This document shows, piece after piece, positions 1 to 64,000 of a stretch of 64,000 bases of DNA (the stretch's first letter is position 1; the number at the start of each line of letters is the position of its first letter). The notes beneath the pieces are model-generated. The model worked only from the letters and a program-made list of their open reading frames with translations, made no database searches and was not told the DNA's origin. The position numbers were made by a program, and so were the translations under genes. Origin of the DNA: Solirubrobacterales bacterium (GTDB taxonomy: Bacteria; Actinomycetota; Thermoleophilia; Solirubrobacterales; 70-9); NCBI GenBank assembly GCA_025936755.1, contig JAICSS010000010.1, positions 1 through 64,000 of the forward strand, given 5' to 3'.

Positions 1-455
1 ATCGCCGCCGGGGCGTTGATCGTCATCGAGGTGGTGACGCCGCCGAGCGGGATCCCCTCGAAGAGGCGCTCCATGTCGGCGAGGGTGTCGACGGCGACCC
101 CCTCGCGGCCGACCTCGCCGAGGCTGCGGGCGTGGTCGGAGTCGTAGCCCATCAGGGTCGGCATGTCGAAGGCGGTCGAGAGCCCGGTCTGGCCGTGGTC
201 GAGCAGGTAGTGGAAGCGCTCGTTGGTCTCCTCGACCGTGCCGAAGCCGGCGAACTGGCGCATCGTCCAGAGCCGCCCCCGGTACATCGACTCGTACGGG
301 CCGCGGGTGAACGGGTAGGCGCCGGGGGCGCCGATTCGCTCCTCGGCGGCGGGCGCGGCGTCGGCTTCGGTGTAGAGCGGCTCGATCTCCTGGCCGGAGA
401 TCGTCGAGAACTCCGCCTCCCGCTCCACCCGCTTGTCGCCGGAAACCTGGCTCAC
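1..455 (-). CDS. Methylmalonyl-CoA mutase family catalytic subunit, N-terminal part (cut by window edge)
   Basis: This is the first ~151 codons of a methylmalonyl-CoA mutase; the rest lies left of the window. The reverse-strand frame opens at a GTG at 455 and stays open to base 1. It carries the family's N-terminal barrel signatures: a [20 protein letters not shown] stretch (about residues 52-71), the [19 protein letters not shown] block and [11 protein letters not shown]. The enzyme isomerises methylmalonyl-CoA and succinyl-CoA using adenosylcobalamin. A cobalamin adenosyltransferase gene is present at 59.2 kb. It follows the alpha/beta hydrolase gene by 24 nt on the same strand. The B12-binding domain cannot be seen, so whether it is split or fused is unknown. 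Confidence 0.93.
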
Positions 456-479
456 CGGCCAGTTAGTCTGACAGCGGCC

Positions 480-1298
480 TCAGCCAGCCGCCACGGCGCG
501 CAGCTTCGGCGCCCAGACTTCCTCGAGGAAGTCGTTCAGCTCCTCGTTCAGCCGGGCTGGATCCAGGCGCCACTCGAGGATCGAGTTGGCTTCGACCAGG
601 CGCGCGTTCGGCAGCTCCTCCAGCAGCATCCCGGAGTCGCTGAACGGGTGCAGCGGGTCGCGCGGGTGGCCGACGACCAGCGTCTGCTGCTCGATCTTCA
701 TCCGCTCCTCGCGGTGCGGCGCCGTCTCCCCCAGCAGCAGGCCCTCCAACACGGCCTGCGAGGGGCCCGGGCGCTGGCGGACCCAGTCGAGGCCGATGTC
801 GAGGAGGTAGTTGGTGCGCGGGATCGCGCGGGTGAGGAGCGAGACGCCCTCGAAGACTGGCCGGCCGAGCTTCAGCCCCAGCAGCACCGGGGTGAAGAAC
901 CCGGCGACGGCGGAGAGGGCGTTGTCGAGGACCGGCATCTCGATGAACAGCGCCCGCGCCCGCTCCGGGTCGTGCACCGCCAGCTCGAGCGCGATGTTGG
1001 CCCCCAGCGAAGTGCCGCCGACGACCGCGCTCTCCTCGCCCAGGTGGTCGAGCAGCGCCACCAGCTGCCGCGCGAACAGCGGCATCGAGTAGAGCCGCAG
1101 GTCCTCCGGCCGGTCCGAGCGCCCGTGCCCGAGCATGTCGACGGTGACGACCCGGTTCCCCCGCTCCGCCAGCTCCGGCCCCAGGCGGTCGAACATGTGC
1201 CGGTTCATCAGCAGCCCGTGGACGAGGACGATCAGCCGTTTGCCCGACCCGTAGACGTCATACGAGATCCGGTGCCCCTCGTAGCGAAACTCTCCCAT
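480..1298 (-). CDS. Alpha/beta-fold hydrolase
   Basis: A 272-residue soluble hydrolase. The oxyanion-loop motif VLVHGLLMNR lies near residue 27, a GHGRSD segment follows, and the nucleophile elbow is GGTSLG with Ser about residue 98. The fold and motifs match lipase/esterase/dehalogenase-like hydrolases; the substrate cannot be told. The frame is open further upstream, but the ATG at 1298 is preferred because the protein then begins at the first core strand and the 58-codon gene upstream ends 10 nt before it. No good Shine-Dalgarno is visible, which suggests coupling to that gene. Confidence 0.85.
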   Translation of the reverse strand: MGEFRYEGHRISYDVYGSGKRLIVLVHGLLMNRHMFDRLGPELAERGNRVVTVDMLGHGRSDRPEDLRLYSMPLFARQLVALLDHLGEESAVVGGTSLGANIALELAVHDPERARALFIEMPVLDNALSAVAGFFTPVLLGLKLGRPVFEGVSLLTRAIPRTNYLLDIGLDWVRQRPGPSQAVLEGLLLGETAPHREERMKIEQQTLVVGHPRDPLHPFSDSGMLLEELPNARLVEANSILEWRLDPARLNEELNDFLEEVWAPKLRAVAAG

Positions 1299-1308
1299 GG
1301 AAGGAATG

Positions 1309-1485
1309 CTAGTCGCGCAGGAGACCGGCGCGGCGGAGATTGGCCAAAATCCGCTCCGTCCGCACCCGAGATTCACGAAGGGTCCGGTCGATGTCTTCGC
1401 GGGTTTCCCGAGCGAGTTTGATCACCCGCTGGTTGTTCCGCAGAAGCTCTTCTATTTCCTCTTTCGAGGCAGCGATCTCGGTCAT
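1309..1485 (-). CDS. Small charged helical protein, 58 residues
   Basis: This short gene has an AGGGGAG Shine-Dalgarno 3-4 nt before its ATG and ends 10 nt before the hydrolase start. The product (begins MTEIAASKEEIEELLRNNQR) is almost all charged helix with hydrophobics spaced as in a coiled coil, and has no cysteine, signal peptide or membrane segment. I recognise no family. Its position suggests it is co-transcribed with the hydrolase. It could be a small adaptor or regulator. Evidence for its reality is the ribosome-binding site, the tight spacing and the non-random composition. Confidence 0.6.
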   Translation of the reverse strand: MTEIAASKEEIEELLRNNQRVIKLARETREDIDRTLRESRVRTERILANLRRAGLLRD

Positions 1486-1711
1486 CTTCTCCCCTGCGGT
1501 CTATCACCTGCTGCGTATCCGCAGCAGCGGTTTCGAACTTCGCAATCGTCTCGTTTGCTCTTTGTAGCTTCCTCTTCAAGCGTTGCCTTTCGGCAGCCAA
1601 ATCGGACACCTTCGGATACCTCGACCGGCCCAACCCGCGTAAGCCATTGACGCCGGGAGATCAACGCCACCACCGACAGGGCGACGAATGCGGAGACGAA
1701 GAGTCTCCCCC
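1486..1711 (-). pseudogene. Possible broken membrane-anchored coiled-coil ORF
   Basis: Between the VOC gene and the 58-codon gene no single frame makes a sensible protein, but two joined frames would. One frame reads a membrane helix (LFVSAFVALSVVALIS) ending in RRQWLTRVG. One base later, the neighbouring frame reads RSRYPKVSDLAAERQRLKRK and continues as a typical coiled coil into the next gene. A G-rich stretch (six G at about 1705-1711) gives a ribosome-binding-like site. This may be a decayed gene, a sequencing indel near 1633-1640, or chance. Confidence 0.35.
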
Positions 1712-2338
1712 CTACGGCGGCGTCATCAACGCAACAGGCACGGAAAATCCGGCACTCCTGCGGAGGGTGGCGATGCGGCGGCCGGGCTGGACGGCGGCGC
1801 GGGTCTCGCTGGCGCGGTCGCCGAGGAAGGCGACGGTCCGATCCAGGTCCGGGGCGACGAAGGCGAGGCCCCAGAAGAAGGCGGGGCGGTCGCCTCCGGC
1901 GCGCTCGGTCGCCTCCGGCGGCTCCTGGACCACCTCGAGGATCACCGAGCCGAGGCGGAAGAAGGCCTGGCGCGGCGCTCCGGCCGGCGTCGGCTCCTCA
2001 CGGATTCGCCGCAGGTCGAGGCCGGCGGCCGCAAGAGCGGCGACGGTGCGGTCGAGGTCGGAGCTGATCGCGACGACGTGGTCGAGACCGGTGACGCCGT
2101 TGGGGTGCGCGGGAACTTCGGGCGGCGTAGGTTGATCGCTGTGGCTCGTAGGCAGCCCGTCGAGGTCCAGCGAGTCAAGACCGCGCAGCGACCATCCCTC
2201 GATCCCCCGCTTCCCCTCCCCCTCCACGAAGCGGATCCGGGTATCGCCGGCGACGCAGACGCCTTCCTCGACCGTGAACCCGCAAGCGCTCCATACCTCG
2301 GGAGCATCCGAAACCACCAGCTCGTCAAGCGTCGCCAC
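1712..2338 (-). CDS. VOC (glyoxalase-like) superfamily protein
   Basis: About 208 residues. The central region TGLDHVVAISSDLDRTVAAL begins a betaalphabetabetabeta unit of the vicinal-oxygen-chelate superfamily, and a second unit appears at WGLAFVAPDLDRTVAFL. The segment FFRLGSVILEVVQ supplies the usual Glu ligand position. VOC members are metal-dependent lyases, dioxygenases or resistance proteins; the substrate here is unknown. The GTG at 2338 (VATLDELVV) is preferred because upstream extensions run through a long inverted repeat. The N-terminal ~75 residues are not obviously VOC. Confidence 0.75.
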   Translation of the reverse strand: MATLDELVVSDAPEVWSACGFTVEEGVCVAGDTRIRFVEGEGKRGIEGWSLRGLDSLDLDGLPTSHSDQPTPPEVPAHPNGVTGLDHVVAISSDLDRTVAALAAAGLDLRRIREEPTPAGAPRQAFFRLGSVILEVVQEPPEATERAGGDRPAFFWGLAFVAPDLDRTVAFLGDRASETRAAVQPGRRIATLRRSAGFSVPVALMTPP

Positions 2339-2351
2339 CCTGTCACCGTAA

Positions 2352-2399
2352 TGGCGTGTCGCTTTTGTAGTCCTATAGGGGGACAAAAGCGACACGCCA
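2352..2399. repeat. 17-bp perfect inverted repeat, divergent intergenic
   Basis: The arms are 2352-2368 (TGGCGTGTCGCTTTTGT) and 2383-2399, exact reverse complements, with a 14-nt spacer that itself contains CCTATAGG. The repeat occupies most of the gap between the VOC gene (leftward) and the DUF1810 gene (rightward, start 2403). It has no T-run beside either arm, so it does not look like a standard terminator. It could be an operator, a REP-like dispersed repeat or a small mobile-element remnant. Confidence 0.9.
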
Positions 2400-2402
2400 C
2401 CA

Positions 2403-2825
2403 ATGGACACCTACGACCTCCAACGCTTCATCGACGCCCAAGAAGAAGGCGGCACCTACAAACGGGCGCTTGCCGAGCTGCACACCGGCCATAAGGCCAG
2501 CCATTGGATGTGGTTTGTCTTTCCGCAGCGGGCCGGGCTCGGCCAGAGCGCAATGTCGCGCACCTACGCGATCGCCTCGGCCGCTGAGGCGCGCGCCTAC
2601 TTTGAGCACCCGGTCCTCGGGTCGCGCCTGGTCGAGTGCAGCGAGGCCCTGCTCCCCCACCGCGACAGATCAGCGCAAGGGATCCTCGGCGGGATCGACG
2701 CAACAAAGCTGCGCTCGTCGATGACCCTGTTCGCTGCCGTCGCTCCCGAGCAGCCGGTCTTCCAGCGCGTCCTCGACCGCTACTTCGACGGCGAGGCCGA
2801 CTCGGCCACCGCGGACCGGCTCTGA
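2403..2825 (+). CDS. DUF1810 family protein
   Basis: A 140-residue protein typical of DUF1810: N-terminal DLQRFIDAQ, then the hallmark SHWMWFVFPQRAGLGQS, the TYAIASAAEARAYFEHPVLG region and the KLRSSMTLF segment. The biochemical role of the family is not established. No Shine-Dalgarno separates the ATG from the inverted repeat that ends 3 nt upstream, so the message may be leaderless or controlled by that repeat. The last 46 nt overlap the convergent GGDEF/HD-GYP gene tail to tail. Confidence 0.88.
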   Translation: MDTYDLQRFIDAQEEGGTYKRALAELHTGHKASHWMWFVFPQRAGLGQSAMSRTYAIASAAEARAYFEHPVLGSRLVECSEALLPHRDRSAQGILGGIDATKLRSSMTLFAAVAPEQPVFQRVLDRYFDGEADSATADRL

Positions 2826-4816
2826 GCCAGGGCCGGCACGACCTTCTCGGCGAAGCACTTGACGAGGTCGGGGTCGAACTGGGTGCCGGCGCCGGCGCGA
2901 AGCTCCTCCAGCGCCTGCCCGCTGCTCATCGCCGGCCGGTAGGGGCGGCCTTCGGTCATCGCGTTGTAGGCGTCGCAGATGAGGATGACGCGGGAGCCCT
3001 GGGGGATGTCGCGGCCGGAGAGGCCGTCGGGGTAGCCGGAGCCGTCCCAGCGCTCGTGGGTCGAGCGGACGAGGGCGGCGACGGGGCCGAGCGCCGGGGC
3101 CGCGTCGAGGACGCGCTGGCCGACCAGGGTGTGCTTGCGCATCAGCGCCCACTCTTCGTCGGAGAGGGAGGCCGGCTTGTGGAGGATCTCGTCGGGGATC
3201 GCGATCTTGCCGATGTCGTGCAGCTCGGCCGCCCGCACGAGGACGTCGAGCTCCTCGGACTCGAGGCCGAGGGTGCGGCCGAAGGCGGAGGCCAGGTGCC
3301 CGACTCCGTCGAGGTGGCGCTCCAGCTCCGGCTCGCGCTCGTGCAGGACGCGCAGCAGCACCCCCCGGGTCTGGCTCTGCGCCGAGCCCGCCCGCATCCC
3401 CTTCTTCGAGTACATCCGCTTGTCGGCGAGGCGCAGCGCGTCGGTCGCGGTCACCACCTCGACCGGGATCAGCACCTTGCCCCAGGAGGCGCCGACCTCG
3501 AAGCCCTGGCCGCTTTCCGTCAGCGCTTCCTCGGCGACGTTGCAGATCGCTTCCGCCGGCAGCCTGCGGGTCGCCGCGAGGATGCAGAACTCGTCGCCGC
3601 CGAGCCGGTAGGCGCGGCCGTCGGGCGCCACCGCCTCGGCGAGCTGCGTCCCGAGCCGGCGCAGGAGGTCGTCGCCGGCGGGGTGGCCGAAGCCGTCGTT
3701 GTAGGCCTTGAAGCCGTCGAGGTCGAAGAGGGCGAGGACCATCGCCTCCGGCGGGCTGGCGGAGACGGCGCGGTCGAGGTCGGCCATCAGCGCCCGCCGG
3801 TTGGCGAGGCCGGTGAGGGCGTCGGTGACGGCCTCGTCCTGGCTGGCGACGAGCATCCGCATGTTCAGGTTGAAGGTGATCACGAGACGGGCCAGGACCG
3901 CAAGCAGGCAGGCGACGCCGAGGGCGACCGCGACGGCGCCGATGTGGACGAAGCTGCCGGCCGCGAGCAGCGAGACCCCGGCCAGCGCCATCGCGATCGG
4001 GACGACGATCCGGCGCTTGTCGGTCCGCGCGATCGCGGCGTCGAACCCGGTGGCAGGCAGCCAGGACGCGGCCGCCAGCAGGAGGAAGGCGAGCGGCCAG
4101 CCGACGCTGGCGAGGTTGAGCGCGGTGGTCGACTGCCCGGCGACGGAGAGGTAGACGACGTCGCAGGCGCCGAAGAGGAGCAGCGCGGCGGCGATCAGCA
4201 ACCAGGTCCCCCCGGCCCGCCAGCGCGAGGCGGCGAAGGCGCCGCTGAGGAGGCCGAGCAGGACGACGTCCATGCACGGATAGGCGAGGCTGACGGCGAC
4301 CCCGAGCGGGCTGCCGCCGAGCGCTTCGAGGACCGGTGGGAAGACCAGCGCCGCGGCGACCCCGGCGACCGCGAGCGCCCCGATCACCCCGTCGACCCAG
4401 GCGAGCGGCTCGAGATGCGCGATCCGGGCCCGGAGGAGGAAGACCAGGGCGAGGAAGCTGGCCGGATAGAAGGCGAGGAAGAGCAGGTCGGCGGGCGAGG
4501 GGAACGGCGCCGGGCTGGCGTAGTAGAGGACGACCGAGTAATAGGTCTGACCCAGCGCCCAGAGCAGCATCCCGAGGCCGAGCGCGAGCCACGCCCTGCG
4601 CTCGGCGGGGGCGGCCAGGGCGCGCCAGAGAACCGCGATCGCGGCGCCGAGGACGACGGCGTCGTAGACCCAGCGTCCGGCCGCGTCCTGCAGCCGGGCG
4701 TCGCCGAGTTCCCAGAGGATCACCGCCGCGTAGAACGCGAGCAGGCCTCCGAGCAGGCCGATACAGGCAAAGGCGATTTTTCGCGACCGCGCGGGCCACG
4801 TAGACGATATGTCCAC
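2780..4816 (-). CDS. Membrane GGDEF/HD-GYP hybrid cyclic-di-GMP protein
   Basis: About 678 residues. Residues 12-310 form some eight membrane helices. A GGDEF domain follows (about 325-475) with an intact GGDEF at 406-410; the product-inhibition RxxD site is not seen five residues before it. An HD-GYP phosphodiesterase domain occupies about 485-660, with HD at 533-534 (HDIGKIAIPDEI), HERWDGSGYPDG at 587-598 and downstream conserved residues. It could thus both make and break cyclic-di-GMP, or use GGDEF as a GTP-binding regulator. The GTG at 4816 is the best start I see; no strong ribosome-binding site supports it. Confidence 0.9.
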   Translation of the reverse strand: MDISSTWPARSRKIAFACIGLLGGLLAFYAAVILWELGDARLQDAAGRWVYDAVVLGAAIAVLWRALAAPAERRAWLALGLGMLLWALGQTYYSVVLYYASPAPFPSPADLLFLAFYPASFLALVFLLRARIAHLEPLAWVDGVIGALAVAGVAAALVFPPVLEALGGSPLGVAVSLAYPCMDVVLLGLLSGAFAASRWRAGGTWLLIAAALLLFGACDVVYLSVAGQSTTALNLASVGWPLAFLLLAAASWLPATGFDAAIARTDKRRIVVPIAMALAGVSLLAAGSFVHIGAVAVALGVACLLAVLARLVITFNLNMRMLVASQDEAVTDALTGLANRRALMADLDRAVSASPPEAMVLALFDLDGFKAYNDGFGHPAGDDLLRRLGTQLAEAVAPDGRAYRLGGDEFCILAATRRLPAEAICNVAEEALTESGQGFEVGASWGKVLIPVEVVTATDALRLADKRMYSKKGMRAGSAQSQTRGVLLRVLHEREPELERHLDGVGHLASAFGRTLGLESEELDVLVRAAELHDIGKIAIPDEILHKPASLSDEEWALMRKHTLVGQRVLDAAPALGPVAALVRSTHERWDGSGYPDGLSGRDIPQGSRVILICDAYNAMTEGRPYRPAMSSGQALEELRAGAGTQFDPDLVKCFAEKVVPALAQSRSAVAESASPSK

Positions 4817-4869
4817 CGCGAGTACATCGGCGGCTTTTTCCAATGACTTGAGCCGAAGTAGGGGCCGGA

Positions 4870-5493
4870 CTAGAGGCGCGCGGCCTCGCCCTTCCGCTTG
4901 ATCAGCAGCCACTGCGGCTTCTCCCCGCCCCGCGTCCGCTGCAGCGCGAAGCCGCCCTCGAGCTTCTCGCCGTGGAGGACGAAGACGGCGTGACCGCGCT
5001 CCAGCGCCTCGGGCCAGGGCACACGGCCGCCCTGCTCGTAGGTGCCGCGATCCCAGATGGCGACCTTGCCGCCGTCGATCTCGCCCTCGAAGTCGTTGTA
5101 GGCGAGCGAGTGGTCCCCGACCTCGATCGCCAGTCGCTTCACCGCCGGGTCCATCGAGGGTTCCTTCGGCACCGCCCAGGAGCGCATGACGCCGCCGACC
5201 TCGAGCCGCAGGTCGAAGTGGTGCGCGGTCGCCCAGTGCTCCTGGACGACGAAGACGCCGGCGCTGACGCCGCGGACGGCGAACTGCTCGTGGCCCTCGA
5301 CCTTGGCCTTCTCGACGTCGACCGCCTCGACCTGCGCCGGCGGCGGCCCGTCCCCGAGGAACGCGACCAGCCGCTTCACCGCCGGCTCCGGCCCCTCCGC
5401 GTGGATCGCGACCGTCCCGTCCTCGGCGTTGCGGACCCAGCCGAGGACGCCGAGCCGGTCCGCCTCGGCGACCGTCGCTTCGCGGAATCCCAC
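4870..5493 (-). CDS. Acylphosphatase (N-truncated) fused to LigD-type 3'-phosphoesterase domain
   Basis: Residues 1-75 match acylphosphatase from mid P-loop onward: GFR supplies the catalytic Arg and GWVRN the catalytic Asn, followed by AEGPEPAVKRLV. Residues 80-200 match the phosphoesterase domain of LigD: FVVQEHWATAHHFDLRLE with the metal-binding HxDLRLE, SWAVPKEPS, then IWDRGTYE. That domain trims 3' phosphates/ribonucleotides at DNA ends in bacterial end joining. The readable frame starts at GTG 5493, just 3' of an in-frame TAG at 5497-5499 that separates it from the missing acylphosphatase N-terminus. No LigD polymerase or ligase domain is nearby. Confidence 0.8.
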   Translation of the reverse strand: MGFREATVAEADRLGVLGWVRNAEDGTVAIHAEGPEPAVKRLVAFLGDGPPPAQVEAVDVEKAKVEGHEQFAVRGVSAGVFVVQEHWATAHHFDLRLEVGGVMRSWAVPKEPSMDPAVKRLAIEVGDHSLAYNDFEGEIDGGKVAIWDRGTYEQGGRVPWPEALERGHAVFVLHGEKLEGGFALQRTRGGEKPQWLLIKRKGEAARL

Positions 5494-5496
5494 TCC

Positions 5497-5547
5497 CTAG
5501 ACCCCGCCCTTCACGACCGCCCGGATCGCCGTCTTCGCCTCGTTCAC
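5497..5547 (-). pseudogene. Detached acylphosphatase N-terminus, ended by TAG
   Basis: Sixteen codons from GTG 5547 (VNEAKTAIRAVVKGGV) then TAG, in the same frame as the fusion gene downstream. Joined, the sequence reads KGGV-stop-GVGFR, matching the family P-loop GRVQGVGFR with the stop exactly at the conserved Gln. A single C-to-T change (CAG to TAG) explains it. Either the acylphosphatase is dead, translation restarts at 5493, or the base is an error. The remaining 5548-5657 holds nothing else I recognise. Confidence 0.65.
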
Positions 5548-5657
5548 AACCCACAGGGTGTCAATCGCCGCGGCCCCTGGTTCGCCAACCCCGCCCCCAT
5601 GGCGCCCGGTTGCGACGGCCCCTAGCCAGACAACCAAGGCGGTGAGATAGTGAGCAG

Positions 5658-6458
5658 GTGAGGGCGCACGGGTGCATCGACTCGGCCGCCGGCCTCGGCA
5701 GCGACGGCCACGCCTGCTGGGGGTTCGAGCGGCAGGAGGAGTTCGTCGCGGCCGCCCTCGACTTCCTCGCCGACGGGCTCCGCTACGGGCAGCGGCTGGC
5801 CTACGTCGGCGCCGAGCCGATCGAGGAGCAGCGCCGGTGCCTGGCGCCGCTCGGCGACGTCGAGAGGATGGTCGACTCCGGGATGCTGCAGCTGTTCCAG
5901 CTCGGCGATCTTTACCGAGTCGGCGAGGCGGTCGACCCCGAGGTTCAGATCGCCACCTACATGGCGGCCGTCGACGCCGCGCTCGCCGAGGGCTACAAGG
6001 GGCTGCGGGTCGCGGCGGAGGTGACCGACCTCGTCTCGGCCCCGCAGACCTGGGCGGCCCATCTTCGCTGGGAGAGCGCCGCCGACCGGGTCCTCGCGCC
6101 CAGATCCGTCTCTGCCCTCTGCGGCTACCGCCGCGACGCGCTGCCGCCGCAGCTGCTCGCCGACCTGGCCGCGGTCCACCCTGCCGCCAATGCCGCCGCC
6201 AAGGCCCCGCCCTTCCACCTCTTCGGCGAAGACGGCGAGCTGGTCCTCTGCGGCGAAGTCGACCTCTTCTCCAGCGACGCGCTCGAGCGCATCCTCGACG
6301 CCGCCGCCGGCGAGGGCGAGCCGGCCTCGCTCAACCTCGAGGCGCTCGAGTTCATCGACCACCACGGAGTCGAAGCCCTCGCCCGCCACGGCTGCCGCGT
6401 CCGCAACGCGCCGCCGGTCGTCGACCGCCTCCGCAGGCTGCTCGAGCTGAACCTCTGA
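5658..6458 (+). CDS. MEDS sensory domain plus STAS domain protein
   Basis: A 266-residue protein. Residues 15-175 fit the MEDS (methanogen/methylotroph, DcmR-type) sensory domain: HACWGFERQEEFVAAALDFLADGL, then GQRLAYVG, and LRVAAEVTDLV with an SALCGYRRD near the end. Residues 185-266 form a STAS-like domain (HLFGEDGELVLCGEVDLFSS ... LNLEALEFIDHHGVEAL) like anti-sigma antagonists, but the usual phosphorylated Ser/Thr position reads His-His. This suggests a signalling partner for an RsbW-type kinase, such as the one at 41.0 kb. The start is GTG 5658. Confidence 0.82.
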   Translation: MRAHGCIDSAAGLGSDGHACWGFERQEEFVAAALDFLADGLRYGQRLAYVGAEPIEEQRRCLAPLGDVERMVDSGMLQLFQLGDLYRVGEAVDPEVQIATYMAAVDAALAEGYKGLRVAAEVTDLVSAPQTWAAHLRWESAADRVLAPRSVSALCGYRRDALPPQLLADLAAVHPAANAAAKAPPFHLFGEDGELVLCGEVDLFSSDALERILDAAAGEGEPASLNLEALEFIDHHGVEALARHGCRVRNAPPVVDRLRRLLELNL

Positions 6459-6493
6459 GCCGGCGGGCGGTCGCCCCCTGTAAGGATGGCGGC

Positions 6494-7126
6494 GTGCCCG
6501 AGCCGCCCGAAACGCTCTCCGGCGACCCGACGCTCGAGCTGCCCGAGCTCGAGGCCCCGCCCGAGGACCCGCTGCCGCTGCTGGAGCGCTGGCTGCGGCT
6601 CGCGGAGGAACGGCGCGTGCGGGAGCCACGGGCGCTGGCCCTGGCCACCGCCGACGCAGAGGGGCGGCCGTCGAGCCGCATCCTCCTGCTCAAGCAGGCG
6701 ACTCCGTTCCTCGTCTTCGCCGGCAGCTACGAGAGCCGCAAGGGTCGCGACCTCGCCGCCAACCCCCGCGCGGCGGGCACGCTTTACTGGCGCGAGACCC
6801 TGCAGCAGATCTCAATCGAGGGACCGGTGCGGAGGTTGAGCGAGGCGGAGTCGGACGCGCTGTTCGCAGAGCGGCCGCAGGCGGCGCAGGCGACTGCGGT
6901 CGCCTCCAGGCAGGGCGAGCCTCTGAGCGCGCCGGCAGAGCTACGGCGCGAGGCGGCCGCGGTCGCCGCAGAGGCCGGGCCGCTGACCCGCCCGCCCCAC
7001 TGGGGCGGCTACCGCCTCGACCCCGACCTGATCGAGTTCTGGCACGGCAGCCCCGACCGCCTCCACCGTCGCCTCCTCTATGTGAGGACGGGCGGCACCT
7101 GGCGGCACCGTCGCCTGCAGCCCTAG
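6494..7126 (+). CDS. pdxH: Pyridoxamine 5'-phosphate oxidase
   Basis: A 210-residue FMN enzyme oxidising pyridoxamine/pyridoxine phosphate to pyridoxal phosphate. Family motifs in order: LATADAEGRPSSRILLLK, FAGSYESRKGRDL, LYWRETLQQISIEGPVRRL, and the C-terminal PxHWGGYRLDPDLIEFWHGSPDRLHRR with conserved Trp, Gly-Gly and Arg residues, ending RLQP. An AAGGA sits 8 nt before GTG 6494, which decides the start. Its stop overlaps the convergent peptidase gene by 4 nt. A long frame upstream of the start is an artefact of GC-rich sequence. Confidence 0.94.
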   Translation: MPEPPETLSGDPTLELPELEAPPEDPLPLLERWLRLAEERRVREPRALALATADAEGRPSSRILLLKQATPFLVFAGSYESRKGRDLAANPRAAGTLYWRETLQQISIEGPVRRLSEAESDALFAERPQAAQATAVASRQGEPLSAPAELRREAAAVAAEAGPLTRPPHWGGYRLDPDLIEFWHGSPDRLHRRLLYVRTGGTWRHRRLQP

Positions 7127-8331
7127 AGGTAGCCCAGCGGGTCGGTCGGGGTGCCGTTGATCCGCACCTCGAAGTGGAGGTGGGGGCCGGTGCTGTGGCC
7201 GGTGTCGCCGCTGTAGCCGATCACGTCGCCCTGGCTGACCCGGTCGCCGACGGAGGCGGCGAAGCTCGACTGGTGGGCGTAGCAGGTGGAGAGCCCGCCG
7301 CCGTGGTCGATGCAGGTGTAGTTGCCGTAGCCGCCGCTTTCGGACTCGGACTGCTCGAGGATCACGGTGCCGTCGGCGGCGGCGCGGATCGGCGTCCCTT
7401 CCGGGACGGAGATGTCGATCCCCTCGTGCATCCGGCCCCAGCGATAGCCGAAGCCGGAGGTGACCGTGCCTTCGACCGGCCAGATCAAGCCGGCGGCGCT
7501 CGGCGAGGGCAGCGGCCCCGCCGGCAGCGGCACGCCGCCGGTCGCTGCGGAGATTTCCTGGGCAATCCGGGCCCGCAGGCCGGCGGCGATTTCCTCGTGC
7601 TCGTCGATGTCGCCTTCGATGCCCTTCAGCGCCGCGCGTCGCTGCGAGCGCGCCGAGAGCAGCGCCCCCTCGCGCGACTCCAGGGTCGAGCGGGTCGCTT
7701 CCAGGCGCTGCTCCTTGCCGGCGATCGCGTCGCGGGCGTCCTCGATCGTCAGCTTCGCGATCTTCCGCCGGCGCACCAGCTTCTTCGCTTCGTCGCGCAG
7801 CGAGCGCACCCGCTCGGCCAGCGCCTCGTCGCTTTCGTTGATCGCGTCGAAGTAGGCGGTGCGGGCGACCATGTCGCCGTAGTCCTCGGAGCTGAGGATG
7901 ACTTCGGTCAGGTCCGTGGACCCGTAGGCGTAGATGGCGACCAGCCGCTCGCGCAGGTTGGCCAGCGCCCGCCGCAGCCGCCCGCGCAGGGTGTCGAGCC
8001 GTTCCAGCGCCTGCTTCAGCTCGGCTTCGGCCTGCCGCAGCTCGGCTTCCTTCGCGGCCAGCGCTTCTTCGGCCGCCGCCTCCTGGTTGCGCAGGGCCGA
8101 CACCTGGCCTTCGAGGGCGGAGATTTCGTCGCCCATCGCGGCGATGTCGGAGCTGAGGACGCCTTCGCGTTCTTCGGCCCTGCCGATCTTCGCTTCGACC
8201 GCTTCCAGCTTGTCGGAGTTGCTCTTCGCCGGCGCGGTCGCGGCCAGCAGGCAGCTCGCGAGCAGGGCGAGGGTCATCGCCAGAAGCGAGGAGAGCCAGC
8301 GCCGGCGCGGATGTGCGGTCGGATTCGGCAT
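7123..8331 (-). CDS. Secreted M23 peptidase with coiled coil (EnvC/NlpD-like)
   Basis: 402 residues. An N-terminal signal peptide (RRRWLSSLLAMTLALLASCLLAATAPA, in part) is followed by a long coiled coil (about 40-260) and a C-terminal M23 peptidase domain (about 290-400). Zinc ligands are visible: HEGIDIS gives His and Asp, and GPHLHFEV gives the HxH pair. Such proteins cut peptidoglycan cross-links or activate amidases during division. The gene follows the RTX gene on the same strand across a hairpin. No clear Shine-Dalgarno precedes ATG 8331. Confidence 0.92.
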   Translation of the reverse strand: MPNPTAHPRRRWLSSLLAMTLALLASCLLAATAPAKSNSDKLEAVEAKIGRAEEREGVLSSDIAAMGDEISALEGQVSALRNQEAAAEEALAAKEAELRQAEAELKQALERLDTLRGRLRRALANLRERLVAIYAYGSTDLTEVILSSEDYGDMVARTAYFDAINESDEALAERVRSLRDEAKKLVRRRKIAKLTIEDARDAIAGKEQRLEATRSTLESREGALLSARSQRRAALKGIEGDIDEHEEIAAGLRARIAQEISAATGGVPLPAGPLPSPSAAGLIWPVEGTVTSGFGYRWGRMHEGIDISVPEGTPIRAAADGTVILEQSESESGGYGNYTCIDHGGGLSTCYAHQSSFAASVGDRVSQGDVIGYSGDTGHSTGPHLHFEVRINGTPTDPLGYL

Positions 8332-8343
8332 AGCTGCAAGAGA

Positions 8344-8367
8344 AGAGCCGGCAGAGGCGCCGGCTCT
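8344..8367 (-). terminator. Hairpin downstream of the RTX gene
   Basis: A 9-bp perfect stem (AGAGCCGGC paired with GCCGGCTCT, loop of 6) lies between the RTX-type gene and the M23 gene. On the minus strand it is followed by a pyrimidine-rich CTTCTCTTGC, a weak U-tract. Confidence 0.5.
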
Positions 8368-8424
8368 GGTTGAACCGTAGGCAGGTGAATCGGCTCGCGG
8401 CGGCCGGGAAACCCGCCTGCAACC

Positions 8425-9864
8425 TCAGTTGCGCACGTACTCGCAGCGCGAGGCCCGGTTGCGGCCGCGGCCGCCGATGCAGCGGTCCTCGCCGCCGCGG
8501 CCGTCGAGCCGGTCGGAGCCGCCGCGGCCGAGCAGGACGTTGGCGCCGCCGTCGCCGATCAGGACGTCGGGCCCGGGCGAGCCCTCGATCTTCTCGGTCC
8601 CGGCGGCGATCCGCCCCGGCGTGCAGCCGCCCACCTCGGGGTCGACGACCGTGCCGCCGATCTTCGCCCGCACGTAGGTGCCGTCGTTGCGGACGCGGGC
8701 GAAGGAGGCGCTGTCGTTGTTGCCGCGACCGCCGGAGAAGAGGTCGCCCTCGCAGGGCTGGCCGCCGATCATCAGGTCGTCGCCGGCGCCGCCGATCATC
8801 GTCGCCGCGCCGCTGCTATGGCGGGGATGGAGGATGTCGACACCGAAGAGGGCGTCGTTTCCGCCGCCGCCTTCGAGCCGGTCGGGGTCGCCGTCGTCGC
8901 CGGCGTAGATCGTGTCGCCGCCGGGCCCGCCGCGCAGCCAGTCGCTGCCGGCGCCGCCGTCGATCGTCACCCCGACCCCCCGCGGCAGCGAGCGTTCGAT
9001 CGCGATCCGGTCGTCGCCGGCGCCGAGCGAGACGAGGATCGAGCCGACGCGGGCGCCGCCGACCTGGAGCGAGGGGCCGGAGCCGCCGGAGACGAGGACG
9101 TTGCCGTCCCGGAGACCGACGGCGAGGTCGTCGGGGCCGGCGCTGCCGGAGATCGCGAGGCTGTTCGAGCCGCAGGGGCTGACCGCCGGCGCGGTGTCGA
9201 AGCATTCGCTCCCCGGAGCGCCGATCACCTCCTCGATCCCGACCAGGCGCTCGTTTTCGGCGCCTCTGACGCGGCCGTCTTGGAGGTCGACTTCGATCGG
9301 CCCGCCGGCGCTGCGGTAGGAGGCGGTGTCGTGCGCGCCCGGCCCGCCGTCGATGCGGTCGCGGCCGATCCCGCCGGCGATCTCGTCGAAGCTCCCGCGC
9401 CCCCCGCGCACCGTGTCGTCCCCCATGCCGCCGTCGACGTCGTCGCGGGCGCCGAGACCGCCGCTGACGACGTCGTTGCCGCTCTCGCCGCGGACCCGGT
9501 CGCGACCGGCCCCACCGCGCACTTCGTCGGAGCCGCGACCGCCGAGGACCAGGTCCGCTCCCTTGTTGCCGTGGAGGCTGTCCTTGCCGCGGCCGCCGTC
9601 GATCCGGTCGCGGCCGGCGCCGCCGCAGACCGTGTCGTCGCCGCGGCCGCCGTAGATCAGGTTCGGGCCGCCGGCGGCGAGGATCACGTCGGGCCCGCGG
9701 GTGCCGTGGATGCGGCGGTCGTTGGAGACGATCGTCGCCCTCTTGCCGCCGCATTCGGGCCGTCCAGCGTCGGGTGAGCCGGTCAGCGCGAAGTAGAGGG
9801 CGCCGGCCAGCAAGATCGCCAGGCCGGCGAAGGCGATCCGACGCAAACCGGCTGCTCCCGCCAC
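8425..9864 (-). CDS. RTX-type calcium-binding nonapeptide repeat protein
   Basis: 479 residues. A membrane/signal helix occupies about residues 8-28. About 55-165 carry many consecutive GGxGxDxLx-like nonapeptides (GGRGDDTVCGGAGRDRIDGG and neighbours). A middle region without repeats (about 170-300) is followed by a second repeat block and a final GRGGSDRLDGRGGEDRCIGG. These repeats bind calcium and form parallel beta-rolls in secreted proteins. No type I secretion genes or enzymatic domain are visible. The start GTG 9864 has GGGAGG 7 nt upstream. Confidence 0.88.
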   Translation of the reverse strand: MAGAAGLRRIAFAGLAILLAGALYFALTGSPDAGRPECGGKRATIVSNDRRIHGTRGPDVILAAGGPNLIYGGRGDDTVCGGAGRDRIDGGRGKDSLHGNKGADLVLGGRGSDEVRGGAGRDRVRGESGNDVVSGGLGARDDVDGGMGDDTVRGGRGSFDEIAGGIGRDRIDGGPGAHDTASYRSAGGPIEVDLQDGRVRGAENERLVGIEEVIGAPGSECFDTAPAVSPCGSNSLAISGSAGPDDLAVGLRDGNVLVSGGSGPSLQVGGARVGSILVSLGAGDDRIAIERSLPRGVGVTIDGGAGSDWLRGGPGGDTIYAGDDGDPDRLEGGGGNDALFGVDILHPRHSSGAATMIGGAGDDLMIGGQPCEGDLFSGGRGNNDSASFARVRNDGTYVRAKIGGTVVDPEVGGCTPGRIAAGTEKIEGSPGPDVLIGDGGANVLLGRGGSDRLDGRGGEDRCIGGRGRNRASRCEYVRN

Positions 9865-10003
9865 GATCGATCCTCCCTTCCGCCTGCGTGGCCCCTTTCC
9901 CGTGCCTCACAGCTACCCGATCGGAGCCATCGCGCAACGCCGCTGATATGAATCGGTTCCCGCATCCAGTCCAGTCGCCCAGAACCTTTACGGGAGGGAT
10001 CCG

Positions 10004-12157
10004 ATGACCCGCCGCCTCGCCAGCCTCGCCGACTTCTCCTACCGCCGCCGCGGGACCATGGTCCTGCTCTGGATCGTCTCCGCGATCGCGATCATCGGCC
10101 TCGGCTCCGCGCTGGCGGGCGAGTACGAAGCCGACTACAACACCCCCGGCTCGGACTCCAAGGCCGCCAGCGACCTCACCGAACGCGAGTTCGGCGGCTA
10201 CTCCGGCCAGGAAATCTACGTCGTCTGGAAGGACCCCGCGGGCGCCGCGAGCGGGCCGGCTCGCCGGCGGATGGACGCCTTCTTCGAACAGGCCGAAGCG
10301 ATCGAGAACGTCGAGAAACGGGACGCGATCCGGGTCTCCAGCGACGGCACGATCGCGACGACGACCCTGCCGCTCACCATTCCCGGCTGGCAGGTGAAGA
10401 AGGAGCAGGGCGAAGAACTGATCGACGCCGCCGAAGCCAACAGCGGCGGCGGCCTGAAGATCAAGCTCGGCGGCGAACCGATCTACACCGCCCAGGAACA
10501 GACCAGCCCCGAGTTCTTCGGCTTCCTCGGCGCGGCGATCGTGCTGCTGATCGCCTTCGGCTCCCTGGTCGCCGCCGGCCTGCCGCTGGTCATCGCGCTC
10601 GTCGGGCTCGGCATCTCCTCCGGCGGCCTGATCGTCCTCCTCGCTAACGTGATCGACGTCCCCAACTGGACCACCGCCGTCTCCGGCCTGATCGGGATCG
10701 GCGTCGGGATCGACTACGCGCTGCTGGTCCTGACCCGCTTCCGCTCCGCCCTCAAAGCGGGCAAGGACCGCCACGACGCGGTCGTCGAGGCGGTGACCAC
10801 CGCCGGCCGCAGCGTGATCATCGCCGGCTGCACCGTCGTCATCGCCGTCCTCGGGCTTTTCCTCACCGGCCTTCCCTACATGTACGGGGTGGCGATCTCG
10901 GCCTCGTTCGCCGTCCTGGTGGTGATGCTGGCGTCGATCACCCTGCTGCCGTCGCTGCTTGCCTACCTGGGGCCGAACGTCGACCGGCTGCGGATCCCGG
11001 TCCTGGGCCGCAGCCTCGACGCCAAGGAGGGCGGCGAATCCCCGGCCGCCCGCTGGAGCCACACCGTGCAGCGGCATCCCTGGACCGCGGCGATCGTCGC
11101 GGTGGCGATCCTGCTCGCCCTCGCCGCCCCCGCCCTGGGAATGCGGCTCGGCTTCCCCGACGCCGGCAACGACCAGCCGGACACGATGACCCGGCAGGCC
11201 TACGACCTGATCAGCGAGGGCTTCGGGCCCGGCGCCAACGGGCCGCTGGTGGTCGCCGCCGAACTGCCCGGCCCCGGCGCGAAGGCCACGATCGAGGGTC
11301 TCGCGACGAAGCTGCGACAGGAGGAAGGTGTCGCCTACGTGCCGCCGCCCCGCTTCAGCGACGACGGCGCCGCGGCGATCCTCACCGTCATCCCCACCAC
11401 CTCCCCGCAGGACGAGGCGACCTCCGAACTGGTCGACCGCCTGCGCGGCACGGTGATCCCCGAAGCGGTCGGCGCCTCCGGGGTCACCGTCCTGGTCGGC
11501 GGCGTCAACGCCGCGCTCGAGGACCAGAGCACCTACATCACCGGCCGCATGCCGTGGTTCATCGCCGGCGTCGTCGGGCTCTCCTTCCTCCTGCTCCTGG
11601 TCGCCTTCCACTCGCCCTTCATCTCCTTGAAGGCGGGGATCATGAACCTGCTCTCCGTCAGCGCCGCCTACGGCGTCATGACCCTGGTCGCCCAGGGAGG
11701 CGCCGTCGGCCAGCTGATCGGGATCGACCACGAAGTCCCGATCGCCCCGTTCATGCCGGTGATGATGTTCGCGATCCTCTTCGGCCTCTCGATGGACTAC
11801 GAGGTCTTCCTGATCTCGCGGATCCGCGAGGAGTACCTGCGGGACGGCGACACCCGGCGCGCGGTCGCCGACGGGCTGGCGAAGACGGCCCGGGTGATCA
11901 CCGCGGCGGCGGCGATCATGGTCGTCGTCTTCCTCGCCTTCGTCGCCTCCCCCGAAGTCTTCCTCAAGCTCTTCGGGGTCGGCCTCGCCGCGGCGATCTT
12001 CCTCGACGCGACGCTGGTGCGGATGGTCCTGGTGCCGGCGGTGATGCAGCTGCTCGGCGAGCGCAACTGGTGGATCCCCGACTGGCTGGAGCGGATCCTC
12101 CCGCGGATCGAGGTCGAGCGGGGCGCGCCGGGAGTGGCGACCGAAGGCGGGTCCTGA
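10004..12157 (+). CDS. MMPL/RND family transporter
   Basis: 717 residues with the duplicated RND layout: one N-terminal helix, a soluble loop (about 45-165), five or six helices (about 170-330), a second helix and loop (about 360-510), then six more helices. The signature GIDYALLVLTRFR is in half one and SMDYEVFLISRIREEY in half two; the GxDY aspartates carry the proton path. Actinobacterial MMPL proteins export lipids or hydrophobic compounds. GGGAGG lies just before the ATG. No regulator is adjacent. Confidence 0.93.
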   Translation: MTRRLASLADFSYRRRGTMVLLWIVSAIAIIGLGSALAGEYEADYNTPGSDSKAASDLTEREFGGYSGQEIYVVWKDPAGAASGPARRRMDAFFEQAEAIENVEKRDAIRVSSDGTIATTTLPLTIPGWQVKKEQGEELIDAAEANSGGGLKIKLGGEPIYTAQEQTSPEFFGFLGAAIVLLIAFGSLVAAGLPLVIALVGLGISSGGLIVLLANVIDVPNWTTAVSGLIGIGVGIDYALLVLTRFRSALKAGKDRHDAVVEAVTTAGRSVIIAGCTVVIAVLGLFLTGLPYMYGVAISASFAVLVVMLASITLLPSLLAYLGPNVDRLRIPVLGRSLDAKEGGESPAARWSHTVQRHPWTAAIVAVAILLALAAPALGMRLGFPDAGNDQPDTMTRQAYDLISEGFGPGANGPLVVAAELPGPGAKATIEGLATKLRQEEGVAYVPPPRFSDDGAAAILTVIPTTSPQDEATSELVDRLRGTVIPEAVGASGVTVLVGGVNAALEDQSTYITGRMPWFIAGVVGLSFLLLLVAFHSPFISLKAGIMNLLSVSAAYGVMTLVAQGGAVGQLIGIDHEVPIAPFMPVMMFAILFGLSMDYEVFLISRIREEYLRDGDTRRAVADGLAKTARVITAAAAIMVVVFLAFVASPEVFLKLFGVGLAAAIFLDATLVRMVLVPAVMQLLGERNWWIPDWLERILPRIEVERGAPGVATEGGS

Positions 12158-12166
12158 GATCGATCC

Positions 12167-14380
12167 CTAGCGGCGCGGAGCGAATGCGCGCAGGCGCAGC
12201 GAGTTCGTCACCACGAAGACGCTGGAGAAGGCCATCGCGGCGCCGGCGATCAGGGGGTTGAGGAAGCCGGCGGCGGCGAGGGGCAGGGCGGCGACGTTGT
12301 AGGCGAAGGCCCAGAAGAGGTTGCCCTTGATCGTCTTCAGGGTGCGGCGGGAGAGGCGGATCGCGTCGGGGACGGCGCGGGGGTCGCCGGAGACGAGGGT
12401 GACGTCGGAGGCCTCGATCGCGACGTCGGCGCCGGTGCCGATCGCGAGACCGAGGTCCGCCTGGGCCAGGGCCGGGGCGTCGTTGACGCCGTCGCCGACC
12501 ATCGCGACGATGCGGCCCTCGGCCTGGAGGCGCTCGACGACCGCAGCCTTCTCGGCCGGCAGGACTTCGGCGATCACCTCATCGATCCCGACCTCGGCGG
12601 CAACGGCCTTCGCAGTCGCCTCGTTGTCCCCGGTCAGCAACACCGGCCGCAGCTCCAGCTCCCGCAGCGCCGCGATCGCCTCGGCGCTCGTCGGCTTGAC
12701 GGTGTCGGCGACGACGATCAGCCCCCGCACCTCGTCGTCCCAACCGACCGCGATCGCGGTTTGCCCCAACGCTTCCGCTCCACTGCGCGCTGAGGGACGG
12801 CCAACGGTGACCAAGCGGCCTTGCACAACCCCCCGGACTCCGACGCCCGCCTCGCTCGCGAACTCCTCGACTGCCGGCAACCGCACGAACTCCTCCTTCG
12901 CCCGCGCCGCGATCGCGGCGGCGATCGGGTGCTCGGAGGCGTCCTCGACCGCGCCGGCGTTGCGCAGCACCTCGGCCTCGTCGACCCCCGGCGCGGCGTG
13001 GACCGCCAGCACCGACATCGCGCCGCTGGTAACGGTCCCGGTCTTGTCGAGGACGACGGTGTCGATCCGCCGCGTCTGCTCCAGCACCTCCGGTCCCCTG
13101 ATCAGCAGCCCGAGCTGGGCGCCGCGGCCGGTCCCAACCAGCAGCGCCGTCGGCGTCGCCAGGCCGAGCGCGCAGGGACAGGCGATGATCAGGACCGCGA
13201 CGGCGGCGGTGAAGGCGAAGGAAGCGCCGGCGCCGTCGAGGAGCCAGAAGACGAGGGTGCCGAGGGCGAGCGCGATCACGATCGGAACGAAGACGGCGCT
13301 GACCCGGTCGGCGAGGCGCTGTACCGGCGCCTTGCCCGACTGCGCCGCCGTGACGAGGCGGGCGATCTGCGCCAGCGCCGTCTCCTCGCCGACACGGGTG
13401 GCGCGGACGACGAGGCGGCCGCCGAGGTTGACCGTCGCGCCGACGAGCTCGTCGCCGGGCCCGACCTCGACCGGCGCCGACTCGCCGGTGAGGAGCGACT
13501 GGTCGACCGCGCTGCTTCCGCTCTCGACGACCCCGTCGGTCGCCACCTTCTCCCCCGGCCGCACGACGAAGCGCTCGCCGGCCTTCAGCTCCCCGACCGG
13601 GACCCGGCGCTCGCCGTCGTCCTCGTCGAGCAGCGCCACCTCCTTGGCGCCGAGGTCGAGCAGCGCCTCCAGCGCCGCCCCGGCCCGCCGCTTCGCCCGC
13701 GCCTCGAAGTAGCGGCCGGCGAGGATGAAGGTGGTGACGACCGCGGCGACCTCGAGGTAGATCTCGCCGGCGCCGGCGCCGCGCTCGGCGACCAGCTCGA
13801 AGGGCATCTTCATCCCCGGCATCCCGGCGTCGCCGAGGAAGAGCGCGTAGAGCGACCAGCCGAGGGCGGCGAGGGTGCCGAGGGAGATCAGCGTGTCCAT
13901 CGTCGCGGCGCCGTGGCGGAGGTTCCGCCAGGCGGCCTCGTGGAAGGGCCAGCCCGCCCACAGCACCACCGGGGTCGCCAGCTGCAGCGAGAGCCACTGC
14001 CAGTTGCGGAACTGCAGCGGCTCGATCATCGCCATCAGCAATACCGGCAGCGAGAGCGCGGCGGCGAAGACCAGGCGCCGGCGCAGGTCGTCGCTCGAAT
14101 CGGCCTCGCTCTCGCGCGCCTCCGGCTCCGCTCCGGGCGGCGCCGGCAGCGCAGCCGCGTAACCGACGCTCTCCACCGCGCCGACGAGCTGCTCCGGCTC
14201 GGCCTGCGCCGGGTCGAACTCCACCGACGCCCGCTCGGTCGCGAAGTTGACCGTCGCCTCGACGCCCGCGAGCCGGTTGAGGCTCTTCTCGACCCGGCCG
14301 GCGCAACTGGCGCAGGTCATCCCCTCGATCGGCAGCTCCAAGCGCTCCTGAACCGCTCCAGCTTGTCCTTTATACCCCAT
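12167..14380 (-). CDS. copA: Cu(I)-translocating P1B-type ATPase
   Basis: 737 residues. An N-terminal heavy-metal domain has MTCASC at 21-26. The membrane CPC motif is in [13 protein letters not shown], the phosphorylated Asp in DKTGTVT, then TGES, SEHPIA and [10 protein letters not shown]. It exports cytosolic Cu(I). It is transcribed divergently from csoR. The annotated ATG (14378-14380) falls inside the CsoR palindrome, so translation may really begin downstream, for example at a TTG 13 codons later that has GGAG about 10 nt ahead. Confidence 0.95.
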
Positions 14381-14388
14381 AGGGGTAT
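14372..14388. promoter_or_regulatory. CsoR operator palindrome
   Basis: ATACCCC-ATA-GGGGTAT is a perfect 7-bp inverted repeat with 3-nt centre, in the 17-nt gap between copA and csoR and reaching into the copA start. It matches the TACCC/GGGTA type bound by CsoR repressors, so copper probably derepresses both genes. Confidence 0.8.
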
Positions 14389-14397
14389 CCTACCAGG

Positions 14398-14688
14398 ATG
14401 GAAAACCAACCCCCCGGCTACATCGAGAACAAGGACAAGGTCAAGAACCGGCTGCGCCGCATCGGCGGCCAGATCGGCGGCATCGAACGCATGGTCGAGG
14501 AGGAGCGCTACTGCATCGACATCCTCACCCAGATCTCCGCCGCCCAGGCCGCGATCGACAGGGTCGCCCTCGCCCTCCTCGACGAACACACGCGCCACTG
14601 CGTCGCCCGCGCGCAGACCGCCAAGGAGCGCGAGGAGAAGACCGAGGAGATGATGGAGGCGGTCGGCCGCCTGCTGAAGAGCCGCTGA
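14398..14688 (+). CDS. csoR: Copper-sensing transcriptional repressor CsoR
   Basis: A 96-residue all-helical CsoR/RcnR-family protein. The Cu(I) ligands are Cys39, His64 and Cys68, with the same spacing (25 and 4) as Cys36/His61/Cys65 of Mycobacterium CsoR. The N-terminal KNRLRRIGGQIGGIERM helix is the DNA-binding face of the family. It would bind the palindrome at 14372-14388 in the absence of copper and release it when Cu(I) binds. Confidence 0.94.
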   Translation: MENQPPGYIENKDKVKNRLRRIGGQIGGIERMVEEERYCIDILTQISAAQAAIDRVALALLDEHTRHCVARAQTAKEREEKTEEMMEAVGRLLKSR

Positions 14689-14706
14689 ACCGCCCGCCGG
14701 CCAAGG

Positions 14707-14729
14707 AGGCGCCGGGGGGGCCGGCGCCT
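14707..14729. terminator. Hairpin between convergent csoR and HAD genes
   Basis: A 9-bp perfect stem (AGGCGCCGG with CCGGCGCCT, loop of five G) sits where the two convergent genes meet and overlaps the HAD stop codon. There is no T-run, so it is at best a bidirectional attenuator. Confidence 0.45.
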
Positions 14730-15447
14730 ACGCGGTGAGGCGCTCGACGACGCCGAGCAGCTCGGCGTGGCTGTCGAGGACGAACTCGGCCTCGGTCCCG
14801 TCTTCCTCGTCGCCCTCCGGGTTCATGCCCCGGTAGCGGGCGGTTCTCATGCCCAGCGCGGCGGCGCCGGCGACGTCGGTGCGCCGCAGGTCGCCGACGT
14901 GCATCGCCTGCCCCGGCTCCGTCCCGAGCGCCGCCAGCGCCGCTTCGAAGATCCGCGGCGAGGGCTTGTAGTGGCCGACCTCGTCTGAGAACCCCCAGCC
15001 GTCGAAGTGGCCGAGCAGGCCCTCGGCGCCGAGCAGCTCGCGCAGCAGCTCGCCGCCGCTGAAGCCGACGTCGCAGACGATCCCGAGCCGGATCCCCCGC
15101 TCGCGCAGCTCCGCCAGGCAGGCGTGGATCCCCGGTGCGAATTCCAGCGGCACCTCGCGGCCGGCCCCGAGGAACGCCTCCGCCACCATCTCCCGCGCCG
15201 CCCCCTCGAGCCCGAGGTGGCGCACCAGCGCCGCCGCCGCCTCGTGCGGGGGCAGGTGCCGGCCCTCGGCCCACTCCCGCTCCCAGTCCAGCCCGACCTG
15301 GCGCAGGCCCCCGAGCAGCAGGTCGGCCTCGACCTCGACGTCGTGGCTCCGCAGCGCCGCCGCGATCCCCCGTCGCCGTGCCTCGATCATCGACCCCGGC
15401 GGCACCGTCGCGATCGTGTTCCAGAAGTCGAAGGTGACGGCCTTCAA
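14728..15447 (-). CDS. HAD-superfamily hydrolase
   Basis: A 239-residue HAD subfamily I phosphatase-like enzyme. Motif I is FDFWNT (nucleophile Asp, with Trp where the second Asp often stands), motif II lies in GIVCDVGFSG, the motif III Lys in HYKPSPRIFEAAL, and motif IV in HVGDLRRTDVAGAAALGM. The replaced second Asp may mean weak or altered phosphatase activity. The start is a TTG that overlaps the TGA of the upstream XRE gene (ATTGA), so translation is probably coupled. Confidence 0.85.
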   Translation of the reverse strand: MKAVTFDFWNTIATVPPGSMIEARRRGIAAALRSHDVEVEADLLLGGLRQVGLDWEREWAEGRHLPPHEAAAALVRHLGLEGAAREMVAEAFLGAGREVPLEFAPGIHACLAELRERGIRLGIVCDVGFSGGELLRELLGAEGLLGHFDGWGFSDEVGHYKPSPRIFEAALAALGTEPGQAMHVGDLRRTDVAGAAALGMRTARYRGMNPEGDEEDGTEAEFVLDSHAELLGVVERLTA

Positions 15448-15686
15448 TCGTCGAGCAGCTCTTCGGTCAGCCGGAATACGTCCGGCAGATCCACGTCCAG
15501 CGCGTAGGCGAGGCGCCGCACGGCGCCCCAGTCGGCGTCGATTCCGCCGATCTCGATCTGGCGCAGCTCCTCGGCGGGGATCTCGGCCCGATCGGCGAGG
15601 GCCTGCTGCGTCAGCCGGGCCTCTTTCCGCAGCTGCCGAACCGCGTTGCCGAGGGCGATGTTGTGTACGTCCCGGGTCCGCTCCAT
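15444..15686 (-). CDS. XRE-family HTH regulator
   Basis: 80 residues forming one helix-turn-helix: LGNAVRQLRKEARLTQQALADRAEIPAEELRQIEIG, then an ARRLAYALDVDLPDVF-like tail. ATG 15686 is chosen because it begins just before the domain. It overlaps the HAD gene by 4 nt (ATTGA), so the two form one unit. The operator is unknown. Confidence 0.85.
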   Translation of the reverse strand: MERTRDVHNIALGNAVRQLRKEARLTQQALADRAEIPAEELRQIEIGGIDADWGAVRRLAYALDVDLPDVFRLTEELLDD

Positions 15687-15768
15687 TTGCAGGGACGGTA
15701 CTGCGCTCGTCAGCGTCTGCAACCCGTCGGAGGCCGCCGCGGAGGCGAAGCGGTGCAAAGTCCGCCGG

Positions 15769-16101
15769 CTAGATGGAGGGGGGCGGCCAGTCGACCTCGT
15801 CCCAGGTGGCGCCGGCTTCGAGCTGTTCCGCCAGCCAGACCACCTGCCACAGGGGAACCTCGAGGCCCTTCGCCAGGCGTTTCATCGTCTCCCACTTCGG
15901 GTTCCGCCGCCCCTTCTCCAGCCGCGAGATCTCGCTGTTGCTGATTTCCACGTCGAGCGCCAGCTGTTCCTGTGTCTTCTCCAGCTGCAGCCGCAGGGAC
16001 CTCAGCGTCTCTCCGATGACTGGATGCTCGGGCTCGCGGGGCGACAAGGCCCGCAGAAACAAAGTAGGCCTCGCCGCACAGCTCCATAGAGTGAACTGCA
16101 A
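15769..16101 (-). CDS. XRE-family HTH regulator
   Basis: 110 residues from TTG 16101. The helix-turn-helix is LRSLRLQLEKTQEQLALDVEISNSEISRLEKGRRNP, followed by KWETMKRLAKGLEVPLWQVVWLAEQLE. The first ~28 residues are not conserved-looking and the true start may be an internal TTG (LSPREPEH). It lies between the other XRE gene and the SGNH gene on the same strand and shares no close sequence with its XRE neighbour. Confidence 0.8.
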   Translation of the reverse strand: MQFTLWSCAARPTLFLRALSPREPEHPVIGETLRSLRLQLEKTQEQLALDVEISNSEISRLEKGRRNPKWETMKRLAKGLEVPLWQVVWLAEQLEAGATWDEVDWPPPSI

Positions 16102-16116
16102 CCCGTCGCCGGAAAG

Positions 16117-16147
16117 ACCGGAACGTGCGGTTTTTGCACGTTCCGGT
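16117..16147 (-). terminator. Strong hairpin after the SGNH gene
   Basis: A 12-bp perfect stem (ACCGGAACGTGC with GCACGTTCCGGT, 7-nt loop) begins 24 nt past the SGNH stop on the minus strand and is followed by TCTTTCC. It is a likely terminator, and overlaps the presumed 5' region of the second XRE gene. Confidence 0.6.
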
Positions 16148-16170
16148 TTGAAGCCTTGGATGTTCCGAGA

Positions 16171-16971
16171 TCAGCCCGTCACACCTTTCACCACCGGGTA
16201 ATAGCCATCGGCATGACCTGTGACCTTCGGGTGGTAGCTTTCGCTCGTCGGGTTGGAGAGGCCGTTGATCCACTCCGTGCTGGAGCCGCCGCCCCCGTCG
16301 CAGACCGCGTGGCCGACGAAGGGCGGGATCACGTCGCGGAAGATGAAGTTCGCCCCCGCTCGCGAGGCGGCGGCACTCTCCACCGTCCGCAGCATTTCGG
16401 CCGTCTGGTTGAGCCGGCTCTCCTCGCTGGGGCTGAACCAGGTGAACGCGTTGCAGTCTTCGCCGTTGAACAGCTTCGGGTAGTCGAGCACGATCACCTT
16501 CGCGCTCGGCGAGTGCGACTTGATCGTGTTGTTGACCAGGTCGAGCCGGCCCGGCAGCGTGTTCTGGATGTAGGACTGGGCGGTGTTGATCGCCCCGTCG
16601 CAGTCCGACGCCCACGAGGGCTGCGCGCAGGTGGTGATCACGCTCGAGAAGCCGGCGTCGTTGCCGCCGATCGTGTAGGTGACCCAGTTGGTGTCGCTGG
16701 TCAGGCTGGCCGCCTGGGTGTTGATCAGGTCACCCGTCTTCGCCCCCGAGCAGGCGGCGTCGACGAAGGTCCATTCGGGATGGGCGTTGTGCAGCAGGTA
16801 AGGGTACGCGTACACCGACCGCTGGCAGGTCGATTCGTAGAAGGTCCGGGTGCCGGTGCCCGACGAGTACGAGTCCCCGAGGGCGACGTACTTGGTCGCC
16901 ATGGCGGAGCTGGCGAACGCGAGACAGAGCGCCGCGACGGCAAGGACGGCTGAGATGCGCCTCCACTTCAT
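16171..16971 (-). CDS. Secreted SGNH/GDSL-type esterase
   Basis: 266 residues with a Sec signal peptide (ISAVLAVAALCLAFASSAMA). Block I is VALGDSYSSGTG with catalytic Ser34, a GGND oxyanion block follows, and the C-terminal SYHPKVTGHADGYYPVV has the catalytic His. Paired cysteines suggest disulfides. The layout matches actinobacterial extracellular lipases/esterases of the SGNH 'lipase-2' type. The start ATG 16971 has AGGAGGAAC immediately upstream, which overrules longer frames. Confidence 0.9.
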   Translation of the reverse strand: MKWRRISAVLAVAALCLAFASSAMATKYVALGDSYSSGTGTRTFYESTCQRSVYAYPYLLHNAHPEWTFVDAACSGAKTGDLINTQAASLTSDTNWVTYTIGGNDAGFSSVITTCAQPSWASDCDGAINTAQSYIQNTLPGRLDLVNNTIKSHSPSAKVIVLDYPKLFNGEDCNAFTWFSPSEESRLNQTAEMLRTVESAAASRAGANFIFRDVIPPFVGHAVCDGGGGSSTEWINGLSNPTSESYHPKVTGHADGYYPVVKGVTG

Positions 16972-17119
16972 GATGTTCCTCCTGTAGCTGGAACCGCTGC
17001 CCTTGCCCACGCCGCACTTCCCGACGGCCACCCGGCGGTGTTGATCAGAATTTTTCGACTATAGCTGCGGACCCGCGACTCACAAAACCGGCCGACGACG
17101 CCGATAGAAACGTCTCGAC

Positions 17120-18382
17120 ATGGTCCGCTTCGCCCTCAACGACGATCTGCAGCGGCGGCGGCCGACGGTCTTCTTCCGCGCCCTGATCGCCCTCCCGTGC
17201 CTGATCTGGGTCGGGATCTGGGGAATCGGCGCCGCCCTCGTCGCCGTCATCAACTGGGTGGCGACCCTGATCCGAGGGAAGTCCCCCGCCACGCTGCACG
17301 AGTTCCTCGCCAAATACGTCCGCTACACGACCCACGTCTACGCCTACCTCTACCTCGCCGCCGACCCGTTCCCCGGCTTCAGCGACGACCGGGCCTATCC
17401 GGTCGACGTCGAGATCGAGCCGCCGGCGCGCCAGAACCGCTGGACCGTTGCCTTTCGCCTCGTCCTCGCCGTGCCGGCGCTGCTGATCGTCGGGGTTCTC
17501 GGCGGCTCGGGCAGCCTCCTCGACGCGCTGAACGAATCGAGCGAAAGCCCGCGCTTCTTCGGCGCCCTCGTGGTCGTCGGGGTCTTCGGCTGGTTCTACG
17601 CGATGGCCCGCGGCCGGATGCCGCGCGGCCTCCGGGACCTGGCCGCCTACGCGCTCTCCTACGGCGCCCGGGCCTGGGCCTACCTGCTGCTGCTGACCGA
17701 CCGCTACCCCTCCAGCGACCCGCTGACCGCGATCGGGCCCCTGCCGACCCGCTCGGACCCGGTGCGGCTGGAGGTCGCCGACGACCTGCGCCGCAGCCGC
17801 CTCACCGTCTTCTTCCGGCTCGCCCTCGCCTTCCCCCACCTCGTCTGGCTGGCGCTCTGGGGCCTGCTGGCGCTGCTGGTCGCGATCGTCAACTGGTTCG
17901 CGACGCTCGCCATGGGCACCTCGCCGGGCTGGGCGCACCGGTTCCTCTCCCGCTATCTGCGCTACCAGCAGCACGTCAGCGCCTTCCTCTACCTCGTCGG
18001 CAACCCGTTTCCGGGCTTCGTCGGCGCTTCCGGCACCTACCCGATCGAAATCCACATCGCCGAGCGCCGGCGCCAGAACCGCTGGACCGTCCTCTTCCGC
18101 GCCATCCTCGCCCTGCCGGCGCTGATCCTCACCGCCCTCTTCGGCCAGCTGCTCGCGGTCGTCGCCTTCCTCGGCTGGTTCGCGGGGCTGTTCACGGCGC
18201 GGATGCCGCTCGGCCTGCGGAACGCCGGCGCCTACGCCATCCGCTACAGCACCCAGGCCAACGCCTACTTCCTGCTGCTGACCGACTCCTACCCCTACAG
18301 CGGTCCCTGCCACGAAGGGCCCCCGGGCCTGCCGGTCCCCGCCCCGGACCCCCGCCCGGTCCCCGCGTCCCTCGATGTCTAG
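17120..18382 (+). CDS. DUF4389 membrane protein, internally duplicated
   Basis: 420 residues made of two similar halves. Each contains RxTVFFRLxLAxPxLxW, a helix pair ending VIVNWxxTL, and YxxHVxAxLYLxxxPFPGF, then RQNRWTVxFRxxLAxPALL and a final AYALxYxxxAxAYLLLLTDxYP. The repeated helix-pair arrangement is DUF4389. Its function is unknown; many membrane helices place it in the cytoplasmic membrane. It overlaps the M48 gene by 8 nt, so the two are co-translated. Confidence 0.85.
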   Translation: MVRFALNDDLQRRRPTVFFRALIALPCLIWVGIWGIGAALVAVINWVATLIRGKSPATLHEFLAKYVRYTTHVYAYLYLAADPFPGFSDDRAYPVDVEIEPPARQNRWTVAFRLVLAVPALLIVGVLGGSGSLLDALNESSESPRFFGALVVVGVFGWFYAMARGRMPRGLRDLAAYALSYGARAWAYLLLLTDRYPSSDPLTAIGPLPTRSDPVRLEVADDLRRSRLTVFFRLALAFPHLVWLALWGLLALLVAIVNWFATLAMGTSPGWAHRFLSRYLRYQQHVSAFLYLVGNPFPGFVGASGTYPIEIHIAERRRQNRWTVLFRAILALPALILTALFGQLLAVVAFLGWFAGLFTARMPLGLRNAGAYAIRYSTQANAYFLLLTDSYPYSGPCHEGPPGLPVPAPDPRPVPASLDV

Positions 18383-19583
18383 GCGCCTGCGGCCGGCGAC
18401 GATCGCGCTGCCGGTCGGCGCCGCGCTCTGGGCCTGGGCGGCGTACGCCCTCTGGAACGCGACTCATCTCCCCTCCCTCGACCTCCCCCAGCTCGACGCC
18501 CACCGCTACTTCAGCGACTCCTTTCTCGAGCGCAGCGCCGACTACGAGCTCTTCCTCGGGTTCCTCGGGCTGATCGGCTCGATCGCGCTCGTCACCGTGC
18601 TCGTCCTCTACGCCTGGCACGGCCCCCGCCTCGTCCGCGAGTCCGCCGCCGGCCGGGTCGGCACCGGGATGCTGCTGGCGATGCTCGGCTTCGCCGTCGT
18701 CTGGCTCGCGGAGCTCCCCTTCGACCTGCTCGGGCTCTGGTGGCAGCGGCGCCACGACGTCTCCCACGAGGGCTATCTCCGGCACCTGCTCTTCGGCTTC
18801 CTCGGGCTCGGCGGGACCTTCGTCTTCCTCTGCCTCGGGATCGGGATCATGATGGGGCTGGCCGGGGTGATGCGCCGCTGGTGGTGGCTGGCCGCGGTGC
18901 CGGCCTTCGTCGCGCTCGGGCTGCTCTCCGCCTTCCTCAGCCCCTACCTGATCCCCGGCACCGAGCCGCTGCACAAGCCCGCCCTCGAGCAGGAAGCGCG
19001 GACGCTGGAGCGGATCGAGGGGACCGGCGAATCGCGTCTGCGGGTGCAGGAAGTCCACGAATTCACCGACGCGCCGAACGCGGAGACGGTCGGGCTCGGG
19101 CCCACCACCACCATCGTCCTCTGGGACACGCTGCTCGACGGCGACTTCAGCCCGGCCGAGGTCCGCTTCGTAGTCGCCCACGAGATCGGCCACGTCGCCC
19201 ACGACGACGTCCTCAAGCGCGTCGGCTGGCTCGCCCTCTTCCTCCTCCCCGCCCTCGGCCTCACCGCCTACCTCACCCGCCGCCGCGGCGGCCTCGCCCA
19301 GCCCGAGGCGATCCCGGTCGCGATCCTCGTCCTCGCCGTCACCCAGCTCCTCGCCGCCCCCCTCCTCAACACCGCCTTCCGCCGCGAAGAGGCCGCCGCC
19401 GACTGGGCCGCCCTCGAAGCCACCCGCGAACCCACCGCCGCCAAGGCCTCCTTCCGCCGGCTGGCGACGAAGAGCCTCAGCGACCCCGACCCGCCCTTCT
19501 GGATCGACGGCCTGTACGGCAACCACCCGACGACGATGGAACGGATCGCGATGGCCGAAGCGTGGGAGGCTCCTGCGCGATGA
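18375..19583 (+). CDS. M48-family membrane metallopeptidase (CAAX protease/HtpX-like)
   Basis: 402 residues. Five N-terminal membrane helices precede the zinc motif HEIGH (VVAHEIGHVAHDDV, about residue 275). A further helix pair follows, then a Glu in RREEAAADWAALEATR that fits the third zinc ligand. The family cleaves prenylated or misfolded membrane proteins. It overlaps the DUF4389 gene upstream and the next membrane gene downstream (ATGA), forming a three-gene operon. Confidence 0.9.
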   Translation: MSRRLRPATIALPVGAALWAWAAYALWNATHLPSLDLPQLDAHRYFSDSFLERSADYELFLGFLGLIGSIALVTVLVLYAWHGPRLVRESAAGRVGTGMLLAMLGFAVVWLAELPFDLLGLWWQRRHDVSHEGYLRHLLFGFLGLGGTFVFLCLGIGIMMGLAGVMRRWWWLAAVPAFVALGLLSAFLSPYLIPGTEPLHKPALEQEARTLERIEGTGESRLRVQEVHEFTDAPNAETVGLGPTTTIVLWDTLLDGDFSPAEVRFVVAHEIGHVAHDDVLKRVGWLALFLLPALGLTAYLTRRRGGLAQPEAIPVAILVLAVTQLLAAPLLNTAFRREEAAADWAALEATREPTAAKASFRRLATKSLSDPDPPFWIDGLYGNHPTTMERIAMAEAWEAPAR

Positions 19584-20122
19584 CCCACCCCTCGATGCGT
19601 GGATGGGCGCTGGCCGCCACCGCCATCGCGACCCTGCTGCTGCTTTGGGCGATGTCGCCGACGGAGAATCGCATGCAGGCCAACGGTCCGGGGATGGTCC
19701 CCTTCGAGTTGAGCGGCGGCCAGCAGCGGGCCGACGAGATCCTCGCCGAATGGGGCGAGGACGGCCGCGACGCCGCCCGCGAACAGCTCTGGATCGACTA
19801 CGGGTTCATGCTGGCCTACGGCAGCTTCCTCGGGCTGGCCGGCGCCGCCGTCCGCGACCGCTGCCGCCGCCACGGGCTCGGACGGCTCGCCGCAGCCGGC
19901 GAAATCGCCGTCTGGCTCGGCCCCCTCGCCGCCGCCTTCGACGCCCTCGAGAACGCCTGCCTCCTGCTCACCGTGGGGGGCCACGGTGCCCCATTCCCCT
20001 CTCTGGCCACGGTCTTCGCCACCTGCAAGTTCGCCCTCCTCGTCGGGGCGATCGCCTACCTGCTCGTCGGCATCGCCGCGGTCCTCAGCCGCCGCGGTCG
20101 GGAGGAGCAGCCGAGCGGCTAG
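19580..20122 (+). CDS. Membrane protein of unknown function, 180 residues
   Basis: The ATG overlaps the M48 stop (ATGA). The product has about four membrane helices: residues 8-25, 73-90 (GFMLAYGSFLGLAGAA), 105-135 and 148-170, with an extracytoplasmic or cytoplasmic loop at 30-70. I do not recognise a named family. The coupling to the M48 protease suggests shared membrane function. Confidence 0.75.
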   Translation: MTHPSMRGWALAATAIATLLLLWAMSPTENRMQANGPGMVPFELSGGQQRADEILAEWGEDGRDAAREQLWIDYGFMLAYGSFLGLAGAAVRDRCRRHGLGRLAAAGEIAVWLGPLAAAFDALENACLLLTVGGHGAPFPSLATVFATCKFALLVGAIAYLLVGIAAVLSRRGREEQPSG

Positions 20123-20158
20123 ACCGCAGCGTCCGCCGGAAACAGAAAGGATGCGCCC

Positions 20159-20413
20159 ATGCCCCAACCACGCCGCGCCGGCAAACGCAATGAGCCCCAG
20201 GACTTCGGCTGGGTGATCTCCTTCGGCTGCAAAACCACCGGCACCCTCCGCCGCCTCAAAGTCGACACCGATCCCTCCTCGGACACCAGCCCGATCGAGG
20301 TCCCCTGTCCCTGCGGCGAAACCCACCGCGTCACCGTCTCCCCCTACCGGCGGCGGCGCGCGGCGGACGAGCCTTTCGACCTCGAGGTCAAGAGCCTCGA
20401 CGAGCTGCGCTAG
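20159..20413 (+). CDS. Small basic protein with CxCxxxH motif
   Basis: 84 residues, AAAGGA before the ATG. One Cys at residue 22 (SFGCKTTG) and a CPCGETH cluster (residues 48-54) could form a metal site. No known family recognised. It sits 36 nt after the membrane protein gene and may be read with it. Confidence 0.65.
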   Translation: MPQPRRAGKRNEPQDFGWVISFGCKTTGTLRRLKVDTDPSSDTSPIEVPCPCGETHRVTVSPYRRRRAADEPFDLEVKSLDELR

Positions 20414-20431
20414 CGCGAAGCCTGCGGCCCG

Positions 20432-21538
20432 CTACGAGAGCTCGATGACGCTGCGGATCCCGTCCTGGGCCTCCATCAGCTCGAAGCCGCGGTTGACTTC
20501 GTCGAGCCCGATCCGGTGCGAGACGAACGGGTCGAGGTCGATCTCCCCGGCCAGGTAGCGGTCGACGAGCACCGGGACCTGGTCGCGGCCCTTGACGCCG
20601 CCGAAGGAGGAGCCGGCGATGCGGCGGCCGGTGATCAGCAGGCGCGGGACGACGTCGAGGGTCTCCCCCCGCCCGGCGACGCCGGCGACGGTGCAGAGGC
20701 CCCAGCCCATCCGCGCCGCCTCGACCGCCTGGCGCATCACCGCGACGTTGCCGGTCGCCTCGAAGGTGTAGTCGGCGCCGAAGCCGCCGGTCATCTCGAG
20801 GATTCGCTCGACCGCCCCCTCCCCGCCCTCGAGCAGGTCGGTCGCGCCCTGGCCGCGGGCCAGCTCCAGCCGCTGCGGCGAGAGGTCGACGCAGACGATC
20901 CGCTCGGCCCCCCGCAGGCGGCAGCCGGCGACCGCGCCGAGGCCGACCATGCCGGCGCCGAAGACGGCGCAGCTGCTCCCGGGCTGTACGGCGGCGGTGT
21001 TGATCGCGGCGCCGAGCCCGGTCGAGAGGCCGCAGGCGAAGAGGCAGGCGTGCTCGAACGGGGCCTCCGGGCTCACCTTCGCCAGCGCGATCTCCGGCAT
21101 CACCGTGTACTCGGCGAAGGTCGAGCAGCCCATGAAGCTGCGGATCTCCTCCCCGTCGCGGGAGATCCGCGTCGTCCCGTCGGGTAGGTGCCCCTTGTTC
21201 TGCTCCTCGCGGATCGCCAGGCAGAGGTTGGTGCGCTCGTCCAGGCAGTGGACGCATTCGCGGCACTGGGGCGAGAAGAGGGTGACGACGTGGTCGCCCG
21301 GCGCCAGCGAGCCGACGTCGGGCCCGACCGCCTCGACCACCCCGGCGCCCTCGTGCCCGAGCACGGTCGGCACGTAGCCGGAGGGGTCGGCGCCGGAGGC
21401 GGTGTAGAGGTCGGTGTGGCAGACACCGCAGGCGTGCAGCCGGACCAGCACCTCCCCGGCCCGCGGCTCGGCCAGCTCGACCTCCTGCACCGCCAGCGGC
21501 TCGCCGAACTCCTCCAGCACGGCCGCCCGCATCCTCAT
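20432..21538 (-). CDS. Zinc-dependent alcohol dehydrogenase (class III type)
   Basis: 368 residues of the MDR superfamily. Catalytic zinc ligands: CGVCHTD and GHEGAGVV; structural zinc cysteines lie in SPQCRECVHCLDERTNLC. The cofactor site is VFGAGMVGLG with Asp at VCVDLS, indicating NAD(H). The DIxxGGG/GCSTFAEY segment resembles class III/mycothiol-type formaldehyde or aryl-alcohol dehydrogenases; the real substrate is unclear. The ATG at 21538 overlaps the TGA of the upstream reductase gene (ATGA), so the two are one unit. Confidence 0.9.
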   Translation of the reverse strand: MRMRAAVLEEFGEPLAVQEVELAEPRAGEVLVRLHACGVCHTDLYTASGADPSGYVPTVLGHEGAGVVEAVGPDVGSLAPGDHVVTLFSPQCRECVHCLDERTNLCLAIREEQNKGHLPDGTTRISRDGEEIRSFMGCSTFAEYTVMPEIALAKVSPEAPFEHACLFACGLSTGLGAAINTAAVQPGSSCAVFGAGMVGLGAVAGCRLRGAERIVCVDLSPQRLELARGQGATDLLEGGEGAVERILEMTGGFGADYTFEATGNVAVMRQAVEAARMGWGLCTVAGVAGRGETLDVVPRLLITGRRIAGSSFGGVKGRDQVPVLVDRYLAGEIDLDPFVSHRIGLDEVNRGFELMEAQDGIRSVIELS

Positions 21539-22533
21539 GCGGCCAGGCTCCTGCCGCAGTCGGCGATCGTCTCCTCGACCGGACGCGGCTCCCAGCCCAG
21601 CGCTCTCGCCTTCGCGCTGGAGAGCTCGACCCGCTTGCCGAGCTGGCCGACGACCGAGCGCGCGGCGGGGTCGAACAGCGCCATCCCCCGCACCAGGAAG
21701 TCGGGGATCGAGCGCTTCGGCACCTTCGCCGCCTCCGGCCCGAGGCGCTCGCGCAGGACCCTGGCGACGTCGGCCATCCACTGGAAGCGGGCCGTCGCCA
21801 GGTAGCGCTCGCCCCCGGCCTCGGCTGCGGTCATCGCCAGGATGTGCAGGTCGGCGACGTCGCGCACGTCGACGACGCTGAACCCGATCCGCGGCGTCCC
21901 CGGCATCCCCTGCAGCAGCCGCTCGACCATCTGCAGCGAGGTGGAATGCTCGCCGCCGAACAGCGGGCCGAGGATCGCGCCGGGGTTGACCACCGCCAGC
22001 CGCTCCTCCTCCCCCCGCTCCCGCACCAGGTCCCAGGCGGCCAGCTCGGCGCTCGTCTTCGAGCGGGCATAAGGGGTGAGCGCGGTGTCGTCGGGGTCCG
22101 ACCAATCCGCCTCGGTGAGCGGCGCCCGAGCGGAGCCGGCGCTGCCGCGCACCGCCGCCACCGAGGAGGTGACGACCACCCGCCGCACGCCGGCACCGAG
22201 GGCGGCCCGCAGCACCCGCAGCGTCCCCTCCCGCGCCGGCACGATCAGCTCGTCGGGATCCTTCGGCTGCGCCGCCGGGAACGGAGAGGCGACGTGGAGG
22301 ACGTAGTCGCAGCCCGCGACCGCCTCCGCCCAGCCGCCGTCGGACCGCAGGTCCGCCTCCAGCACCGCGAGCCGGTCGCCGGCATCCACCTCCGACCCGA
22401 CCCGCGCCCGCACTTCCTCCTCCTTGGCGAGGCCCCGCACCGTCGTCCGCACCGCATAGCCGCGCCGCAGCAGCTCGACCACGCACCGCCCCCCGAGGAA
22501 CCCCGACCCGCCGCTGACCAGGACCGTCTCCAT
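21535..22533 (-). CDS. Extended SDR (dihydroflavonol-reductase-like)
   Basis: 332 residues. Nucleotide-binding VSGGSGFLGG near the N-terminus, VLHVASPFP, SSVAAVRG with the catalytic Ser region and YARSK for the Tyr/Lys pair. The family reduces aldehydes or ketones with NADPH. Coupling with the alcohol dehydrogenase suggests a shared redox substrate. A GTG lies one codon before the ATG chosen. Confidence 0.87.
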   Translation of the reverse strand: METVLVSGGSGFLGGRCVVELLRRGYAVRTTVRGLAKEEEVRARVGSEVDAGDRLAVLEADLRSDGGWAEAVAGCDYVLHVASPFPAAQPKDPDELIVPAREGTLRVLRAALGAGVRRVVVTSSVAAVRGSAGSARAPLTEADWSDPDDTALTPYARSKTSAELAAWDLVRERGEEERLAVVNPGAILGPLFGGEHSTSLQMVERLLQGMPGTPRIGFSVVDVRDVADLHILAMTAAEAGGERYLATARFQWMADVARVLRERLGPEAAKVPKRSIPDFLVRGMALFDPAARSVVGQLGKRVELSSAKARALGWEPRPVEETIADCGRSLAA

Positions 22534-22558
22534 CACGGCCCACCCTAGCCCGTGGCGC

Positions 22559-24847
22559 TCAGGGCGTTGCCGGCTGATTCACCAGCGCTTCATACCCGCG
22601 GCACGGCTCGCCCCGCAGACCCGGGCAGGGAGGCAGGCCGGTCGGCACGCTCACCCCGGGCACGACCGGCAGCAAAACGTTCGAGGGGGTATCCCCCCCG
22701 TAGGCGATCGCGACCTGCGCGCTGCCTTCCGGTTCGGTTTGATCGAAGGACCAGATCGGCTGGGTGCCGTTGGGGGCGGCGATCGTCACCCGGATCCGCG
22801 AGCCGGCCCGATAGGCGTGGCCCTCGTAGTAGAGCGGGATCGTGACCGGCACGAACTGATCGGCCGGAAGCGGGGAGACGTCGGCTTCCCGCAGGCTCAA
22901 AACCGGCTCGAGCGCGGTGCTCTTTTCGAGGTCGAGCTTGCGCTCGTTCCCCCGCACCCAGCCGTTCTGGACGAAGGTCTCCTTGCCGTCGGGCCTCACC
23001 TCGCTGATCGTCGCCTGGAGGTCGACGTTGGGAGTCGAGGAGCGGACCCAGACGTTCACCGCCCCGGCCCCGATCACGGTCGTGTTCGCGCTCAACGGCG
23101 CGGTGAGGTAGGAGACCGCGCTCCCCGGTGGGCTCTGCGCCCATTCGTATTTGGGCGCCGCCGTCCAGAGGCCGCCTTCGCCGGCGGCGGTGTCGCCGCT
23201 GAAGTCGGTCCTCGGCAGAGCGTCGGCGTCCCAGGTGAATTCGTCGGCCCCCGAGCCGGCCGGTGGACCGCCGCTCAGGCTGCCGCCTGGCGACAGGTAC
23301 CAGGCCCTGGCTTCGGTGCCCGGTACCGGGAGCCCGTCGAAGGACTTTTCGAAGCCGGGATAGGGGCGGCCAGGCGAGACCCCGCCGGCGCCGTTGTCGA
23401 AGAGGACCCGGACCGGCTTCAGGTTCTCGAAGGCGTTCAGCGCCGAGCCATAGGTCGGCAGCAGCTGAATCGGATCCGGGGGAAGCGTGACCCCGGGTAT
23501 GCCCATCGCTTCCTGGTAGATCAGCGGCGCGGCTGCGTGGATCGCCGACGAAGCGAGGATCGGCGGCCGTTTTGCGACATAGAGCTGCAGGAAGTCGTAC
23601 CAGCGGTTGAAGGTCTCCGGGTCCAGCGAGTCGACGTGAGTGCCGTTGGTGAAGGTGAACCACTTCCGTTTCGTGCCGGTGAAGCGCTTGGCCAGGGTCG
23701 GGCAGTGGCCGCCGGTCTGCTCGTCGGTCCACTGGCAGGCCATGAAGGTCGGCACGTCGATCTTGTCGACGAAGGTGACCGGCGCCAGCGGATCGGCGAC
23801 TTCGGGCTTGTAGTGATCGTTTTCTTCGATCTTCCGGAGCAGATCCACAGCCTCGGGGTGGAGGGCCTGGTTGGCCGCGCAGGTCTGGTCGCCTTCCTGG
23901 ATGCGTTCGTAGGCCCATTCCTGGCCGCTGGTCGGAGAGGCGGCTTCGGCGTCGTGGACCCGCTCTTTGGCCCATTCGAGCGCGAACCCGGTATTGAGGA
24001 TGCCGCCCGGATAGAGGGTCGTCTGGGTGTTGTCGATCACCGACATCGGCGAGATCGCCGCCAGGCTGGGTGGCTCGGTCGCGGCGGTGAAGAGCTGGCT
24101 GATGCCGCCGTAGGAGATGCCCATCATCCCGACCTTGTGGTTCAGGGCCCAGGGCTGGCGGGAGATCGTCTCGATCACGTCATAGCCGTCGAGGCCCTGC
24201 AGCGGCTCGAAGAAGTCGAAGGCGCCGCCGGAGCAGCCGGTGCCGCGCATGTTGACGTCGACCACCGTGAAACCCATCAGGTTGGCGAGGATCGAGATCC
24301 CGTTTTCGGGGCCGGCGGGGTTCGCGTAGCCGTAGCCCGAGTACTCGATCAGGGTCGGCGTCGGGCCGCTCGGCAGCGGCGGCAGTTCCACGCCGGGCAG
24401 CGCGTGCGTCACGTCCTGCGGCGGATGCACGTCGATCGCCAGCTTGGTGCCGTCGCGCGTGGTCAGGTACCCGTACCCGCTCGCGGGGATCGACTGGTCA
24501 TAGAGGGCCGTGCTGGGGGGTGCCGATTGGGTCGTCAGGACCTGCAGCGGAGGCGATTCCGGGCCCGCCGAAGCGAGCCCGACGCGGTAGCCGTCTCCCG
24601 GCGCGACGTTGCGGAAGAGAACCCCGCCGAGTTCGTTGACGCTCCGCGTCGCGACTACCTGTTCCGCGCTGTCGTAGAGAGCCACCTGCGCGCCCGCCGG
24701 GAGGCCCGTCGCATAGACCTGTTCGACGCTCCCGCGGGCTTCGAAGGAGGGGTCGGCGCCAGCCTGCGCCGGGATCGCCAGCAACGCGAGCAGAGCCCCC
24801 CCGATCGCCGCCCAGCGGAGCCGCCCCTGCCAGCGCCGCCAATCCAA
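22559..24847 (-). CDS. Secreted CocE/NonD-type hydrolase
   Basis: 762 residues with an N-terminal signal peptide (AAIGGALLALLAIPAQAGA). A ~100-residue Ig-like region comes first, then the X-Pro dipeptidyl-peptidase S15-like alpha/beta hydrolase core: NMRGTGCSGGAFD, nucleophile elbow GMMGISYGG, NGTHVDS. The C-terminal jelly roll (about 520-750) has VWVRSSTPNVDLQATISEV. It probably cleaves esters or acyl bonds outside the cell. The start is a TTG without clear ribosome-binding site; a slightly different start is possible. Confidence 0.88.
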   Translation of the reverse strand: MDWRRWQGRLRWAAIGGALLALLAIPAQAGADPSFEARGSVEQVYATGLPAGAQVALYDSAEQVVATRSVNELGGVLFRNVAPGDGYRVGLASAGPESPPLQVLTTQSAPPSTALYDQSIPASGYGYLTTRDGTKLAIDVHPPQDVTHALPGVELPPLPSGPTPTLIEYSGYGYANPAGPENGISILANLMGFTVVDVNMRGTGCSGGAFDFFEPLQGLDGYDVIETISRQPWALNHKVGMMGISYGGISQLFTAATEPPSLAAISPMSVIDNTQTTLYPGGILNTGFALEWAKERVHDAEAASPTSGQEWAYERIQEGDQTCAANQALHPEAVDLLRKIEENDHYKPEVADPLAPVTFVDKIDVPTFMACQWTDEQTGGHCPTLAKRFTGTKRKWFTFTNGTHVDSLDPETFNRWYDFLQLYVAKRPPILASSAIHAAAPLIYQEAMGIPGVTLPPDPIQLLPTYGSALNAFENLKPVRVLFDNGAGGVSPGRPYPGFEKSFDGLPVPGTEARAWYLSPGGSLSGGPPAGSGADEFTWDADALPRTDFSGDTAAGEGGLWTAAPKYEWAQSPPGSAVSYLTAPLSANTTVIGAGAVNVWVRSSTPNVDLQATISEVRPDGKETFVQNGWVRGNERKLDLEKSTALEPVLSLREADVSPLPADQFVPVTIPLYYEGHAYRAGSRIRVTIAAPNGTQPIWSFDQTEPEGSAQVAIAYGGDTPSNVLLPVVPGVSVPTGLPPCPGLRGEPCRGYEALVNQPATP

Positions 24848-24958
24848 GATTTTGTTCCTACCAAAGATTCAGTACTTGTACCACGCGGCACGGGCTTTTC
24901 AAACCAGCCGTGCGCCCGGCCGGAGGCCGCTCGTTCCTTTCGCAGCAACCTCTAGAGG

Positions 24959-25032
24959 GGTGGCAGACGGGGCTCGAACCCGCGACCGCCGGCACCACAA
25001 GCCGGAGCTCTACCAGCTGAGCTACTGCCACC
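24959..25032 (-). tRNA. tRNA-His (GTG)
   Basis: A full cloverleaf: acceptor GTGGCAG/CTGCCAC with an extra 5' G facing discriminator C, as is special to tRNA-His, D-arm AGCTCAGCTGGTAGAGC, anticodon GTG at 24996-24998, T-arm GCGGGTTCGAGCCCCGT. CCA is not encoded. The stretch 24848-24958 beside it holds nothing else I recognise. Confidence 0.97.
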
Positions 25033-25087
25033 TCGCCGGCTTCAATCTAGCGGGCCGGGCGGGGGCTGGGGAGTGGCGGCTCGGTGC

Positions 25088-26746
25088 TCAGGCGCCTGGG
25101 GGGAATTCGGTGGCGCGGGGGAAGGCCTCGCGAAGTTCGAGGCAGCGGGCGCGGGAGTCGACCGGGGCGAACTGGCCGTTGACGGTGTCGACGAAGTAGG
25201 TGCGGCCGTAGCGGGAGCCGAAGCGGCCCAGCTGGCCGGGCGGCGGGGGCGGATATTCGGGCTGGCCGGCGGGGACGACGCCCTCGGCGGTGCACTGGAA
25301 GCGGGTGCCGAGGAGGCCGACGAAGCTGCGGACCGTGTGGCGGTGGTAGCGGAGGGCGACGGCGGCGGACATGTTCCAGGAGTTGGCGAAGACCGGAACG
25401 CCGGGGGAGATCTCGACGGGCTGGGCGAAGGTCCAGATCGCGGTGCCCGGCGGCGGGTCCGGGACCGCCCTTTCGACCAGGTCCACCATCCTCTGGCCTT
25501 CCTCGTAGGCGGCGACGAAGGCGCGGGATTCGTCTTCGATCGGCGAGACCCAACTGAGCCCGAGGGCGACGGCGAGCGCGCCGGTGCCGAGGGCGGCGAG
25601 GAGCGCGGCTCGCCGCAGCTTCTGGGTCGCCAGCGTGGCGAAGATCGCCAGGGTGGCATAGAGGAAGAGGGTCCAGCCGAGGGCCGGCACCGCGTTGACG
25701 CGGTCGGCGATCCCCGCCGCCAGCGGCCGGTAGTAGTCGAGACCGGGGACGTAGATCAGGTAGCCGAGGAGGGCGACGAGGAGGCCGGCCGCCGCGATCC
25801 CGAGCAGGGCCTCGACCCGCCCGCGCAGCGGGTCGGGCCGCGCTCGCCGCCTGACCGTCAGCAGCGCCCACGCGTACAGGGCGACCAGCGCGACGAAGGC
25901 GAGGACCCGCGCGCCGCCGAACGGCAGCAGCGTCCCGAACACGAGCTCCGGAAGCTCCGAGGCCATCGCCCAGGCATGGTCGATCGCACCCCCCACCCCT
26001 TCGCCGCGGGCTTCGCTCGCCCCGCTGACCGTCAGCGCCAGCGGCAGCAGGACCACGCAGTCGGCCAGCCACCGGGCCGCCGCCTGCCGTCGCGGCGACC
26101 GCAGCGCATAGACCAGGAAGGAGGTTAAGAAGAACGGCAGGCAGACCTCGTAGAGGAGGAGGCTGAGGGCGAACAGGAGCAGCGAGGCGGCGTGGAGGGC
26201 GAGCCGCCGCCGCCCTTCCGCCCGGAACGCCCGCAGGGCCAGCAGGAACCCGATCGCGCCGAGGGCGATCGAGAGCGAGGCATGGACGATCGGGGACCAC
26301 AGCCACAGCGAGGAAGCCGCCGGGAAGACGACGAGCAGGGTGACGACGGCGGCGGCGTCGAGGTAGCGCACGCCCAGCTCCCGCATCAGGGCGTAGAGGG
26401 CAAGGCACATCCCGACTCCGGAGGCGATCTGCCACGCGTACCAGGCGCCGGTGTCGGCGCCGAACCACTCGTTCAGCGCCACCCGGTAGACGGCGTTCGC
26501 GGGCCGCGAGGCCATGCTTTCGAGGTCGAGGAAGTGGCCGACGGCGGAGAAGAAATTGTCGTGCGGGTAGAGGGCATACCAGGCGCGGGTCACCCAGGCG
26601 TCGCCGACCCACCCTCCGTTGCGGGCATGGTCGCCGTAGACGAGGACCGCGACGAAGACGAGGAGCGCCGCCAGTCCCAGCACCTGGACGAGCGCCCGCC
26701 GCCGCCCGCCGAGACGGTTCTCGAGGCTCGTGCTTTCGCGGAACAC
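25088..26746 (-). CDS. Polytopic membrane protein, GT-C glycosyltransferase-like
   Basis: 552 residues, about eleven membrane helices up to residue 410 followed by a ~140-residue soluble C-terminal domain. The first loop has GDAWVTRAWYALYPHD, a position where GT-C enzymes keep acidic residues. The layout recalls oligosaccharide or arabinosyl/mannosyl transferases but no family motif is decisive. It lies 7 nt after the methyltransferase gene on the same strand, at the end of a glycan-type gene block. Confidence 0.65.
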   Translation of the reverse strand: MFRESTSLENRLGGRRRALVQVLGLAALLVFVAVLVYGDHARNGGWVGDAWVTRAWYALYPHDNFFSAVGHFLDLESMASRPANAVYRVALNEWFGADTGAWYAWQIASGVGMCLALYALMRELGVRYLDAAAVVTLLVVFPAASSLWLWSPIVHASLSIALGAIGFLLALRAFRAEGRRRLALHAASLLLFALSLLLYEVCLPFFLTSFLVYALRSPRRQAAARWLADCVVLLPLALTVSGASEARGEGVGGAIDHAWAMASELPELVFGTLLPFGGARVLAFVALVALYAWALLTVRRRARPDPLRGRVEALLGIAAAGLLVALLGYLIYVPGLDYYRPLAAGIADRVNAVPALGWTLFLYATLAIFATLATQKLRRAALLAALGTGALAVALGLSWVSPIEDESRAFVAAYEEGQRMVDLVERAVPDPPPGTAIWTFAQPVEISPGVPVFANSWNMSAAVALRYHRHTVRSFVGLLGTRFQCTAEGVVPAGQPEYPPPPPGQLGRFGSRYGRTYFVDTVNGQFAPVDSRARCLELREAFPRATEFPPGA

Positions 26747-26753
26747 GAAGCGG

Positions 26754-27836
26754 TTACCGCTGCAGCTTCAGCGCGCGACTGGCCTTCCGCAGGAACCCCG
26801 TCGCCTGCCAGCTGCGCGAACCGAGGACCTCCCCCAGCCGCGTGTCGAGAGACGCCTTGAGCTCGTGCATTTCCGCCAGCCGGTGCTTCAGCAGGGGCAT
26901 TTGCGCCAGCTCCTGGTTGGCGTCGATCAGCGACTTGTTCACCTGCTCCAGGCGCTCGGCCAGCGACGCCGCCCGAGCCTCGGCCTCGGCCGCCCGCCGT
27001 TCCGCCTCCAGGGCTCGCGTCTCCTCCGCCCGGGCGGCGCCGTTTTGCGCCGCCGCCCGGTCGACCCGCTCCTGCCACCACCGCACCTCGAACGGGTCGG
27101 CCATGCTGACCAGGGCCGACGGCCGCGGGGCCCCCTCGTCGCAGCCGACGACGATCGTGAAGGTCGTCCCCCGGGGCCGCTGGATCGCCGACCGCCGCAC
27201 CGGGACCGGAGACGCGCCCGCCCCGTTCGAGTGCCCGTTGGAGCCGTTTTCGGCCGGCTCGATCGCCGAGGCGAGCCAGGCGTGCTGGAGGTACATCTGC
27301 ACGCAGCCGAAGTGCTCCTGCACCAGCCCCAGCAGCTCCTCCGGGCGAAGCTCGTGTCGATGGTGCTCGTTCCCCGGCGGATAGACGTCGGGATTGGGAG
27401 AGGAGACGAGGATCATCCCGCCGGGCCGAACCACGCGCCGCAGCTCGGCCAGGCCCCGCTGCGGCGATTCGAGGTGCTCGATCGTCTCGAAGCAGACAGC
27501 GGCGTCGAAGCTGTCGTCGTCCAGCTCGAGGATCTGCAGGTCTCCCTGGAGCACGGTGGCGCCGCACCGCTCCCCGCGCGCTCTCGACTCGGCGACCGCG
27601 CCCCCGTCGACATCGATCCCCGTGAGCGAAGCGGCTCCCGCTTCGGCCAGGATCTCCAGCCCGTAGCCGGTTCCACAGCCGGCGTCCAGCACCGTCTTGC
27701 CGCCGAGGAGCTCCCCCGCCCACCAGTAGCGGCCACGATGCTCCGCGTCCATCAGGGTGTCTGCCGATGCACTCGGATCGAAGCGCTCAGGATGAGCGAC
27801 AGCGCTTGCCGGCGAGCTGCCGTTCTGAGATCCCAT
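26754..27836 (-). CDS. SAM-dependent methyltransferase with C-terminal coiled coil
   Basis: 360 residues. Class I SAM motif VLDAGCGTGYG (about residues 48-58), acidic strand-2 residue in TGIDVDGG, FDAAVCFETIEHL and the LRRVVRPGGMILVSSPNP post-motifs. Residues 255-345 form an Ala/Glu-rich coiled coil. The pattern matches methyltransferases that act with glycosyltransferases in polysaccharide chain ends. ATG 27836 has AGGAGG six nt upstream. Confidence 0.88.
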   Translation of the reverse strand: MGSQNGSSPASAVAHPERFDPSASADTLMDAEHRGRYWWAGELLGGKTVLDAGCGTGYGLEILAEAGAASLTGIDVDGGAVAESRARGERCGATVLQGDLQILELDDDSFDAAVCFETIEHLESPQRGLAELRRVVRPGGMILVSSPNPDVYPPGNEHHRHELRPEELLGLVQEHFGCVQMYLQHAWLASAIEPAENGSNGHSNGAGASPVPVRRSAIQRPRGTTFTIVVGCDEGAPRPSALVSMADPFEVRWWQERVDRAAAQNGAARAEETRALEAERRAAEAEARAASLAERLEQVNKSLIDANQELAQMPLLKHRLAEMHELKASLDTRLGEVLGSRSWQATGFLRKASRALKLQR

Positions 27837-27873
27837 AGAAGCCTCCTGCCTCATTACCCAATCGCCGCAGTAT

Positions 27874-28590
27874 CTACCACTCCCCGGCGTAGAGACCCGG
27901 AGTCACTTGTTGATTCGTCCAGAGCCCTGCCGAGGGCGGCCGCTTGCGCTCGTAAATCGCCCCCCACCACTTCCAGCGCGGATTCGGCAGCGGACCGAGC
28001 TCCTGCGTCGCGATCGGATCGAACCCCTCGGCGGCGATCGCCGCCGTCAGGAAGGAGGGCGTCATCGCCCAGATCCAGTGCGAGTGGTTGACCTCGTCGA
28101 CGTCGAAGACCTTGTGGTCGGAGGCTTCGGCCTCCAGCGGATAAAGCTCCTCGACGGCCGTGTTGCCGGGGAGGTAGACGAGGGTCCCGGGGTGCTTCTG
28201 CTCCTCCAGCATCGGCTGCACCACGCAGAACCGCTTCTCGACCAGCCGCAGCATCAGCGACAGGGTCCCCAGCATCCCCGGCTGGTGCAGGAGGATGTCG
28301 AAGACGACGCCGAGGTCGAACCTCTCGCGCACGCTCGCCATGAACAGCGGGTCCGAGAAGTCGCCCTTGCGGAAGTCGATCTTCGGCTCGGCGATCCGCT
28401 CCTGCTGCCAGGCGGTGGTCTCGAGGCTGTCGATCAGCAGCACCCGGTCGCAGTGTTCGGCGCACTCGACCGTGTAGCCGCCGTCGACCCGCCACATGTC
28501 CCCGAAGAGGACGGCGCTCTCACACCCCGGCAGCGCCTGCCCGAGCAGCTCCAGCTTGAAGCCGACGACCGGCTCGCTCCGATCGAGCAT
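27874..28590 (-). CDS. Methyltransferase-like protein of glycan cluster
   Basis: 238 residues. LFGDMWRVDGGYTVECAEHCDRVLLIDSLE looks like the strand-loop-strand of a Rossmann methyltransferase with a relaxed glycine motif; FDLGVVFDILLHQPGMLGTL corresponds to the strand-4 region. Glycine-rich motif I is degenerate, so catalysis is uncertain. It sits between the other methyltransferase and the lipoprotein gene. Confidence 0.6.
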   Translation of the reverse strand: MLDRSEPVVGFKLELLGQALPGCESAVLFGDMWRVDGGYTVECAEHCDRVLLIDSLETTAWQQERIAEPKIDFRKGDFSDPLFMASVRERFDLGVVFDILLHQPGMLGTLSLMLRLVEKRFCVVQPMLEEQKHPGTLVYLPGNTAVEELYPLEAEASDHKVFDVDEVNHSHWIWAMTPSFLTAAIAAEGFDPIATQELGPLPNPRWKWWGAIYERKRPPSAGLWTNQQVTPGLYAGEW

Positions 28591-28609
28591 CAGAGCGATC
28601 CCGGCCGGT

Positions 28610-29134
28610 TCAGCATTCGGCGGCGATCCGCCCCTTGATGCCTTCGCCGAAGAGCAGGGGCCCTTCCCTGCCGTCGAGCGAGGCGACGACTTCGATGCCG
28701 GCGGCGGGCGCGCCGCATTCGAGCGCGCCGAGCGGCAGACGCAGTTCGAACCCGCTTTCCTCGAGGCCGGGCTTGCCGAGGACTTCGACCACGTCTTCCC
28801 GCTTCATGGTGGGAACGACGCCGGCCAGCTTCCTGCCCCCCACCGATGCGGTCACCTGAGTGGCCGGTTCGGCCAGGTCGGCCGAGCCGGCCCAGCCGGA
28901 GAGGATCATCGATTCGCCGTCGGTGGCGACGTTGTCGACGTAGCCGGCCACGGGGCTGCCCCCGCCGCCGCTTTCCGGGTTCGCCTTGTCTCCTCCCCCA
29001 CCGCCCCCTTGCGGCTTCGAAGCCACGGTTTCGGTGACGGTCACGGTCGTCTCGCCGCCGCCGCAGGCCGTTAGTCCCAGGGCCAGGGCAAGGCAGACGA
29101 TGATCAGGGAGGCACGAAGGTCGAGTAGTCGCAT
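28610..29134 (-). CDS. Predicted lipoprotein
   Basis: About 174 residues. A signal segment ends in the lipobox LTAC (LALALGLTACGGG), a Gly-rich linker follows, then a compact C-terminal beta domain with paired Cys residues (ECGAPAAG, AAEC). A TTG four codons earlier is possible. No enzyme motif seen. Its place between methyltransferase and glycosyltransferase genes suggests an envelope role. Confidence 0.75.
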   Translation of the reverse strand: MRLLDLRASLIIVCLALALGLTACGGGETTVTVTETVASKPQGGGGGGDKANPESGGGGSPVAGYVDNVATDGESMILSGWAGSADLAEPATQVTASVGGRKLAGVVPTMKREDVVEVLGKPGLEESGFELRLPLGALECGAPAAGIEVVASLDGREGPLLFGEGIKGRIAAEC

Positions 29135-29158
29135 CGAGCGGCGCAATCTAACGGCTAT

Positions 29159-31021
29159 TCAGGTCGTGGCGGCGGCAAGGTACGGATGGCGGCGCAGCAG
29201 AGCTCCCCAGGCGGCGGTGCTGTCGACGTTGGCGAGGGCGATCATCGAATGCGGGCTCTTGCGGTAGCGGCCGACGAAGTCGGGGACGTGGACGCCGTCG
29301 TAGCCGGCGCCGGCCAGGGCCACCCAGAGGGCGAAGTCCTCCCACCCGTAGAGCGCGGGATCGGTGGCGTAGCCGCCGACCGCCTCGAGCGCGGAGCGGC
29401 GCAGCATCGCCATCGCGTCGATGTAGTTGCCCCGGCGCAACCGCTCGGGATCCCAGGGAAGCCAGTTCATCAGGTCGACCGGGCCGTTGACGTCGAACGA
29501 CTGGATGATCCCGTAGGCAAAGGCCGCCTCGGGGCTCTCGTCGAGGGCCGCGGCGAGGCGCTCCAGTCCCGCGCTCATGACTTCGTTGTCGGCGTCGAGG
29601 ATGAACAGGTAATCGGCCTTCGCATGGGTCGCGGCGAGATTCCGCGCCGCCGGCAGGCCGCGGTTGCGCGAGAGGCGCACATGGGTGAGCGAAAGCCAGG
29701 GAAGCTCCTCGCAGGTGGCTTCGACGGCGGCGACCGAGCCGTCGCTCGAAGCGTCGTCGACGGCGACGACCTCGACCTCGCCGAGGCTGCCGAGGGCGAC
29801 GCTGCGGATCGCGTCGCCGACGAAGTCGGCGTAGTTGTGGACGGTGAGGAGGACGCTCACCCGCGGCTCCGTGTCCTGCGGGCCGAAGCGCACCACCTGC
29901 TCCTCGTCGCCTCCGCCGCCGAGCATCTCCTCCATGCGCCGCTCCAGGTTGTGGACCCGCACGATCAGGTGCTTCAGCCCCATTCGCCCGGCCAGCGCGG
30001 TGCCGACGTGCTCGGCGTACTCCTCCCACGGCGGTTTCGGCTCCGGCTGGGGCGCCGGCAGCGGCACCGGCTCGGGCGTTCGGAGGTTGCTCTGCGGCAC
30101 CTGCTCCGCCGCCCGTTCGACCGCCCCCAGGAGGCGCTCGCGAGTCTGGGACACCGGCATCTCCTCGCGCAGGAACTCGTAGGCGGTGCGGCGGATCCGC
30201 CGCATTCGCTCCGGGTCTTCCAGCAGCCCGCCGAGGACTTCGGGCAGCTGCCAGTAGCCGGCGGATATGTAGTGCTCGCCCGGGACGAGCGGCTCGATCT
30301 CCACGCAGTGCTCGGTGACGATCACGCAGCCGTTCAGCTGCGCCCCCACCACCCGGTGCCACTCCAGGTAGGGCAACGGGCTGCGGTGGACGTTGAAGAG
30401 GACCTTCGTGTCGGCGAGCATCCTCCACTTCCGCTCCCGGGCCCAGAACGACTCCTTCTCGCCGGTGTGCGTCCGGTCGATCTCGGTCAGCTTGATCGCC
30501 GCCCTCCGCCCCTCTAGGTAAGGCGCAGCCAGGGCGAGGGCGTGGGCGCGTCGCTCCGCGTGGCCGCCCATGAAGACGACGTCGAGCGAGCGCTCGCGCT
30601 CGAGGTCCCCGCCCCAGGCGTCCCATTCGGGCACGTAGCCGAGGGGCAGGTGCTCGGCGGCGATGCCGCGGGCGCGCAGCTCGGTCACCCCCAACCGGTT
30701 GATGTCCAGCACGGCGCCCGCCCGGGCCGCGACGCTGGCCGAGAGGTCGAACCAGGGGGTCCGGGGCTGCTCGGTGCACACCGCCAGCGTGCGCTTCAGC
30801 TGCGCCGAGGTCGGGTGCGCGAGCTCTTCGACCAGCGCGTAGTACTCGTGCGGGACGAACATGTAAACGAGGTCGTCGGCCGGAGGCGGGAAGCAGTCGA
30901 CCGACTCCTCGACGGCGATCCCGGCCTCGGCGAGAACCCCCGAGAACGCTTCCAGGATCTCGGAGAAGAACACGTTCTGCTGGCTGGCAGAAACGACGCA
31001 GATCCGCAGCTTGCCCCCCAT
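29159..31021 (-). CDS. Two-domain glycosyltransferase (CgeB/GT-B-like plus GT2)
   Basis: 620 residues. Residues 1-290 resemble a GT-B/CgeB-like domain (DINRLGVTELRARGI, VVFMGG, HRSPLPYLEWHRVVGAQLNG). A Pro-rich linker follows (about 300-335). Residues 385-615 are a family 2 glycosyltransferase: VSVLLTVHNYADFV, VAVDDASSDGS, LPAARNLAATHAKADYLFILDADNEV with the DxD and a YGWEDFALW acceptor region. It would build surface glycans from nucleotide sugars. Confidence 0.88.
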   Translation of the reverse strand: MGGKLRICVVSASQQNVFFSEILEAFSGVLAEAGIAVEESVDCFPPPADDLVYMFVPHEYYALVEELAHPTSAQLKRTLAVCTEQPRTPWFDLSASVAARAGAVLDINRLGVTELRARGIAAEHLPLGYVPEWDAWGGDLERERSLDVVFMGGHAERRAHALALAAPYLEGRRAAIKLTEIDRTHTGEKESFWARERKWRMLADTKVLFNVHRSPLPYLEWHRVVGAQLNGCVIVTEHCVEIEPLVPGEHYISAGYWQLPEVLGGLLEDPERMRRIRRTAYEFLREEMPVSQTRERLLGAVERAAEQVPQSNLRTPEPVPLPAPQPEPKPPWEEYAEHVGTALAGRMGLKHLIVRVHNLERRMEEMLGGGGDEEQVVRFGPQDTEPRVSVLLTVHNYADFVGDAIRSVALGSLGEVEVVAVDDASSDGSVAAVEATCEELPWLSLTHVRLSRNRGLPAARNLAATHAKADYLFILDADNEVMSAGLERLAAALDESPEAAFAYGIIQSFDVNGPVDLMNWLPWDPERLRRGNYIDAMAMLRRSALEAVGGYATDPALYGWEDFALWVALAGAGYDGVHVPDFVGRYRKSPHSMIALANVDSTAAWGALLRRHPYLAAATT

Positions 31022-31040
31022 CCCGGGGGATTATCGCTTC

Positions 31041-32555
31041 TCAGGCGACCGAAGCGAACTTGCCCGTACGACCCTCGTCCGCCTCCCCCGCAGAGGCGGC
31101 GTCGCCGCGGGAAAAGTCGATCTCGTCGTCGAGCGGGCCCTTGCGCAGGAGGCGGATGTCCTGGGCGTAGTTCTGGTGCAGGCGCCAGGGATGGGCTGCC
31201 GCCTGTTTGGGGAGCTGGTCGAGGGCGCGCAGGACGTAGCCGGACTTGAGGTCGATGATCGGTTCGATCTCGACCGAGGAGCCGGGAGCCCTGGGGGTGG
31301 CGACGCGGTAGCCGTGGGCGTCCATGTGCTCGAGCAGGCGGCAGACGTAGGCGGCGACGAGGTCGGTCTTGAGGGTGAAGGAGGCGTTGGTGTAGCCGAG
31401 CGCCAGGCACATGTTGGGGATGCCGCTGAACATCATCCCCTTGTAGCCGACGGTCTCCGACATCCGTTTCTCCCTGCCGTCGACGAGGATCTGCATCCCG
31501 CCGAGGACGAGCATGTTGAGGCCGGTGGCGGTGACGATGATGTCGGCCTCCAGCTCCTTGCCCGACTGCAGCCGGATCCCCTTCTCGGTGAAGGTCTCGA
31601 TCCGGTCGGTGACGATCTCGGCCTTGCCCTTGCGGATCGCCTTGAAGAGGTCGGCGTCCGGCACGGCGCAGAGGCGCTCGTCCCAGGGGTCGTACCGCGG
31701 CTTGAAGTGGGTGTCGATGTCATAGCCGGCGGGCAGCAGCGGTTCGAGGCGTTTGCGAAGGATGCGCTTGGAGAAGTTGGGCCAGCGCCGGAAGAGCGTG
31801 TAGCTGCCGTGCAGGACGAGGACGTTCTTCCAGCGCACCGCCGCGTAGGCGAGCTTTTCCGGCAGCAGGCGCCGCAGCCGCTGGGCGAGCGGGTCGACGG
31901 CCGGGCGGGAGACGACGTAGGTGGGCGAGCGCTGCAGCATCGTCACCTGTGCCGTCCGCTCGGCCAGGGCCGGCACCAGCGTCATCGCCGTGGCGCCGCT
32001 GCCGATCACGACGACGCGCTTGCCCTCGTAGTCGAGGTCCTCGGGCCAGTGCTGGGGGTGGACGATCCGCCCCTCGAAGCGCTCGGTCCCCTCGAACTTC
32101 GGTAGGAAGCCCTCGTCGTAGCGGTAGTAGCCGGTGCAGCCGTAGAGCCAGTCGCAGGTCAGCTCGACCGGCTCGCCGTCGCGCTCGGCGCGGACGGTCC
32201 AGCGCGCCTCGGCGCTCGACCACTCGGCGGCGAGGACCTTGTGGTGGAAGCGGATCTTCCCCTCCACCCCATACTCCTGCGCCGTCTCCTTGATGTAGTC
32301 GAGGATCGACTCCCCGTCGGCGATCGACTTTTCCCCGAGCCAGGGCTTGAACGAGTAGCCGAGGGTGAACATGTCGGAGTCCGAGCGGATGCCGGGGTAG
32401 CGGAAGAGGTCCCAGGTCCCGCCGATCGAATCGCGCGCCTCGAGAATCGCGTAGCTCTTCCCGGGGCAGTTCCGCTGCAGGTGGACGGCGGCGCCGATGC
32501 CGGCAAGGCCGGCGCCGACGATGAGGACGTTTACGTGCTCGCGCTCGGTCGACAT
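31041..32555 (-). CDS. EthA-like FAD monooxygenase (Baeyer-Villiger type)
   Basis: 504 residues. FAD motif GAGLAGIG (14-21), NADPH motif GSGATA (185-190), and the Baeyer-Villiger fingerprint FxGxxxHxxxWP at 160-171 (FEGRIVHPQHWP). The enzyme class inserts oxygen beside ketones; the Mycobacterium relative EthA oxidises thioamides. AGGAGGAG precedes the ATG. It follows the SDR gene by 18 nt and both face the EthR-like regulator, which supports an ethA-type identity. Confidence 0.9.
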   Translation of the reverse strand: MSTEREHVNVLIVGAGLAGIGAAVHLQRNCPGKSYAILEARDSIGGTWDLFRYPGIRSDSDMFTLGYSFKPWLGEKSIADGESILDYIKETAQEYGVEGKIRFHHKVLAAEWSSAEARWTVRAERDGEPVELTCDWLYGCTGYYRYDEGFLPKFEGTERFEGRIVHPQHWPEDLDYEGKRVVVIGSGATAMTLVPALAERTAQVTMLQRSPTYVVSRPAVDPLAQRLRRLLPEKLAYAAVRWKNVLVLHGSYTLFRRWPNFSKRILRKRLEPLLPAGYDIDTHFKPRYDPWDERLCAVPDADLFKAIRKGKAEIVTDRIETFTEKGIRLQSGKELEADIIVTATGLNMLVLGGMQILVDGREKRMSETVGYKGMMFSGIPNMCLALGYTNASFTLKTDLVAAYVCRLLEHMDAHGYRVATPRAPGSSVEIEPIIDLKSGYVLRALDQLPKQAAAHPWRLHQNYAQDIRLLRKGPLDDEIDFSRGDAASAGEADEGRTGKFASVA

Positions 32556-32573
32556 GGGGGAATTCTCCTCCTA

Positions 32574-33368
32574 CTAGCGTTCGAGGCGAGCGAGGAGGTC
32601 GCTCGTCATCGGGGTGGACTTGAAGAGGCCGCGCCTGGCGCCGGTGCGCATCTGGCGCCGGACCGCCCGCTCGACCAGGCCTTTGGGGACGAACCGCATC
32701 GCGGCGTAGGCGCGGGCGCCGCGCTTGGTCGTGGCGAGGTCGCGGACCGGCTTGCCGTAGATGGCGCGGACGATTGTCTCGACCGCGGCGCTCAACGGCT
32801 CCGGCGGGACCATCCCCTCGAGGCCGATGCCGGCGCTCTGGCTGGCGTCGTGGATGGGGGTGCGGATGTAGCCGGGGTAGACGGTGGTGACGGTGACCTC
32901 GTCGCCGACCTCCGAGCGCAGCTGCTCGGAGTAGCCGACGACGGCGCGCTTGCTGGCGCCGTAGGCGGTGGCGAAGGGGACGGCGAGGTGGGCGAGGCCG
33001 GAGGAGATGTTGACGACGCGCCCGTGCGAGGTACGCAGCGCCGGCAGGGCCGAGGCGGTGACCCGCCAGGTGCCGAGCAGGTTGACGTCGAGGACGCGGA
33101 GGACGTCGGGGCCCGGCTTTTCGGTCGCGCTCTGCGGCAGGCCGATGCCGGCGCAGTTGACGAGGGCGTCGAGGCCGCCGCCGAGGCGCGCCACCGCGGC
33201 GGCGACGGCGGTGTCGACCGAGGCCTGGTCGGTGACGTCGCAGACGATCAGGTCGTCCTCGCCCTTGAGGTCGAGGCCGACGACCTGCGCCCCGCGCTCG
33301 CGCAGCGCCTTCGCGGTCGCCTCGCCGATGCCGCTGGCGGCGCCGGTGATGATCACGCGCTTGCTCAC
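32574..33368 (-). CDS. Short-chain dehydrogenase/reductase
   Basis: 264 residues, classical SDR: cofactor motif TGAASGIG, NCAG, catalytic Ser in VNISSG and YGASK for Tyr/Lys, then YPGYIRTPI. The Asp after strand 2 (VGLDLKG) favours NAD(H). The start is GTG 33368. It is first in a two-gene unit with the monooxygenase, transcribed away from the EthR-like gene, suggesting that it oxidises an alcohol to the ketone used by the monooxygenase. Confidence 0.88.
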   Translation of the reverse strand: MSKRVIITGAASGIGEATAKALRERGAQVVGLDLKGEDDLIVCDVTDQASVDTAVAAAVARLGGGLDALVNCAGIGLPQSATEKPGPDVLRVLDVNLLGTWRVTASALPALRTSHGRVVNISSGLAHLAVPFATAYGASKRAVVGYSEQLRSEVGDEVTVTTVYPGYIRTPIHDASQSAGIGLEGMVPPEPLSAAVETIVRAIYGKPVRDLATTKRGARAYAAMRFVPKGLVERAVRRQMRTGARRGLFKSTPMTSDLLARLER

Positions 33369-33390
33369 GAGCAGAACTGTATCAACACCG

Positions 33391-33427
33391 TGTCGAGTGG
33401 GTCAACGATTTGTTGATTCTCTCGACA
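33391..33427. promoter_or_regulatory. Probable EthR-type operator
   Basis: Interrupted palindrome: TGTCGAG-4 nt-TCAAC (33391-33406), 5-nt centre, GTTGA-4 nt-CTCGACA (33412-33427). Twelve of sixteen arm bases match. It lies between the divergent SDR/monooxygenase operon and the TetR-family gene and overlaps the place expected for both promoters. Confidence 0.65.
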
Positions 33428-33445
33428 GGATGTATCGTGGAGCAG

Positions 33446-34120
33446 ATGCCGACGACGGCCAAACCCGCGACCGACGCTGTCGTCGCGCCTGGCAAGGGCC
33501 GCGGGCGACGCGCCGCTCGCGCCAGCGGCGACGATCGGGAGCGGGCGATCCTGGAGACGGCGGAGCGGCTGCTGGAGGAGCGCCCTCTCAGCGAGATCTC
33601 CGTCGACGACCTCGCCAAAGGCGCCGGCATCTCCCGCCCCAGCTTCTACTTCTACTTCCCCTCGAAGGACGCGGTGGTGCTGACGATCGTCGACCGCCTC
33701 GTCGCCGCCGCGGCCGGCAGCCGCGAGGAAGCGCTGGCGACGCTGGCCCAGGGCGAGCCGCGGGCGGGCCTGCGCCGCGGCCTCGAAGACCTCTACGCCG
33801 CCTTCCGCGCCCGCCGGGCCGTCACCCTCGCCGCCGCCGAACTGCGGATGACCAATCCCGAAGCGCGCGAGCTCTGGGCCGAGGTGATGGAGGGCTGGGT
33901 CGCCGACGTCACCGCGGTGATCGAGTCCGAGCGCGCCAAGGGCGCCGCGCCGCCCGGCCCTCCCGCCCGCGAGATGGCGACTGCCCTCGTGCAGATGAAC
34001 GAGCGGGTCCAGTACGCGGCCTTCGCCGGCGAGTCCCCCGCGCTCGAGGAGGACCGGGTCCTCGACGTCCTCGTCGACATCTGGCTGCGGGCGATCTACG
34101 GCACCGCCGACCCGGGTTAA
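33446..34120 (+). CDS. TetR-family repressor, EthR-like
   Basis: 224 residues. The N-terminal region (RGRR...SGDDRERAIL) and DNA-binding domain (LSEISVDDLAKGAGISRP then FYFYFPSKDAV) match Mycobacterium EthR very closely, and the ligand domain keeps the MNER...AFAGE and VLDxLVxIWxxAIYG segments of that protein. EthR represses ethA. ATG 33446 with GGAG upstream is preferred; an earlier TTG would put the start inside the palindrome. Its stop overlaps the convergent LLM gene. Confidence 0.9.
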   Translation: MPTTAKPATDAVVAPGKGRGRRAARASGDDRERAILETAERLLEERPLSEISVDDLAKGAGISRPSFYFYFPSKDAVVLTIVDRLVAAAAGSREEALATLAQGEPRAGLRRGLEDLYAAFRARRAVTLAAAELRMTNPEARELWAEVMEGWVADVTAVIESERAKGAAPPGPPAREMATALVQMNERVQYAAFAGESPALEEDRVLDVLVDIWLRAIYGTADPG

Positions 34121-35061
34121 AGGCGCGGCGCGACCTCGCGCCCCATCAGCGCGACCGCGTCGAGGTCGCGGTGGAGAAGGTGCTGGCCCATGATCCGGGT
34201 CAGGCCGGCCGCCTCCAGCTCCCGCAGCTGCTCGACCGCCTCCTCGACCGTGCCGAGGATCGTGCTCGGGCGCAGGCCGGCGATGAACGCCGCGCCGTCG
34301 CCGCCCTCGCCTTTCCACTCCGAGAGGCGGGAGGCGCGGTCGAGCAGGTCCTCGCGGTCGGCGCCGACCAGCCAGCCGGTCATCATCGAGAGCGGCAGGG
34401 TCGCCGGATCGCGTCCCTCCTTCTCGCAGGCCTCGTCGAGCCGCCGCCGCAGGTCGGCGACCTCCGCCGCCGTCGACATCACCGTGTTGTACTCGTCGGC
34501 CCAGCGGGCGCCGATCCGCAGGCTGCGCGGGCCGCCTTTGGCGCCGAGGATCAGCGGCAGCGGCCGCTGCACCGGCTTCGGCAGGGCGTCGAGCTCCCGC
34601 GCCGAGTAGTACTTGCCGTCGAAGTGGAACGGCCCCTCGGCCCAGTGGCCGCGGACGACCTGCATCTGCTCTTCGAGCGTCTCCATCCGCGGCCCGATCT
34701 CCGGCAGGTCGAAGCCGTAGAGCTCGTGCTCGCGCTCCCACCAGCCGGCGCCGATCCCGACTTCGACCCGGCCGCCGGAGACGTGGTCGGCGGTCACCGC
34801 CGCCTTTGCCAGCACCGCCGGGTGGCGGAAGGTCGCCGGCGAGACCATCGTCCCCAGCCGCAGCTTCTCGGTCGTCGCCCCCAGCGCCGTGATCGTCCCC
34901 CAGGCGTCGAGCGAGCCGCGCTCGCGCCGGTCGTCGACCGAGAGGTAGTGGTCGGAGCGGAACATCGTCCCCACCCCGTGCTCTTCGCAGGCCGCCGCCA
35001 GCGCCTGCCAGTCCTCCCAGGTCACGTCCTCCTGGCCCTCGACCATCAGGCAAACGTCCAT
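34117..35061 (-). CDS. Luciferase-like (LLM) F420-dependent-type oxidoreductase
   Basis: 314 residues with the bacterial luciferase-like barrel: FRSDHYLSV, LRLGTMVSPATFRHPAVLAKAAVTADHVSGGRVEVGIGAGWW (in part), and PLPLILGAKGGPRSLRIGARWADEYN. The GxGAGWW segment is usual in F420-dependent actinobacterial members, though FMN use cannot be excluded. GAGGAGG precedes the ATG. Substrate unknown. Confidence 0.88.
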   Translation of the reverse strand: MDVCLMVEGQEDVTWEDWQALAAACEEHGVGTMFRSDHYLSVDDRRERGSLDAWGTITALGATTEKLRLGTMVSPATFRHPAVLAKAAVTADHVSGGRVEVGIGAGWWEREHELYGFDLPEIGPRMETLEEQMQVVRGHWAEGPFHFDGKYYSARELDALPKPVQRPLPLILGAKGGPRSLRIGARWADEYNTVMSTAAEVADLRRRLDEACEKEGRDPATLPLSMMTGWLVGADREDLLDRASRLSEWKGEGGDGAAFIAGLRPSTILGTVEEAVEQLRELEAAGLTRIMGQHLLHRDLDAVALMGREVAPRL

Positions 35062-35071
35062 CGCGCCTCCT

Positions 35072-35785
35072 CTACCCGGCGGCGACGATTTCAGCGAAGG
35101 CCTCGAAGCCCGGCGCGGTGCGCTCGACCAGCGCCGCCTCGAGCTCGGCGGCGCGCTCCGGCAGGGCGTGGGCTCCGTCGTCGCCGAGCGCCGCGCGGGC
35201 TTCGGAGATCATCGTCGGCTCCTCGAGCCACGCCTCGACCAGGGCGAAGTCGGCCTCGGGATGGAAGAGGACGCCCCAGGCGTTGCCGGCGCGGAAGGCC
35301 TGGCAGGCGGTGCGGTCGGAGGATGCGAGCCGCTCGGCCCCGTCGGGCAGGTCGAAGCAGTCGCCGTGCCAGTGCAGGACCTCGGCGCCGGGGGCGAGCC
35401 CGCCCAGCAGCGGGTCGTCAGCCGTGGCGATCTCGACCGGAGCGAACCCGACCTCCCGCTTCCCGGGCCGCACCTCGGCCCCCAGCGCCCGCGCCAGCAG
35501 CTGCGCACCGAGGCAGACGCCGAGCACCGGCGTCCCCCGCGCGACCGCCGCGGACAGCCACTCGCGCTCCGCGGTCAGCGCCGGGAAGCGCTCGACTTCG
35601 TCGGCGTTCATCGGCCCGCCCATGATTACGGCGCCGGCGACTTCGTCATGAGGCGGCAGCGCCTGGCCGGCGAGCGGTTTGACCACCTTCACCCGCAAGT
35701 CGCGACAGGCGTCGAGGATCCGGTGCGGCCCCTCCCAGGGCACGTGCTGGACAACCAGCAGGGTCGGATGCTCGTCCAGGGTCAT
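35072..35785 (-). CDS. Class I glutamine amidotransferase
   Basis: 237 residues. GVIMGGPMNADE oxyanion region, nucleophile Cys in GVCLGAQLLARALG, LHWHGDCFDLPDGA, and FHPEADF where canonical members have HPE with catalytic His/Glu. It resembles stand-alone GMP-synthase-like amidotransferases that act on small metabolites. ATG 35785 is chosen because the domain starts a few residues later. It lies 10 nt upstream of the LLM gene in the same operon. Confidence 0.88.
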   Translation of the reverse strand: MTLDEHPTLLVVQHVPWEGPHRILDACRDLRVKVVKPLAGQALPPHDEVAGAVIMGGPMNADEVERFPALTAEREWLSAAVARGTPVLGVCLGAQLLARALGAEVRPGKREVGFAPVEIATADDPLLGGLAPGAEVLHWHGDCFDLPDGAERLASSDRTACQAFRAGNAWGVLFHPEADFALVEAWLEEPTMISEARAALGDDGAHALPERAAELEAALVERTAPGFEAFAEIVAAG

Positions 35786-35813
35786 CGCCGGCCAGGCTAG
35801 CCTCGGCCACTGA

Positions 35814-36848
35814 ATGACGCAGCCGACCTTTACCCCAGCGGGGTGTGGCAGAAATCGGATCCGCGGGTTGTCGGTGGTGGCGCTCGCCGCCCTACTGGTC
35901 GGCACGGTCCTCCTCGCCGCCACCGCCTCGGCCGTCGGCCCCTACCCCGGCCTCGGCTCGTGCCATGTCTCCCCGGACCCACCCGCGTCGCTCTCGCCGC
36001 GCGCGCCGTCCCTCCCCACCGAGGCCGCCTGGAACCAGGACGTCTCGAAGGCGCCCCGCGACCCGCGCTCGAACTCCTACATCTCCTACATCGACTCGCA
36101 CGGCGGCGATCGCCTCCATCCCGACTTCGGCTCCCCGCGTCCCTACGGGTTCCCCTACTCCGTGGTCGGCGCCGGCCAGCCGAAGTTGCCGATCCACTAC
36201 ACCGCCTACGGCGAGGAGAGCGACCCCGGCCCGTTCCCGGTCCCGGCCGGAGCGCCGGTCGAGGGCGGCAACCGCAGCGACGGCGACCGCCACGTCCTCG
36301 TCGTCGACCGCTCCGCCTGCCGGCTCTACGAGCTCTACCGCGCCTTCTACGTCGCCAAGCCGCGCCCGCACTGGAACGCCGACTCGGGGACGAGCTGGGA
36401 CCTCAGCTCCGCCGCCCGCCGTCCCGACGGCTGGACCTCCGCCGACGCCGCCGGGCTGCCGATCTTCCCCGGGCTCGTCCGCTACGACGAGGTCGCCGCC
36501 GGCCACCTCGACCACGCGATCCGCGTCACCTTCGAGAGCACCCGCGAGGCCTGGGTCCACCCCGCCTCCCACTGCGCCGGCGACACCTCCGACCCGAATG
36601 CCCCGCCGATGGGCCTGCGCCTGCGACTCAAGGCCGGCTACGGGCTCGGCCGCTTCCGCGGCGCCGCGAGGACGATCGCCCTGGCGATGAAGCGCTACGG
36701 GCTGATCGTCGCCGACAACGGCTCCAACTGGTTCTTCTCCGGCAGCAGCGACCGCCGCTGGGACGACGAGGACCTGAACCAGCTGAAGCGGATCCCCGGC
36801 AGCGCCTTCGAGGTGGTCAAAAGCGCGGCAACGCCGCATTCATGCTGA
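35814..36848 (+). CDS. Secreted protein of unknown function, 344 residues
   Basis: A signal/anchor segment (SVVALAALLVGTVLLAATASA) leads into a secreted domain with recurrent aromatic, Pro and His residues: AAWNQDVSK, GGDRLHPDFGS, RHVLVVDRSACRLYELY, HLDHAIRVTF, WVHPASHCAG, GLRLRLKAGY, NGSNWFFSG. The order looks like a conserved actinobacterial secreted family, but I cannot name it or assign a catalytic set. The best start is unclear because no Shine-Dalgarno precedes ATG 35814. Confidence 0.7.
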   Translation: MTQPTFTPAGCGRNRIRGLSVVALAALLVGTVLLAATASAVGPYPGLGSCHVSPDPPASLSPRAPSLPTEAAWNQDVSKAPRDPRSNSYISYIDSHGGDRLHPDFGSPRPYGFPYSVVGAGQPKLPIHYTAYGEESDPGPFPVPAGAPVEGGNRSDGDRHVLVVDRSACRLYELYRAFYVAKPRPHWNADSGTSWDLSSAARRPDGWTSADAAGLPIFPGLVRYDEVAAGHLDHAIRVTFESTREAWVHPASHCAGDTSDPNAPPMGLRLRLKAGYGLGRFRGAARTIALAMKRYGLIVADNGSNWFFSGSSDRRWDDEDLNQLKRIPGSAFEVVKSAATPHSC

Positions 36849-36909
36849 TTTGCAGGCATTGGATTGGGTACTTGAGCCAATAGGGACACACCCCTGAGGA
36901 GAGAGGAAA

Positions 36910-37515
36910 ATGGCTCAGACCAAACCCAAATCGAGTTCGAAACCGAAAACGAAATCGAAACCGAAATCCAGCAAATCGTCGGCTTCGAAAACCGCGAAAC
37001 CGGCCTCGAAATCGAAATCCAAATCGGCGTCGAAACCCAAAGCGGCGAAATCGAAAGCGAAACCGAGCAAAAGCAAAGCGAGCAAGCCGCGCAGCTCGAG
37101 CAACGGCGCCAGCGCCAAAAGCAGCTCGAACGGCTCGTCGAGCAAACACTCGAACGTCGAGGCGGTAAAAAACGCGGTCGGCGGCGCCGGTCAGACCGTA
37201 GGCAAAGTCGCGAGCAAAGCGAAAGTGCCGCTCGTCGCCGGCGGGGCGGCGATCGCCGGGGCCGCGGGCGGGATGGCTCTCGCCGCCTCGAAGAAAGGCC
37301 GCAAGAGCGGTCTCAGCAAGGCCATGAGCCGCAGGCCCAAAGTCAAGGTCAGCGGTAAAGACATGGCAAAGGCAGCCAAAGAGGTAGGGAACTTCAGCGC
37401 GCAGGTTGGCGAGCTCGCCACCGAGCTCCAGCGCGCTCGAGAGTCGGCGGACGGGAACGGCAAGCACCGCTCGCCGGTAGAGGTCGTTCTACAGGGGCTC
37501 ACCGCGAGGCGCTAG
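36910..37515 (+). CDS. Histone H1-like basic-tailed protein with Gly-zipper helix
   Basis: 201 residues. Residues 1-82 are nearly only Lys, Ser, Ala and Pro, written with repeated AAA-TCG/TCC codons. Residues 108-130 (VPLVAGGAAIAGAAGGMALAA) form a glycine-zipper membrane helix, then a basic patch, then an amphipathic helix (MAKAAKEVGNFSAQVGELATELQ). A GAGGAGAGAGGA site precedes the ATG. It shares the MAQ-TK opening and basic tail with the protein at 37892-39151. It may tether DNA, polyanions or granules to a membrane; this is inference. No named family recognised. Confidence 0.75.
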   Translation: MAQTKPKSSSKPKTKSKPKSSKSSASKTAKPASKSKSKSASKPKAAKSKAKPSKSKASKPRSSSNGASAKSSSNGSSSKHSNVEAVKNAVGGAGQTVGKVASKAKVPLVAGGAAIAGAAGGMALAASKKGRKSGLSKAMSRRPKVKVSGKDMAKAAKEVGNFSAQVGELATELQRARESADGNGKHRSPVEVVLQGLTARR

Positions 37516-37539
37516 CGCCGGGCTGGCCCTGAGGACATT

Positions 37540-37577
37540 GGCTGCGACCGCGCGTACGGGACGCGCGGTCGGCAGCC
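37540..37577. terminator. Strong hairpin between convergent genes
   Basis: An 11-bp perfect stem (CGACCGCGCGT with ACGCGCGGTCG, 5-nt loop) is extended by five more pairs across a one-base bulge (GGCTG/CAGCC). It fills the gap between the + gene ending at 37515 and the - gene ending at 37578, so it probably terminates both. Confidence 0.65.
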
Positions 37578-37895
37578 TCACTCCGGTCCCGCTCCCTCCG
37601 CTTCGCGTCGTCGCCGCTGCCCCACTTCGCGGGCCACGTCCTCGGCATCGAAGTCCTCGCCTTCGGCCGGGTGGACGATCCACTGCGCCACCTTCCAGTC
37701 GACCTTGACGTCGCGATAGGCGACCCCGGCCTCCGGCTCCTCTGGGATGTTCTCCCGCTCGACCTCCGCGTCGGTTTCGTGGCCCGGCTCGCCGTAGTAG
37801 GCGACCTTGCGCTTCTTCGGGACCTTCCCGAACGTCACCTCCCTGGCCTTGACCGAGGTGGAGAAGTCGAGGTCGGGACGACGGCCGCCGCTCAC
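37578..37895 (-). CDS. Conserved-looking small protein of basic-tail cluster
   Basis: 105 residues, soluble. RRPDLDFSTSVKAREVTF, KVAYYGEPGHETDAEVERENIPEE and AGVAYRDVKVDWKVAQWI form a beta-rich core, with an acidic/basic helical tail (EDVAREVGQRRRREAEG). Its GTG start overlaps the TGA of the repeat protein (GTGA), so the two are translated together. The family is not recognised; the tight coupling suggests that they act together. Confidence 0.75.
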   Translation of the reverse strand: MSGGRRPDLDFSTSVKAREVTFGKVPKKRKVAYYGEPGHETDAEVERENIPEEPEAGVAYRDVKVDWKVAQWIVHPAEGEDFDAEDVAREVGQRRRREAEGAGPE

Positions 37896-39151
37896 GCGGC
37901 AGCCGCCTTCTCGACGTCATGGACGGTGACGCGGCCTTCGGCGCCGGTGCCCTCGACCTCGTCGACGTCGACCCCGTGCTCCTCGGCCTTGCGCAACGCC
38001 GCCTCGGTGGCGTTGTGCTTGGCGGCCCGCCGCTGGCGGCGTTTTTCGCCCAGCTCCATCGCCTTGTGAGTGGCGGCGAGGCCGAGGTCTTTGGCCTCGT
38101 CGGCTGCGGCTGCGCCGATCTCTTTGGCGACGAGCTTGGCGATCTGTTTGGCGATGCCGCCGCCGGCTCCGCCTTCGCCTCCATTGCCGCCGCCGTTGCC
38201 GCCGTTTCCGCCTCCACCGCCGCCCGGGCCCGCCAGTCCGCCGAGCGCACCAGCGCCCTGGCCGAGCCCGCCGACCGCCTGCCCGGCCCCTTCGCCGAGC
38301 CCGCCGACGGCCTGGCCCGCGCCTTCGCCGACCTGCCCGACGGCTTTGTTGGCGCCTTCGCCGACCTCGCCTACCGCTTTCCCGGCGCCGCCGCCCACGT
38401 CTTCCACCGCCCCGCCGGCTCCTTCGCCCACGTCTTCCACGGCGCCGCCGGCTCCTTTGCCGACGTCTTTGACGGCGCCCCCGGCGCCCTCGCCGACGTC
38501 TTCGACCGCGCTGCCGGCGCCTTCGCCGATCTGCCCGACCGCTTTATTCGCCCCTTCGCCGACTTCGCCGACCGCTTTCCCGGCGCCTTCGGTGACCGGT
38601 TCGAGCGAGTGCGCAATCGTCTGCAGCACGTCCGGGTTGCGGTCGAGCGTGGTCAGGACCCGGTCGATGATCGCGGTCACGTGGTCGAGGCGTGCCCGCA
38701 TCAGCATCTGAGCTTCGACCCCTTTGATGTTTAGTTCGACCTTCCCCAGCTCGACGTGGACGCCGACGCTCAACTTCACCAGGTCGAGGACCTCGGCGTG
38801 GAGGGAGACCCGCGCCATGAGGTCGTCGAGCTCGAAGTGGATCTCGTCGACCTTGACCACAGGGACGTCGACGATGACGTCGGGCTCGTCGGTATCGCTG
38901 ATTTCGCCCGGGTCGATGACCGTGTAGTCCTCGTACATCTGCTCCGGCCGGGTCTTGTCGGAACCCTGGTTGCGGATCCCGCTCCGCCGCTGCCCGTCAC
39001 CCGAGCCATTTTCGTCCTTCTTCTGGGTCGGGCTTTTGTTGCGCCCGCTCCCCGCCGTGCTCTGGTGGACTTCTTTCCGGGGGCTTTTGCTCCTGGCTTT
39101 TTTGGACTGCGCCCGTTTCCGACTGTTTTTGGATTTGGTCTGCTGGGCCAT
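37892..39151 (-). CDS. Basic-tailed protein with ten 11-residue repeats and E3-binding-like C-terminus
   Basis: 419 residues. 1-68: Lys/Arg/Ser tail. 91-175: an alternating beta-like domain (VIVDVPVVKVDEIHFELDDL ... HVELGKVELNIKGVEAQ) then helix. 187-306: ten consecutive 11-mers of the form GEGAGxAVxxV plus a partial one. 308-332: Gly/Asn-rich. 333-378: helix with basic end. 382-417: KAEEHGVDVDEVEGTGAEGR, then VTVHDVEKA, matching the peripheral-subunit (E3)-binding domain of lipoyl E2 proteins. ATG 39151 has AGGAG upstream. No enzyme motif. A scaffold binding membranes or DNA is my inference. Confidence 0.8.
   Translation of the reverse strand: MAQQTKSKNSRKRAQSKKARSKSPRKEVHQSTAGSGRNKSPTQKKDENGSGDGQRRSGIRNQGSDKTRPEQMYEDYTVIDPGEISDTDEPDVIVDVPVVKVDEIHFELDDLMARVSLHAEVLDLVKLSVGVHVELGKVELNIKGVEAQMLMRARLDHVTAIIDRVLTTLDRNPDVLQTIAHSLEPVTEGAGKAVGEVGEGANKAVGQIGEGAGSAVEDVGEGAGGAVKDVGKGAGGAVEDVGEGAGGAVEDVGGGAGKAVGEVGEGANKAVGQVGEGAGQAVGGLGEGAGQAVGGLGQGAGALGGLAGPGGGGGGNGGNGGGNGGEGGAGGGIAKQIAKLVAKEIGAAAADEAKDLGLAATHKAMELGEKRRQRRAAKHNATEAALRKAEEHGVDVDEVEGTGAEGRVTVHDVEKAAAA
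38234..38593 (-). repeat. Tandem 33-bp coding repeats
   Basis: Ten and a fraction tandem units of 33 bp inside the gene above encode 11-residue repeats (consensus GEGAGxAVxxV). Units differ at several bases, so the array is old or under protein-level selection. Flanks and lack of spacer diversity exclude a CRISPR array. Confidence 0.88.
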
Positions 39152-39240
39152 CCCACACCTCTCCTCGCTCACGCGTTTCCTCTTCCCTTAAGGAACTTTT
39201 TCCCGTTGCGAGAAGCGGCAAACGCAGCTGTAGCCGGAAG

Positions 39241-39393
39241 TCAGTGGCTGTGGCGGCGGCCGCCGGAGACCAGGCGCCAGGCCCGGCTGAGGACGTAGAG
39301 GATCGCGAAGGAGATCGCGAGCCCGATCGCGCCGAGCAGGAGGAGGAAGAGCACGAAGGCGAAAATCGCCACCGGGATCAGGAGCAGTTTCAC
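39241..39393 (-). CDS. Small single-span membrane protein, 50 residues
   Basis: A GTG-started ORF whose product is one long hydrophobic stretch (LLLIPVAIFAFVLFLLLLGA and on to AILYVLSRAW) with a basic C-terminus ending GGRRHSH. It lies 89 nt upstream of the repeat-protein gene on the same strand. Only a weak AGG precedes the start. Its strongly membrane-like composition argues for a real gene; function unknown. Confidence 0.5.
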   Translation of the reverse strand: MKLLLIPVAIFAFVLFLLLLGAIGLAISFAILYVLSRAWRLVSGGRRHSH

Positions 39394-39410
39394 GCCTGCG
39401 TAGTCTTGCA

Positions 39411-40130
39411 ATGGAGATGCTTCAGACGGCGGCAGTCCTGCAGGTGGTGGTGGCGCTGGCCGGCGCCAGCGGCGGCAACCGGGCGGTGGCGACGATCGGC
39501 GACGGCCTCGCCCTGATGGAAGCCCGCCAGCGCGTCGAACGGACCGACTCCGCGGAACCGCGCCCGGCGGCGAAGAAGGCGAGCCTGCCGAGCGCCGCAG
39601 AAATCGCCGCCGATCCCTCCAAGCTGCCGCCCGCCTCGGCCGGCAGCAACGGGACCCACGTGCCCCACACCTCCTCGCTGCGCCGCGACCAGATCTTCGC
39701 CCACCGCCGCGGCGGCTCGGGCTCGAGCGCGATCCTCCTCACCGGCGTCGCCCTCGCCCCGACCGACGCGCCGGCGGCGGTCGCGGGGGCGATCGACGCC
39801 GCCAACACGATCGTCGGCCGCCCCTACGTCTGGGGCGGCGGCCACGCCTCCTTCTACAGCAACTCCTACGACTGCTCCGGCGCCGTCAGCTTCGCCCTCT
39901 TCGGCGGCGGCCTGATCCCGCGCCCGCTCACCTCCGGCGACCTCATGCACTGGGGTGCGCCCGGGCCCGGCAGGTGGATCACCGTCTACGCCAACCCCGG
40001 CCACGCCTTCGTCGAGATCGCCGGCCTGCGCTTCGACACGGTCGGCGACGAACAGGGGACGGGACCGCGCTGGCACCTCGCCGCGGTCTCGACCGCCGGC
40101 TTCGTCGCCCGGCACCCGCCGGGCCTCTGA
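39411..40130 (+). CDS. NlpC/P60-family cell-wall peptidase
   Basis: 239 residues. The C-terminal domain (about 115-235) has AANTIVGRPYVWGGGH, the catalytic Cys in YDCSGAVSFAL and the His in NPGHAFVEIAGLRFDT. The N-terminal 110 residues are a low-complexity Ala/Ser/Pro region after a hydrophobic start that could be a signal or anchor. These enzymes cut D-Glu-DAP or related bonds in peptidoglycan. The start codon is uncertain. Confidence 0.87.
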   Translation: MEMLQTAAVLQVVVALAGASGGNRAVATIGDGLALMEARQRVERTDSAEPRPAAKKASLPSAAEIAADPSKLPPASAGSNGTHVPHTSSLRRDQIFAHRRGGSGSSAILLTGVALAPTDAPAAVAGAIDAANTIVGRPYVWGGGHASFYSNSYDCSGAVSFALFGGGLIPRPLTSGDLMHWGAPGPGRWITVYANPGHAFVEIAGLRFDTVGDEQGTGPRWHLAAVSTAGFVARHPPGL

Positions 40131-40141
40131 GAAGCGAGAAA

Positions 40142-40167
40142 GGCCGGCCTCCGCTTAGAGGCCGGCC
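40142..40167. terminator. Bidirectional hairpin, NlpC gene and mini-gene
   Basis: A 10-bp perfect stem (GGCCGGCCTC with GAGGCCGGCC, 6-nt loop) begins 12 nt after the NlpC stop and, on the other strand, 9 nt after the mini-gene stop. On the minus strand TTTCTCGCTTCTC follows, giving a modest U-tract. Confidence 0.65.
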
Positions 40168-40176
40168 CCGTGGTGG

Positions 40177-40233
40177 CTAGTTGCCCTTCCCGATCGACTC
40201 GAGGGGCATAACGCGCTCGGTGTGGAGATCCAT
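40177..40233 (-). CDS. 18-residue peptide mini-gene
   Basis: ATG to TAG encodes MDLHTERVMPLESIGKGN. Upstream is a strong purine block GGAGGGGGTGAAGAAGG ending at the ATG, and a perfect 10-bp hairpin follows the stop by 9 nt. The peptide has no cysteine; Ser, Thr, Glu, Lys and the C-terminal Gly-Asn could be modification sites, but no maturase is adjacent. It faces away from the HTH gene at 40409. It could be a signalling peptide, RiPP precursor or leader peptide. The 40234-40408 region is AT-richer, as for divergent promoters. Confidence 0.5.
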   Translation of the reverse strand: MDLHTERVMPLESIGKGN

Positions 40234-40408
40234 CCTTCTTCACCCCCTCCGGACTCGGCTATCTGAGGTTGCCTCTGGATTATTGGTGAATCTGATTCCA
40301 GTAATGAGCTTACTTTCAGCAAAAAGCGGGACTTTTTGAACACAATGTCCAGCCAGCGGTTACGATCAAGCCCTCGCCAGTAATCAGCCCGCGATAAGGA
40401 AGAAGCCG

Positions 40409-40996
40409 ATGTCGACCAAAACCCAGCGCCGCAAAGCCACCGAGAACCGGATCAAAGCGATGAGCCACCCGTTGCGGGCGTCGATCCTGCGCATGCTCAC
40501 CGAGCGGACGGCGAGCCCGGCCGAAATGGCCCGCGAGCTCGACGAGGAGCTTTCGAACGTCAGCTACCACACGAAACAGCTGGTCGAGTTCGAGTGCGCG
40601 GAGCTGGTCAGCACCCGGCCGGTGCGCGGGGCGCTAGAGCATTTCTACCGCGCCACCGAGCGGCATCTGATCGATACCGAGGAGTGGGAGGAGCTCGATC
40701 CGCTGGTGGCCGAGGACCTGGTCTGCGAATTCATGCAGAGGATCCTCGACGACTTCGTCGCTTCCGCCCGGGCCAGGATCGTCGGCTCCGACGAGAACTT
40801 CCACCTCACCCGCACGCTGCTCGTGCTCGACGAAGAGGGGATGGGAGAAGCCCTCGAAGCGCATGAACGAGCGCGGCTGGAGATCCTCGAGATCGCGGCC
40901 CGCAGCGCCGCCCGGATGGTCGAGTCCGGCGAGGAGGGGACCAACGTCTCCACCAGCCAGGGCCTGTTCAAGCTGCCCGACTCGAAGCGCCGCTAG
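40409..40996 (+). CDS. ArsR-type winged-helix regulator
   Basis: 195 residues. Winged helix at 14-90: RIKAMSHPLRASILRMLTER, SPAEMARELDEELSNVSYHTKQLVE and FYRATERHLI as wing. The C-terminal 100 residues are helical (dimer or ligand part). AAGGAAG precedes the ATG. It is divergent from the 18-codon mini-gene, so control of that gene is plausible but unproven. The stop abuts the convergent anti-sigma gene. Confidence 0.85.
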   Translation: MSTKTQRRKATENRIKAMSHPLRASILRMLTERTASPAEMARELDEELSNVSYHTKQLVEFECAELVSTRPVRGALEHFYRATERHLIDTEEWEELDPLVAEDLVCEFMQRILDDFVASARARIVGSDENFHLTRTLLVLDEEGMGEALEAHERARLEILEIAARSAARMVESGEEGTNVSTSQGLFKLPDSKRR

Positions 40997-41371
40997 CTAC
41001 TCCGCCGGCAGCGGGAACCGCATCCGCACCTCGGTCCCCTCGCCTTCCTGGACGATCCGCAGGTCGGCCGAGAGGCGGGCGATGATCGAGAGGCCGAGGC
41101 CGAGGCCGTCGACCGACCCTTTGCCGAAGCCCTTGCCGCGGTCGCGGACGCGGAGCTCGAGCCAATCGTCCCCGCGGCGGGCGGAGAGCTCGACGACGCC
41201 GGCCTCGCCGGCGGCTCCGGCGTACTTGACGGCGTTGGTCACCGCCTCGGAAACCACCAGGGCCACGTCGGCGGCCAGCTCCTCCCCCACTCCCTGCTCG
41301 CGCGCGAACTCCGTCGCCCGCCGCCGCAGCACCGGAACCGAGGCCGGCTCGGCCGGCATCACCAGATTCAT
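40997..41371 (-). CDS. RsbW-like anti-sigma factor/serine kinase
   Basis: 124 residues of the GHKL ATPase fold: N box VALVVSEAVTNAVKYA, G1 box RDRGKGFG and G2 region GLGLSIIARLSADL. Such proteins hold sigma factors and phosphorylate STAS antagonists; the MEDS-STAS protein at 5.7 kb is a possible partner class. ATG 41371 begins just before strand one; a TTG six codons earlier is possible. No sigma factor is adjacent. Confidence 0.85.
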   Translation of the reverse strand: MNLVMPAEPASVPVLRRRATEFAREQGVGEELAADVALVVSEAVTNAVKYAGAAGEAGVVELSARRGDDWLELRVRDRGKGFGKGSVDGLGLGLSIIARLSADLRIVQEGEGTEVRMRFPLPAE

Positions 41372-41597
41372 GCGGGGGATCCGGGGCAAGCGATGGACAC
41401 GCCGTTATCTTCGGCGATCCGGCGGTCGGCAGTAGCGCCGCAACGCCGCCGCCGGACCGGGCGCGCTCCTAGCCGCCGCGGGCCATATTCGCCGGGGTCC
41501 GGAAGCGAGGGCGCCCTCCTAAAGGAGATTGGACAGATTGTCGATGACGAGGTCATCCGGAGCGTCCCAGCGCTCGCCCACAGGAAGGAGATCGCCC

Positions 41598-42068
41598 ATG
41601 CATCGCATCACCCGTAGACGAGCGCTCGCCGCGCTCGCGGGTCTCGCCACCGTCGCCGTCGCCGCCGCGGCCTACGCGTACTTCACGAGCACCGGCTCCG
41701 GCACGGCCACCGCCAAAGTCGGCACCAGCTCCGCCGTCACCCTGAAAGGGACGGTTTCCGGCAACCTCTACCCGGGGGCCTCCTCGCAGGTCTCCTTCAC
41801 GGTCGACAACCCGTCGACCGGCGCGCAGCGGGTCGGGACGATCACCCTGACCGGGATCACGGTCGACGCCGGCCACTCGACCTGCAGCACGACGATCAGC
41901 GGCGGCAACCCCGACTTCTCGATGCCGGCCGTGGCCGTCAACGCCACCTTCCCCTCGGGCAACGGGCAGGCGGTGACGCCGAAAGGCACGCTGACGATGA
42001 ACGACACGGGCGTCAGCCAGAACGCCTGCCAGGGCGCGGAACTCACCCTCGCTCTCTCCAGCAACTAG
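41598..42068 (+). CDS. SipW-type secreted beta-sandwich protein, first of operon
   Basis: 156 residues. Twin Arg/basic start, membrane helix (LAALAGLATVAVAAAAYAYF), then FTSTGSGTATAKVG, the kind of segment cleaved in SipW/TasA-like signal peptides. The mature domain has YPGASSQVSFTVDNPSTGAQ, TLTGITVDAGHSTCSTTI and the closing DTGVSQNACQGAELTLALSSN (in part), with two Cys likely paired. AGGAAGGAG precedes the ATG. It may be a surface or fibre subunit. Confidence 0.72.
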   Translation: MHRITRRRALAALAGLATVAVAAAAYAYFTSTGSGTATAKVGTSSAVTLKGTVSGNLYPGASSQVSFTVDNPSTGAQRVGTITLTGITVDAGHSTCSTTISGGNPDFSMPAVAVNATFPSGNGQAVTPKGTLTMNDTGVSQNACQGAELTLALSSN

Positions 42069-42087
42069 GCCCGCCCGCGGCAACCCG

Positions 42088-42918
42088 ATGCCGGGGCGGC
42101 GCGAGATGGGGCGCTTCCGCGCGACCAGGGCACTCGTTGCCCTGGTCGCCGCCGTCGCCTGCCTCGGCGGCGTCGCCTACGCGGCCACCAGGCCCGACCA
42201 CGGTCGCCCGCAGGGCAAGGGGGGCGGCAACCCAGCCCGCGGGCGCGGGCAGCAGCCGCCGCGTCCCAGCTTGATCGAAGTCCCACCGGCGATCGCCGTC
42301 GGCGGCGGCTGGCAGTTCCGCTTCCACGTCGTGCCCAGGCCGCAGCCGCAGGGCCAGGCGCCTCCGGCACAGCCGGCTCCGGCGCCCGACAGGTGGCGCC
42401 AGTTCCAGTGCCGGCTCGACGGCGGCGAGTGGAGGTCCTGCTCCTCCCCGCGCCTCCTCGGCGCCCTCTCGCCGAGCGACCACTCCTTCGCGGTCCGGGC
42501 GCTCAACCGCCGCGGCCTGCCGGGGCCCGCGGCTCACTACCGCTGGTCTCAGCTCGAGCCGAAGGAGTTCACGATCGACCCCCAGACGGACTCGCTCGAG
42601 GAGCTGATGCCGGGCGCGCCGCCGCAGCAGCTGCCGGTCCGGATCGGCAACCCGAACCCGGTGCCGATCGAAGTCACCGGCCTTACCGTCTCGGTCGCTC
42701 CGGAGGCCGCGGGGTGCGCCGGGGATTCCAACTTCGCGGTCACTCCCGCGGGCCTCGGCCCGGCGGCGCCGCTCGCGGTCCCGGCGGGCGGCTCGGCGGA
42801 GCTGCCCACCGCGACCGTGACCGCGCCGGCCCTGGCGCTGCGCGAACTCCCGGTCGACCAGAACGCCTGCCAGGGGACGTCGGTCCGCCTCGAGTTCAGC
42901 GGTGAGGCGCGGGGATGA
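42088..42918 (+). CDS. Secreted protein sharing the QNACQG domain, second of operon
   Basis: 276 residues (a start at 42106 is also possible). Signal helix (ALVALVAAVACLGGVAYAA), a Pro/Gln-rich linker, a middle domain with two Cys pairs (QFQCRLDGGEWRSCSSP) and a C-terminal domain (PVRIGNPNPVPIEVTGLTV ... GCAGDSNFAVTP ... VDQNACQGTSVRLEF) that parallels the mature part of the preceding gene product. It overlaps the next ATG (ATGA). It is probably exported and displayed with its neighbours. Confidence 0.75.
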   Translation: MPGRREMGRFRATRALVALVAAVACLGGVAYAATRPDHGRPQGKGGGNPARGRGQQPPRPSLIEVPPAIAVGGGWQFRFHVVPRPQPQGQAPPAQPAPAPDRWRQFQCRLDGGEWRSCSSPRLLGALSPSDHSFAVRALNRRGLPGPAAHYRWSQLEPKEFTIDPQTDSLEELMPGAPPQQLPVRIGNPNPVPIEVTGLTVSVAPEAAGCAGDSNFAVTPAGLGPAAPLAVPAGGSAELPTATVTAPALALRELPVDQNACQGTSVRLEFSGEARG

Positions 42919-44777
42919 GGCGCGCCCGCTTCAGCGGCGTCGCCGGCTGCCTCTTCGGAGCGGTCTTGCTCGCCCTGGTCGGCAGCGCCGTCGCCTTCTT
43001 CACCGCCAACGGCACCGGCAACGCGACCGCGGCGGTCTCGAAGCTGACGGCGCCGACGATCGCAGCCGCCACCCCCGGGGCGGGCGGCACGGTCACCCTC
43101 AGCTGGAGCGCGATGACGCCGCCGGGGGAAGGAACCGTCACCTACTACGTGACCCGCGACGGCGGCAAACCGGGCGGCAACTGTCCCAGCTCGACGGCGC
43201 CGACGTCGGTCACGACCTGCAGCGACGGCGCCGTCCCGATCGGCGAACACACCTACGAAGTGACCGCGCTGTGGCGCTCCTGGCAGGCGACCAGCACCGG
43301 CAAAACGGCGAAAGTCACCGCGGGCGCGGCGGTCGCGTTCACGGTCTCGGCGAGCGCCACCGCCATCACCGCCGGCGGCTCGAGCAACCTGACGATCAGC
43401 GCCAAGGACGAAGCGGGCAACGTCGTCCCCACCTACACCGGCTCCCACTCGCTCACCTTCTCCGGCGCCGGCGCTTCCCCCGGCGGGACCAAGGCCACCG
43501 TCGCCGACAGCTCCGGCACCGCGATCGAATTCGGCGCGGCGACGGCGATCAACTTCAGCAGCGGCGTCGCCACCGTCGCGTCGAGCAAAAACGGGGTGCT
43601 GAAGCTCTACGGGGCGGGTTCGGCGAGCATCGTCGCGACCGAAGGCACGATCACCACCCCGAGCCCGCCGACGATCACGGTCGCCGCCGCCGCGGCCGGC
43701 AAATTCGTCCTCTCGGCCGCCTCGGCGACGCCGACCGCGGGCGCGATCGACGAACTGACCGCCACCGCCCAGGACACCTACGGCAACACCGCCACGTCCT
43801 ACACCGGCTCCCACAGCCTCGTCTTCTCCGGCGCCGGCGCCAGCCCCGGCGGCAACACCCCCACCGTCAGCGACTCGACCGGCGCCGGCGTCGCCTTCGG
43901 CGCCCCCACCTCGTTGAGCTTCAGCGCCGGCGTCGCCAAAGCCGCCGAATCCAAAAACGGCGCGATGAAACTCTACAAGAGCGGCTCGACCAGCGTCCAG
44001 GCCACCGAGGGGACGATCACGACGCCGACCGCGGTGACGGTGACGGTGGCGCCGGCCACGGCGGCGAAACTAGTCCTCACCTCCTCGACCCCGACCCCGG
44101 TGGCCGCGACCGGGTTCAACCTCACCACCACCGCCCAGGACGCCTACGGCAACACCGCGACGGGCTACACCGGCTCGAAGAACATCACCTTCGCGGGCGC
44201 CGCCGCCAGCCCCAGCGGCGCGCTGCCGACGGTCGTCAACAGCGCCGGCAGCGCAATCAACTTCGGTTCGGCGACCGCACTCAGCTTCACCGCCGGCGTC
44301 GCCACCCCGGCCTCCTCGAAAAACGGCTTCGCGAAACTGAACAAGGCCGGGGCGGCGGCGCTCACCGCCGGCGACGGCAGCATCTCCACCGCCGCCTCCC
44401 TCGCCCTCACCGTCTCCGTCGGCACCGCCTCCCGCCTCGGCCTCGTCGAAACGACCAGCAGCGCCGGCACGATCGGCTCCCCCTGCCTGTTCACCTGCAC
44501 GATCACGACCTTGGGCAACTCCGGCACCGTCAAATCCAAGGTCGCGATCACCGACAGCGTCGGCAACACCGTCTCCAACGTCGGCGCCGCCAAGACGGTC
44601 ACCATCACCTCCACCGGCGGCGCCATCGCCGGCTCCCCCCTGGCCGTCCCCGAATCCGGCCCCTCCGTCACCGCCAGCCAGTTCACCTACACCGCCCCCG
44701 CCACCGGCGCCTTCACCAACACCATCACCGCCGCCTCGACCGCCTACACGAGCGCGACGGCGACGGTCAGTAGATAG
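42915..44777 (+). CDS. Large secreted Ig-like repeat protein, third of operon
   Basis: 620 residues. Signal helix and AFFTANGTGNATAAVSK again look SipW-type. A fibronectin III-like domain follows (about 45-138), then three ~110-residue repeats starting near residues 138, 245 and 350, each with TAxDxxGNxxxxYTGSxxLxFxGAxASPxG and FxxGVAxxxxSKNGxxKL, and a final C-terminal domain with a CLFTC pair. Repeats are also visible in the DNA. It looks like a cell-surface stalk or adhesin. Confidence 0.82.
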   Translation: MRRARFSGVAGCLFGAVLLALVGSAVAFFTANGTGNATAAVSKLTAPTIAAATPGAGGTVTLSWSAMTPPGEGTVTYYVTRDGGKPGGNCPSSTAPTSVTTCSDGAVPIGEHTYEVTALWRSWQATSTGKTAKVTAGAAVAFTVSASATAITAGGSSNLTISAKDEAGNVVPTYTGSHSLTFSGAGASPGGTKATVADSSGTAIEFGAATAINFSSGVATVASSKNGVLKLYGAGSASIVATEGTITTPSPPTITVAAAAAGKFVLSAASATPTAGAIDELTATAQDTYGNTATSYTGSHSLVFSGAGASPGGNTPTVSDSTGAGVAFGAPTSLSFSAGVAKAAESKNGAMKLYKSGSTSVQATEGTITTPTAVTVTVAPATAAKLVLTSSTPTPVAATGFNLTTTAQDAYGNTATGYTGSKNITFAGAAASPSGALPTVVNSAGSAINFGSATALSFTAGVATPASSKNGFAKLNKAGAAALTAGDGSISTAASLALTVSVGTASRLGLVETTSSAGTIGSPCLFTCTITTLGNSGTVKSKVAITDSVGNTVSNVGAAKTVTITSTGGAIAGSPLAVPESGPSVTASQFTYTAPATGAFTNTITAASTAYTSATATVSR

Positions 44778-44891
44778 AGCTCGACGCATCAACCTCTGCA
44801 TTACCTTAAATACTCGACCATTTTTGCCTTTCTTTCCATGGGGTGGTAGGACTGGAGCGTTGCCGTCGAGACATAGGAGAAGGATGCTGGT

Positions 44892-46067
44892 ATGGAGCGT
44901 TTCGATCGATTGATCATCGCAGTCACGTTGATCTTCGCCAGCATCGCGCCCGGCGCCAATGCCGCCACCTGGAGCCTCCAGACCACCCCGAATCCCGCGG
45001 GAGCAAACCACAGCTACCTGTACGGCATCGGCTGCGAGCCGTCGAGCACGAGTCTATGTATGGCGGTAGGAAAGAGCACGACCTCTGGGGTCGACAAAGT
45101 GCTTGCCGAGCGTTGGAACGGAAGCAGCTGGGCGTTATCTTCACCCGAATCCCCCCTCGGCTCCAACGGCAGCACTCTGAATGCCGTGGCGTGTTCAACG
45201 ACCACGTGGTGCATGGCGGCAGGCTCCTACTCCACGACGGGTGGAACCTTTGCACTGGCCGAGCTGTGGAACGGGACGGCATGGACGATTGAAAAAACGG
45301 CCAACGCCCCGGAAGCATCCGCCACTGTTCTGAACGGAATCTCCTGCGCCAATGGAACGAGTGCCTGTACCGCTGTCGGATATGCCATCACCAAAGGCGT
45401 CACGACCGCCGTTGCGGAGCGCTGGAATGGCACCTCGTGGTCGATGCAGTCTGTGCCTTTGCCTGCCGGAGCTCTATCGAGCGAATTCGAAAGCGTCGGG
45501 TGCCGTGGCTCGAGCTTTTGCATGGCGGTAGGTCAATACACCAGCAGCAGCGGAGAACGTCGGTCGCTTTCGGCGATGTGGAACGGAAGCACGTGGGCTC
45601 TGAAGACTGTTCCGGAACCGGCAGGCGCAACCGAAAGCGTGTTGCTGGACGTAACCTGCACGGGTTCGGTCGTGATATGCACGGCCGGCGGCGGTTACTA
45701 CAATTCGAGCTTCCTGCAGGAAACGCTCATCGTCCGCTGGAATGGCACGGCGTGGTCTCTTCAGGCTAGCCCAAATCCCATTGGATCCGGTGCAAGCGTC
45801 CTCCAGGGAGTTGTCTGCGCAAATGCCGAATCGACGTCGTGCAGTGCCGTCGGCGACTGGGTCGACGAAGGCCAGAACGTCACCCTGGCCGAGCAATGGA
45901 GTGGGAAAACGTGGTCGCTCGAATCGACTCCCAACCCCGTGGGCGCGACGTTCAGTGCACTCTGGGACGGGATGTGCCGGGAAACCACTGAACTAATTTG
46001 CCTCGCTGTCGGATGGAGCACGAATTCATCTGGGGTGGATACCACTCTTGCTGAGATCCGTAAATAG
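44892..46067 (+). CDS. Secreted beta-propeller-like repeat protein, low GC
   Basis: 391 residues. A signal peptide (LIIAVTLIFASIAPGANA) leads to about seven to eight repeats of ~50 residues around CxAVGxxxxSxGxxxTLAExWNGxxWxLxxxPNPxGA. Each keeps a Cys pair, WNG and PxPxGA, as in Kelch- or FG-GAP-like propellers. The base composition is clearly less GC-rich than neighbours, suggesting acquisition. GGAGAAGG precedes the ATG. The 114-bp gap before it has an AT-rich stretch that could be its promoter. Binding or adhesion is inferred. Confidence 0.78.
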   Translation: MERFDRLIIAVTLIFASIAPGANAATWSLQTTPNPAGANHSYLYGIGCEPSSTSLCMAVGKSTTSGVDKVLAERWNGSSWALSSPESPLGSNGSTLNAVACSTTTWCMAAGSYSTTGGTFALAELWNGTAWTIEKTANAPEASATVLNGISCANGTSACTAVGYAITKGVTTAVAERWNGTSWSMQSVPLPAGALSSEFESVGCRGSSFCMAVGQYTSSSGERRSLSAMWNGSTWALKTVPEPAGATESVLLDVTCTGSVVICTAGGGYYNSSFLQETLIVRWNGTAWSLQASPNPIGSGASVLQGVVCANAESTSCSAVGDWVDEGQNVTLAEQWSGKTWSLESTPNPVGATFSALWDGMCRETTELICLAVGWSTNSSGVDTTLAEIRK

Positions 46068-46186
46068 CCGAAGGACATACTTCGGGAAGACCCAAGCAAG
46101 ACGGGGACCACGTCGAGCGTAAGTTCGTCGATTGCCCCGGCGGCGAGCGCCTGACGGCGGTCGAGGCGCGCGTGCAGTTGCCTCAA
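46067..46186 (-). pseudogene. Remnant of a RibD/DHFR-like reductase C-terminus
   Basis: One minus-strand frame reads RQALAAGAIDELTLDVVPVL then LGSSRSMSFG, close to the C-terminal motif (ALAAGLVDEL..xxVPVLLGxGxRLF) of the RibD-C/dihydrofolate-reductase-like family. No other part of such a gene is present on either side, so it is a leftover fragment. Confidence 0.5.
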
Positions 46187-46200
46187 TACATCTGCAACCG

Positions 46201-46578
46201 ATGGAAGATCGCAATCGACTGCTCGGGTCGGCAGCGCTCGCCTTCGGCGGCGCCTTTGCCCTCCACGCGGTGGAGGATGCTTTCAGGCTCTCTGACGTTC
46301 TCAGCGCTCCGCACATCGCAGGGTTCGTAATCGCCGAATGCCTGGCAATCCTTCAGTTCCTCGTGCTGTGCCTGGCGTCGTTCTTCGCCGCCCAGGCCTT
46401 CTTTTCCCGGCCTGAGAAAGGCGCGTGGATCTCCGGGACGCCGCGGCGCTCCTCGCCGCCGCCTTCGGATTCGGGCTCCTCTCAGTCGCGTTCACGACCG
46501 GAGTCGATTTCGCCGAACCTCACTCGCACGCCCACCGCATCGCAGGGGCGCTCGATGTCGTCGCCGCCGTGGCTCTAG
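46201..46578 (+). CDS. N-terminal part of a membrane protein, probably frameshifted
   Basis: From ATG 46201, about 73 residues form two membrane helices (LLGSAALAFGGAFALHAVED and VIAECLAILQFLVLCLASFF). After SRPEKGA the frame turns into Arg/Ser/Pro-rich sequence that only shadows the next ORF. The two frames read as one natural eight-helix protein if joined near 46420. Confidence 0.5.
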   Translation: MEDRNRLLGSAALAFGGAFALHAVEDAFRLSDVLSAPHIAGFVIAECLAILQFLVLCLASFFAAQAFFSRPEKGAWISGTPRRSSPPPSDSGSSQSRSRPESISPNLTRTPTASQGRSMSSPPWL

Positions 46579-47129
46579 TGAGCGCTGCAGCCCTCGCGGC
46601 GATCGCCTTTTCCCAGCGCGACCGCACGAGGCGCGACTACCTCCTAGGCTGGACCGGTATCGCCTTCATGGCGACGAACCTGATTGCCCTGATAGCTGGC
46701 GTCCTTCGCTCGGAGGGCTATACGGGCCAGAACGGGCTCGGCACCCTGACCGCCGGTCTCAAGCTGGGGACCGCCAGCCTCCTGGCCGCCGCGGTCGCTG
46801 GGGCAATTGCAGCGTTCGCCTTCTTCGACGCCGCTCAGGCAGAGGGGTCGGCGAACGGCTTCCTTGCGCGTCGGGATCTCCTGCTCACCGCGGCGGCGGG
46901 CGCCTATGTCTTCTTCCACGTCATCGGTTTCGCAAGCGAGGTAGTCATTGCGATCGCTGATTCGGGCTTGGGATATTCCGGAGCGGGAATCGCCTCGACC
47001 TGGTTCGCTGCCCTCGCCGCGCTCGCCTCCTGCGGCGCAGCCGTCTGCGTAATGGCCGCTCTCCAACCCACCTTTTGGAGGGGCACTTCAGCGACTGCGG
47101 CTGGCTGGCCCATCAGACGCGCCGACTGA
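46425..47129 (+). CDS. Polytopic membrane protein, C-terminal part or separate gene
   Basis: 234 residues from GTG 46425, about six membrane helices (LLAAAFGFGLLSVAFTTG, VVAAVALVSAAALAAIAFS, GIAFMATNLIALIAGVL and others). Its first 154 nt overlap the preceding ORF in another frame. An AAAGG just before the GTG would allow separate initiation. No family recognised. Confidence 0.6.
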   Translation: MDLRDAAALLAAAFGFGLLSVAFTTGVDFAEPHSHAHRIAGALDVVAAVALVSAAALAAIAFSQRDRTRRDYLLGWTGIAFMATNLIALIAGVLRSEGYTGQNGLGTLTAGLKLGTASLLAAAVAGAIAAFAFFDAAQAEGSANGFLARRDLLLTAAAGAYVFFHVIGFASEVVIAIADSGLGYSGAGIASTWFAALAALASCGAAVCVMAALQPTFWRGTSATAAGWPIRRAD

Positions 47130-47180
47130 ACGGGCCCCCTCACCGGTGAGCGGCAGATTCACAGCCCGAGATCAGGGGGA

Positions 47181-47246
47181 GAGCCGATCACGTCCAAGGA
47201 GTCTGGCTAAGTTCGCTGGAGTTGGGGACCGATTTCGGGACCAAGT
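47181..47246. repeat. 66-bp direct repeat, copy A
   Basis: Matches copy B (48153-48218) at 60 of 66 positions without gaps. On the minus strand both read LVPKxVPN then SELSxTPWT in one frame, which could be the decayed 3' end of an integrase-type gene. The rest of 47130-47329 shows nothing else I can assign. Confidence 0.9.
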
Positions 47247-47329
47247 TTTCGAGGCGTAAGAGGCCGGGGCTTCAAGCCAATCACTAGGCCCACTCGGAAG
47301 CCGTCGCGAGCATCGGCTACCTTGATCCC

Positions 47330-47644
47330 GTGTCCGATGAGACGTTGATCGCCGAGGCTGGCCGTCGCCTATCTAAGGCTGCCCCCGATGCGCGGGTCAT
47401 TCTCTTTGGCTCCCATGCCCGAGGAGAGGCCGAGCCGGGGTCTGACCTGGACCTGCTGGTGGTCGAGCCGCAGCTGAAGAGCCGGCGCGCTGAGTTCGTG
47501 CGACTGCGCGAAGCGCTGGGGGCGATGGGTGTTCCAATCGACCTGATCGTGGTCAGTGCCGATCATGCGGAGCGCTGGGGACCTGTCCCCGGCACGCTGA
47601 TGCACGAAGCCCTCCGGGATGGCCGTGTCATCGCCGGAGCTTGA
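47330..47644 (+). CDS. MNT-type nucleotidyltransferase (antitoxin-like)
   Basis: 104 residues, a minimal nucleotidyltransferase. Active-site GS at 27-28 and DxD at 39-41 (FGSHARGEAEPGSDLDLLVV), with the third acidic residue in VPIDLIVV. Proteins of this size next to HEPN genes act as antitoxins that AMPylate the HEPN toxin. The start is GTG 47330. It overlaps the HEPN gene by 26 nt. Confidence 0.9.
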   Translation: MSDETLIAEAGRRLSKAAPDARVILFGSHARGEAEPGSDLDLLVVEPQLKSRRAEFVRLREALGAMGVPIDLIVVSADHAERWGPVPGTLMHEALRDGRVIAGA

Positions 47645-48035
47645 GCCCAGTCAGCTCGCGGCAATCCTTGCTCGGAAGGCGACCGAGGACGCCGTAGCAC
47701 TGCGTGAGTTCGAGGGAAATCCCGAGATCGCAGACAGCATCCTCGGTTTCCATGCGCAGCAAGCGATCGAGAAGTGGCTCAAGGCCGTACTCGCTGAAAA
47801 GGGAGTCGACTTCGAGTACACGCATGATCTCCGTCGTCTCATCGAGCTCATTGAAGGCACCGACATCACCTTCCCACTCGACACGCCCAAGGTCGTGATG
47901 TTCACGGAGTTCGCAGCGCCGCTGCGATATGAGGACCTGCTCGACGAGGAGCCGCTCAATCGACGCGCTGCCGTAATCGTTGTTAGTGAAGTAGCAACGT
48001 GGGCGCGGGGAATACTGGAGTCAGAACATGCATAA
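47619..48035 (+). CDS. HEPN-domain protein (toxin-like)
   Basis: 138 residues, all helical. FHAQQAIEKWLKAVLAEKG and YTHDLRRLIELI are typical HEPN (PF05168-like) segments. At the extreme C-terminus R130-x6-H137 fits the RNase Rx4-6H pattern, but could be chance. Paired with the upstream nucleotidyltransferase it forms a probable toxin-antitoxin module of the MntA-HepT kind. A GTG two codons in is an alternative start. Confidence 0.85.
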   Translation: MAVSSPELEPSQLAAILARKATEDAVALREFEGNPEIADSILGFHAQQAIEKWLKAVLAEKGVDFEYTHDLRRLIELIEGTDITFPLDTPKVVMFTEFAAPLRYEDLLDEEPLNRRAAVIVVSEVATWARGILESEHA

Positions 48036-48068
48036 GCTTCGAACGAGTTGGACCTGAATCGTGAACGC

Positions 48069-48114
48069 AGCGCCCCGGCTAGATTCGAACCAGCGACCGT
48101 CCGATTAGAAGTTC
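48069..48114 (-). pseudogene. 3' fragment of tRNA-Arg (candidate attachment site)
   Basis: 46 nt match the 3' part of the intact tRNA-Arg gene (52843-52889) with three substitutions and one missing base. It covers anticodon loop, variable loop, T-arm and acceptor 3' strand, in the same orientation. The 5' half is absent. Such fragments mark the far end of elements integrated into a tRNA 3' end. Confidence 0.85.
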
Positions 48115-48152
48115 AGTCGGAAGGTGTACGGTAGGACGACTCTGGTCTGATG

Positions 48153-48218
48153 GAGCCGATCGCGTCCAAGGAGTTCGGCTAAGTTCGCTGGCGTTGGGGA
48201 CCATTTTCGGGACCAAGT
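48153..48218. repeat. 66-bp direct repeat, copy B
   Basis: Second copy of the repeat at 47181-47246, 38 nt to the right of the tRNA-Arg fragment. Together the two copies flank the nucleotidyltransferase/HEPN pair. Nothing else is evident in 48036-48341 apart from the tRNA fragment. Confidence 0.9.
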
Positions 48219-48341
48219 ACCGTCAGCTTCAAGAAGCCGGGCACACTGGTCACGCCTCCGGCGACACACCATACGAACCTAACCCCTCGGACCGATAAGA
48301 CCTGCCCTTGGTCGCTCACTGGCCCAGGCCCAATCCAGGTG

Positions 48342-51300
48342 TCAATGTCCCTCCATCTCCCCGAACGCCGCCTGGAACTCCCACCACTCCGGGTACTCCT
48401 CAAGGAAACCATAACCCCCATCTATCCAGCCAGGGATCTTCACCACGCCTTTGATGAACCCGTCCTTCAGGTATGCCCAGCCCGCTTGGAGATCGGGCTC
48501 GACCGCATCCCAAACCTGCATGCGATCCCCAAGCTCTCCTTTCAGCCGAGTCGCAGCTGCCAACCAGTCTTGACCGAAGGCATCGAGCGCGGAAGCCAGC
48601 CCCTCCCCGGCCGCCGAGTCATATGCATCATCTACCACATCCGCGCGAGACCTTCCTAGAGCCAAGGTGCGATTGAAGGATTCATATATCGTGTCAGCGA
48701 CCCCCTTGAATACATTCTCTAGAACATTATTCACCGTCTCGACGCCGCTTTGCAGCACATGGGTGACCGCCCCCCATGCCGACGAGAACCAGTCCCGCCA
48801 CCCGGACTGTTGGCCCGGGAGACCTCCGTTTTCGTCGCCAACGGGGTCGCAGCCGAGCGCAGATGCGAGACCTAATGCATCGCTTCGGTTGACAGGGTCA
48901 TCCGCCACATAGGCGTATGGTTCACCCGTGACCCCGACGATCGGGTCCACGGCTAGAAATTGATCAGACGCGGGGTCATAGGTGCGCGCCCTCATATAAA
49001 TGAGTTGCTTTCCCGTGTGCATACGGTACTGCCCGGCGAAGCCCATCGAGGCGCTGTCTTCTCCGATATGGCTTGACACTTCCCCGGTCGGCCCATACGC
49101 ATAGGCGCCGGTGATTTCCCCGACTTCATTGGTTAGAGCGCGAATCGAGCCCAGTTGGTCGTGGTGCAGAGAAGTGGCTGTTTCTTTGCTGGCGAGGATC
49201 TGCTCGACAGGGATTCCACCTGGGCCGTAGACGAAGTATTCATCGCCCGAGCGCAACAGGAGGGGTAGCCCTGAAGAAACGTCCCAAGCAAGCGCATAGG
49301 TCGAGGCATTGGCAGTTTCGGTGGAAAGCAGACCCGTTCCGTCGTATTTGAACGTGCTTTCGACTCCGCCGCTTTTGGTTGAGATCAGGTTGCCGGCTTG
49401 GTCGTAGGCATAGGGGATGGCCGTTCCGCCGGTCGGCGTTTCTTTGATGCGCTGGCCGAGTTTGTTGAATTCGAAGGTCCCGTTGCTGGCGGTCGCGATC
49501 TCGTCCGCTTTGTCATAGGTATAGGTCACCGAACCGATTTTCGTCGGATTATTGGCTTTGTCGTATTCGAGGACGGTGCTGTTGCTTTTGGTCAGGCGAT
49601 TGGCTGAGTCGTATTCGTATTTGTATTCGGGGACTTCCTGGCCAGGCTCGAGGTCCTTTTCGATCTGCCCGAGTTTGTCCCGGGTGTAGGAGAGAGAGCC
49701 GCGAGGTTCGCCTTTCTTTGAATTGGCGATTTCCGTCAGCTGGTCAGCTTTGTTGTAGGTGTAAGCGTCGGAGGTTTCTCCGGGGAAGCTCGTCCCTTGA
49801 ACCTGCGAGTCGCGGTTGTAGGAAAACGTCGTTTCGTAGCCGAGCCAGTCGGTGATCTTTTCCACGCGAGCAGCTTTGTCGAAAGCACGTTTGACGGCTT
49901 TGCCGTTCGGATAGGTGAGTTCGGTCTGCTGATTGCCGAGGTCGTATTTGTATTTGACGACTTCTTTGGCGCCGTTTTTGACTTCGGTGAGCCGATCGAG
50001 CTGGTCGTATTCCTTCGTCGTCGTTCCCGTGCCGTCGGTCATTTCCACGACGTTGCCGTCTTTGTCGTATTTGAAGGTGACGTCGTGCGTGGCTTCTTCG
50101 GAGTAGTTGACTTCTTTGAGGCGGTTGGCGGCGTCGTAGCTGTAGGAGATCGTGCGGCCCAGCGCGTCTTCGGATTTTTTGAGGTTGCCTGCTGCGTCGT
50201 ATTCGCGCTTGGTTTTGCGTTCCAGCGGATCGATCGTTTCGGTCAGCTGCTCGAGCGCGTCGCGTTCGTATTTCGTCGTGTGGCTGTTGCCATCCGTGCG
50301 GCTTTTGACTTCGCCCATGCTGTCGTAGGCGACTTCGGTGATGTCGCCGTTTGCCTCTTCGACCTTGGTCCGCTCGTCATCAGCGTCATAGGTGTATTTG
50401 GTCACATGGCCTAGGGCGTCAGTCGTTGATTCAACGTTGCCGTTTTTGTCGTAGGCGAATTTCGTTTCGTGTCCCAGTGGATCGGTGATCTTTTTCGGTC
50501 GGCCCTGGTTGTCGCGTTCGGTTTTCGTTTCGAATTCGGAGGCTTTGGCGCTTTCTTCGTTTCCGCGGGGGCTGACTTCCGTTTCTTGCTCGCCGTCTTT
50601 GTTGTAGGTCCAGGTCCTCTTATCGCCTTCGGGGTCAATTTGAGCTTTGAGATCCCCATAAGTGTCGTATTCGAATTTGGTTTCATGGCCGAGGGGGTCG
50701 GTTGCCGATTCCAGATCGCCGTTCGAGGTGTGTTTGAAAGTGGATTTCTGCGTCGTTTCGCCTGGCGCAGGCCGTTCTATTGCTTCGACGTTGCCGTGGG
50801 AATCACGTTTGTAGGTCGTTTTCTCGCCCTTCGGCGTCGTTTCGGTTTCGACGTCGTGGGTGGCGTTGTAGGTCCATTTGGCTTCGTCGCCTTCGGCGTC
50901 TTTTTCGAGCGTGCGATCGCCAGCTTCGCTGTATTCGTAGGTGGTGGAGTGGCCGAGGGCATCAGTCGCTTTGACGACCTCATAGGCTTCGTTGTATTCG
51001 TCGGTCGTTTTCCGTTCGAGGCCGGTGCCTTTGGCGCGGATCACTTCAAGCGGCTCGCCGGCTTCGTTGAACTTCTCGAAGGTCGTCGAGCCGTTCGGCT
51101 CGGTGATCGTCGTCGTCCTCCTGCCGCCTGATTCGCCGTATTCGAATTTGATCACCCGTTCAGCGGGATCGGTCTGTTTTTTGACCCGGTGTTTTTCGTC
51201 GTATTCGGTTTTGACTACGCCGCCGCGCCCGTCGGTCATTTCGGTCAGCTCGTGGGAGGCGTCGTATTTGAATTTCCAGCGCGCGGTTTCTTCCCCAGGG

Positions 51301-52034
51301 AGCGTCACCGAGGTGAGGTTGCTCGATTCGTAGGCATATTTGACTTTGCGGCCCAGGGGGTCTTCGACGCTCGTCACCTGGCTTCCGGTGTAGGCGAAGA
51401 TCAGTTCCCTGCCCGCACTGTCTTTGGCTTTGGTCAGCTTGCCGGATTCGTAGGTGAAGGTGATCGCGTTGCCGTTGCGGTCCTTCTGTTCGGTCAGTTG
51501 ACCCGTCGAGTTGAAATCAAGCTTTTCCTGGGTCGGGAGCGTAAAGACGTAGCTTTCGCCTTCTTTGACCAGGGTCGCCTGGATCCAAATTCCGGGGACG
51601 TATTTGCCGCCTTCGAGATTGAAGGCGGCGGTGGCGCCGTTTTCCTGGACGACCGTTACCGCGCCGGATTCCGCGTTGAATTCCAGGTGGGAGCTATAGG
51701 GGCCCGACCAGCCATAGCCCCAGGCGCCGCTCGATTTGGCTTCGGCGGCGGCCTGGGAGTTATAGGAACGGGTGACGTGGAGACCGGGACCACGGCCACT
51801 CAAAGCAAGATCGGTCTCTTCCTCGGACTGGTTGCCCGTGGCGCAATTCACCGGTGCTCCGTGGCTGCATTGGGACTGGGAGACGGGTGGACTCGCCGGA
51901 TTGCTCTGACCTGACGTGTCGGTCGGGGGCACGTACGGTTCGATTGGGCAGGCGAGGGCGTAGGTGGATGCGAGGCCGGCCGTGGCGAGGAGGGCCAGGA
52001 GGCAGACGAGGACTGCTCTGGCCCGGAGGGTCAT
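48342..52034 (-). CDS. Secreted RHS/YD-repeat protein with unknown C-terminal tip
   Basis: 1230 residues. Signal peptide (VCLLALLATAGLASTYALA), then an N-terminal beta domain, then more than twenty YD repeats (such as TDPLGHETKFAYDKNGNVES) from about residue 170 to 900. The RHS core end is YDPASDQFLAVDPI and GEPYAYVADDPVNRSDALGL. The last ~174 residues (1057-1230) are a different, helix-rich, Trp-containing tip that would be the variable effector part. I recognise no nuclease or other toxin motif in it, and no immunity-like gene follows. Composition is less GC-rich than neighbours. Confidence 0.92.
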   Translation of the reverse strand: MTLRARAVLVCLLALLATAGLASTYALACPIEPYVPPTDTSGQSNPASPPVSQSQCSHGAPVNCATGNQSEEETDLALSGRGPGLHVTRSYNSQAAAEAKSSGAWGYGWSGPYSSHLEFNAESGAVTVVQENGATAAFNLEGGKYVPGIWIQATLVKEGESYVFTLPTQEKLDFNSTGQLTEQKDRNGNAITFTYESGKLTKAKDSAGRELIFAYTGSQVTSVEDPLGRKVKYAYESSNLTSVTLPGEETARWKFKYDASHELTEMTDGRGGVVKTEYDEKHRVKKQTDPAERVIKFEYGESGGRRTTTITEPNGSTTFEKFNEAGEPLEVIRAKGTGLERKTTDEYNEAYEVVKATDALGHSTTYEYSEAGDRTLEKDAEGDEAKWTYNATHDVETETTPKGEKTTYKRDSHGNVEAIERPAPGETTQKSTFKHTSNGDLESATDPLGHETKFEYDTYGDLKAQIDPEGDKRTWTYNKDGEQETEVSPRGNEESAKASEFETKTERDNQGRPKKITDPLGHETKFAYDKNGNVESTTDALGHVTKYTYDADDERTKVEEANGDITEVAYDSMGEVKSRTDGNSHTTKYERDALEQLTETIDPLERKTKREYDAAGNLKKSEDALGRTISYSYDAANRLKEVNYSEEATHDVTFKYDKDGNVVEMTDGTGTTTKEYDQLDRLTEVKNGAKEVVKYKYDLGNQQTELTYPNGKAVKRAFDKAARVEKITDWLGYETTFSYNRDSQVQGTSFPGETSDAYTYNKADQLTEIANSKKGEPRGSLSYTRDKLGQIEKDLEPGQEVPEYKYEYDSANRLTKSNSTVLEYDKANNPTKIGSVTYTYDKADEIATASNGTFEFNKLGQRIKETPTGGTAIPYAYDQAGNLISTKSGGVESTFKYDGTGLLSTETANASTYALAWDVSSGLPLLLRSGDEYFVYGPGGIPVEQILASKETATSLHHDQLGSIRALTNEVGEITGAYAYGPTGEVSSHIGEDSASMGFAGQYRMHTGKQLIYMRARTYDPASDQFLAVDPIVGVTGEPYAYVADDPVNRSDALGLASALGCDPVGDENGGLPGQQSGWRDWFSSAWGAVTHVLQSGVETVNNVLENVFKGVADTIYESFNRTLALGRSRADVVDDAYDSAAGEGLASALDAFGQDWLAAATRLKGELGDRMQVWDAVEPDLQAGWAYLKDGFIKGVVKIPGWIDGGYGFLEEYPEWWEFQAAFGEMEGH

Positions 52035-52102
52035 CCGGTCAACTTGTGTCGAATGAGTTTAGAACCTTGACCATTTGGGTACTATCGCATACCTTTTTTG
52101 GA

Positions 52103-52825
52103 ATGCAAGGGCCGAAGAGCGTAAAACTGGGGTATCTCCCTCTCGTGCTTGTCCCCCTGGTGATTGTCGTTGCTGTCGTCATGACGACCGGCGATGGCAC
52201 CTCAGCGGTCGAGAGCAAGGCCTTCTCAACCGGGGAAAAGAGCGCGATCAGGCGCACCACGGCGTTGCTTGCCGACATCCCCCAGCACGGATCGGCCCTC
52301 GGAAGTCCTAAAGCACCGGTCACGCTCCAGTTCTTCGGCGATCTCCAGTGCGCGGATTCCCGGCGGGTGATGCTGGGGGCTCTTCCCTTCCTGATCCGTC
52401 ATTGGGTGCGCGAGGGCAAACTACGCATCCTCTACCGCTCAACAAAGACCGACACCCTGGTCCCATCCGAATTCAGAAGCCAGCAGGCGGCAGCGCTCGC
52501 AGCCGGACGGCAAGACCGGATGTGGACCTATGTCGATCTCTTCTATCGGGAGCAGCGTCCGGAGCACACCCGCTATGCGGATGGTGCCTTCCTCGAAGGA
52601 ATCGCCGAACAGACGGGCATGGACATGCGGCGCTGGGCGAAGGACCGCAGCCCTTGGAGGTGGGCCAAGAAACTCGAAGCCGACGCCTTTGCCACCGTGC
52701 TCAAAGGGCTGGACAACACCCCCTCGTTCTTGATCGGACCGACGGGCGGGGAAACCCAAGCCCTCTACCACTTCACCTTCGAAGAACCCGGAGCCTTCAA
52801 CGAAGCGATCAGGGGCCTGCTGTAG
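52103..52825 (+). CDS. DsbA-like thioredoxin-fold protein with a single cysteine
   Basis: 240 residues. Membrane anchor near the N-terminus (YLPLVLVPLVIVVAVVMTTG), then a DsbA-type domain: VTLQFFGDLQCADSRR, where the usual CxxC reads CADS, and cis-Pro segment DNTPSFLIG. The single Cys suggests an isomerase-like, reductase or binding role in the periplasm/cell wall rather than standard oxidation. The start is uncertain because no ribosome-binding site is clear. Divergent from the RHS gene. Confidence 0.8.
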   Translation: MQGPKSVKLGYLPLVLVPLVIVVAVVMTTGDGTSAVESKAFSTGEKSAIRRTTALLADIPQHGSALGSPKAPVTLQFFGDLQCADSRRVMLGALPFLIRHWVREGKLRILYRSTKTDTLVPSEFRSQQAAALAAGRQDRMWTYVDLFYREQRPEHTRYADGAFLEGIAEQTGMDMRRWAKDRSPWRWAKKLEADAFATVLKGLDNTPSFLIGPTGGETQALYHFTFEEPGAFNEAIRGLL

Positions 52826-52844
52826 GAGCCCTTAGCTCCACTAG

Positions 52845-52918
52845 CGCCCCCGGCTGGATTCGAACCAGCGACCGTCGGATTAGAAGTCCGATGCTCTATC
52901 CGGCTGAGCTACGGGGGC
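52845..52918 (-). tRNA. tRNA-Arg (TCT)
   Basis: Complete cloverleaf: acceptor GCCCCCG/CGGGGGC, D-arm GCTCAGCCGGATAGAGC, anticodon stem TCGGA/TCCGA with loop CTTCTAA (anticodon TCT), T-arm GCTGGTTCGAATCCAGC, discriminator G, no encoded CCA. A truncated copy lies at 48069-48114. Confidence 0.97.
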
Positions 52919-52968
52919 CAGAGGGTCAAGATTAGGCGGTGGCTGGGCGGCTCGCTTAGGATCCGGCG

Positions 52969-53775
52969 ATGGCGAAGGTCGAGGTCGGGGGGCGGGAGTT
53001 CCACTATGAGCGGGGAGGCTCGGGGGAGCCGCTGCTGCTGATCCAGGGGATGAGCGGGACGCATGTGTCGTGGGGGCAGCCGTTCCGGGAGGCGCTGGAA
53101 GGGAGCTTCGACGTCGTCGCCTTCGACAATCGCGGGATCGGATTGTCGGGGCCGGTCGAGGGGCCGTTCACGATCGTCGAGATGGCCGAGGACACGGTGG
53201 GGCTGCTCGAGGAGCTGGAGCTCGGGAGCGCGCACGTGGTCGGCATCTCGATGGGCGGGATGATCGCCCAGGAGCTGGCCCTGGCCGAGCCGGGACGGCT
53301 GCGCTCGCTGACGCTCGGCTGCACCTATTGCGGCGGGCCCGGTTCGAGGCTGATGCCGAGGGAGAACGTGGAGAAGCTGGCCGCCGGGATGATGTCCGGC
53401 GACCGGGACAAGGCCATCCGGGCCAGCTACGAAGTCAACCTCTCCCCCTCCTTCCGCGCCGACGAGGACGCCTACGCGGGCTTCCACGAGATGGCGATCT
53501 CGGTGCCGGCGAGGAAAGCGACGATCGAACTGCAGGCGCAGGCGATCTTCGGTCACGACACCAGCGGCCGCCTCGGCGGGATCTCGGCCCCGACGCTGAT
53601 CCTCCATGGCACCGCCGACGGCGTCCTCCCCTTCGCCAACGGCGAGCAGATCGCCTCGCTGCTACCGGGGGCGCGCTTCGAGCCGCTCGCGGACGTCGGC
53701 CACATGTTCTGGTGGGAGCAGCCGCAGCGCTCCGCCGAGCTGATCCGCGAGCACGCGCTCGCGGCGGCCCGCTAG
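52969..53775 (+). CDS. Alpha/beta-fold hydrolase
   Basis: 268 residues. HYERGGSGEPLLLIQGMSG oxyanion region, DNRGIGLS, nucleophile elbow GISMGGM (Ser about 98), Asp in LHGTADGVLP and catalytic His in ADVGHMFWWEQP. It resembles 3-oxoadipate enol-lactonase/haloperoxidase-like hydrolases; substrate unknown. AGGA precedes the ATG. Its stop abuts the convergent membrane gene at 53776. Confidence 0.9.
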   Translation: MAKVEVGGREFHYERGGSGEPLLLIQGMSGTHVSWGQPFREALEGSFDVVAFDNRGIGLSGPVEGPFTIVEMAEDTVGLLEELELGSAHVVGISMGGMIAQELALAEPGRLRSLTLGCTYCGGPGSRLMPRENVEKLAAGMMSGDRDKAIRASYEVNLSPSFRADEDAYAGFHEMAISVPARKATIELQAQAIFGHDTSGRLGGISAPTLILHGTADGVLPFANGEQIASLLPGARFEPLADVGHMFWWEQPQRSAELIREHALAAAR

Positions 53776-55995
53776 CTATTCGATCGGTTCTTCGCCGACG
53801 ATTTCCGGCCGCTTTTCCGGCTTGCACGCCTTCGGGTCGAGCTTGCCTTCGACCTTGAAGACGTAATCGGGCTGCGGTGAGGCTTTGGTGTCCTTGACGA
53901 CGAGCTTCGCCGCCGGGTCGTTCTTGACCCAGGCGAAGACGGGGAACTGGTAGGGGTTGGGGACGCCGGAGTTGTAGGGGCCGGTGTCCTGGGTGTACTG
54001 ACTCATCACCAGATAGTCATAGTCGCCCTGGTTGATCAGGGCGCGCAGCTGCTCGCAGGTGGTCGGCAGGCGGTTCGACCCGTGCGGCCCGTGGACGCCG
54101 ATGTATTCGACGCGGTTGGTCGCGTCGTTGCCGTAGAAGCCGTACTGGCCGAAGATGATCTGGCTGGAGCCGATGATCCCGATCCGCTGGTCGTGCAGCT
54201 TCTGGGTGTAGACGTAGGCTTCCTTCGGGCCGCCTTCGCCGAGGAACGGGTCGGGGTTGACGTAGTGCTGGTCGGCGTACTGGACCTGCTGGGCGCGCCC
54301 CAGCACCACCGCCAGCAGCAGCAGCGCCACCGCCCCGCCCGCGACCGCGGCGCGGCTGACGCTCCAGCGCGTCCGCGCCAGCGAGAGCGCCGCCGGCGCC
54401 CAGACCAGGCACAGGGTCAGGAAGACCGTGCCGACGATGTAGGAGGTGAACCAGCGCGGCGTCGTCAGCACCGTGATCGCGAAGACGACGGTGAGGAAGA
54501 GCAGCGTCTGCCAGGCCCGCCGGTCGGGCGCCCGGATCGGCCGCGCCAGCGGCAGCATCGCCATCGCCAGGACCAGTCCCGGCACCAGGTAGCGGGTGTT
54601 GGTGAAGAACCCGGTCGGCGACCCCTCCTGCCCGGCGGCGGTCAGCGGCGTGAAGAGGTAGACCACCGCGGTCAGCAGCGAGGCGACCGCGATCACCCGC
54701 AGGACCTTGTTGCGCGAGCGCCAGGCGATGTAGACGGCGGCGCTTACGGCGAGGATCAGGATCAGCGGCCAGAGCGGCCCGAGGGCGTTGTCGAGCTCGG
54801 GGAAGAACCAGCGCCGGTAGATGGTCGGGTCGGTGAGGTAGTGGGAGACCGAGAAGCGCGGCCGCGGGTCGAGCGGCATCTGATCGGGCTTGGGCAGGTT
54901 GAGCGGCCCGAACTTGGTGATCGGGATCGGATTGCCCCCGGTCTTGATCGCCGCCCGCAGGTACCAGTAGCCGCCGACGACCAGCATCGGCAGCCCCATC
55001 ACCCAGGCCGTCGTCCAGCGCCGTCCCCGGCCGCTGAAGACGATGACGCCGAGCGTGATCGCCACCACCGGCACGAGGAAGGTCGTCTTCACCGAGGCGG
55101 CGAGCCCGGCCGCGATCCCGGCCATTATCAGCGGCCCCTTGTCGAGCAGCGGCGCGTCGCGCTCCGGCGCGTCCTGCACCGCCCCGGCCGCGGGCGCCCG
55201 TCGCTGATGGCCGTTGATCAGGAAGGCGGCGAAGGCGAGCAGGAAGGCCAGGCCCATGATGTCGTTCCGCGCCTCGCCGGGCTGGGTTTCGATCATCACC
55301 CCGGAGTCGAGGACGATCGCCGCCGCGACCAGCGTCGCCGGCCCGACCTTGTAGGGGCGGCCCATGCACCAGGCGGCCAGCAGCCCGATCGGCAGCCAGA
55401 TCATGTTCTGCAGCGGCGCCAGCCAGTCGCTCTTGAAGAGGACGATCGTCGAAGCGTTGATCAGCTCGGTGCTGGCGGGGTAGAACCAGGCGGCCAGCCG
55501 CAGCGGGTCGGTGTAGTGGAGGTGGACCGTCGAGTGTTCCTGGGCGATGAACGCCGAGAAGGGCATGTGGTACCAGGTCGTGTCGCCGCCGAACATGCCG
55601 AAGTCGAGGCTCGACTGGGTGGGGAAGGTCCACTCGGCGACGGTCCAGGAGGCGACCCCGAGGGCGATCAGCAGGGCGATGGTCTCGACCCGCGGCGCCG
55701 CCACCTCGCGCCCGAGGCCGCCGGCTTTCGAGCGTCCGAGCGCCGCGGCGCCGAGCCCGACGCCGATGCAGAGGACGACGATCCAGCCGAAGTAGAGGGC
55801 ACTGAGCGAACCGAGGACCTGGAGGCAGACGACGAGCATCGCCACCGCCAGGGTCGCCTCGGCGAGCCGGGCCAGGGCGCCGCTGAATTCGGGCACGATC
55901 CAGCGCCGCAGCCAGTAGCCGCCGAGGGCGAGCGCCGAGACGATCCCGATCAGGGCGAGGCTGCCGGCGATGTAGGAGCCGAAGGAGGGGGCCAC
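53776..55995 (-). CDS. Large membrane glycosyltransferase-like protein
   Basis: 739 residues, about twelve membrane helices from residue 10 to 570, then a C-terminal soluble domain (about 590-739). The first large loop contains FGGDTTWYHMPFSAFIAQEHSTVHLH, a dolichyl/polyprenyl-phosphate-mannose (GT-C) type position for acidic catalytic residues. Function in cell-wall glycan assembly is probable, not proven. It follows msrA by 13 nt. Confidence 0.7.
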   Translation of the reverse strand: MAPSFGSYIAGSLALIGIVSALALGGYWLRRWIVPEFSGALARLAEATLAVAMLVVCLQVLGSLSALYFGWIVVLCIGVGLGAAALGRSKAGGLGREVAAPRVETIALLIALGVASWTVAEWTFPTQSSLDFGMFGGDTTWYHMPFSAFIAQEHSTVHLHYTDPLRLAAWFYPASTELINASTIVLFKSDWLAPLQNMIWLPIGLLAAWCMGRPYKVGPATLVAAAIVLDSGVMIETQPGEARNDIMGLAFLLAFAAFLINGHQRRAPAAGAVQDAPERDAPLLDKGPLIMAGIAAGLAASVKTTFLVPVVAITLGVIVFSGRGRRWTTAWVMGLPMLVVGGYWYLRAAIKTGGNPIPITKFGPLNLPKPDQMPLDPRPRFSVSHYLTDPTIYRRWFFPELDNALGPLWPLILILAVSAAVYIAWRSRNKVLRVIAVASLLTAVVYLFTPLTAAGQEGSPTGFFTNTRYLVPGLVLAMAMLPLARPIRAPDRRAWQTLLFLTVVFAITVLTTPRWFTSYIVGTVFLTLCLVWAPAALSLARTRWSVSRAAVAGGAVALLLLAVVLGRAQQVQYADQHYVNPDPFLGEGGPKEAYVYTQKLHDQRIGIIGSSQIIFGQYGFYGNDATNRVEYIGVHGPHGSNRLPTTCEQLRALINQGDYDYLVMSQYTQDTGPYNSGVPNPYQFPVFAWVKNDPAAKLVVKDTKASPQPDYVFKVEGKLDPKACKPEKRPEIVGEEPIE

Positions 55996-56008
55996 GGAGG
56001 CCCGGATG

Positions 56009-56704
56009 CTATTCGGCGCGCCCCCCGGGCACCGCCGCGGTCGGGATGCTGCAGGCGACGCCGGTGCCTTTCAGCCCGCAGTAGCCGTTGGGGACCTTGT
56101 GCAGGTACTGCTGGTGGTAGTCCTCGGCGTAGTAGAAGGGCCCGGCGGGCTCGATCTCGGTCGTGACCTCCTCCCGGCCGGCCTCGCGCAGGGACCGCCC
56201 GTAGGCCTCGCGCGCCATCTCCGCCGTCGCCTTCTGGGCGTCGTCGACGAAGTAGATCCCCGAGCGGTACTGGGTGCCGACGTCGTTGCCCTGGCGCATC
56301 CCCTGGGTCGGGTCGTGCTCCTCGAAGAAGACCTTCAGCAGGTCGGCGTAGGAGACCAGCCGCGGGTCGAAGGCGACCATCACCGCCTCCGCGTGCCCCG
56401 TCTTCGCCGAGCAGACCTCCTCGTAGGTGGGGTTCGGCGTCGTCCCGTCGATGTAGCCGACCGCCGTCGTGTAGACGCCGTCCAGCTCCCAGAACAACCG
56501 CTCCGCGCCCCAGAAGCAGCCGAGCGCGAAGTAGGCGACCTCGACCCCCTCCGGGAAGGGCGGCTCGAGCGGCGTGCCGAGAACCGCGTGGGCGGCGGGC
56601 ACCTCGAAGGCGCGCTCGCTGCGTCCCGGCAGCGCCTCCTCCCGGCTGACCATCCTGGTCTTCTCCGGGTGCATCATCGTCATCAGCTTTCCGAGTCTGT
56701 TCAT
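56009..56704 (-). CDS. msrA: Peptide methionine-S-sulfoxide reductase
   Basis: 231 residues. The catalytic motif [11 protein letters not shown] is present with the Glu/Tyr residues of [27 protein letters not shown] and [20 protein letters not shown] (in part), [14 protein letters not shown] has the resolving-Cys region. It repairs oxidised methionine. A ~50-residue N-terminal extension like that of Actinobacterial MsrA is seen. GGAG precedes the ATG. The next gene downstream is the membrane protein. Confidence 0.95.
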
Positions 56705-56754
56705 CTGAGCCCGTTTCTCCTGGTGGCCGCCTCTCTAGAAGGTAGCGTCTGCGC

Positions 56755-57027
56755 ATGGCCTGCTTGGTGGTCCTGCTCGCTTTCCTCTCGCCCCGGCTGG
56801 CGCTGTTCGCGATCTTCCTCTTCTCCGACCTGTTGAGCCGCGCCTTCGACAGCTGGTTCGTCCCCCTGCTCGGGTTCTTCCTGCTGCCCTGGACGACGCT
56901 CGCCTACGCGGTGATGTGGTCGGCCAGCACCAACCGGGTCGCCGGCTTCGAGTGGTTCATCGTCATCCTCGCCTTCCTCTTCGACCTCGGCTCCTACGCG
57001 AGCCGCGGCCGGGCGCGCCGGAGCTGA
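56755..57027 (+). CDS. Small membrane protein, 90 residues
   Basis: Three or so membrane helices: VVLLAFLSPRLALFAIFLFS, WFVPLLGFFLLPWTTLAYAVMW, WFIVILAFLFDLGSYA. LLGFFLLPWTTLAYA recurs in actinobacterial small membrane proteins, but no function is known. AGG is near the ATG. Confidence 0.75.
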   Translation: MACLVVLLAFLSPRLALFAIFLFSDLLSRAFDSWFVPLLGFFLLPWTTLAYAVMWSASTNRVAGFEWFIVILAFLFDLGSYASRGRARRS

Positions 57028-57035
57028 ACCGGGAG

Positions 57036-57326
57036 TTACTGCTCGACCGGGTAGGCGAGGCGGATCTGGCGCTTGGAGAGGACGAGGAACGAGACCTGGG
57101 TCACGCCCCCGTCCGCCAGAGAGGTGACCTTTGCGTTGGTCAGCGGCACGAATTCGAACTCGCCGCGGTTGAGCGAGTCCGAGAACCGGCTCTGGTAGCC
57201 GGCCGGGGGCAAGGTCAGATCGCCCTCGATCAGCTGGCGGTCGGTTTCGAACACGGCACGCTCGACCCGGCGCCGCTCGCGCGACTCCGTCGGATCGTCC
57301 ACCTGGCTGCCGAATAGCTCTTCCAT
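57036..57326 (-). CDS. Hypothetical protein, 96 residues
   Basis: Soluble, probably beta-rich. RRVERAVFETDRQLIEGDLTL, FVPLTNAKVTSL and VSFLVLSKRQIRLAYP make up the core; the last resembles a ligand- or PilZ-like strand pattern but I cannot assign it. GAAGG lies before the ATG. Convergent with the 90-residue membrane protein gene. Confidence 0.65.
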   Translation of the reverse strand: MEELFGSQVDDPTESRERRRVERAVFETDRQLIEGDLTLPPAGYQSRFSDSLNRGEFEFVPLTNAKVTSLADGGVTQVSFLVLSKRQIRLAYPVEQ

Positions 57327-57372
57327 CTAGAACCTTCTCGGTTCGTTCGGGGAAGAACTTGACTACTGATGC

Positions 57373-57750
57373 CTACTGCGCCGCGTGTTCGGCAGCTTTG
57401 TCGCGCGCTTCGGCCTTCTCCTCCAGCGTCATCGCACCGGGGTGGCCGTCGCCGGGCCAGGGTGAGAGGACCATCAGCAGTCGTGCGTCGGAGCGGGCGA
57501 CGACGGTCCGCCGCTCGCCGGGCTCGAATTCGAAGAGGTGGCCGGCGCCGGCGGAGTCGGAGCCGCCGTCGGCGCCGACGTCGACCTCGCCTTCGACGAC
57601 GATCACCCGCGCCCGCTCGTGCACCTCGTGCTCCTGCAGCTCCTCCCCCGCCGGCAGGTGCAAGAGGATCGTCCGCGCGTCGTCAGCCGAAGCGAGGATC
57701 CGCGGCTGATGCGCCTCGACCTCGACCGTCTTCAGATCCCAACTCTCCAT
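57373..57750 (-). CDS. Cupin-like protein
   Basis: About 125 residues. LHLPAGEELQEHEVHERARVIVVEGEVDV (in part) is a cupin motif 1 with His and Glu ligands, and FEFEPGERRTVVARSDARLLMVLSPWPG is motif 2 with the final His missing, so the metal site may be incomplete. AGGAGG precedes ATG 57750, which decides the start. Confidence 0.8.
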   Translation of the reverse strand: MESWDLKTVEVEAHQPRILASADDARTILLHLPAGEELQEHEVHERARVIVVEGEVDVGADGGSDSAGAGHLFEFEPGERRTVVARSDARLLMVLSPWPGDGHPGAMTLEEKAEARDKAAEHAAQ

Positions 57751-57822
57751 CTGCAACCTCCTTACCCGGGGACGTCTGCGCATTTCCCTACCCGGCGGTC
57801 GACGTTCCTCAACCGTCGTGCA

Positions 57823-57896
57823 TCGGGGTGCCCGGATTCGAACCGGGGACCTCCGCCACCCAAAGGCGGCGCGCTACCAGGCTGCGCCACACCCCG
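57823..57896 (-). tRNA. tRNA-Pro (TGG)
   Basis: Complete cloverleaf: acceptor CGGGGTG/CACCCCG, D-arm GGCGCAGCCTGGTAGCGC, anticodon stem CCGCC/GGCGG with loop TTTGGGT (TGG), T-arm CCCGGTTCGAATCCGGG, discriminator A, no encoded CCA. Confidence 0.96.
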
Positions 57897-57924
57897 TCTG
57901 AGGCAAGTGTAGGTTCTGGGGGCG

Positions 57925-59208
57925 ATGGCGGAGGTGCTTCCTTTCAGGGCGCTGCACTACGACCTCGGGAAGGTCGGCTCGCTGGACGCCGTCGCGGCGC
58001 CTCCCTATGACGTGATCGACGCGGGGCAGCGCCGGGCGCTGCTGGAGCGCTCGCCCTACAACGCGGTCGCGATCGACCTGCCGAAACCGTTCGACCCCGC
58101 CGACCCGGACAGCAATCCCAGCGGCGATCCCTATGCGGAGGCGGCGGCGCGGATCGAGAGCTGGCGCTCCGACGGCGCCCTTATCCAGGACGAGGAGCCC
58201 TCGTTGTGGGCGCTGACCCAGGACTACGTCGCCCCCGACGGCAACCGCTACAGCCGCAACGGGATCCTCGCCCGGGTGCGGGTCGAGGACTACGAGAGCG
58301 GCACCGTCCGCCCCCACGAGCGCACTCACCCCGGCCCCCTGCTCGACCGGCTCGAGCTGACGCGCGCCACCGGCTACAACCTCTCCTCCATCTTCTCCCT
58401 CAGCACCGAGGACGCCTGGCCGCTGGTCGCGCCGGCGCTCCCGGACCAGCCCTGGGGCGAAGCGCGCGACGAAGACGGCACCGTCAACCGGCTCTGGAAG
58501 GTCGAGGATCCCGCCGTTCACGCAGCGGTGAGCGAGTGCCTCGCCTCCGCCCAGCTGCTGATCGCCGACGGCCACCACCGCTACGAGACCGCCCGCGCCT
58601 TCCGCGACGAGGTCGGCGGCGAGGGACCGCACGACTACACGCTGATGTCGCTGACCGGGCTCGACGACCCCGGCCTCCTCGTCTTCCCCACCCACCGCCT
58701 CCTCTCCGGCTTCGCCGACAACCCGGAGCGACAGCAGCGGCTCGGCAACGGGCTGCGCGAGCTCTTCGACGTCACCGAGGTCGCCCGCGAGGAGATCGAT
58801 CCGGCGAGCGAGGACGGCGTCGGCGTCTTCGGCCTCTACGACTCCTTCCACAAGCGCGCCTTCCGGCTGCGGCTCAAGGACCCCGGCGAGGTCGACCGCC
58901 GCCTGGAGGGCAAGCCCGAGGCCTACCGCCGGCTCGACTCGGCGATCCTCGAGACGCTGGTGCTGAAGGGCCTGACGGGAATGAGCGACCACGACATCGA
59001 CGAGCGCGACGGCCTCGAATACGCGAAGAGCGTCGACGCCGCCCTGGCGATGGTCGACGAGGGCGACTACGACGTCGCCTTCATCCAGCGGGGCGTCCCG
59101 GTCGAGCAGGTGAAGGACATCTGCAACACCGACGCGGTGATGCCGCCGAAGTCGACCTTCTTCTTCCCCAAGGTGATGACCGGGTACGCCTTCAACCCGG
59201 TGCGCTGA
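57925..59208 (+). CDS. DUF1015 family protein (SerK-like)
   Basis: 427 residues. Starts with EVLPFRALHYD and AAPPYDVID typical of DUF1015, then IADGHHRYETARAFRDE and the conserved C-terminal DAVMPPKSTFFFPKVMTG. Some family members in archaea (SerK) phosphorylate serine; whether this one does is unknown. It is followed by the adenosyltransferase gene with one base between stop and GTG. Confidence 0.9.
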   Translation: MAEVLPFRALHYDLGKVGSLDAVAAPPYDVIDAGQRRALLERSPYNAVAIDLPKPFDPADPDSNPSGDPYAEAAARIESWRSDGALIQDEEPSLWALTQDYVAPDGNRYSRNGILARVRVEDYESGTVRPHERTHPGPLLDRLELTRATGYNLSSIFSLSTEDAWPLVAPALPDQPWGEARDEDGTVNRLWKVEDPAVHAAVSECLASAQLLIADGHHRYETARAFRDEVGGEGPHDYTLMSLTGLDDPGLLVFPTHRLLSGFADNPERQQRLGNGLRELFDVTEVAREEIDPASEDGVGVFGLYDSFHKRAFRLRLKDPGEVDRRLEGKPEAYRRLDSAILETLVLKGLTGMSDHDIDERDGLEYAKSVDAALAMVDEGDYDVAFIQRGVPVEQVKDICNTDAVMPPKSTFFFPKVMTGYAFNPVR

Positions 59209-59209
59209 C

Positions 59210-59776
59210 GTGGTCAAGATCTACACCAAGAAGGGCGACGACGGGACCACCTCCCTCTGGTACGGCGGCCGCGTCCCCAAGCACCACGGCCGCACCGACG
59301 CCTACGGCACCCTCGACGAGGCCTGCTCGCAGCTCGGCCTGGCCCGCGCCCTCTGCGGGCCCGAGCAGGCCGAGCTGGCCGCCGACCTCCTTCGCCTCCA
59401 GGACGACATCTTCGTCGCCGGCGCCGAGCTGGCGACCGCGCCGGAGGCGGCCGGGCGGCTCGAAGACGGCGTCAGCCGCACCACCGAGGGGATGGTGGGC
59501 GAGCTGGAGGAGCTGATCGACCGCTACATGGCGCGGGTCGAGCTGCCGCCGAAGTTCGTCATACCGGGCGGCAACCAGCTCTCCGCCGCGCTCGACGTCG
59601 CCCGCACCGTCGTCCGCCGCGCCGAGCGCCGGATCTCCGAACTGAACGAAGCCGGCGAGATCGAGGGAGAGACCGTGATCCACTTCGTCAACCGCGCCTC
59701 CGATGCCGTCTACGCGATGGCCCGCTTCGCCGACGTCGACGACCCCGCCCTGTTCGAGGGCCGCGGCAAGGGCTGA
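59210..59776 (+). CDS. Cob(I)alamin adenosyltransferase, PduO type
   Basis: 188 residues. YTKKGDDGTTSLWYGGRVPK is the ATP-binding N-terminus of PduO-type enzymes, with RTDAYGTLDEACSQLGLAR, LQDDIF and the C-terminal VIPGGNQLSAALDVARTVVRRAERR and FVNRASDAVYAMAR (arginines bind ATP). It makes adenosylcobalamin, the cofactor of the mutase at the left window edge. Close coupling to DUF1015, OsmC and SDR genes suggests one operon. Confidence 0.93.
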   Translation: MVKIYTKKGDDGTTSLWYGGRVPKHHGRTDAYGTLDEACSQLGLARALCGPEQAELAADLLRLQDDIFVAGAELATAPEAAGRLEDGVSRTTEGMVGELEELIDRYMARVELPPKFVIPGGNQLSAALDVARTVVRRAERRISELNEAGEIEGETVIHFVNRASDAVYAMARFADVDDPALFEGRGKG

Positions 59777-59778
59777 AC

Positions 59779-60177
59779 GTGCGGATCGTCGCCCGCCGGG
59801 TCGAGGGCTACGCCCACGACGTCGAGCTCGACGGCAAGCACGACCTGCGGGTCGACGAGCCGGCGGAGGCCGGCGGCGCCGACAGCGGCCCCCGCCCGAC
59901 CGAGCTGCTCGGCGCCAGCCTCGCCGGCTGCATCGCGATCACGGTCGAGATGTACGCCGCCCGCAAGGACTGGGACGTCGGCAAGGTCGAGGTAGACGTC
60001 GAGATCGGCTACGAGGGGCCGGTGCCGGCGAGCTTCGAGGTCGGGGTGAAGCTGCCCGGGACCCGGGACGAGGAGCAGCGGCGCCGGCTGCTGGTGGTCG
60101 CCGGCAAATGCCCCGTCCACAAGGTCCTCGCCGGCGAGGCCCATGTCAACGTGACCGAGCGGCTGGAGGCCGCCTGA
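59779..60177 (+). CDS. OsmC/Ohr-family peroxide reductase-like protein
   Basis: 132 residues. GPRPTELLGASLAGCIAIT has the first conserved Cys and AGKCPVHKVL the second; the family reduces organic hydroperoxides with this thiol pair. Starts 2 nt after the adenosyltransferase stop and overlaps the SDR gene ATG by one base (TGATG). Confidence 0.9.
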   Translation: MRIVARRVEGYAHDVELDGKHDLRVDEPAEAGGADSGPRPTELLGASLAGCIAITVEMYAARKDWDVGKVEVDVEIGYEGPVPASFEVGVKLPGTRDEEQRRRLLVVAGKCPVHKVLAGEAHVNVTERLEAA

Positions 60178-60989
60178 TGGACCTCGGCCTGGCCGGACGC
60201 GCCTGCGTCGTCACCGGAGCGAGCAGCGGCATCGGCCGCGAGACCGCCCTGCAGCTCTGCGCCGAGGGGGCGAAGGTCCTGCTCGTCGCCCGCGGCGAAG
60301 AGCGGCTGGCAGCCGTGACCGGGGAGGCGGCTCGGGCGGCGGAACCGGCGAGGGGCGCTGCAGCCGCGCTCGCGCTCGACGTCACCGCGGAGGACGCGGG
60401 CGAGCGGATGGTCGCCGCCTGCGAGGAGCGCTTCGGCTCCCTCGACGTCCTCGTCAACAACGCCGGCGCCGCCAGGTGGCGCGACCTCGACGACGTCCCC
60501 GACGAGGACTGGCGCGCCCAGTACGAGCTCAACGTGATGGCGCCGCTGCGGGCGATGCGGGCGGCGATCCCGCCGATGGCCGAGCGCGGCTGGGGCCGGG
60601 TCGTCAACGTCTGCTCGACCGCGGGCAAGCGCCCCTCGGCGGCGATGGCGGAGTACTCGGTCGCGAAGGCGGCCGAGCTCTCGCTCTCGCGCCTCTTCGC
60701 CGACCGCTACGCGAAGACCGGCGTCCTCGTCAACGCCGTCGCCCCCGGCCCGGTCGAGGCGGAGATGTGGATGGAGCCCGGCGGCCTGCTCGACCAGTCG
60801 ATGCAGATCTCCGGCGCCGAGAGCCGAAAGGAGGCTTTGGCCGAAGCCGGCTCCAAGCGCCCGATCGGCCGCCTCGCCCAGCCCGAGGAGATCGCCGCGA
60901 CGATCGTCTTCCTCTGCTCCGAGCGCGCCTCCTACGTGGCCGGCGCCGCCTGGTCCGTGGACGGCGGCACCGTCCAGGTGATCATCTGA
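60177..60989 (+). CDS. Short-chain dehydrogenase/reductase
   Basis: 270 residues. TGASSGIG cofactor motif, NNAG, VNVCSTAGKRP, catalytic YSVAK, and the C-terminal RASYVAGAAWSVDGG usual for FabG-like SDRs. An Arg in LVARGEE favours NADPH. ATG 60177 overlaps the OsmC stop. Confidence 0.92.
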   Translation: MDLGLAGRACVVTGASSGIGRETALQLCAEGAKVLLVARGEERLAAVTGEAARAAEPARGAAAALALDVTAEDAGERMVAACEERFGSLDVLVNNAGAARWRDLDDVPDEDWRAQYELNVMAPLRAMRAAIPPMAERGWGRVVNVCSTAGKRPSAAMAEYSVAKAAELSLSRLFADRYAKTGVLVNAVAPGPVEAEMWMEPGGLLDQSMQISGAESRKEALAEAGSKRPIGRLAQPEEIAATIVFLCSERASYVAGAAWSVDGGTVQVII

Positions 60990-61012
60990 TCGGCGGCTCG
61001 GTAGAGGCGGCC

Positions 61013-61489
61013 GTGCTCCTGCCCCTCTACGGCTGGCCGGACGACCCCGGTCTCGTCTTCACCGAGCGCCGCGCTGACCTGCGGCGCCACGCCGGCGAGA
61101 TCTCCTTCCCCGGCGGCCGCCGCGACGAGGGCGACGCCGACCTGCGGGCGACGGCGCTGCGCGAGGCCGAGGAGGAGATCGGCCTCGACCCCGCCCAGGT
61201 CGAGGCGGGGGAGGCGCTGCCGGCGATCAAGACCTTCGTCACCAACTACGTCGTCCACCCCTTCGTCGGCTATGTCCCCCACCCCGGCGAGCTGGACCTG
61301 CGGCCGAACCCGACCGAGGTCGAGACCGTCCTCACCTTCTCGCTCGAGCTGTTGCGCGAGGGCTACGAGATGCGGCGCCTGGTCCGGCGCGGCGTTCCCA
61401 TCCACACCCCGACCTACGAGGTCGAAGGGCAGCTGATCTGGGGAGCCACCGCCCGGATCCTGGCCGATTTGCTGGAGCGACTCGACTAG
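61013..61489 (+). CDS. Nudix hydrolase, CoA pyrophosphatase-like
   Basis: 158 residues. GEISFPGGRRDEGDADLRAT then ALREAEEEIGL gives the Nudix box, preceded by the SFPGG of the UPF0035/CoA-specific group. NVxxxVGY-like region and LIWGATARIL at the end also fit. It would split CoA or acyl-CoA into acyl-phosphopantetheine. GTG 61013 with GAGGCGG upstream is chosen. Its stop overlaps the convergent peroxiredoxin gene. Confidence 0.88.
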   Translation: MLLPLYGWPDDPGLVFTERRADLRRHAGEISFPGGRRDEGDADLRATALREAEEEIGLDPAQVEAGEALPAIKTFVTNYVVHPFVGYVPHPGELDLRPNPTEVETVLTFSLELLREGYEMRRLVRRGVPIHTPTYEVEGQLIWGATARILADLLERLD

Positions 61490-62157
61490 CTGGCGGACTT
61501 CTCCGGCTGCGGAACTATCCGGATGTATGGCTTCGGCGACTCCCAGCCCTCGGGCCAGAGCTCTTTCGCCTCGTCCTCTTTGACCGAGCCGGAGATGATC
61601 ACGTCGTCGCCCTGCTGCCACTGGGCCGGCGTCGCGACTTTATGGTTTTCGGTCAGCTGCAGCGAGTCGATCACCCGCAGCACCTCGTCGAAGTTGCGAC
61701 CGGTGGTCATCGGGTAGACGAGGATGAGCTTGATCTTCTTGTCGGGGCCGATGACGAAGACATTGCGAACCGTCTGGTTGTCGGCCGGGGTGCGCTCGCC
61801 GGCGTCCCCGGAGACGTCGGCCGCGAGCATCCCATAGGCCTTCGCGATCGAGAGGTCGGCGTCGCTGATGATCGGGTACTCGACCTTCGCGCCCTGCGTC
61901 TCCTCGATGTCGTTCGCCCACTCCTCGTGCCTGTCGAGCGGGTCGATCGAGAGACCGGCGATCTTGACGCCGCGCTTCTCGAACTCCGGCTCGATCCGCG
62001 CCATGTAGCCGAGCTCGGTCGTGCAGACCGGGGTGAAGTCCTTGGGGTGGGAGAACAGGACCGTCCACGAACCCTCGATCCAGTCGTGGAACTGGATCCG
62101 GCCCTGGGTGGTATCGGCCTCGAAATCGGGTGCTACGTCACCGAGCTGTAGAGCCAT
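61486..62157 (-). CDS. 1-Cys peroxiredoxin (Prx6 type)
   Basis: 223 residues. VLFSHPKDFTPVCTTELGYM contains the peroxidatic Cys; the DxxxxTTQGRIQFHDWIEG start, SIDPLDRHEEWANDI and the C-terminal KPYIRIVPQP are Prx6-subfamily marks. No resolving Cys in a CxxxxC position, so it is of the 1-Cys type. GAGGAG precedes the ATG, behind a noticeably AT-rich promoter stretch (62160-62224). Confidence 0.95.
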   Translation of the reverse strand: MALQLGDVAPDFEADTTQGRIQFHDWIEGSWTVLFSHPKDFTPVCTTELGYMARIEPEFEKRGVKIAGLSIDPLDRHEEWANDIEETQGAKVEYPIISDADLSIAKAYGMLAADVSGDAGERTPADNQTVRNVFVIGPDKKIKLILVYPMTTGRNFDEVLRVIDSLQLTENHKVATPAQWQQGDDVIISGSVKEDEAKELWPEGWESPKPYIRIVPQPEKSAS

Positions 62158-62224
62158 TTGCCCCGCTCCTCTCGCGCTTTCTCGTCATTTACCTAAATCC
62201 TTATCGGAGTTTAGCTATTTGCAG

Positions 62225-62671
62225 TCACCGGCCAGAGAGGATCGCCTTCACGGCGAATGCGGCCGAGTCTTCCTCGAGGAGTACGTGGACCGGGATCCGC
62301 CAGGTGCGCCCGGCCGCGCGGACGACCTGACCGCCCCCGCCGGTTCCCTCGTATACGACCCCTCGCACCGGGGTTTCGACCAGGTGTTCCATCAGCCGCT
62401 CCAGGCGCGGGCCATGGATCGCCGCCAGCTCTTCCCCGCTGCCGCTGGCATTGCCGAGCAGGAGCAGCAGAACCGCGACGTCGCCGACCAGCTCGAGGAT
62501 CGTCTGAGGCCGATTTGGATCAGCGAGCGCCGGCTCGATGCCCGCCGCCTCGATCGCCGCCAGCCCCTCCTCGCGGCGGCTCGTCCCCCGTACCGCCCAA
62601 CCATCGGCGATCAACTGGCTCGCCGCCAACCGGCCGCGGCAGCCGCAGCCCACGATCAGCGCCCGCGCCAC
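62225..62671 (-). CDS. Short Rossmann-type NAD(P)-binding protein
   Basis: 148 residues. ALIVGCGCRGRLAASQLIADGW is a nucleotide-binding loop with Cys in place of the third Gly; VAVLLLLLGNAS, VYEGTGG and a short C-terminal follow. It resembles the N-terminal half of epimerase-like proteins and may be a shortened member. GTG start overlaps the upstream gene's stop by one base (TAGTG). Confidence 0.65.
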   Translation of the reverse strand: MARALIVGCGCRGRLAASQLIADGWAVRGTSRREEGLAAIEAAGIEPALADPNRPQTILELVGDVAVLLLLLGNASGSGEELAAIHGPRLERLMEHLVETPVRGVVYEGTGGGGQVVRAAGRTWRIPVHVLLEEDSAAFAVKAILSGR

Positions 62672-62964
62672 TAGCTCGCCTCGAAGGGGCCGCGGCCGCG
62701 CAGGCGCAGGCGCTCGTCTTCGGCTACCCCGCGCTCCAGGTCCTCTTCGGTCATCTCCGGCGCCCCGCGCCGCCGCCGCATCTCATTCTGCGCCTCCAGC
62801 ATCTGGCGGACGTCGTCGATCTCGTTCTGGGCCTCGACTTCGGGCGAGCGGGTCGGAACCCAGTCGACGAGACCGGCGGAGCTGCCCGGGTAGAAGTGCC
62901 CGACGACCAGCAGCACACCGACCATGAAAGCCAGGATTCCCAGGGTCCCCAGAATGAAGAGCAC
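62671..62964 (-). CDS. Small single-span membrane protein with charged tail
   Basis: 97 residues. GTG start, N-terminal membrane helix (LGILAFMVGVLLVVGHFYPG), then a charged helical tail (EVEAQNEIDDVRQMLEAQNE and following). It is divergent from the thiolase (24-nt gap) and coupled to the Rossmann protein gene. Function unknown. Confidence 0.6.
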   Translation of the reverse strand: MLFILGTLGILAFMVGVLLVVGHFYPGSSAGLVDWVPTRSPEVEAQNEIDDVRQMLEAQNEMRRRRGAPEMTEEDLERGVAEDERLRLRGRGPFEAS

Positions 62965-62988
62965 GCGAGAAGGATACGGTTCCAACCG

Positions 62989-64000
62989 ATGCCCGAGGCC
63001 TACCTGATCGAACCCCTGCGCACGCCGATGGGCGCCTACCGCGGCGCCCTGTCCGGCGTCCGCCCCGACGACATGGCCGCGCACGCGATCGCCGCCGTGG
63101 TCGAGCGCAGCGGCGTCGACCCGGAGCGGATCGCCGACGTCTACTTCGGCGCCGCCAACCAGTCCGGCGAGGACAACCGCGACGTCGCCCGGATGGCGGC
63201 GCTCTTGGCGGGGCTGCCGCAGAGCGTCCCCGGGGCGACCGTCAACCGCCTCTGCGCCTCCGGCCTCGAGGCGGTCAACAGCGCCGCCCGCGCGGTCAAA
63301 GCCGGCGAGGGGGACTTCTACCTCGCCGGCGGGGTCGAGTCGATGAGCCGGGCGCCGTGGGTGGTCGAGAAGCCCGAGCGCGGCCTCCCCCGCGGGCCGC
63401 AGACGATGCACGACACCACCCTCGGCTGGCGGATGGTCAACCCGCGGATGGCCGAGCTCGGCGTCTCCACCGAGGCGATGGGCGAGACCGGCGAGAACGT
63501 CGCCGAGCGCTACGGCGTCAGCCGCGAGGACCAGGACGCCTTCGCCCTGCGCAGCCACCGGCGGGCGGTCGCCGCGACCGAGGCCGGCAGGCTGGCCGAG
63601 GAGATCGTCCCGATCGAGGCCCCGCAGGGGCGCGAGAAGGTCCTGGTCGAGGCCGACGAGGGGCCGCGGCCCGACGCCTCACTGGAGACGCTGGCCAAGC
63701 TGCGGCCGGTATTCCGCGAGGGCGGAACCGTCACCGCCGGCAACGCCTCGACCCTCAACGACGGCGCCGCCTGCGTGCTCGTCGCCTCCGAGAAGGGCGC
63801 AGAGGAGATCGGCGCCGAGCCGCTGGCGCGGGTCGTCGCCACCGGCGTCGCCGGGGTCGACCCGGCTTTCATGGGGGTCGGCCCGGTCAAAGCGGTGCCC
63901 CGGGCGCTGGAGAACGCCGGCCTGGCGATCGACCGGATCGACCTCGTCGAGCTGAACGAGGCCTTCGCCTCCCAGGTCCTCGCCAGCGCCCGCGAGCTTG
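62989..64000 (+). CDS. Thiolase family acyl-CoA acetyltransferase (cut by window edge)
   Basis: The first 337 residues of a thiolase; the 3' end lies right of the window. PEAYLIEPLRTPMGAYRGAL begins the fold; VNRLCASGLEAVNSAARAV contains the acyl-accepting Cys (about residue 88), then GGVESMSRAPW, TAGNASTLNDGAACVLVAS and VELNEAFASQVLA. The Asn-Glu-Ala-Phe segment is conserved. It cleaves or forms 3-ketoacyl-CoA in fatty-acid or aromatic breakdown. Confidence 0.94.
   Translation, partial: MPEAYLIEPLRTPMGAYRGALSGVRPDDMAAHAIAAVVERSGVDPERIADVYFGAANQSGEDNRDVARMAALLAGLPQSVPGATVNRLCASGLEAVNSAARAVKAGEGDFYLAGGVESMSRAPWVVEKPERGLPRGPQTMHDTTLGWRMVNPRMAELGVSTEAMGETGENVAERYGVSREDQDAFALRSHRRAVAATEAGRLAEEIVPIEAPQGREKVLVEADEGPRPDASLETLAKLRPVFREGGTVTAGNASTLNDGAACVLVASEKGAEEIGAEPLARVVATGVAGVDPAFMGVGPVKAVPRALENAGLAIDRIDLVELNEAFASQVLASAREL

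What the first reader, a model, noticed from the sequence alone, without database searches (positions are those of the whole stretch)
36910..39393. Cluster of paired basic-tailed proteins with 11-residue repeats: possible new architecture
Two proteins (36910-37515 and 37892-39151) open with MAQ-TK and long Lys/Ser tails, like histone H1. One then has a Gly-zipper helix, the other a beta-like domain, ten 11-mers and an E3-binding-like end. A 105-residue protein is coupled to the latter by GTGA, and a 50-residue membrane protein lies upstream. A system tethering DNA or granules to membranes is inferred; phasins with H1-like tails are one analogy.
Basis: partly seen in the sequence, partly recalled or inferred. 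Interest (0 to 1): 0.78.

Follow-up and report, generated by a model that had tools for sequence, protein, structure and literature searches.

The report
Undescribed granule-coat-like protein family
This soil bacterium carries a small gene set whose main protein joins a positively charged tail, a domain absent from the public family libraries, ten fat-particle-coat-like repeats and a docking domain; relatives suggest that it coats storage granules or other internal surfaces, but no experiment has tested this.

Summary
The sequence features are real. P0002 (37892-39151, minus strand) has a Lys/Arg-rich N-terminus, a domain (residues ~88-186) not in Pfam or NCBIfam, exactly ten 11-mers and a Pfam E3_binding end. 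It overlaps P0003 by GTGA. P0001 has a Lys/Ser tail and a Gly-zipper. The 50-residue membrane ORF was not found in any related locus and is dropped.

The core domain lies in 40 loci of named genomes (mostly Actinomycetota) and on Deinococcus plasmids. P0003 relatives accompany it in 30 loci, often coupled. In Rubrobacter, which makes PHA, the core protein carries 13-35 repeats that match Pfam Apolipoprotein above its cut-off; the match vanishes in permuted controls. Its cluster also encodes E3BD proteins, a ParA ATPase and a ParA-neighbour protein sharing the core protein's tail. In a deltaproteobacterium the core is fused to a domain whose paralogues sit between phaR and class III phaC/phaE.

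Best reading (0.42): an inclusion- or membrane-surface coat with nucleoid or positioning adaptors, analogous to MLDS, PhaM or perilipin. Against it: the repeats are acidic, storage-lipid synthases do not always co-occur, the core model is poor, and P0001 relatives also lie beside gas-vesicle and stress genes.

The parts
36910..37515 (+). P0001: Lys/Ser tail (res 1-80) + Gly-zipper segment (res ~105-127, nt ~37222-37290) + amphipathic C-term ending SPVEVVLQGLTARR
   Evidence: relatives in the class E 8e-38 to 6e-4; upstream of core genes in the G196 and G385 regions
36847..36871 (+). GATT-N15-GGGTAC, SigB-like promoter match upstream of P0001; kept in L016
   Evidence: consensus match only
37892..39151 (-). 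P0002: basic tail, new core domain, ten 11-mers, Gly-rich linker, E3BD-like end
38594..38890 (-). core domain of P0002 (res ~88-186)
   Evidence: (match 38594-38935), alignment A4, 40 loci, no Pfam family over cut-off
38261..38590 (-). ten 11-residue repeats, consensus EGAGxAVxDVG (res 188-297)
37910..38002 (-). E3_binding domain (res 384-414)
   Evidence: Pfam PF02817, 34.7 bits; PDB E2 peripheral-subunit-binding domains, best E 7e-5
39200..39223 (-). GTTT-N15-GGGAA, weak promoter-like match upstream of P0002; kept in L016
37578..37895 (-). P0003: small beta protein, GTGA-coupled to P0002
   Evidence: relatives in 30 fetched loci; AlphaFold pLDDT 78.5

Best explanation
P0002 is most likely a cytoplasmic coat or scaffold protein of a hydrophobic intracellular surface: a neutral-lipid inclusion in this organism, a PHA granule in Rubrobacter and in the Phox-21 deltaproteobacterium. 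Inferred mechanism: (1) the 11-mers are disordered in water and fold into a 3-11 amphipathic helix on the surface, as in apolipoproteins and perilipins; (2) the core domain together with the small beta protein P0003 forms the assembly unit; (3) the E3BD-like end and, in Rubrobacter, the shared C-terminal tail are docking modules linking the proteins of the cluster; (4) in this lineage the Lys/Ser tails of P0001 and P0002 bind the nucleoid by charge, as MLDS does with its Lys-rich end, while in some Rubrobacter a dedicated ParA ATPase and a neighbouring protein that shares the tail position the body. Shown by sequence: domain content, amphipathic register, conserved pair, shared tail, phasin-like fusion. 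Inferred: surface binding, co-assembly, DNA binding, positioning.
For: 11/3 amphipathic register in P0002 (0.17% of permutations reach it). Rubrobacter relatives match Pfam Apolipoprotein above the curated cut-off (95.7 and 93.3 bits, cut-off 90); a 440-aa repeat stretch gives Apolipoprotein E 6e-23 and a sub-threshold Phasin_2 E 1e-4, and three register-permuted and one shuffled version give neither. Phox-21 (L050): the core is fused to a 101-aa N-terminal domain whose three paralogues (E 9e-8 to 9e-6) lie between PhaR and class III PhaC/PhaE. Rubrobacter is reported to store PHA at about 50% of dry mass (PMC8146576). Core and P0003 conserved together in 30 fetched loci. ParA-like ATPase clustered in 8 Rubrobacter loci; tail of the ParA-neighbour protein shared with the giant core proteins, BLAST E 1e-12 to 1e-22. 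Window genome has two WS/DGAT genes. Precedent for a lipid-droplet protein with a Lys-rich DNA-binding end: MLDS (PMC5504291).
Against: The P0002 repeats are net -11 over 113 residues and those of most relatives are negative too; in Plin4 a shift of the repeat charge to negative abolished droplet targeting (PMC5889406). P0002 itself does not match the Apolipoprotein or phasin models. Of 17 core-bearing genomes tested, 4 have PhaC_N, 8 have WS/DGAT and 5 have neither; the window genome has no PhaC_N. The N-terminus is basic only in some relatives. The Deinococcus copies seem to have a signal peptide (read by eye), which does not fit a cytoplasmic granule. P0001 relatives lie beside gas-vesicle and stress genes.
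Confidence: 0.42

Rival explanations
1. General-stress or desiccation proteins: LEA-like hydrophilins whose 11-mers fold on drying and protect membranes or proteins, with no dedicated organelle.
For: CsbD-like genes in 8 loci (assigned by eye), a PspA/IM30 family gene (Pfam E 1.6e-12) in 8 loci, SRPBCC genes and DUF892/CsbD-like genes near relatives; core found in Rubrobacter, Deinococcus, sporulating actinomycetes and soil MAGs; SigB-like promoter matches upstream of P0001 and of 4 of 35 core genes against 15 of 744 others; acidic, Gly-rich repeats.
Against: No LEA family match in Pfam; a conserved core, a coupled partner gene, docking domains, a tail shared with a ParA-neighbour protein and the phasin-like fusion argue for a specific assembly. 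Three of the four promoter matches come from close relatives.
Confidence: 0.25
2. Nucleoid-associated proteins: P0001 and P0002 are H1-like DNA compactors, the E3BD-like fold being used for DNA binding as in Lsr2 (recalled).
For: Tails of net +24 and +14; the E3BD is Lsr2-like in fold (own knowledge); an HU-like gene near the core gene of L018 (by eye).
Against: Rubrobacter core relatives have acidic N-termini and several others are near neutral; the repeats are acidic; the best solved relatives of the E3BD are E2 enzymes.
Confidence: 0.12
3. Gas-vesicle-linked accessory proteins that keep a role after loss of the vesicle genes.
For: P0001-like gene directly downstream of gvp genes in G248; 9 of 19 core-bearing genomes have GvpA-family genes.
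Against: Window genome and the Rubrobacter genomes tested lack Gas_vesicle matches; in the gvp regions examined (L109, L110) no core gene was seen.
Confidence: 0.08

Closest known systems
MLDS of Rhodococcus jostii (lipid-droplet protein that binds DNA; PMC5504291)
   Same: lipid-surface-type helix plus a Lys-rich end; actinobacterial
   Different: no core domain, P0003 or E3BD that I know of; its Lys-rich PAKKA end is C-terminal, here the basic tail is N-terminal; homology not tested
Perilipin 4 / apolipoprotein 11-mer helices (PF01442; PMC5889406)
   Same: long runs of 11-mers, weakly hydrophobic 3-11 helix; Rubrobacter relatives match PF01442 over its cut-off
   Different: P0002 itself does not match; repeats acidic, Gly-rich; bacterial; likely convergent
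Phasins and PhaM (PHA granule proteins; PhaM ties granules to the nucleoid, PMC3556143)
   Same: core fused to a phasin-like domain in Phox-21; granule-to-nucleoid logic
   Different: P0002 matches no phasin model and the window genome has no PhaC_N
E3-binding (peripheral subunit-binding) domain of 2-oxoacid dehydrogenase E2
   Same: Pfam PF02817 over cut-off at the C-terminus
   Different: no lipoyl or catalytic domain; the position of the key Arg (R135 in B. stearothermophilus, recalled) is Leu

Membership tests
Phasin (PF05597 / PF09361) | match to a phasin model over its cut-off | tested here: not met
   P0002 no match; Rubrobacter repeat stretch Phasin_2 22.7 bits against 24.9
Phasin (PF05597 / PF09361) | PHA synthase in the same genome | tested here: not met
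   no PhaC_N in G000, control Caulobacter rang; met in Rubrobacter and Phox-21
Apolipoprotein/perilipin-type 11-mer helix | tandem 11-mers with an 11/3 amphipathic register | tested here: met
Apolipoprotein/perilipin-type 11-mer helix | PF01442 match over cut-off | tested here: not met
   P0002 no match; met by Rubrobacter relatives L025 and L031
Apolipoprotein/perilipin-type 11-mer helix | binds a lipid surface | not testable with these tools
   needs purified protein
2-oxoacid dehydrogenase E2 | E3-binding domain | tested here: met
2-oxoacid dehydrogenase E2 | lipoyl and acyltransferase domains | tested here: not met
   no such Pfam match in P0002
2-oxoacid dehydrogenase E2 | Arg at the R135 position | tested here: not met
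   Leu in P0002; Arg in 28 of 46 distinct domains of the family; numbering recalled
Gas vesicle system | GvpA-family gene in the genome | tested here: not met
   no PF00741 match in G000; same search rang in 9 of 19 other genomes
MLDS | Lys-rich end that binds DNA | tested here: inconclusive
   Lys-rich end present by composition, N-terminal here; DNA binding not testable
LEA group 3 | LEA family match | tested here: not met
   no LEA match for P0002 or four relatives

The most novel reading that the evidence does not exclude
A previously undescribed protein-coated bacterial inclusion, built on the core domain and its P0003 partner and in some Rubrobacter positioned by its own ParA ATPase through a shared tail domain, patchily spread over Actinomycetota, Deinococcota and a deltaproteobacterium.
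Probability: 0.25. Interest if true: 0.8.

Novelty: new variant of a known kind. Interest (0 to 1): 0.55.

Why it matters
The core and P0003 families are absent from Pfam and NCBIfam although they occur together in many Actinomycetota. If the granule reading holds, they supply candidate surface proteins for Rubrobacter PHA granules and show how a bacterial inclusion could be linked to the nucleoid through histone-like tails in one lineage and a ParA ATPase in another. The giant Rubrobacter proteins would be bacterial counterparts of perilipin 4, which makes a general rule for amphipathic coats testable.

Tried and rejected
Gas vesicle origin: expected from recalled neighbours; no GvpA in the own genome, core genes not seen in the gvp regions read. 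Fold comparison: core model poor (pLDDT 58.8, pTM 0.25); P0003 model fair (78.5); no PDB match with E below 1 for either, so no fold is claimed. Sequence search of solved structures with the core profile: nothing convincing. Phages: no match. One Pfam query (protein 9) carried a mistyped N-terminus; it gave no hit and is not used. P0001 against the L028 upstream protein by BLASTP alone is not significant (E 0.72); the genome search gave E 6e-4 for that region. Gene lists come from a simple GC-based caller: starts are approximate and some repeat genes were called on the wrong strand. The 50-residue membrane ORF was dropped.

Full report
What is there. The window lies in a 2.4 Mb genome of 45 contigs. 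P0001 (36910-37515 +) and the pair P0002/P0003 (39151 to 37578, minus strand) converge. All sequence facts of the finding were confirmed: tails, ten 11-mers, E3_binding end over the Pfam cut-off, GTGA overlap. The 50-residue ORF is not conserved.

The core domain. Residues ~88-186 of P0002 match no Pfam or NCBIfam model over its cut-off. A search of named genomes gave 40 loci: Rubrobacter, Solirubrobacterales, Streptomyces, Nocardiopsis, Nonomuraea, Actinomadura, Micromonospora and relatives, and one deltaproteobacterium; the plasmid collection added two Deinococcus plasmids. In the class of the window the domain is patchy: 6 of 249 genomes, 2 of the 4 from the same genus.

The partner. P0003 relatives lie near the core gene in 30 fetched loci besides the window, directly downstream in the actinomycete and Solirubrobacterales-type loci, with start and stop overlapping or within about 30 nt in several (L018, L028, L040, L041, L042, L043, L058; coordinates). 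In Rubrobacter one E3BD gene comes between. P0003 is modelled as three long strands and a helix at pLDDT 78.5, without a PDB match.

The repeats. The hydrophobic pattern of the P0002 11-mers peaks at the third harmonic, 98.2 degrees, and 0.17% of position permutations reach that value. Giant Rubrobacter relatives (complete proteins of about 600-926 aa; L020 and L021 run off their contigs) match Pfam Apolipoprotein over the cut-off in the two tested; the match disappears when the 11-mer positions are permuted or the stretch shuffled. This supports an amphipathic 3-11 helix. The charge is a problem: -11 in P0002, and Plin4 loses droplet binding when made negative (PMC5889406).

The Rubrobacter cluster. 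Searches show, in varying completeness: a tyrosine-recombinase-like gene (assigned by eye), the giant core gene, a gene with up to four E3BDs, P0003, helical proteins ending in E3BD, a CsbD-like gene, a ParA-type ATPase (AAA_31, 6.5e-35) with a neighbour whose N-terminal half looks like a ribbon-helix-helix protein (by eye), and a second core gene ending in E3BD. The last ~80 residues of the giant core proteins are shared with that ParA neighbour (E 1e-12 to 1e-22) and more weakly with the Deinococcus core proteins (E about 4e-8). Sharing of modules suggests one assembly; this is inference.

The phasin-like fusion. In Phox-21 (L050) the core follows a 101-aa helical domain with three paralogues in that genome. 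They lie between a PhaR (TIGR01848, just below its cut-off; Pfam PHB_acc_N 3e-26) and a class III PhaC (440 bits, over cut-off) with PhaE. No phasin model recognises them, so phasin is assigned by position and appearance.

Lipid synthases. Own genome: no PhaC_N (control rang), two WS/DGAT. Of 17 core-bearing genomes, 4 PhaC, 8 WS/DGAT, 5 neither. So a storage-lipid synthase seen by these two models is not a requirement; other routes to triacylglycerol were not searched.

P0001. Relatives lie upstream of core genes in two other genomes (G196, G385; weak E 3e-4 and 6e-4) and beside the core in the same-genus genome G347 (E 8e-38), and also without the core in G220, G370, G248 and at two more places in G196. 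In G248 it follows gvp genes confirmed by Pfam; in G196 one copy is next to an SRPBCC gene, a family also found beside core genes in L018 and L028. P0001 is therefore a looser companion than P0003.

Promoters. A GATT-N15-GGGTAC match precedes P0001 and a GTTT-N15-GGGAA match precedes P0002, both kept in L016. Among core genes 4 of 35 have the Streptomyces SigB-type pattern (consensus recalled) against 15 of 744 other genes; three of the four are close relatives, so this is a lead only.

Conclusion. The pair core + P0003 is a real undescribed conserved module. The surface-coat reading fits most facts but rests on Rubrobacter and Phox-21 more than on the window itself; the stress-protein reading is the main rival.

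Noticed in passing
L011, L020, L022, L025, L027, L029-L032, L034, L049, upstream of the giant core gene: A XerC/D-like tyrosine recombinase gene lies near the giant core gene in 11 Rubrobacter loci (assigned by eye).
   Followed up: no
L013:6308-7721 and seven further Rubrobacter loci (ParA): ParA-type ATPase with a neighbour protein whose C-terminal ~80 residues are shared with the core proteins.
   Followed up: partly
L057 and L059, ~9650-11330: Deinococcus plasmids carry a core protein with an apparent signal peptide and, convergent to it, a 168-aa hypothetical gene at the same place in both.
   Followed up: no
L011, L020, L025, L029, L030, L032, L034, L049: PspA/IM30 family gene upstream of the giant core gene.
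   Followed up: no
window 39411-40130 +: NlpC/P60-like gene, divergent from P0002 and conserved in L016; weak family matches only.
   Followed up: no
window 41529-42068 and 42915-44777 +: Secreted-looking protein (YAYFTSTGSG) followed by a 620-aa protein with repeated Ig-like stretches; read from the translation only.
   Followed up: no
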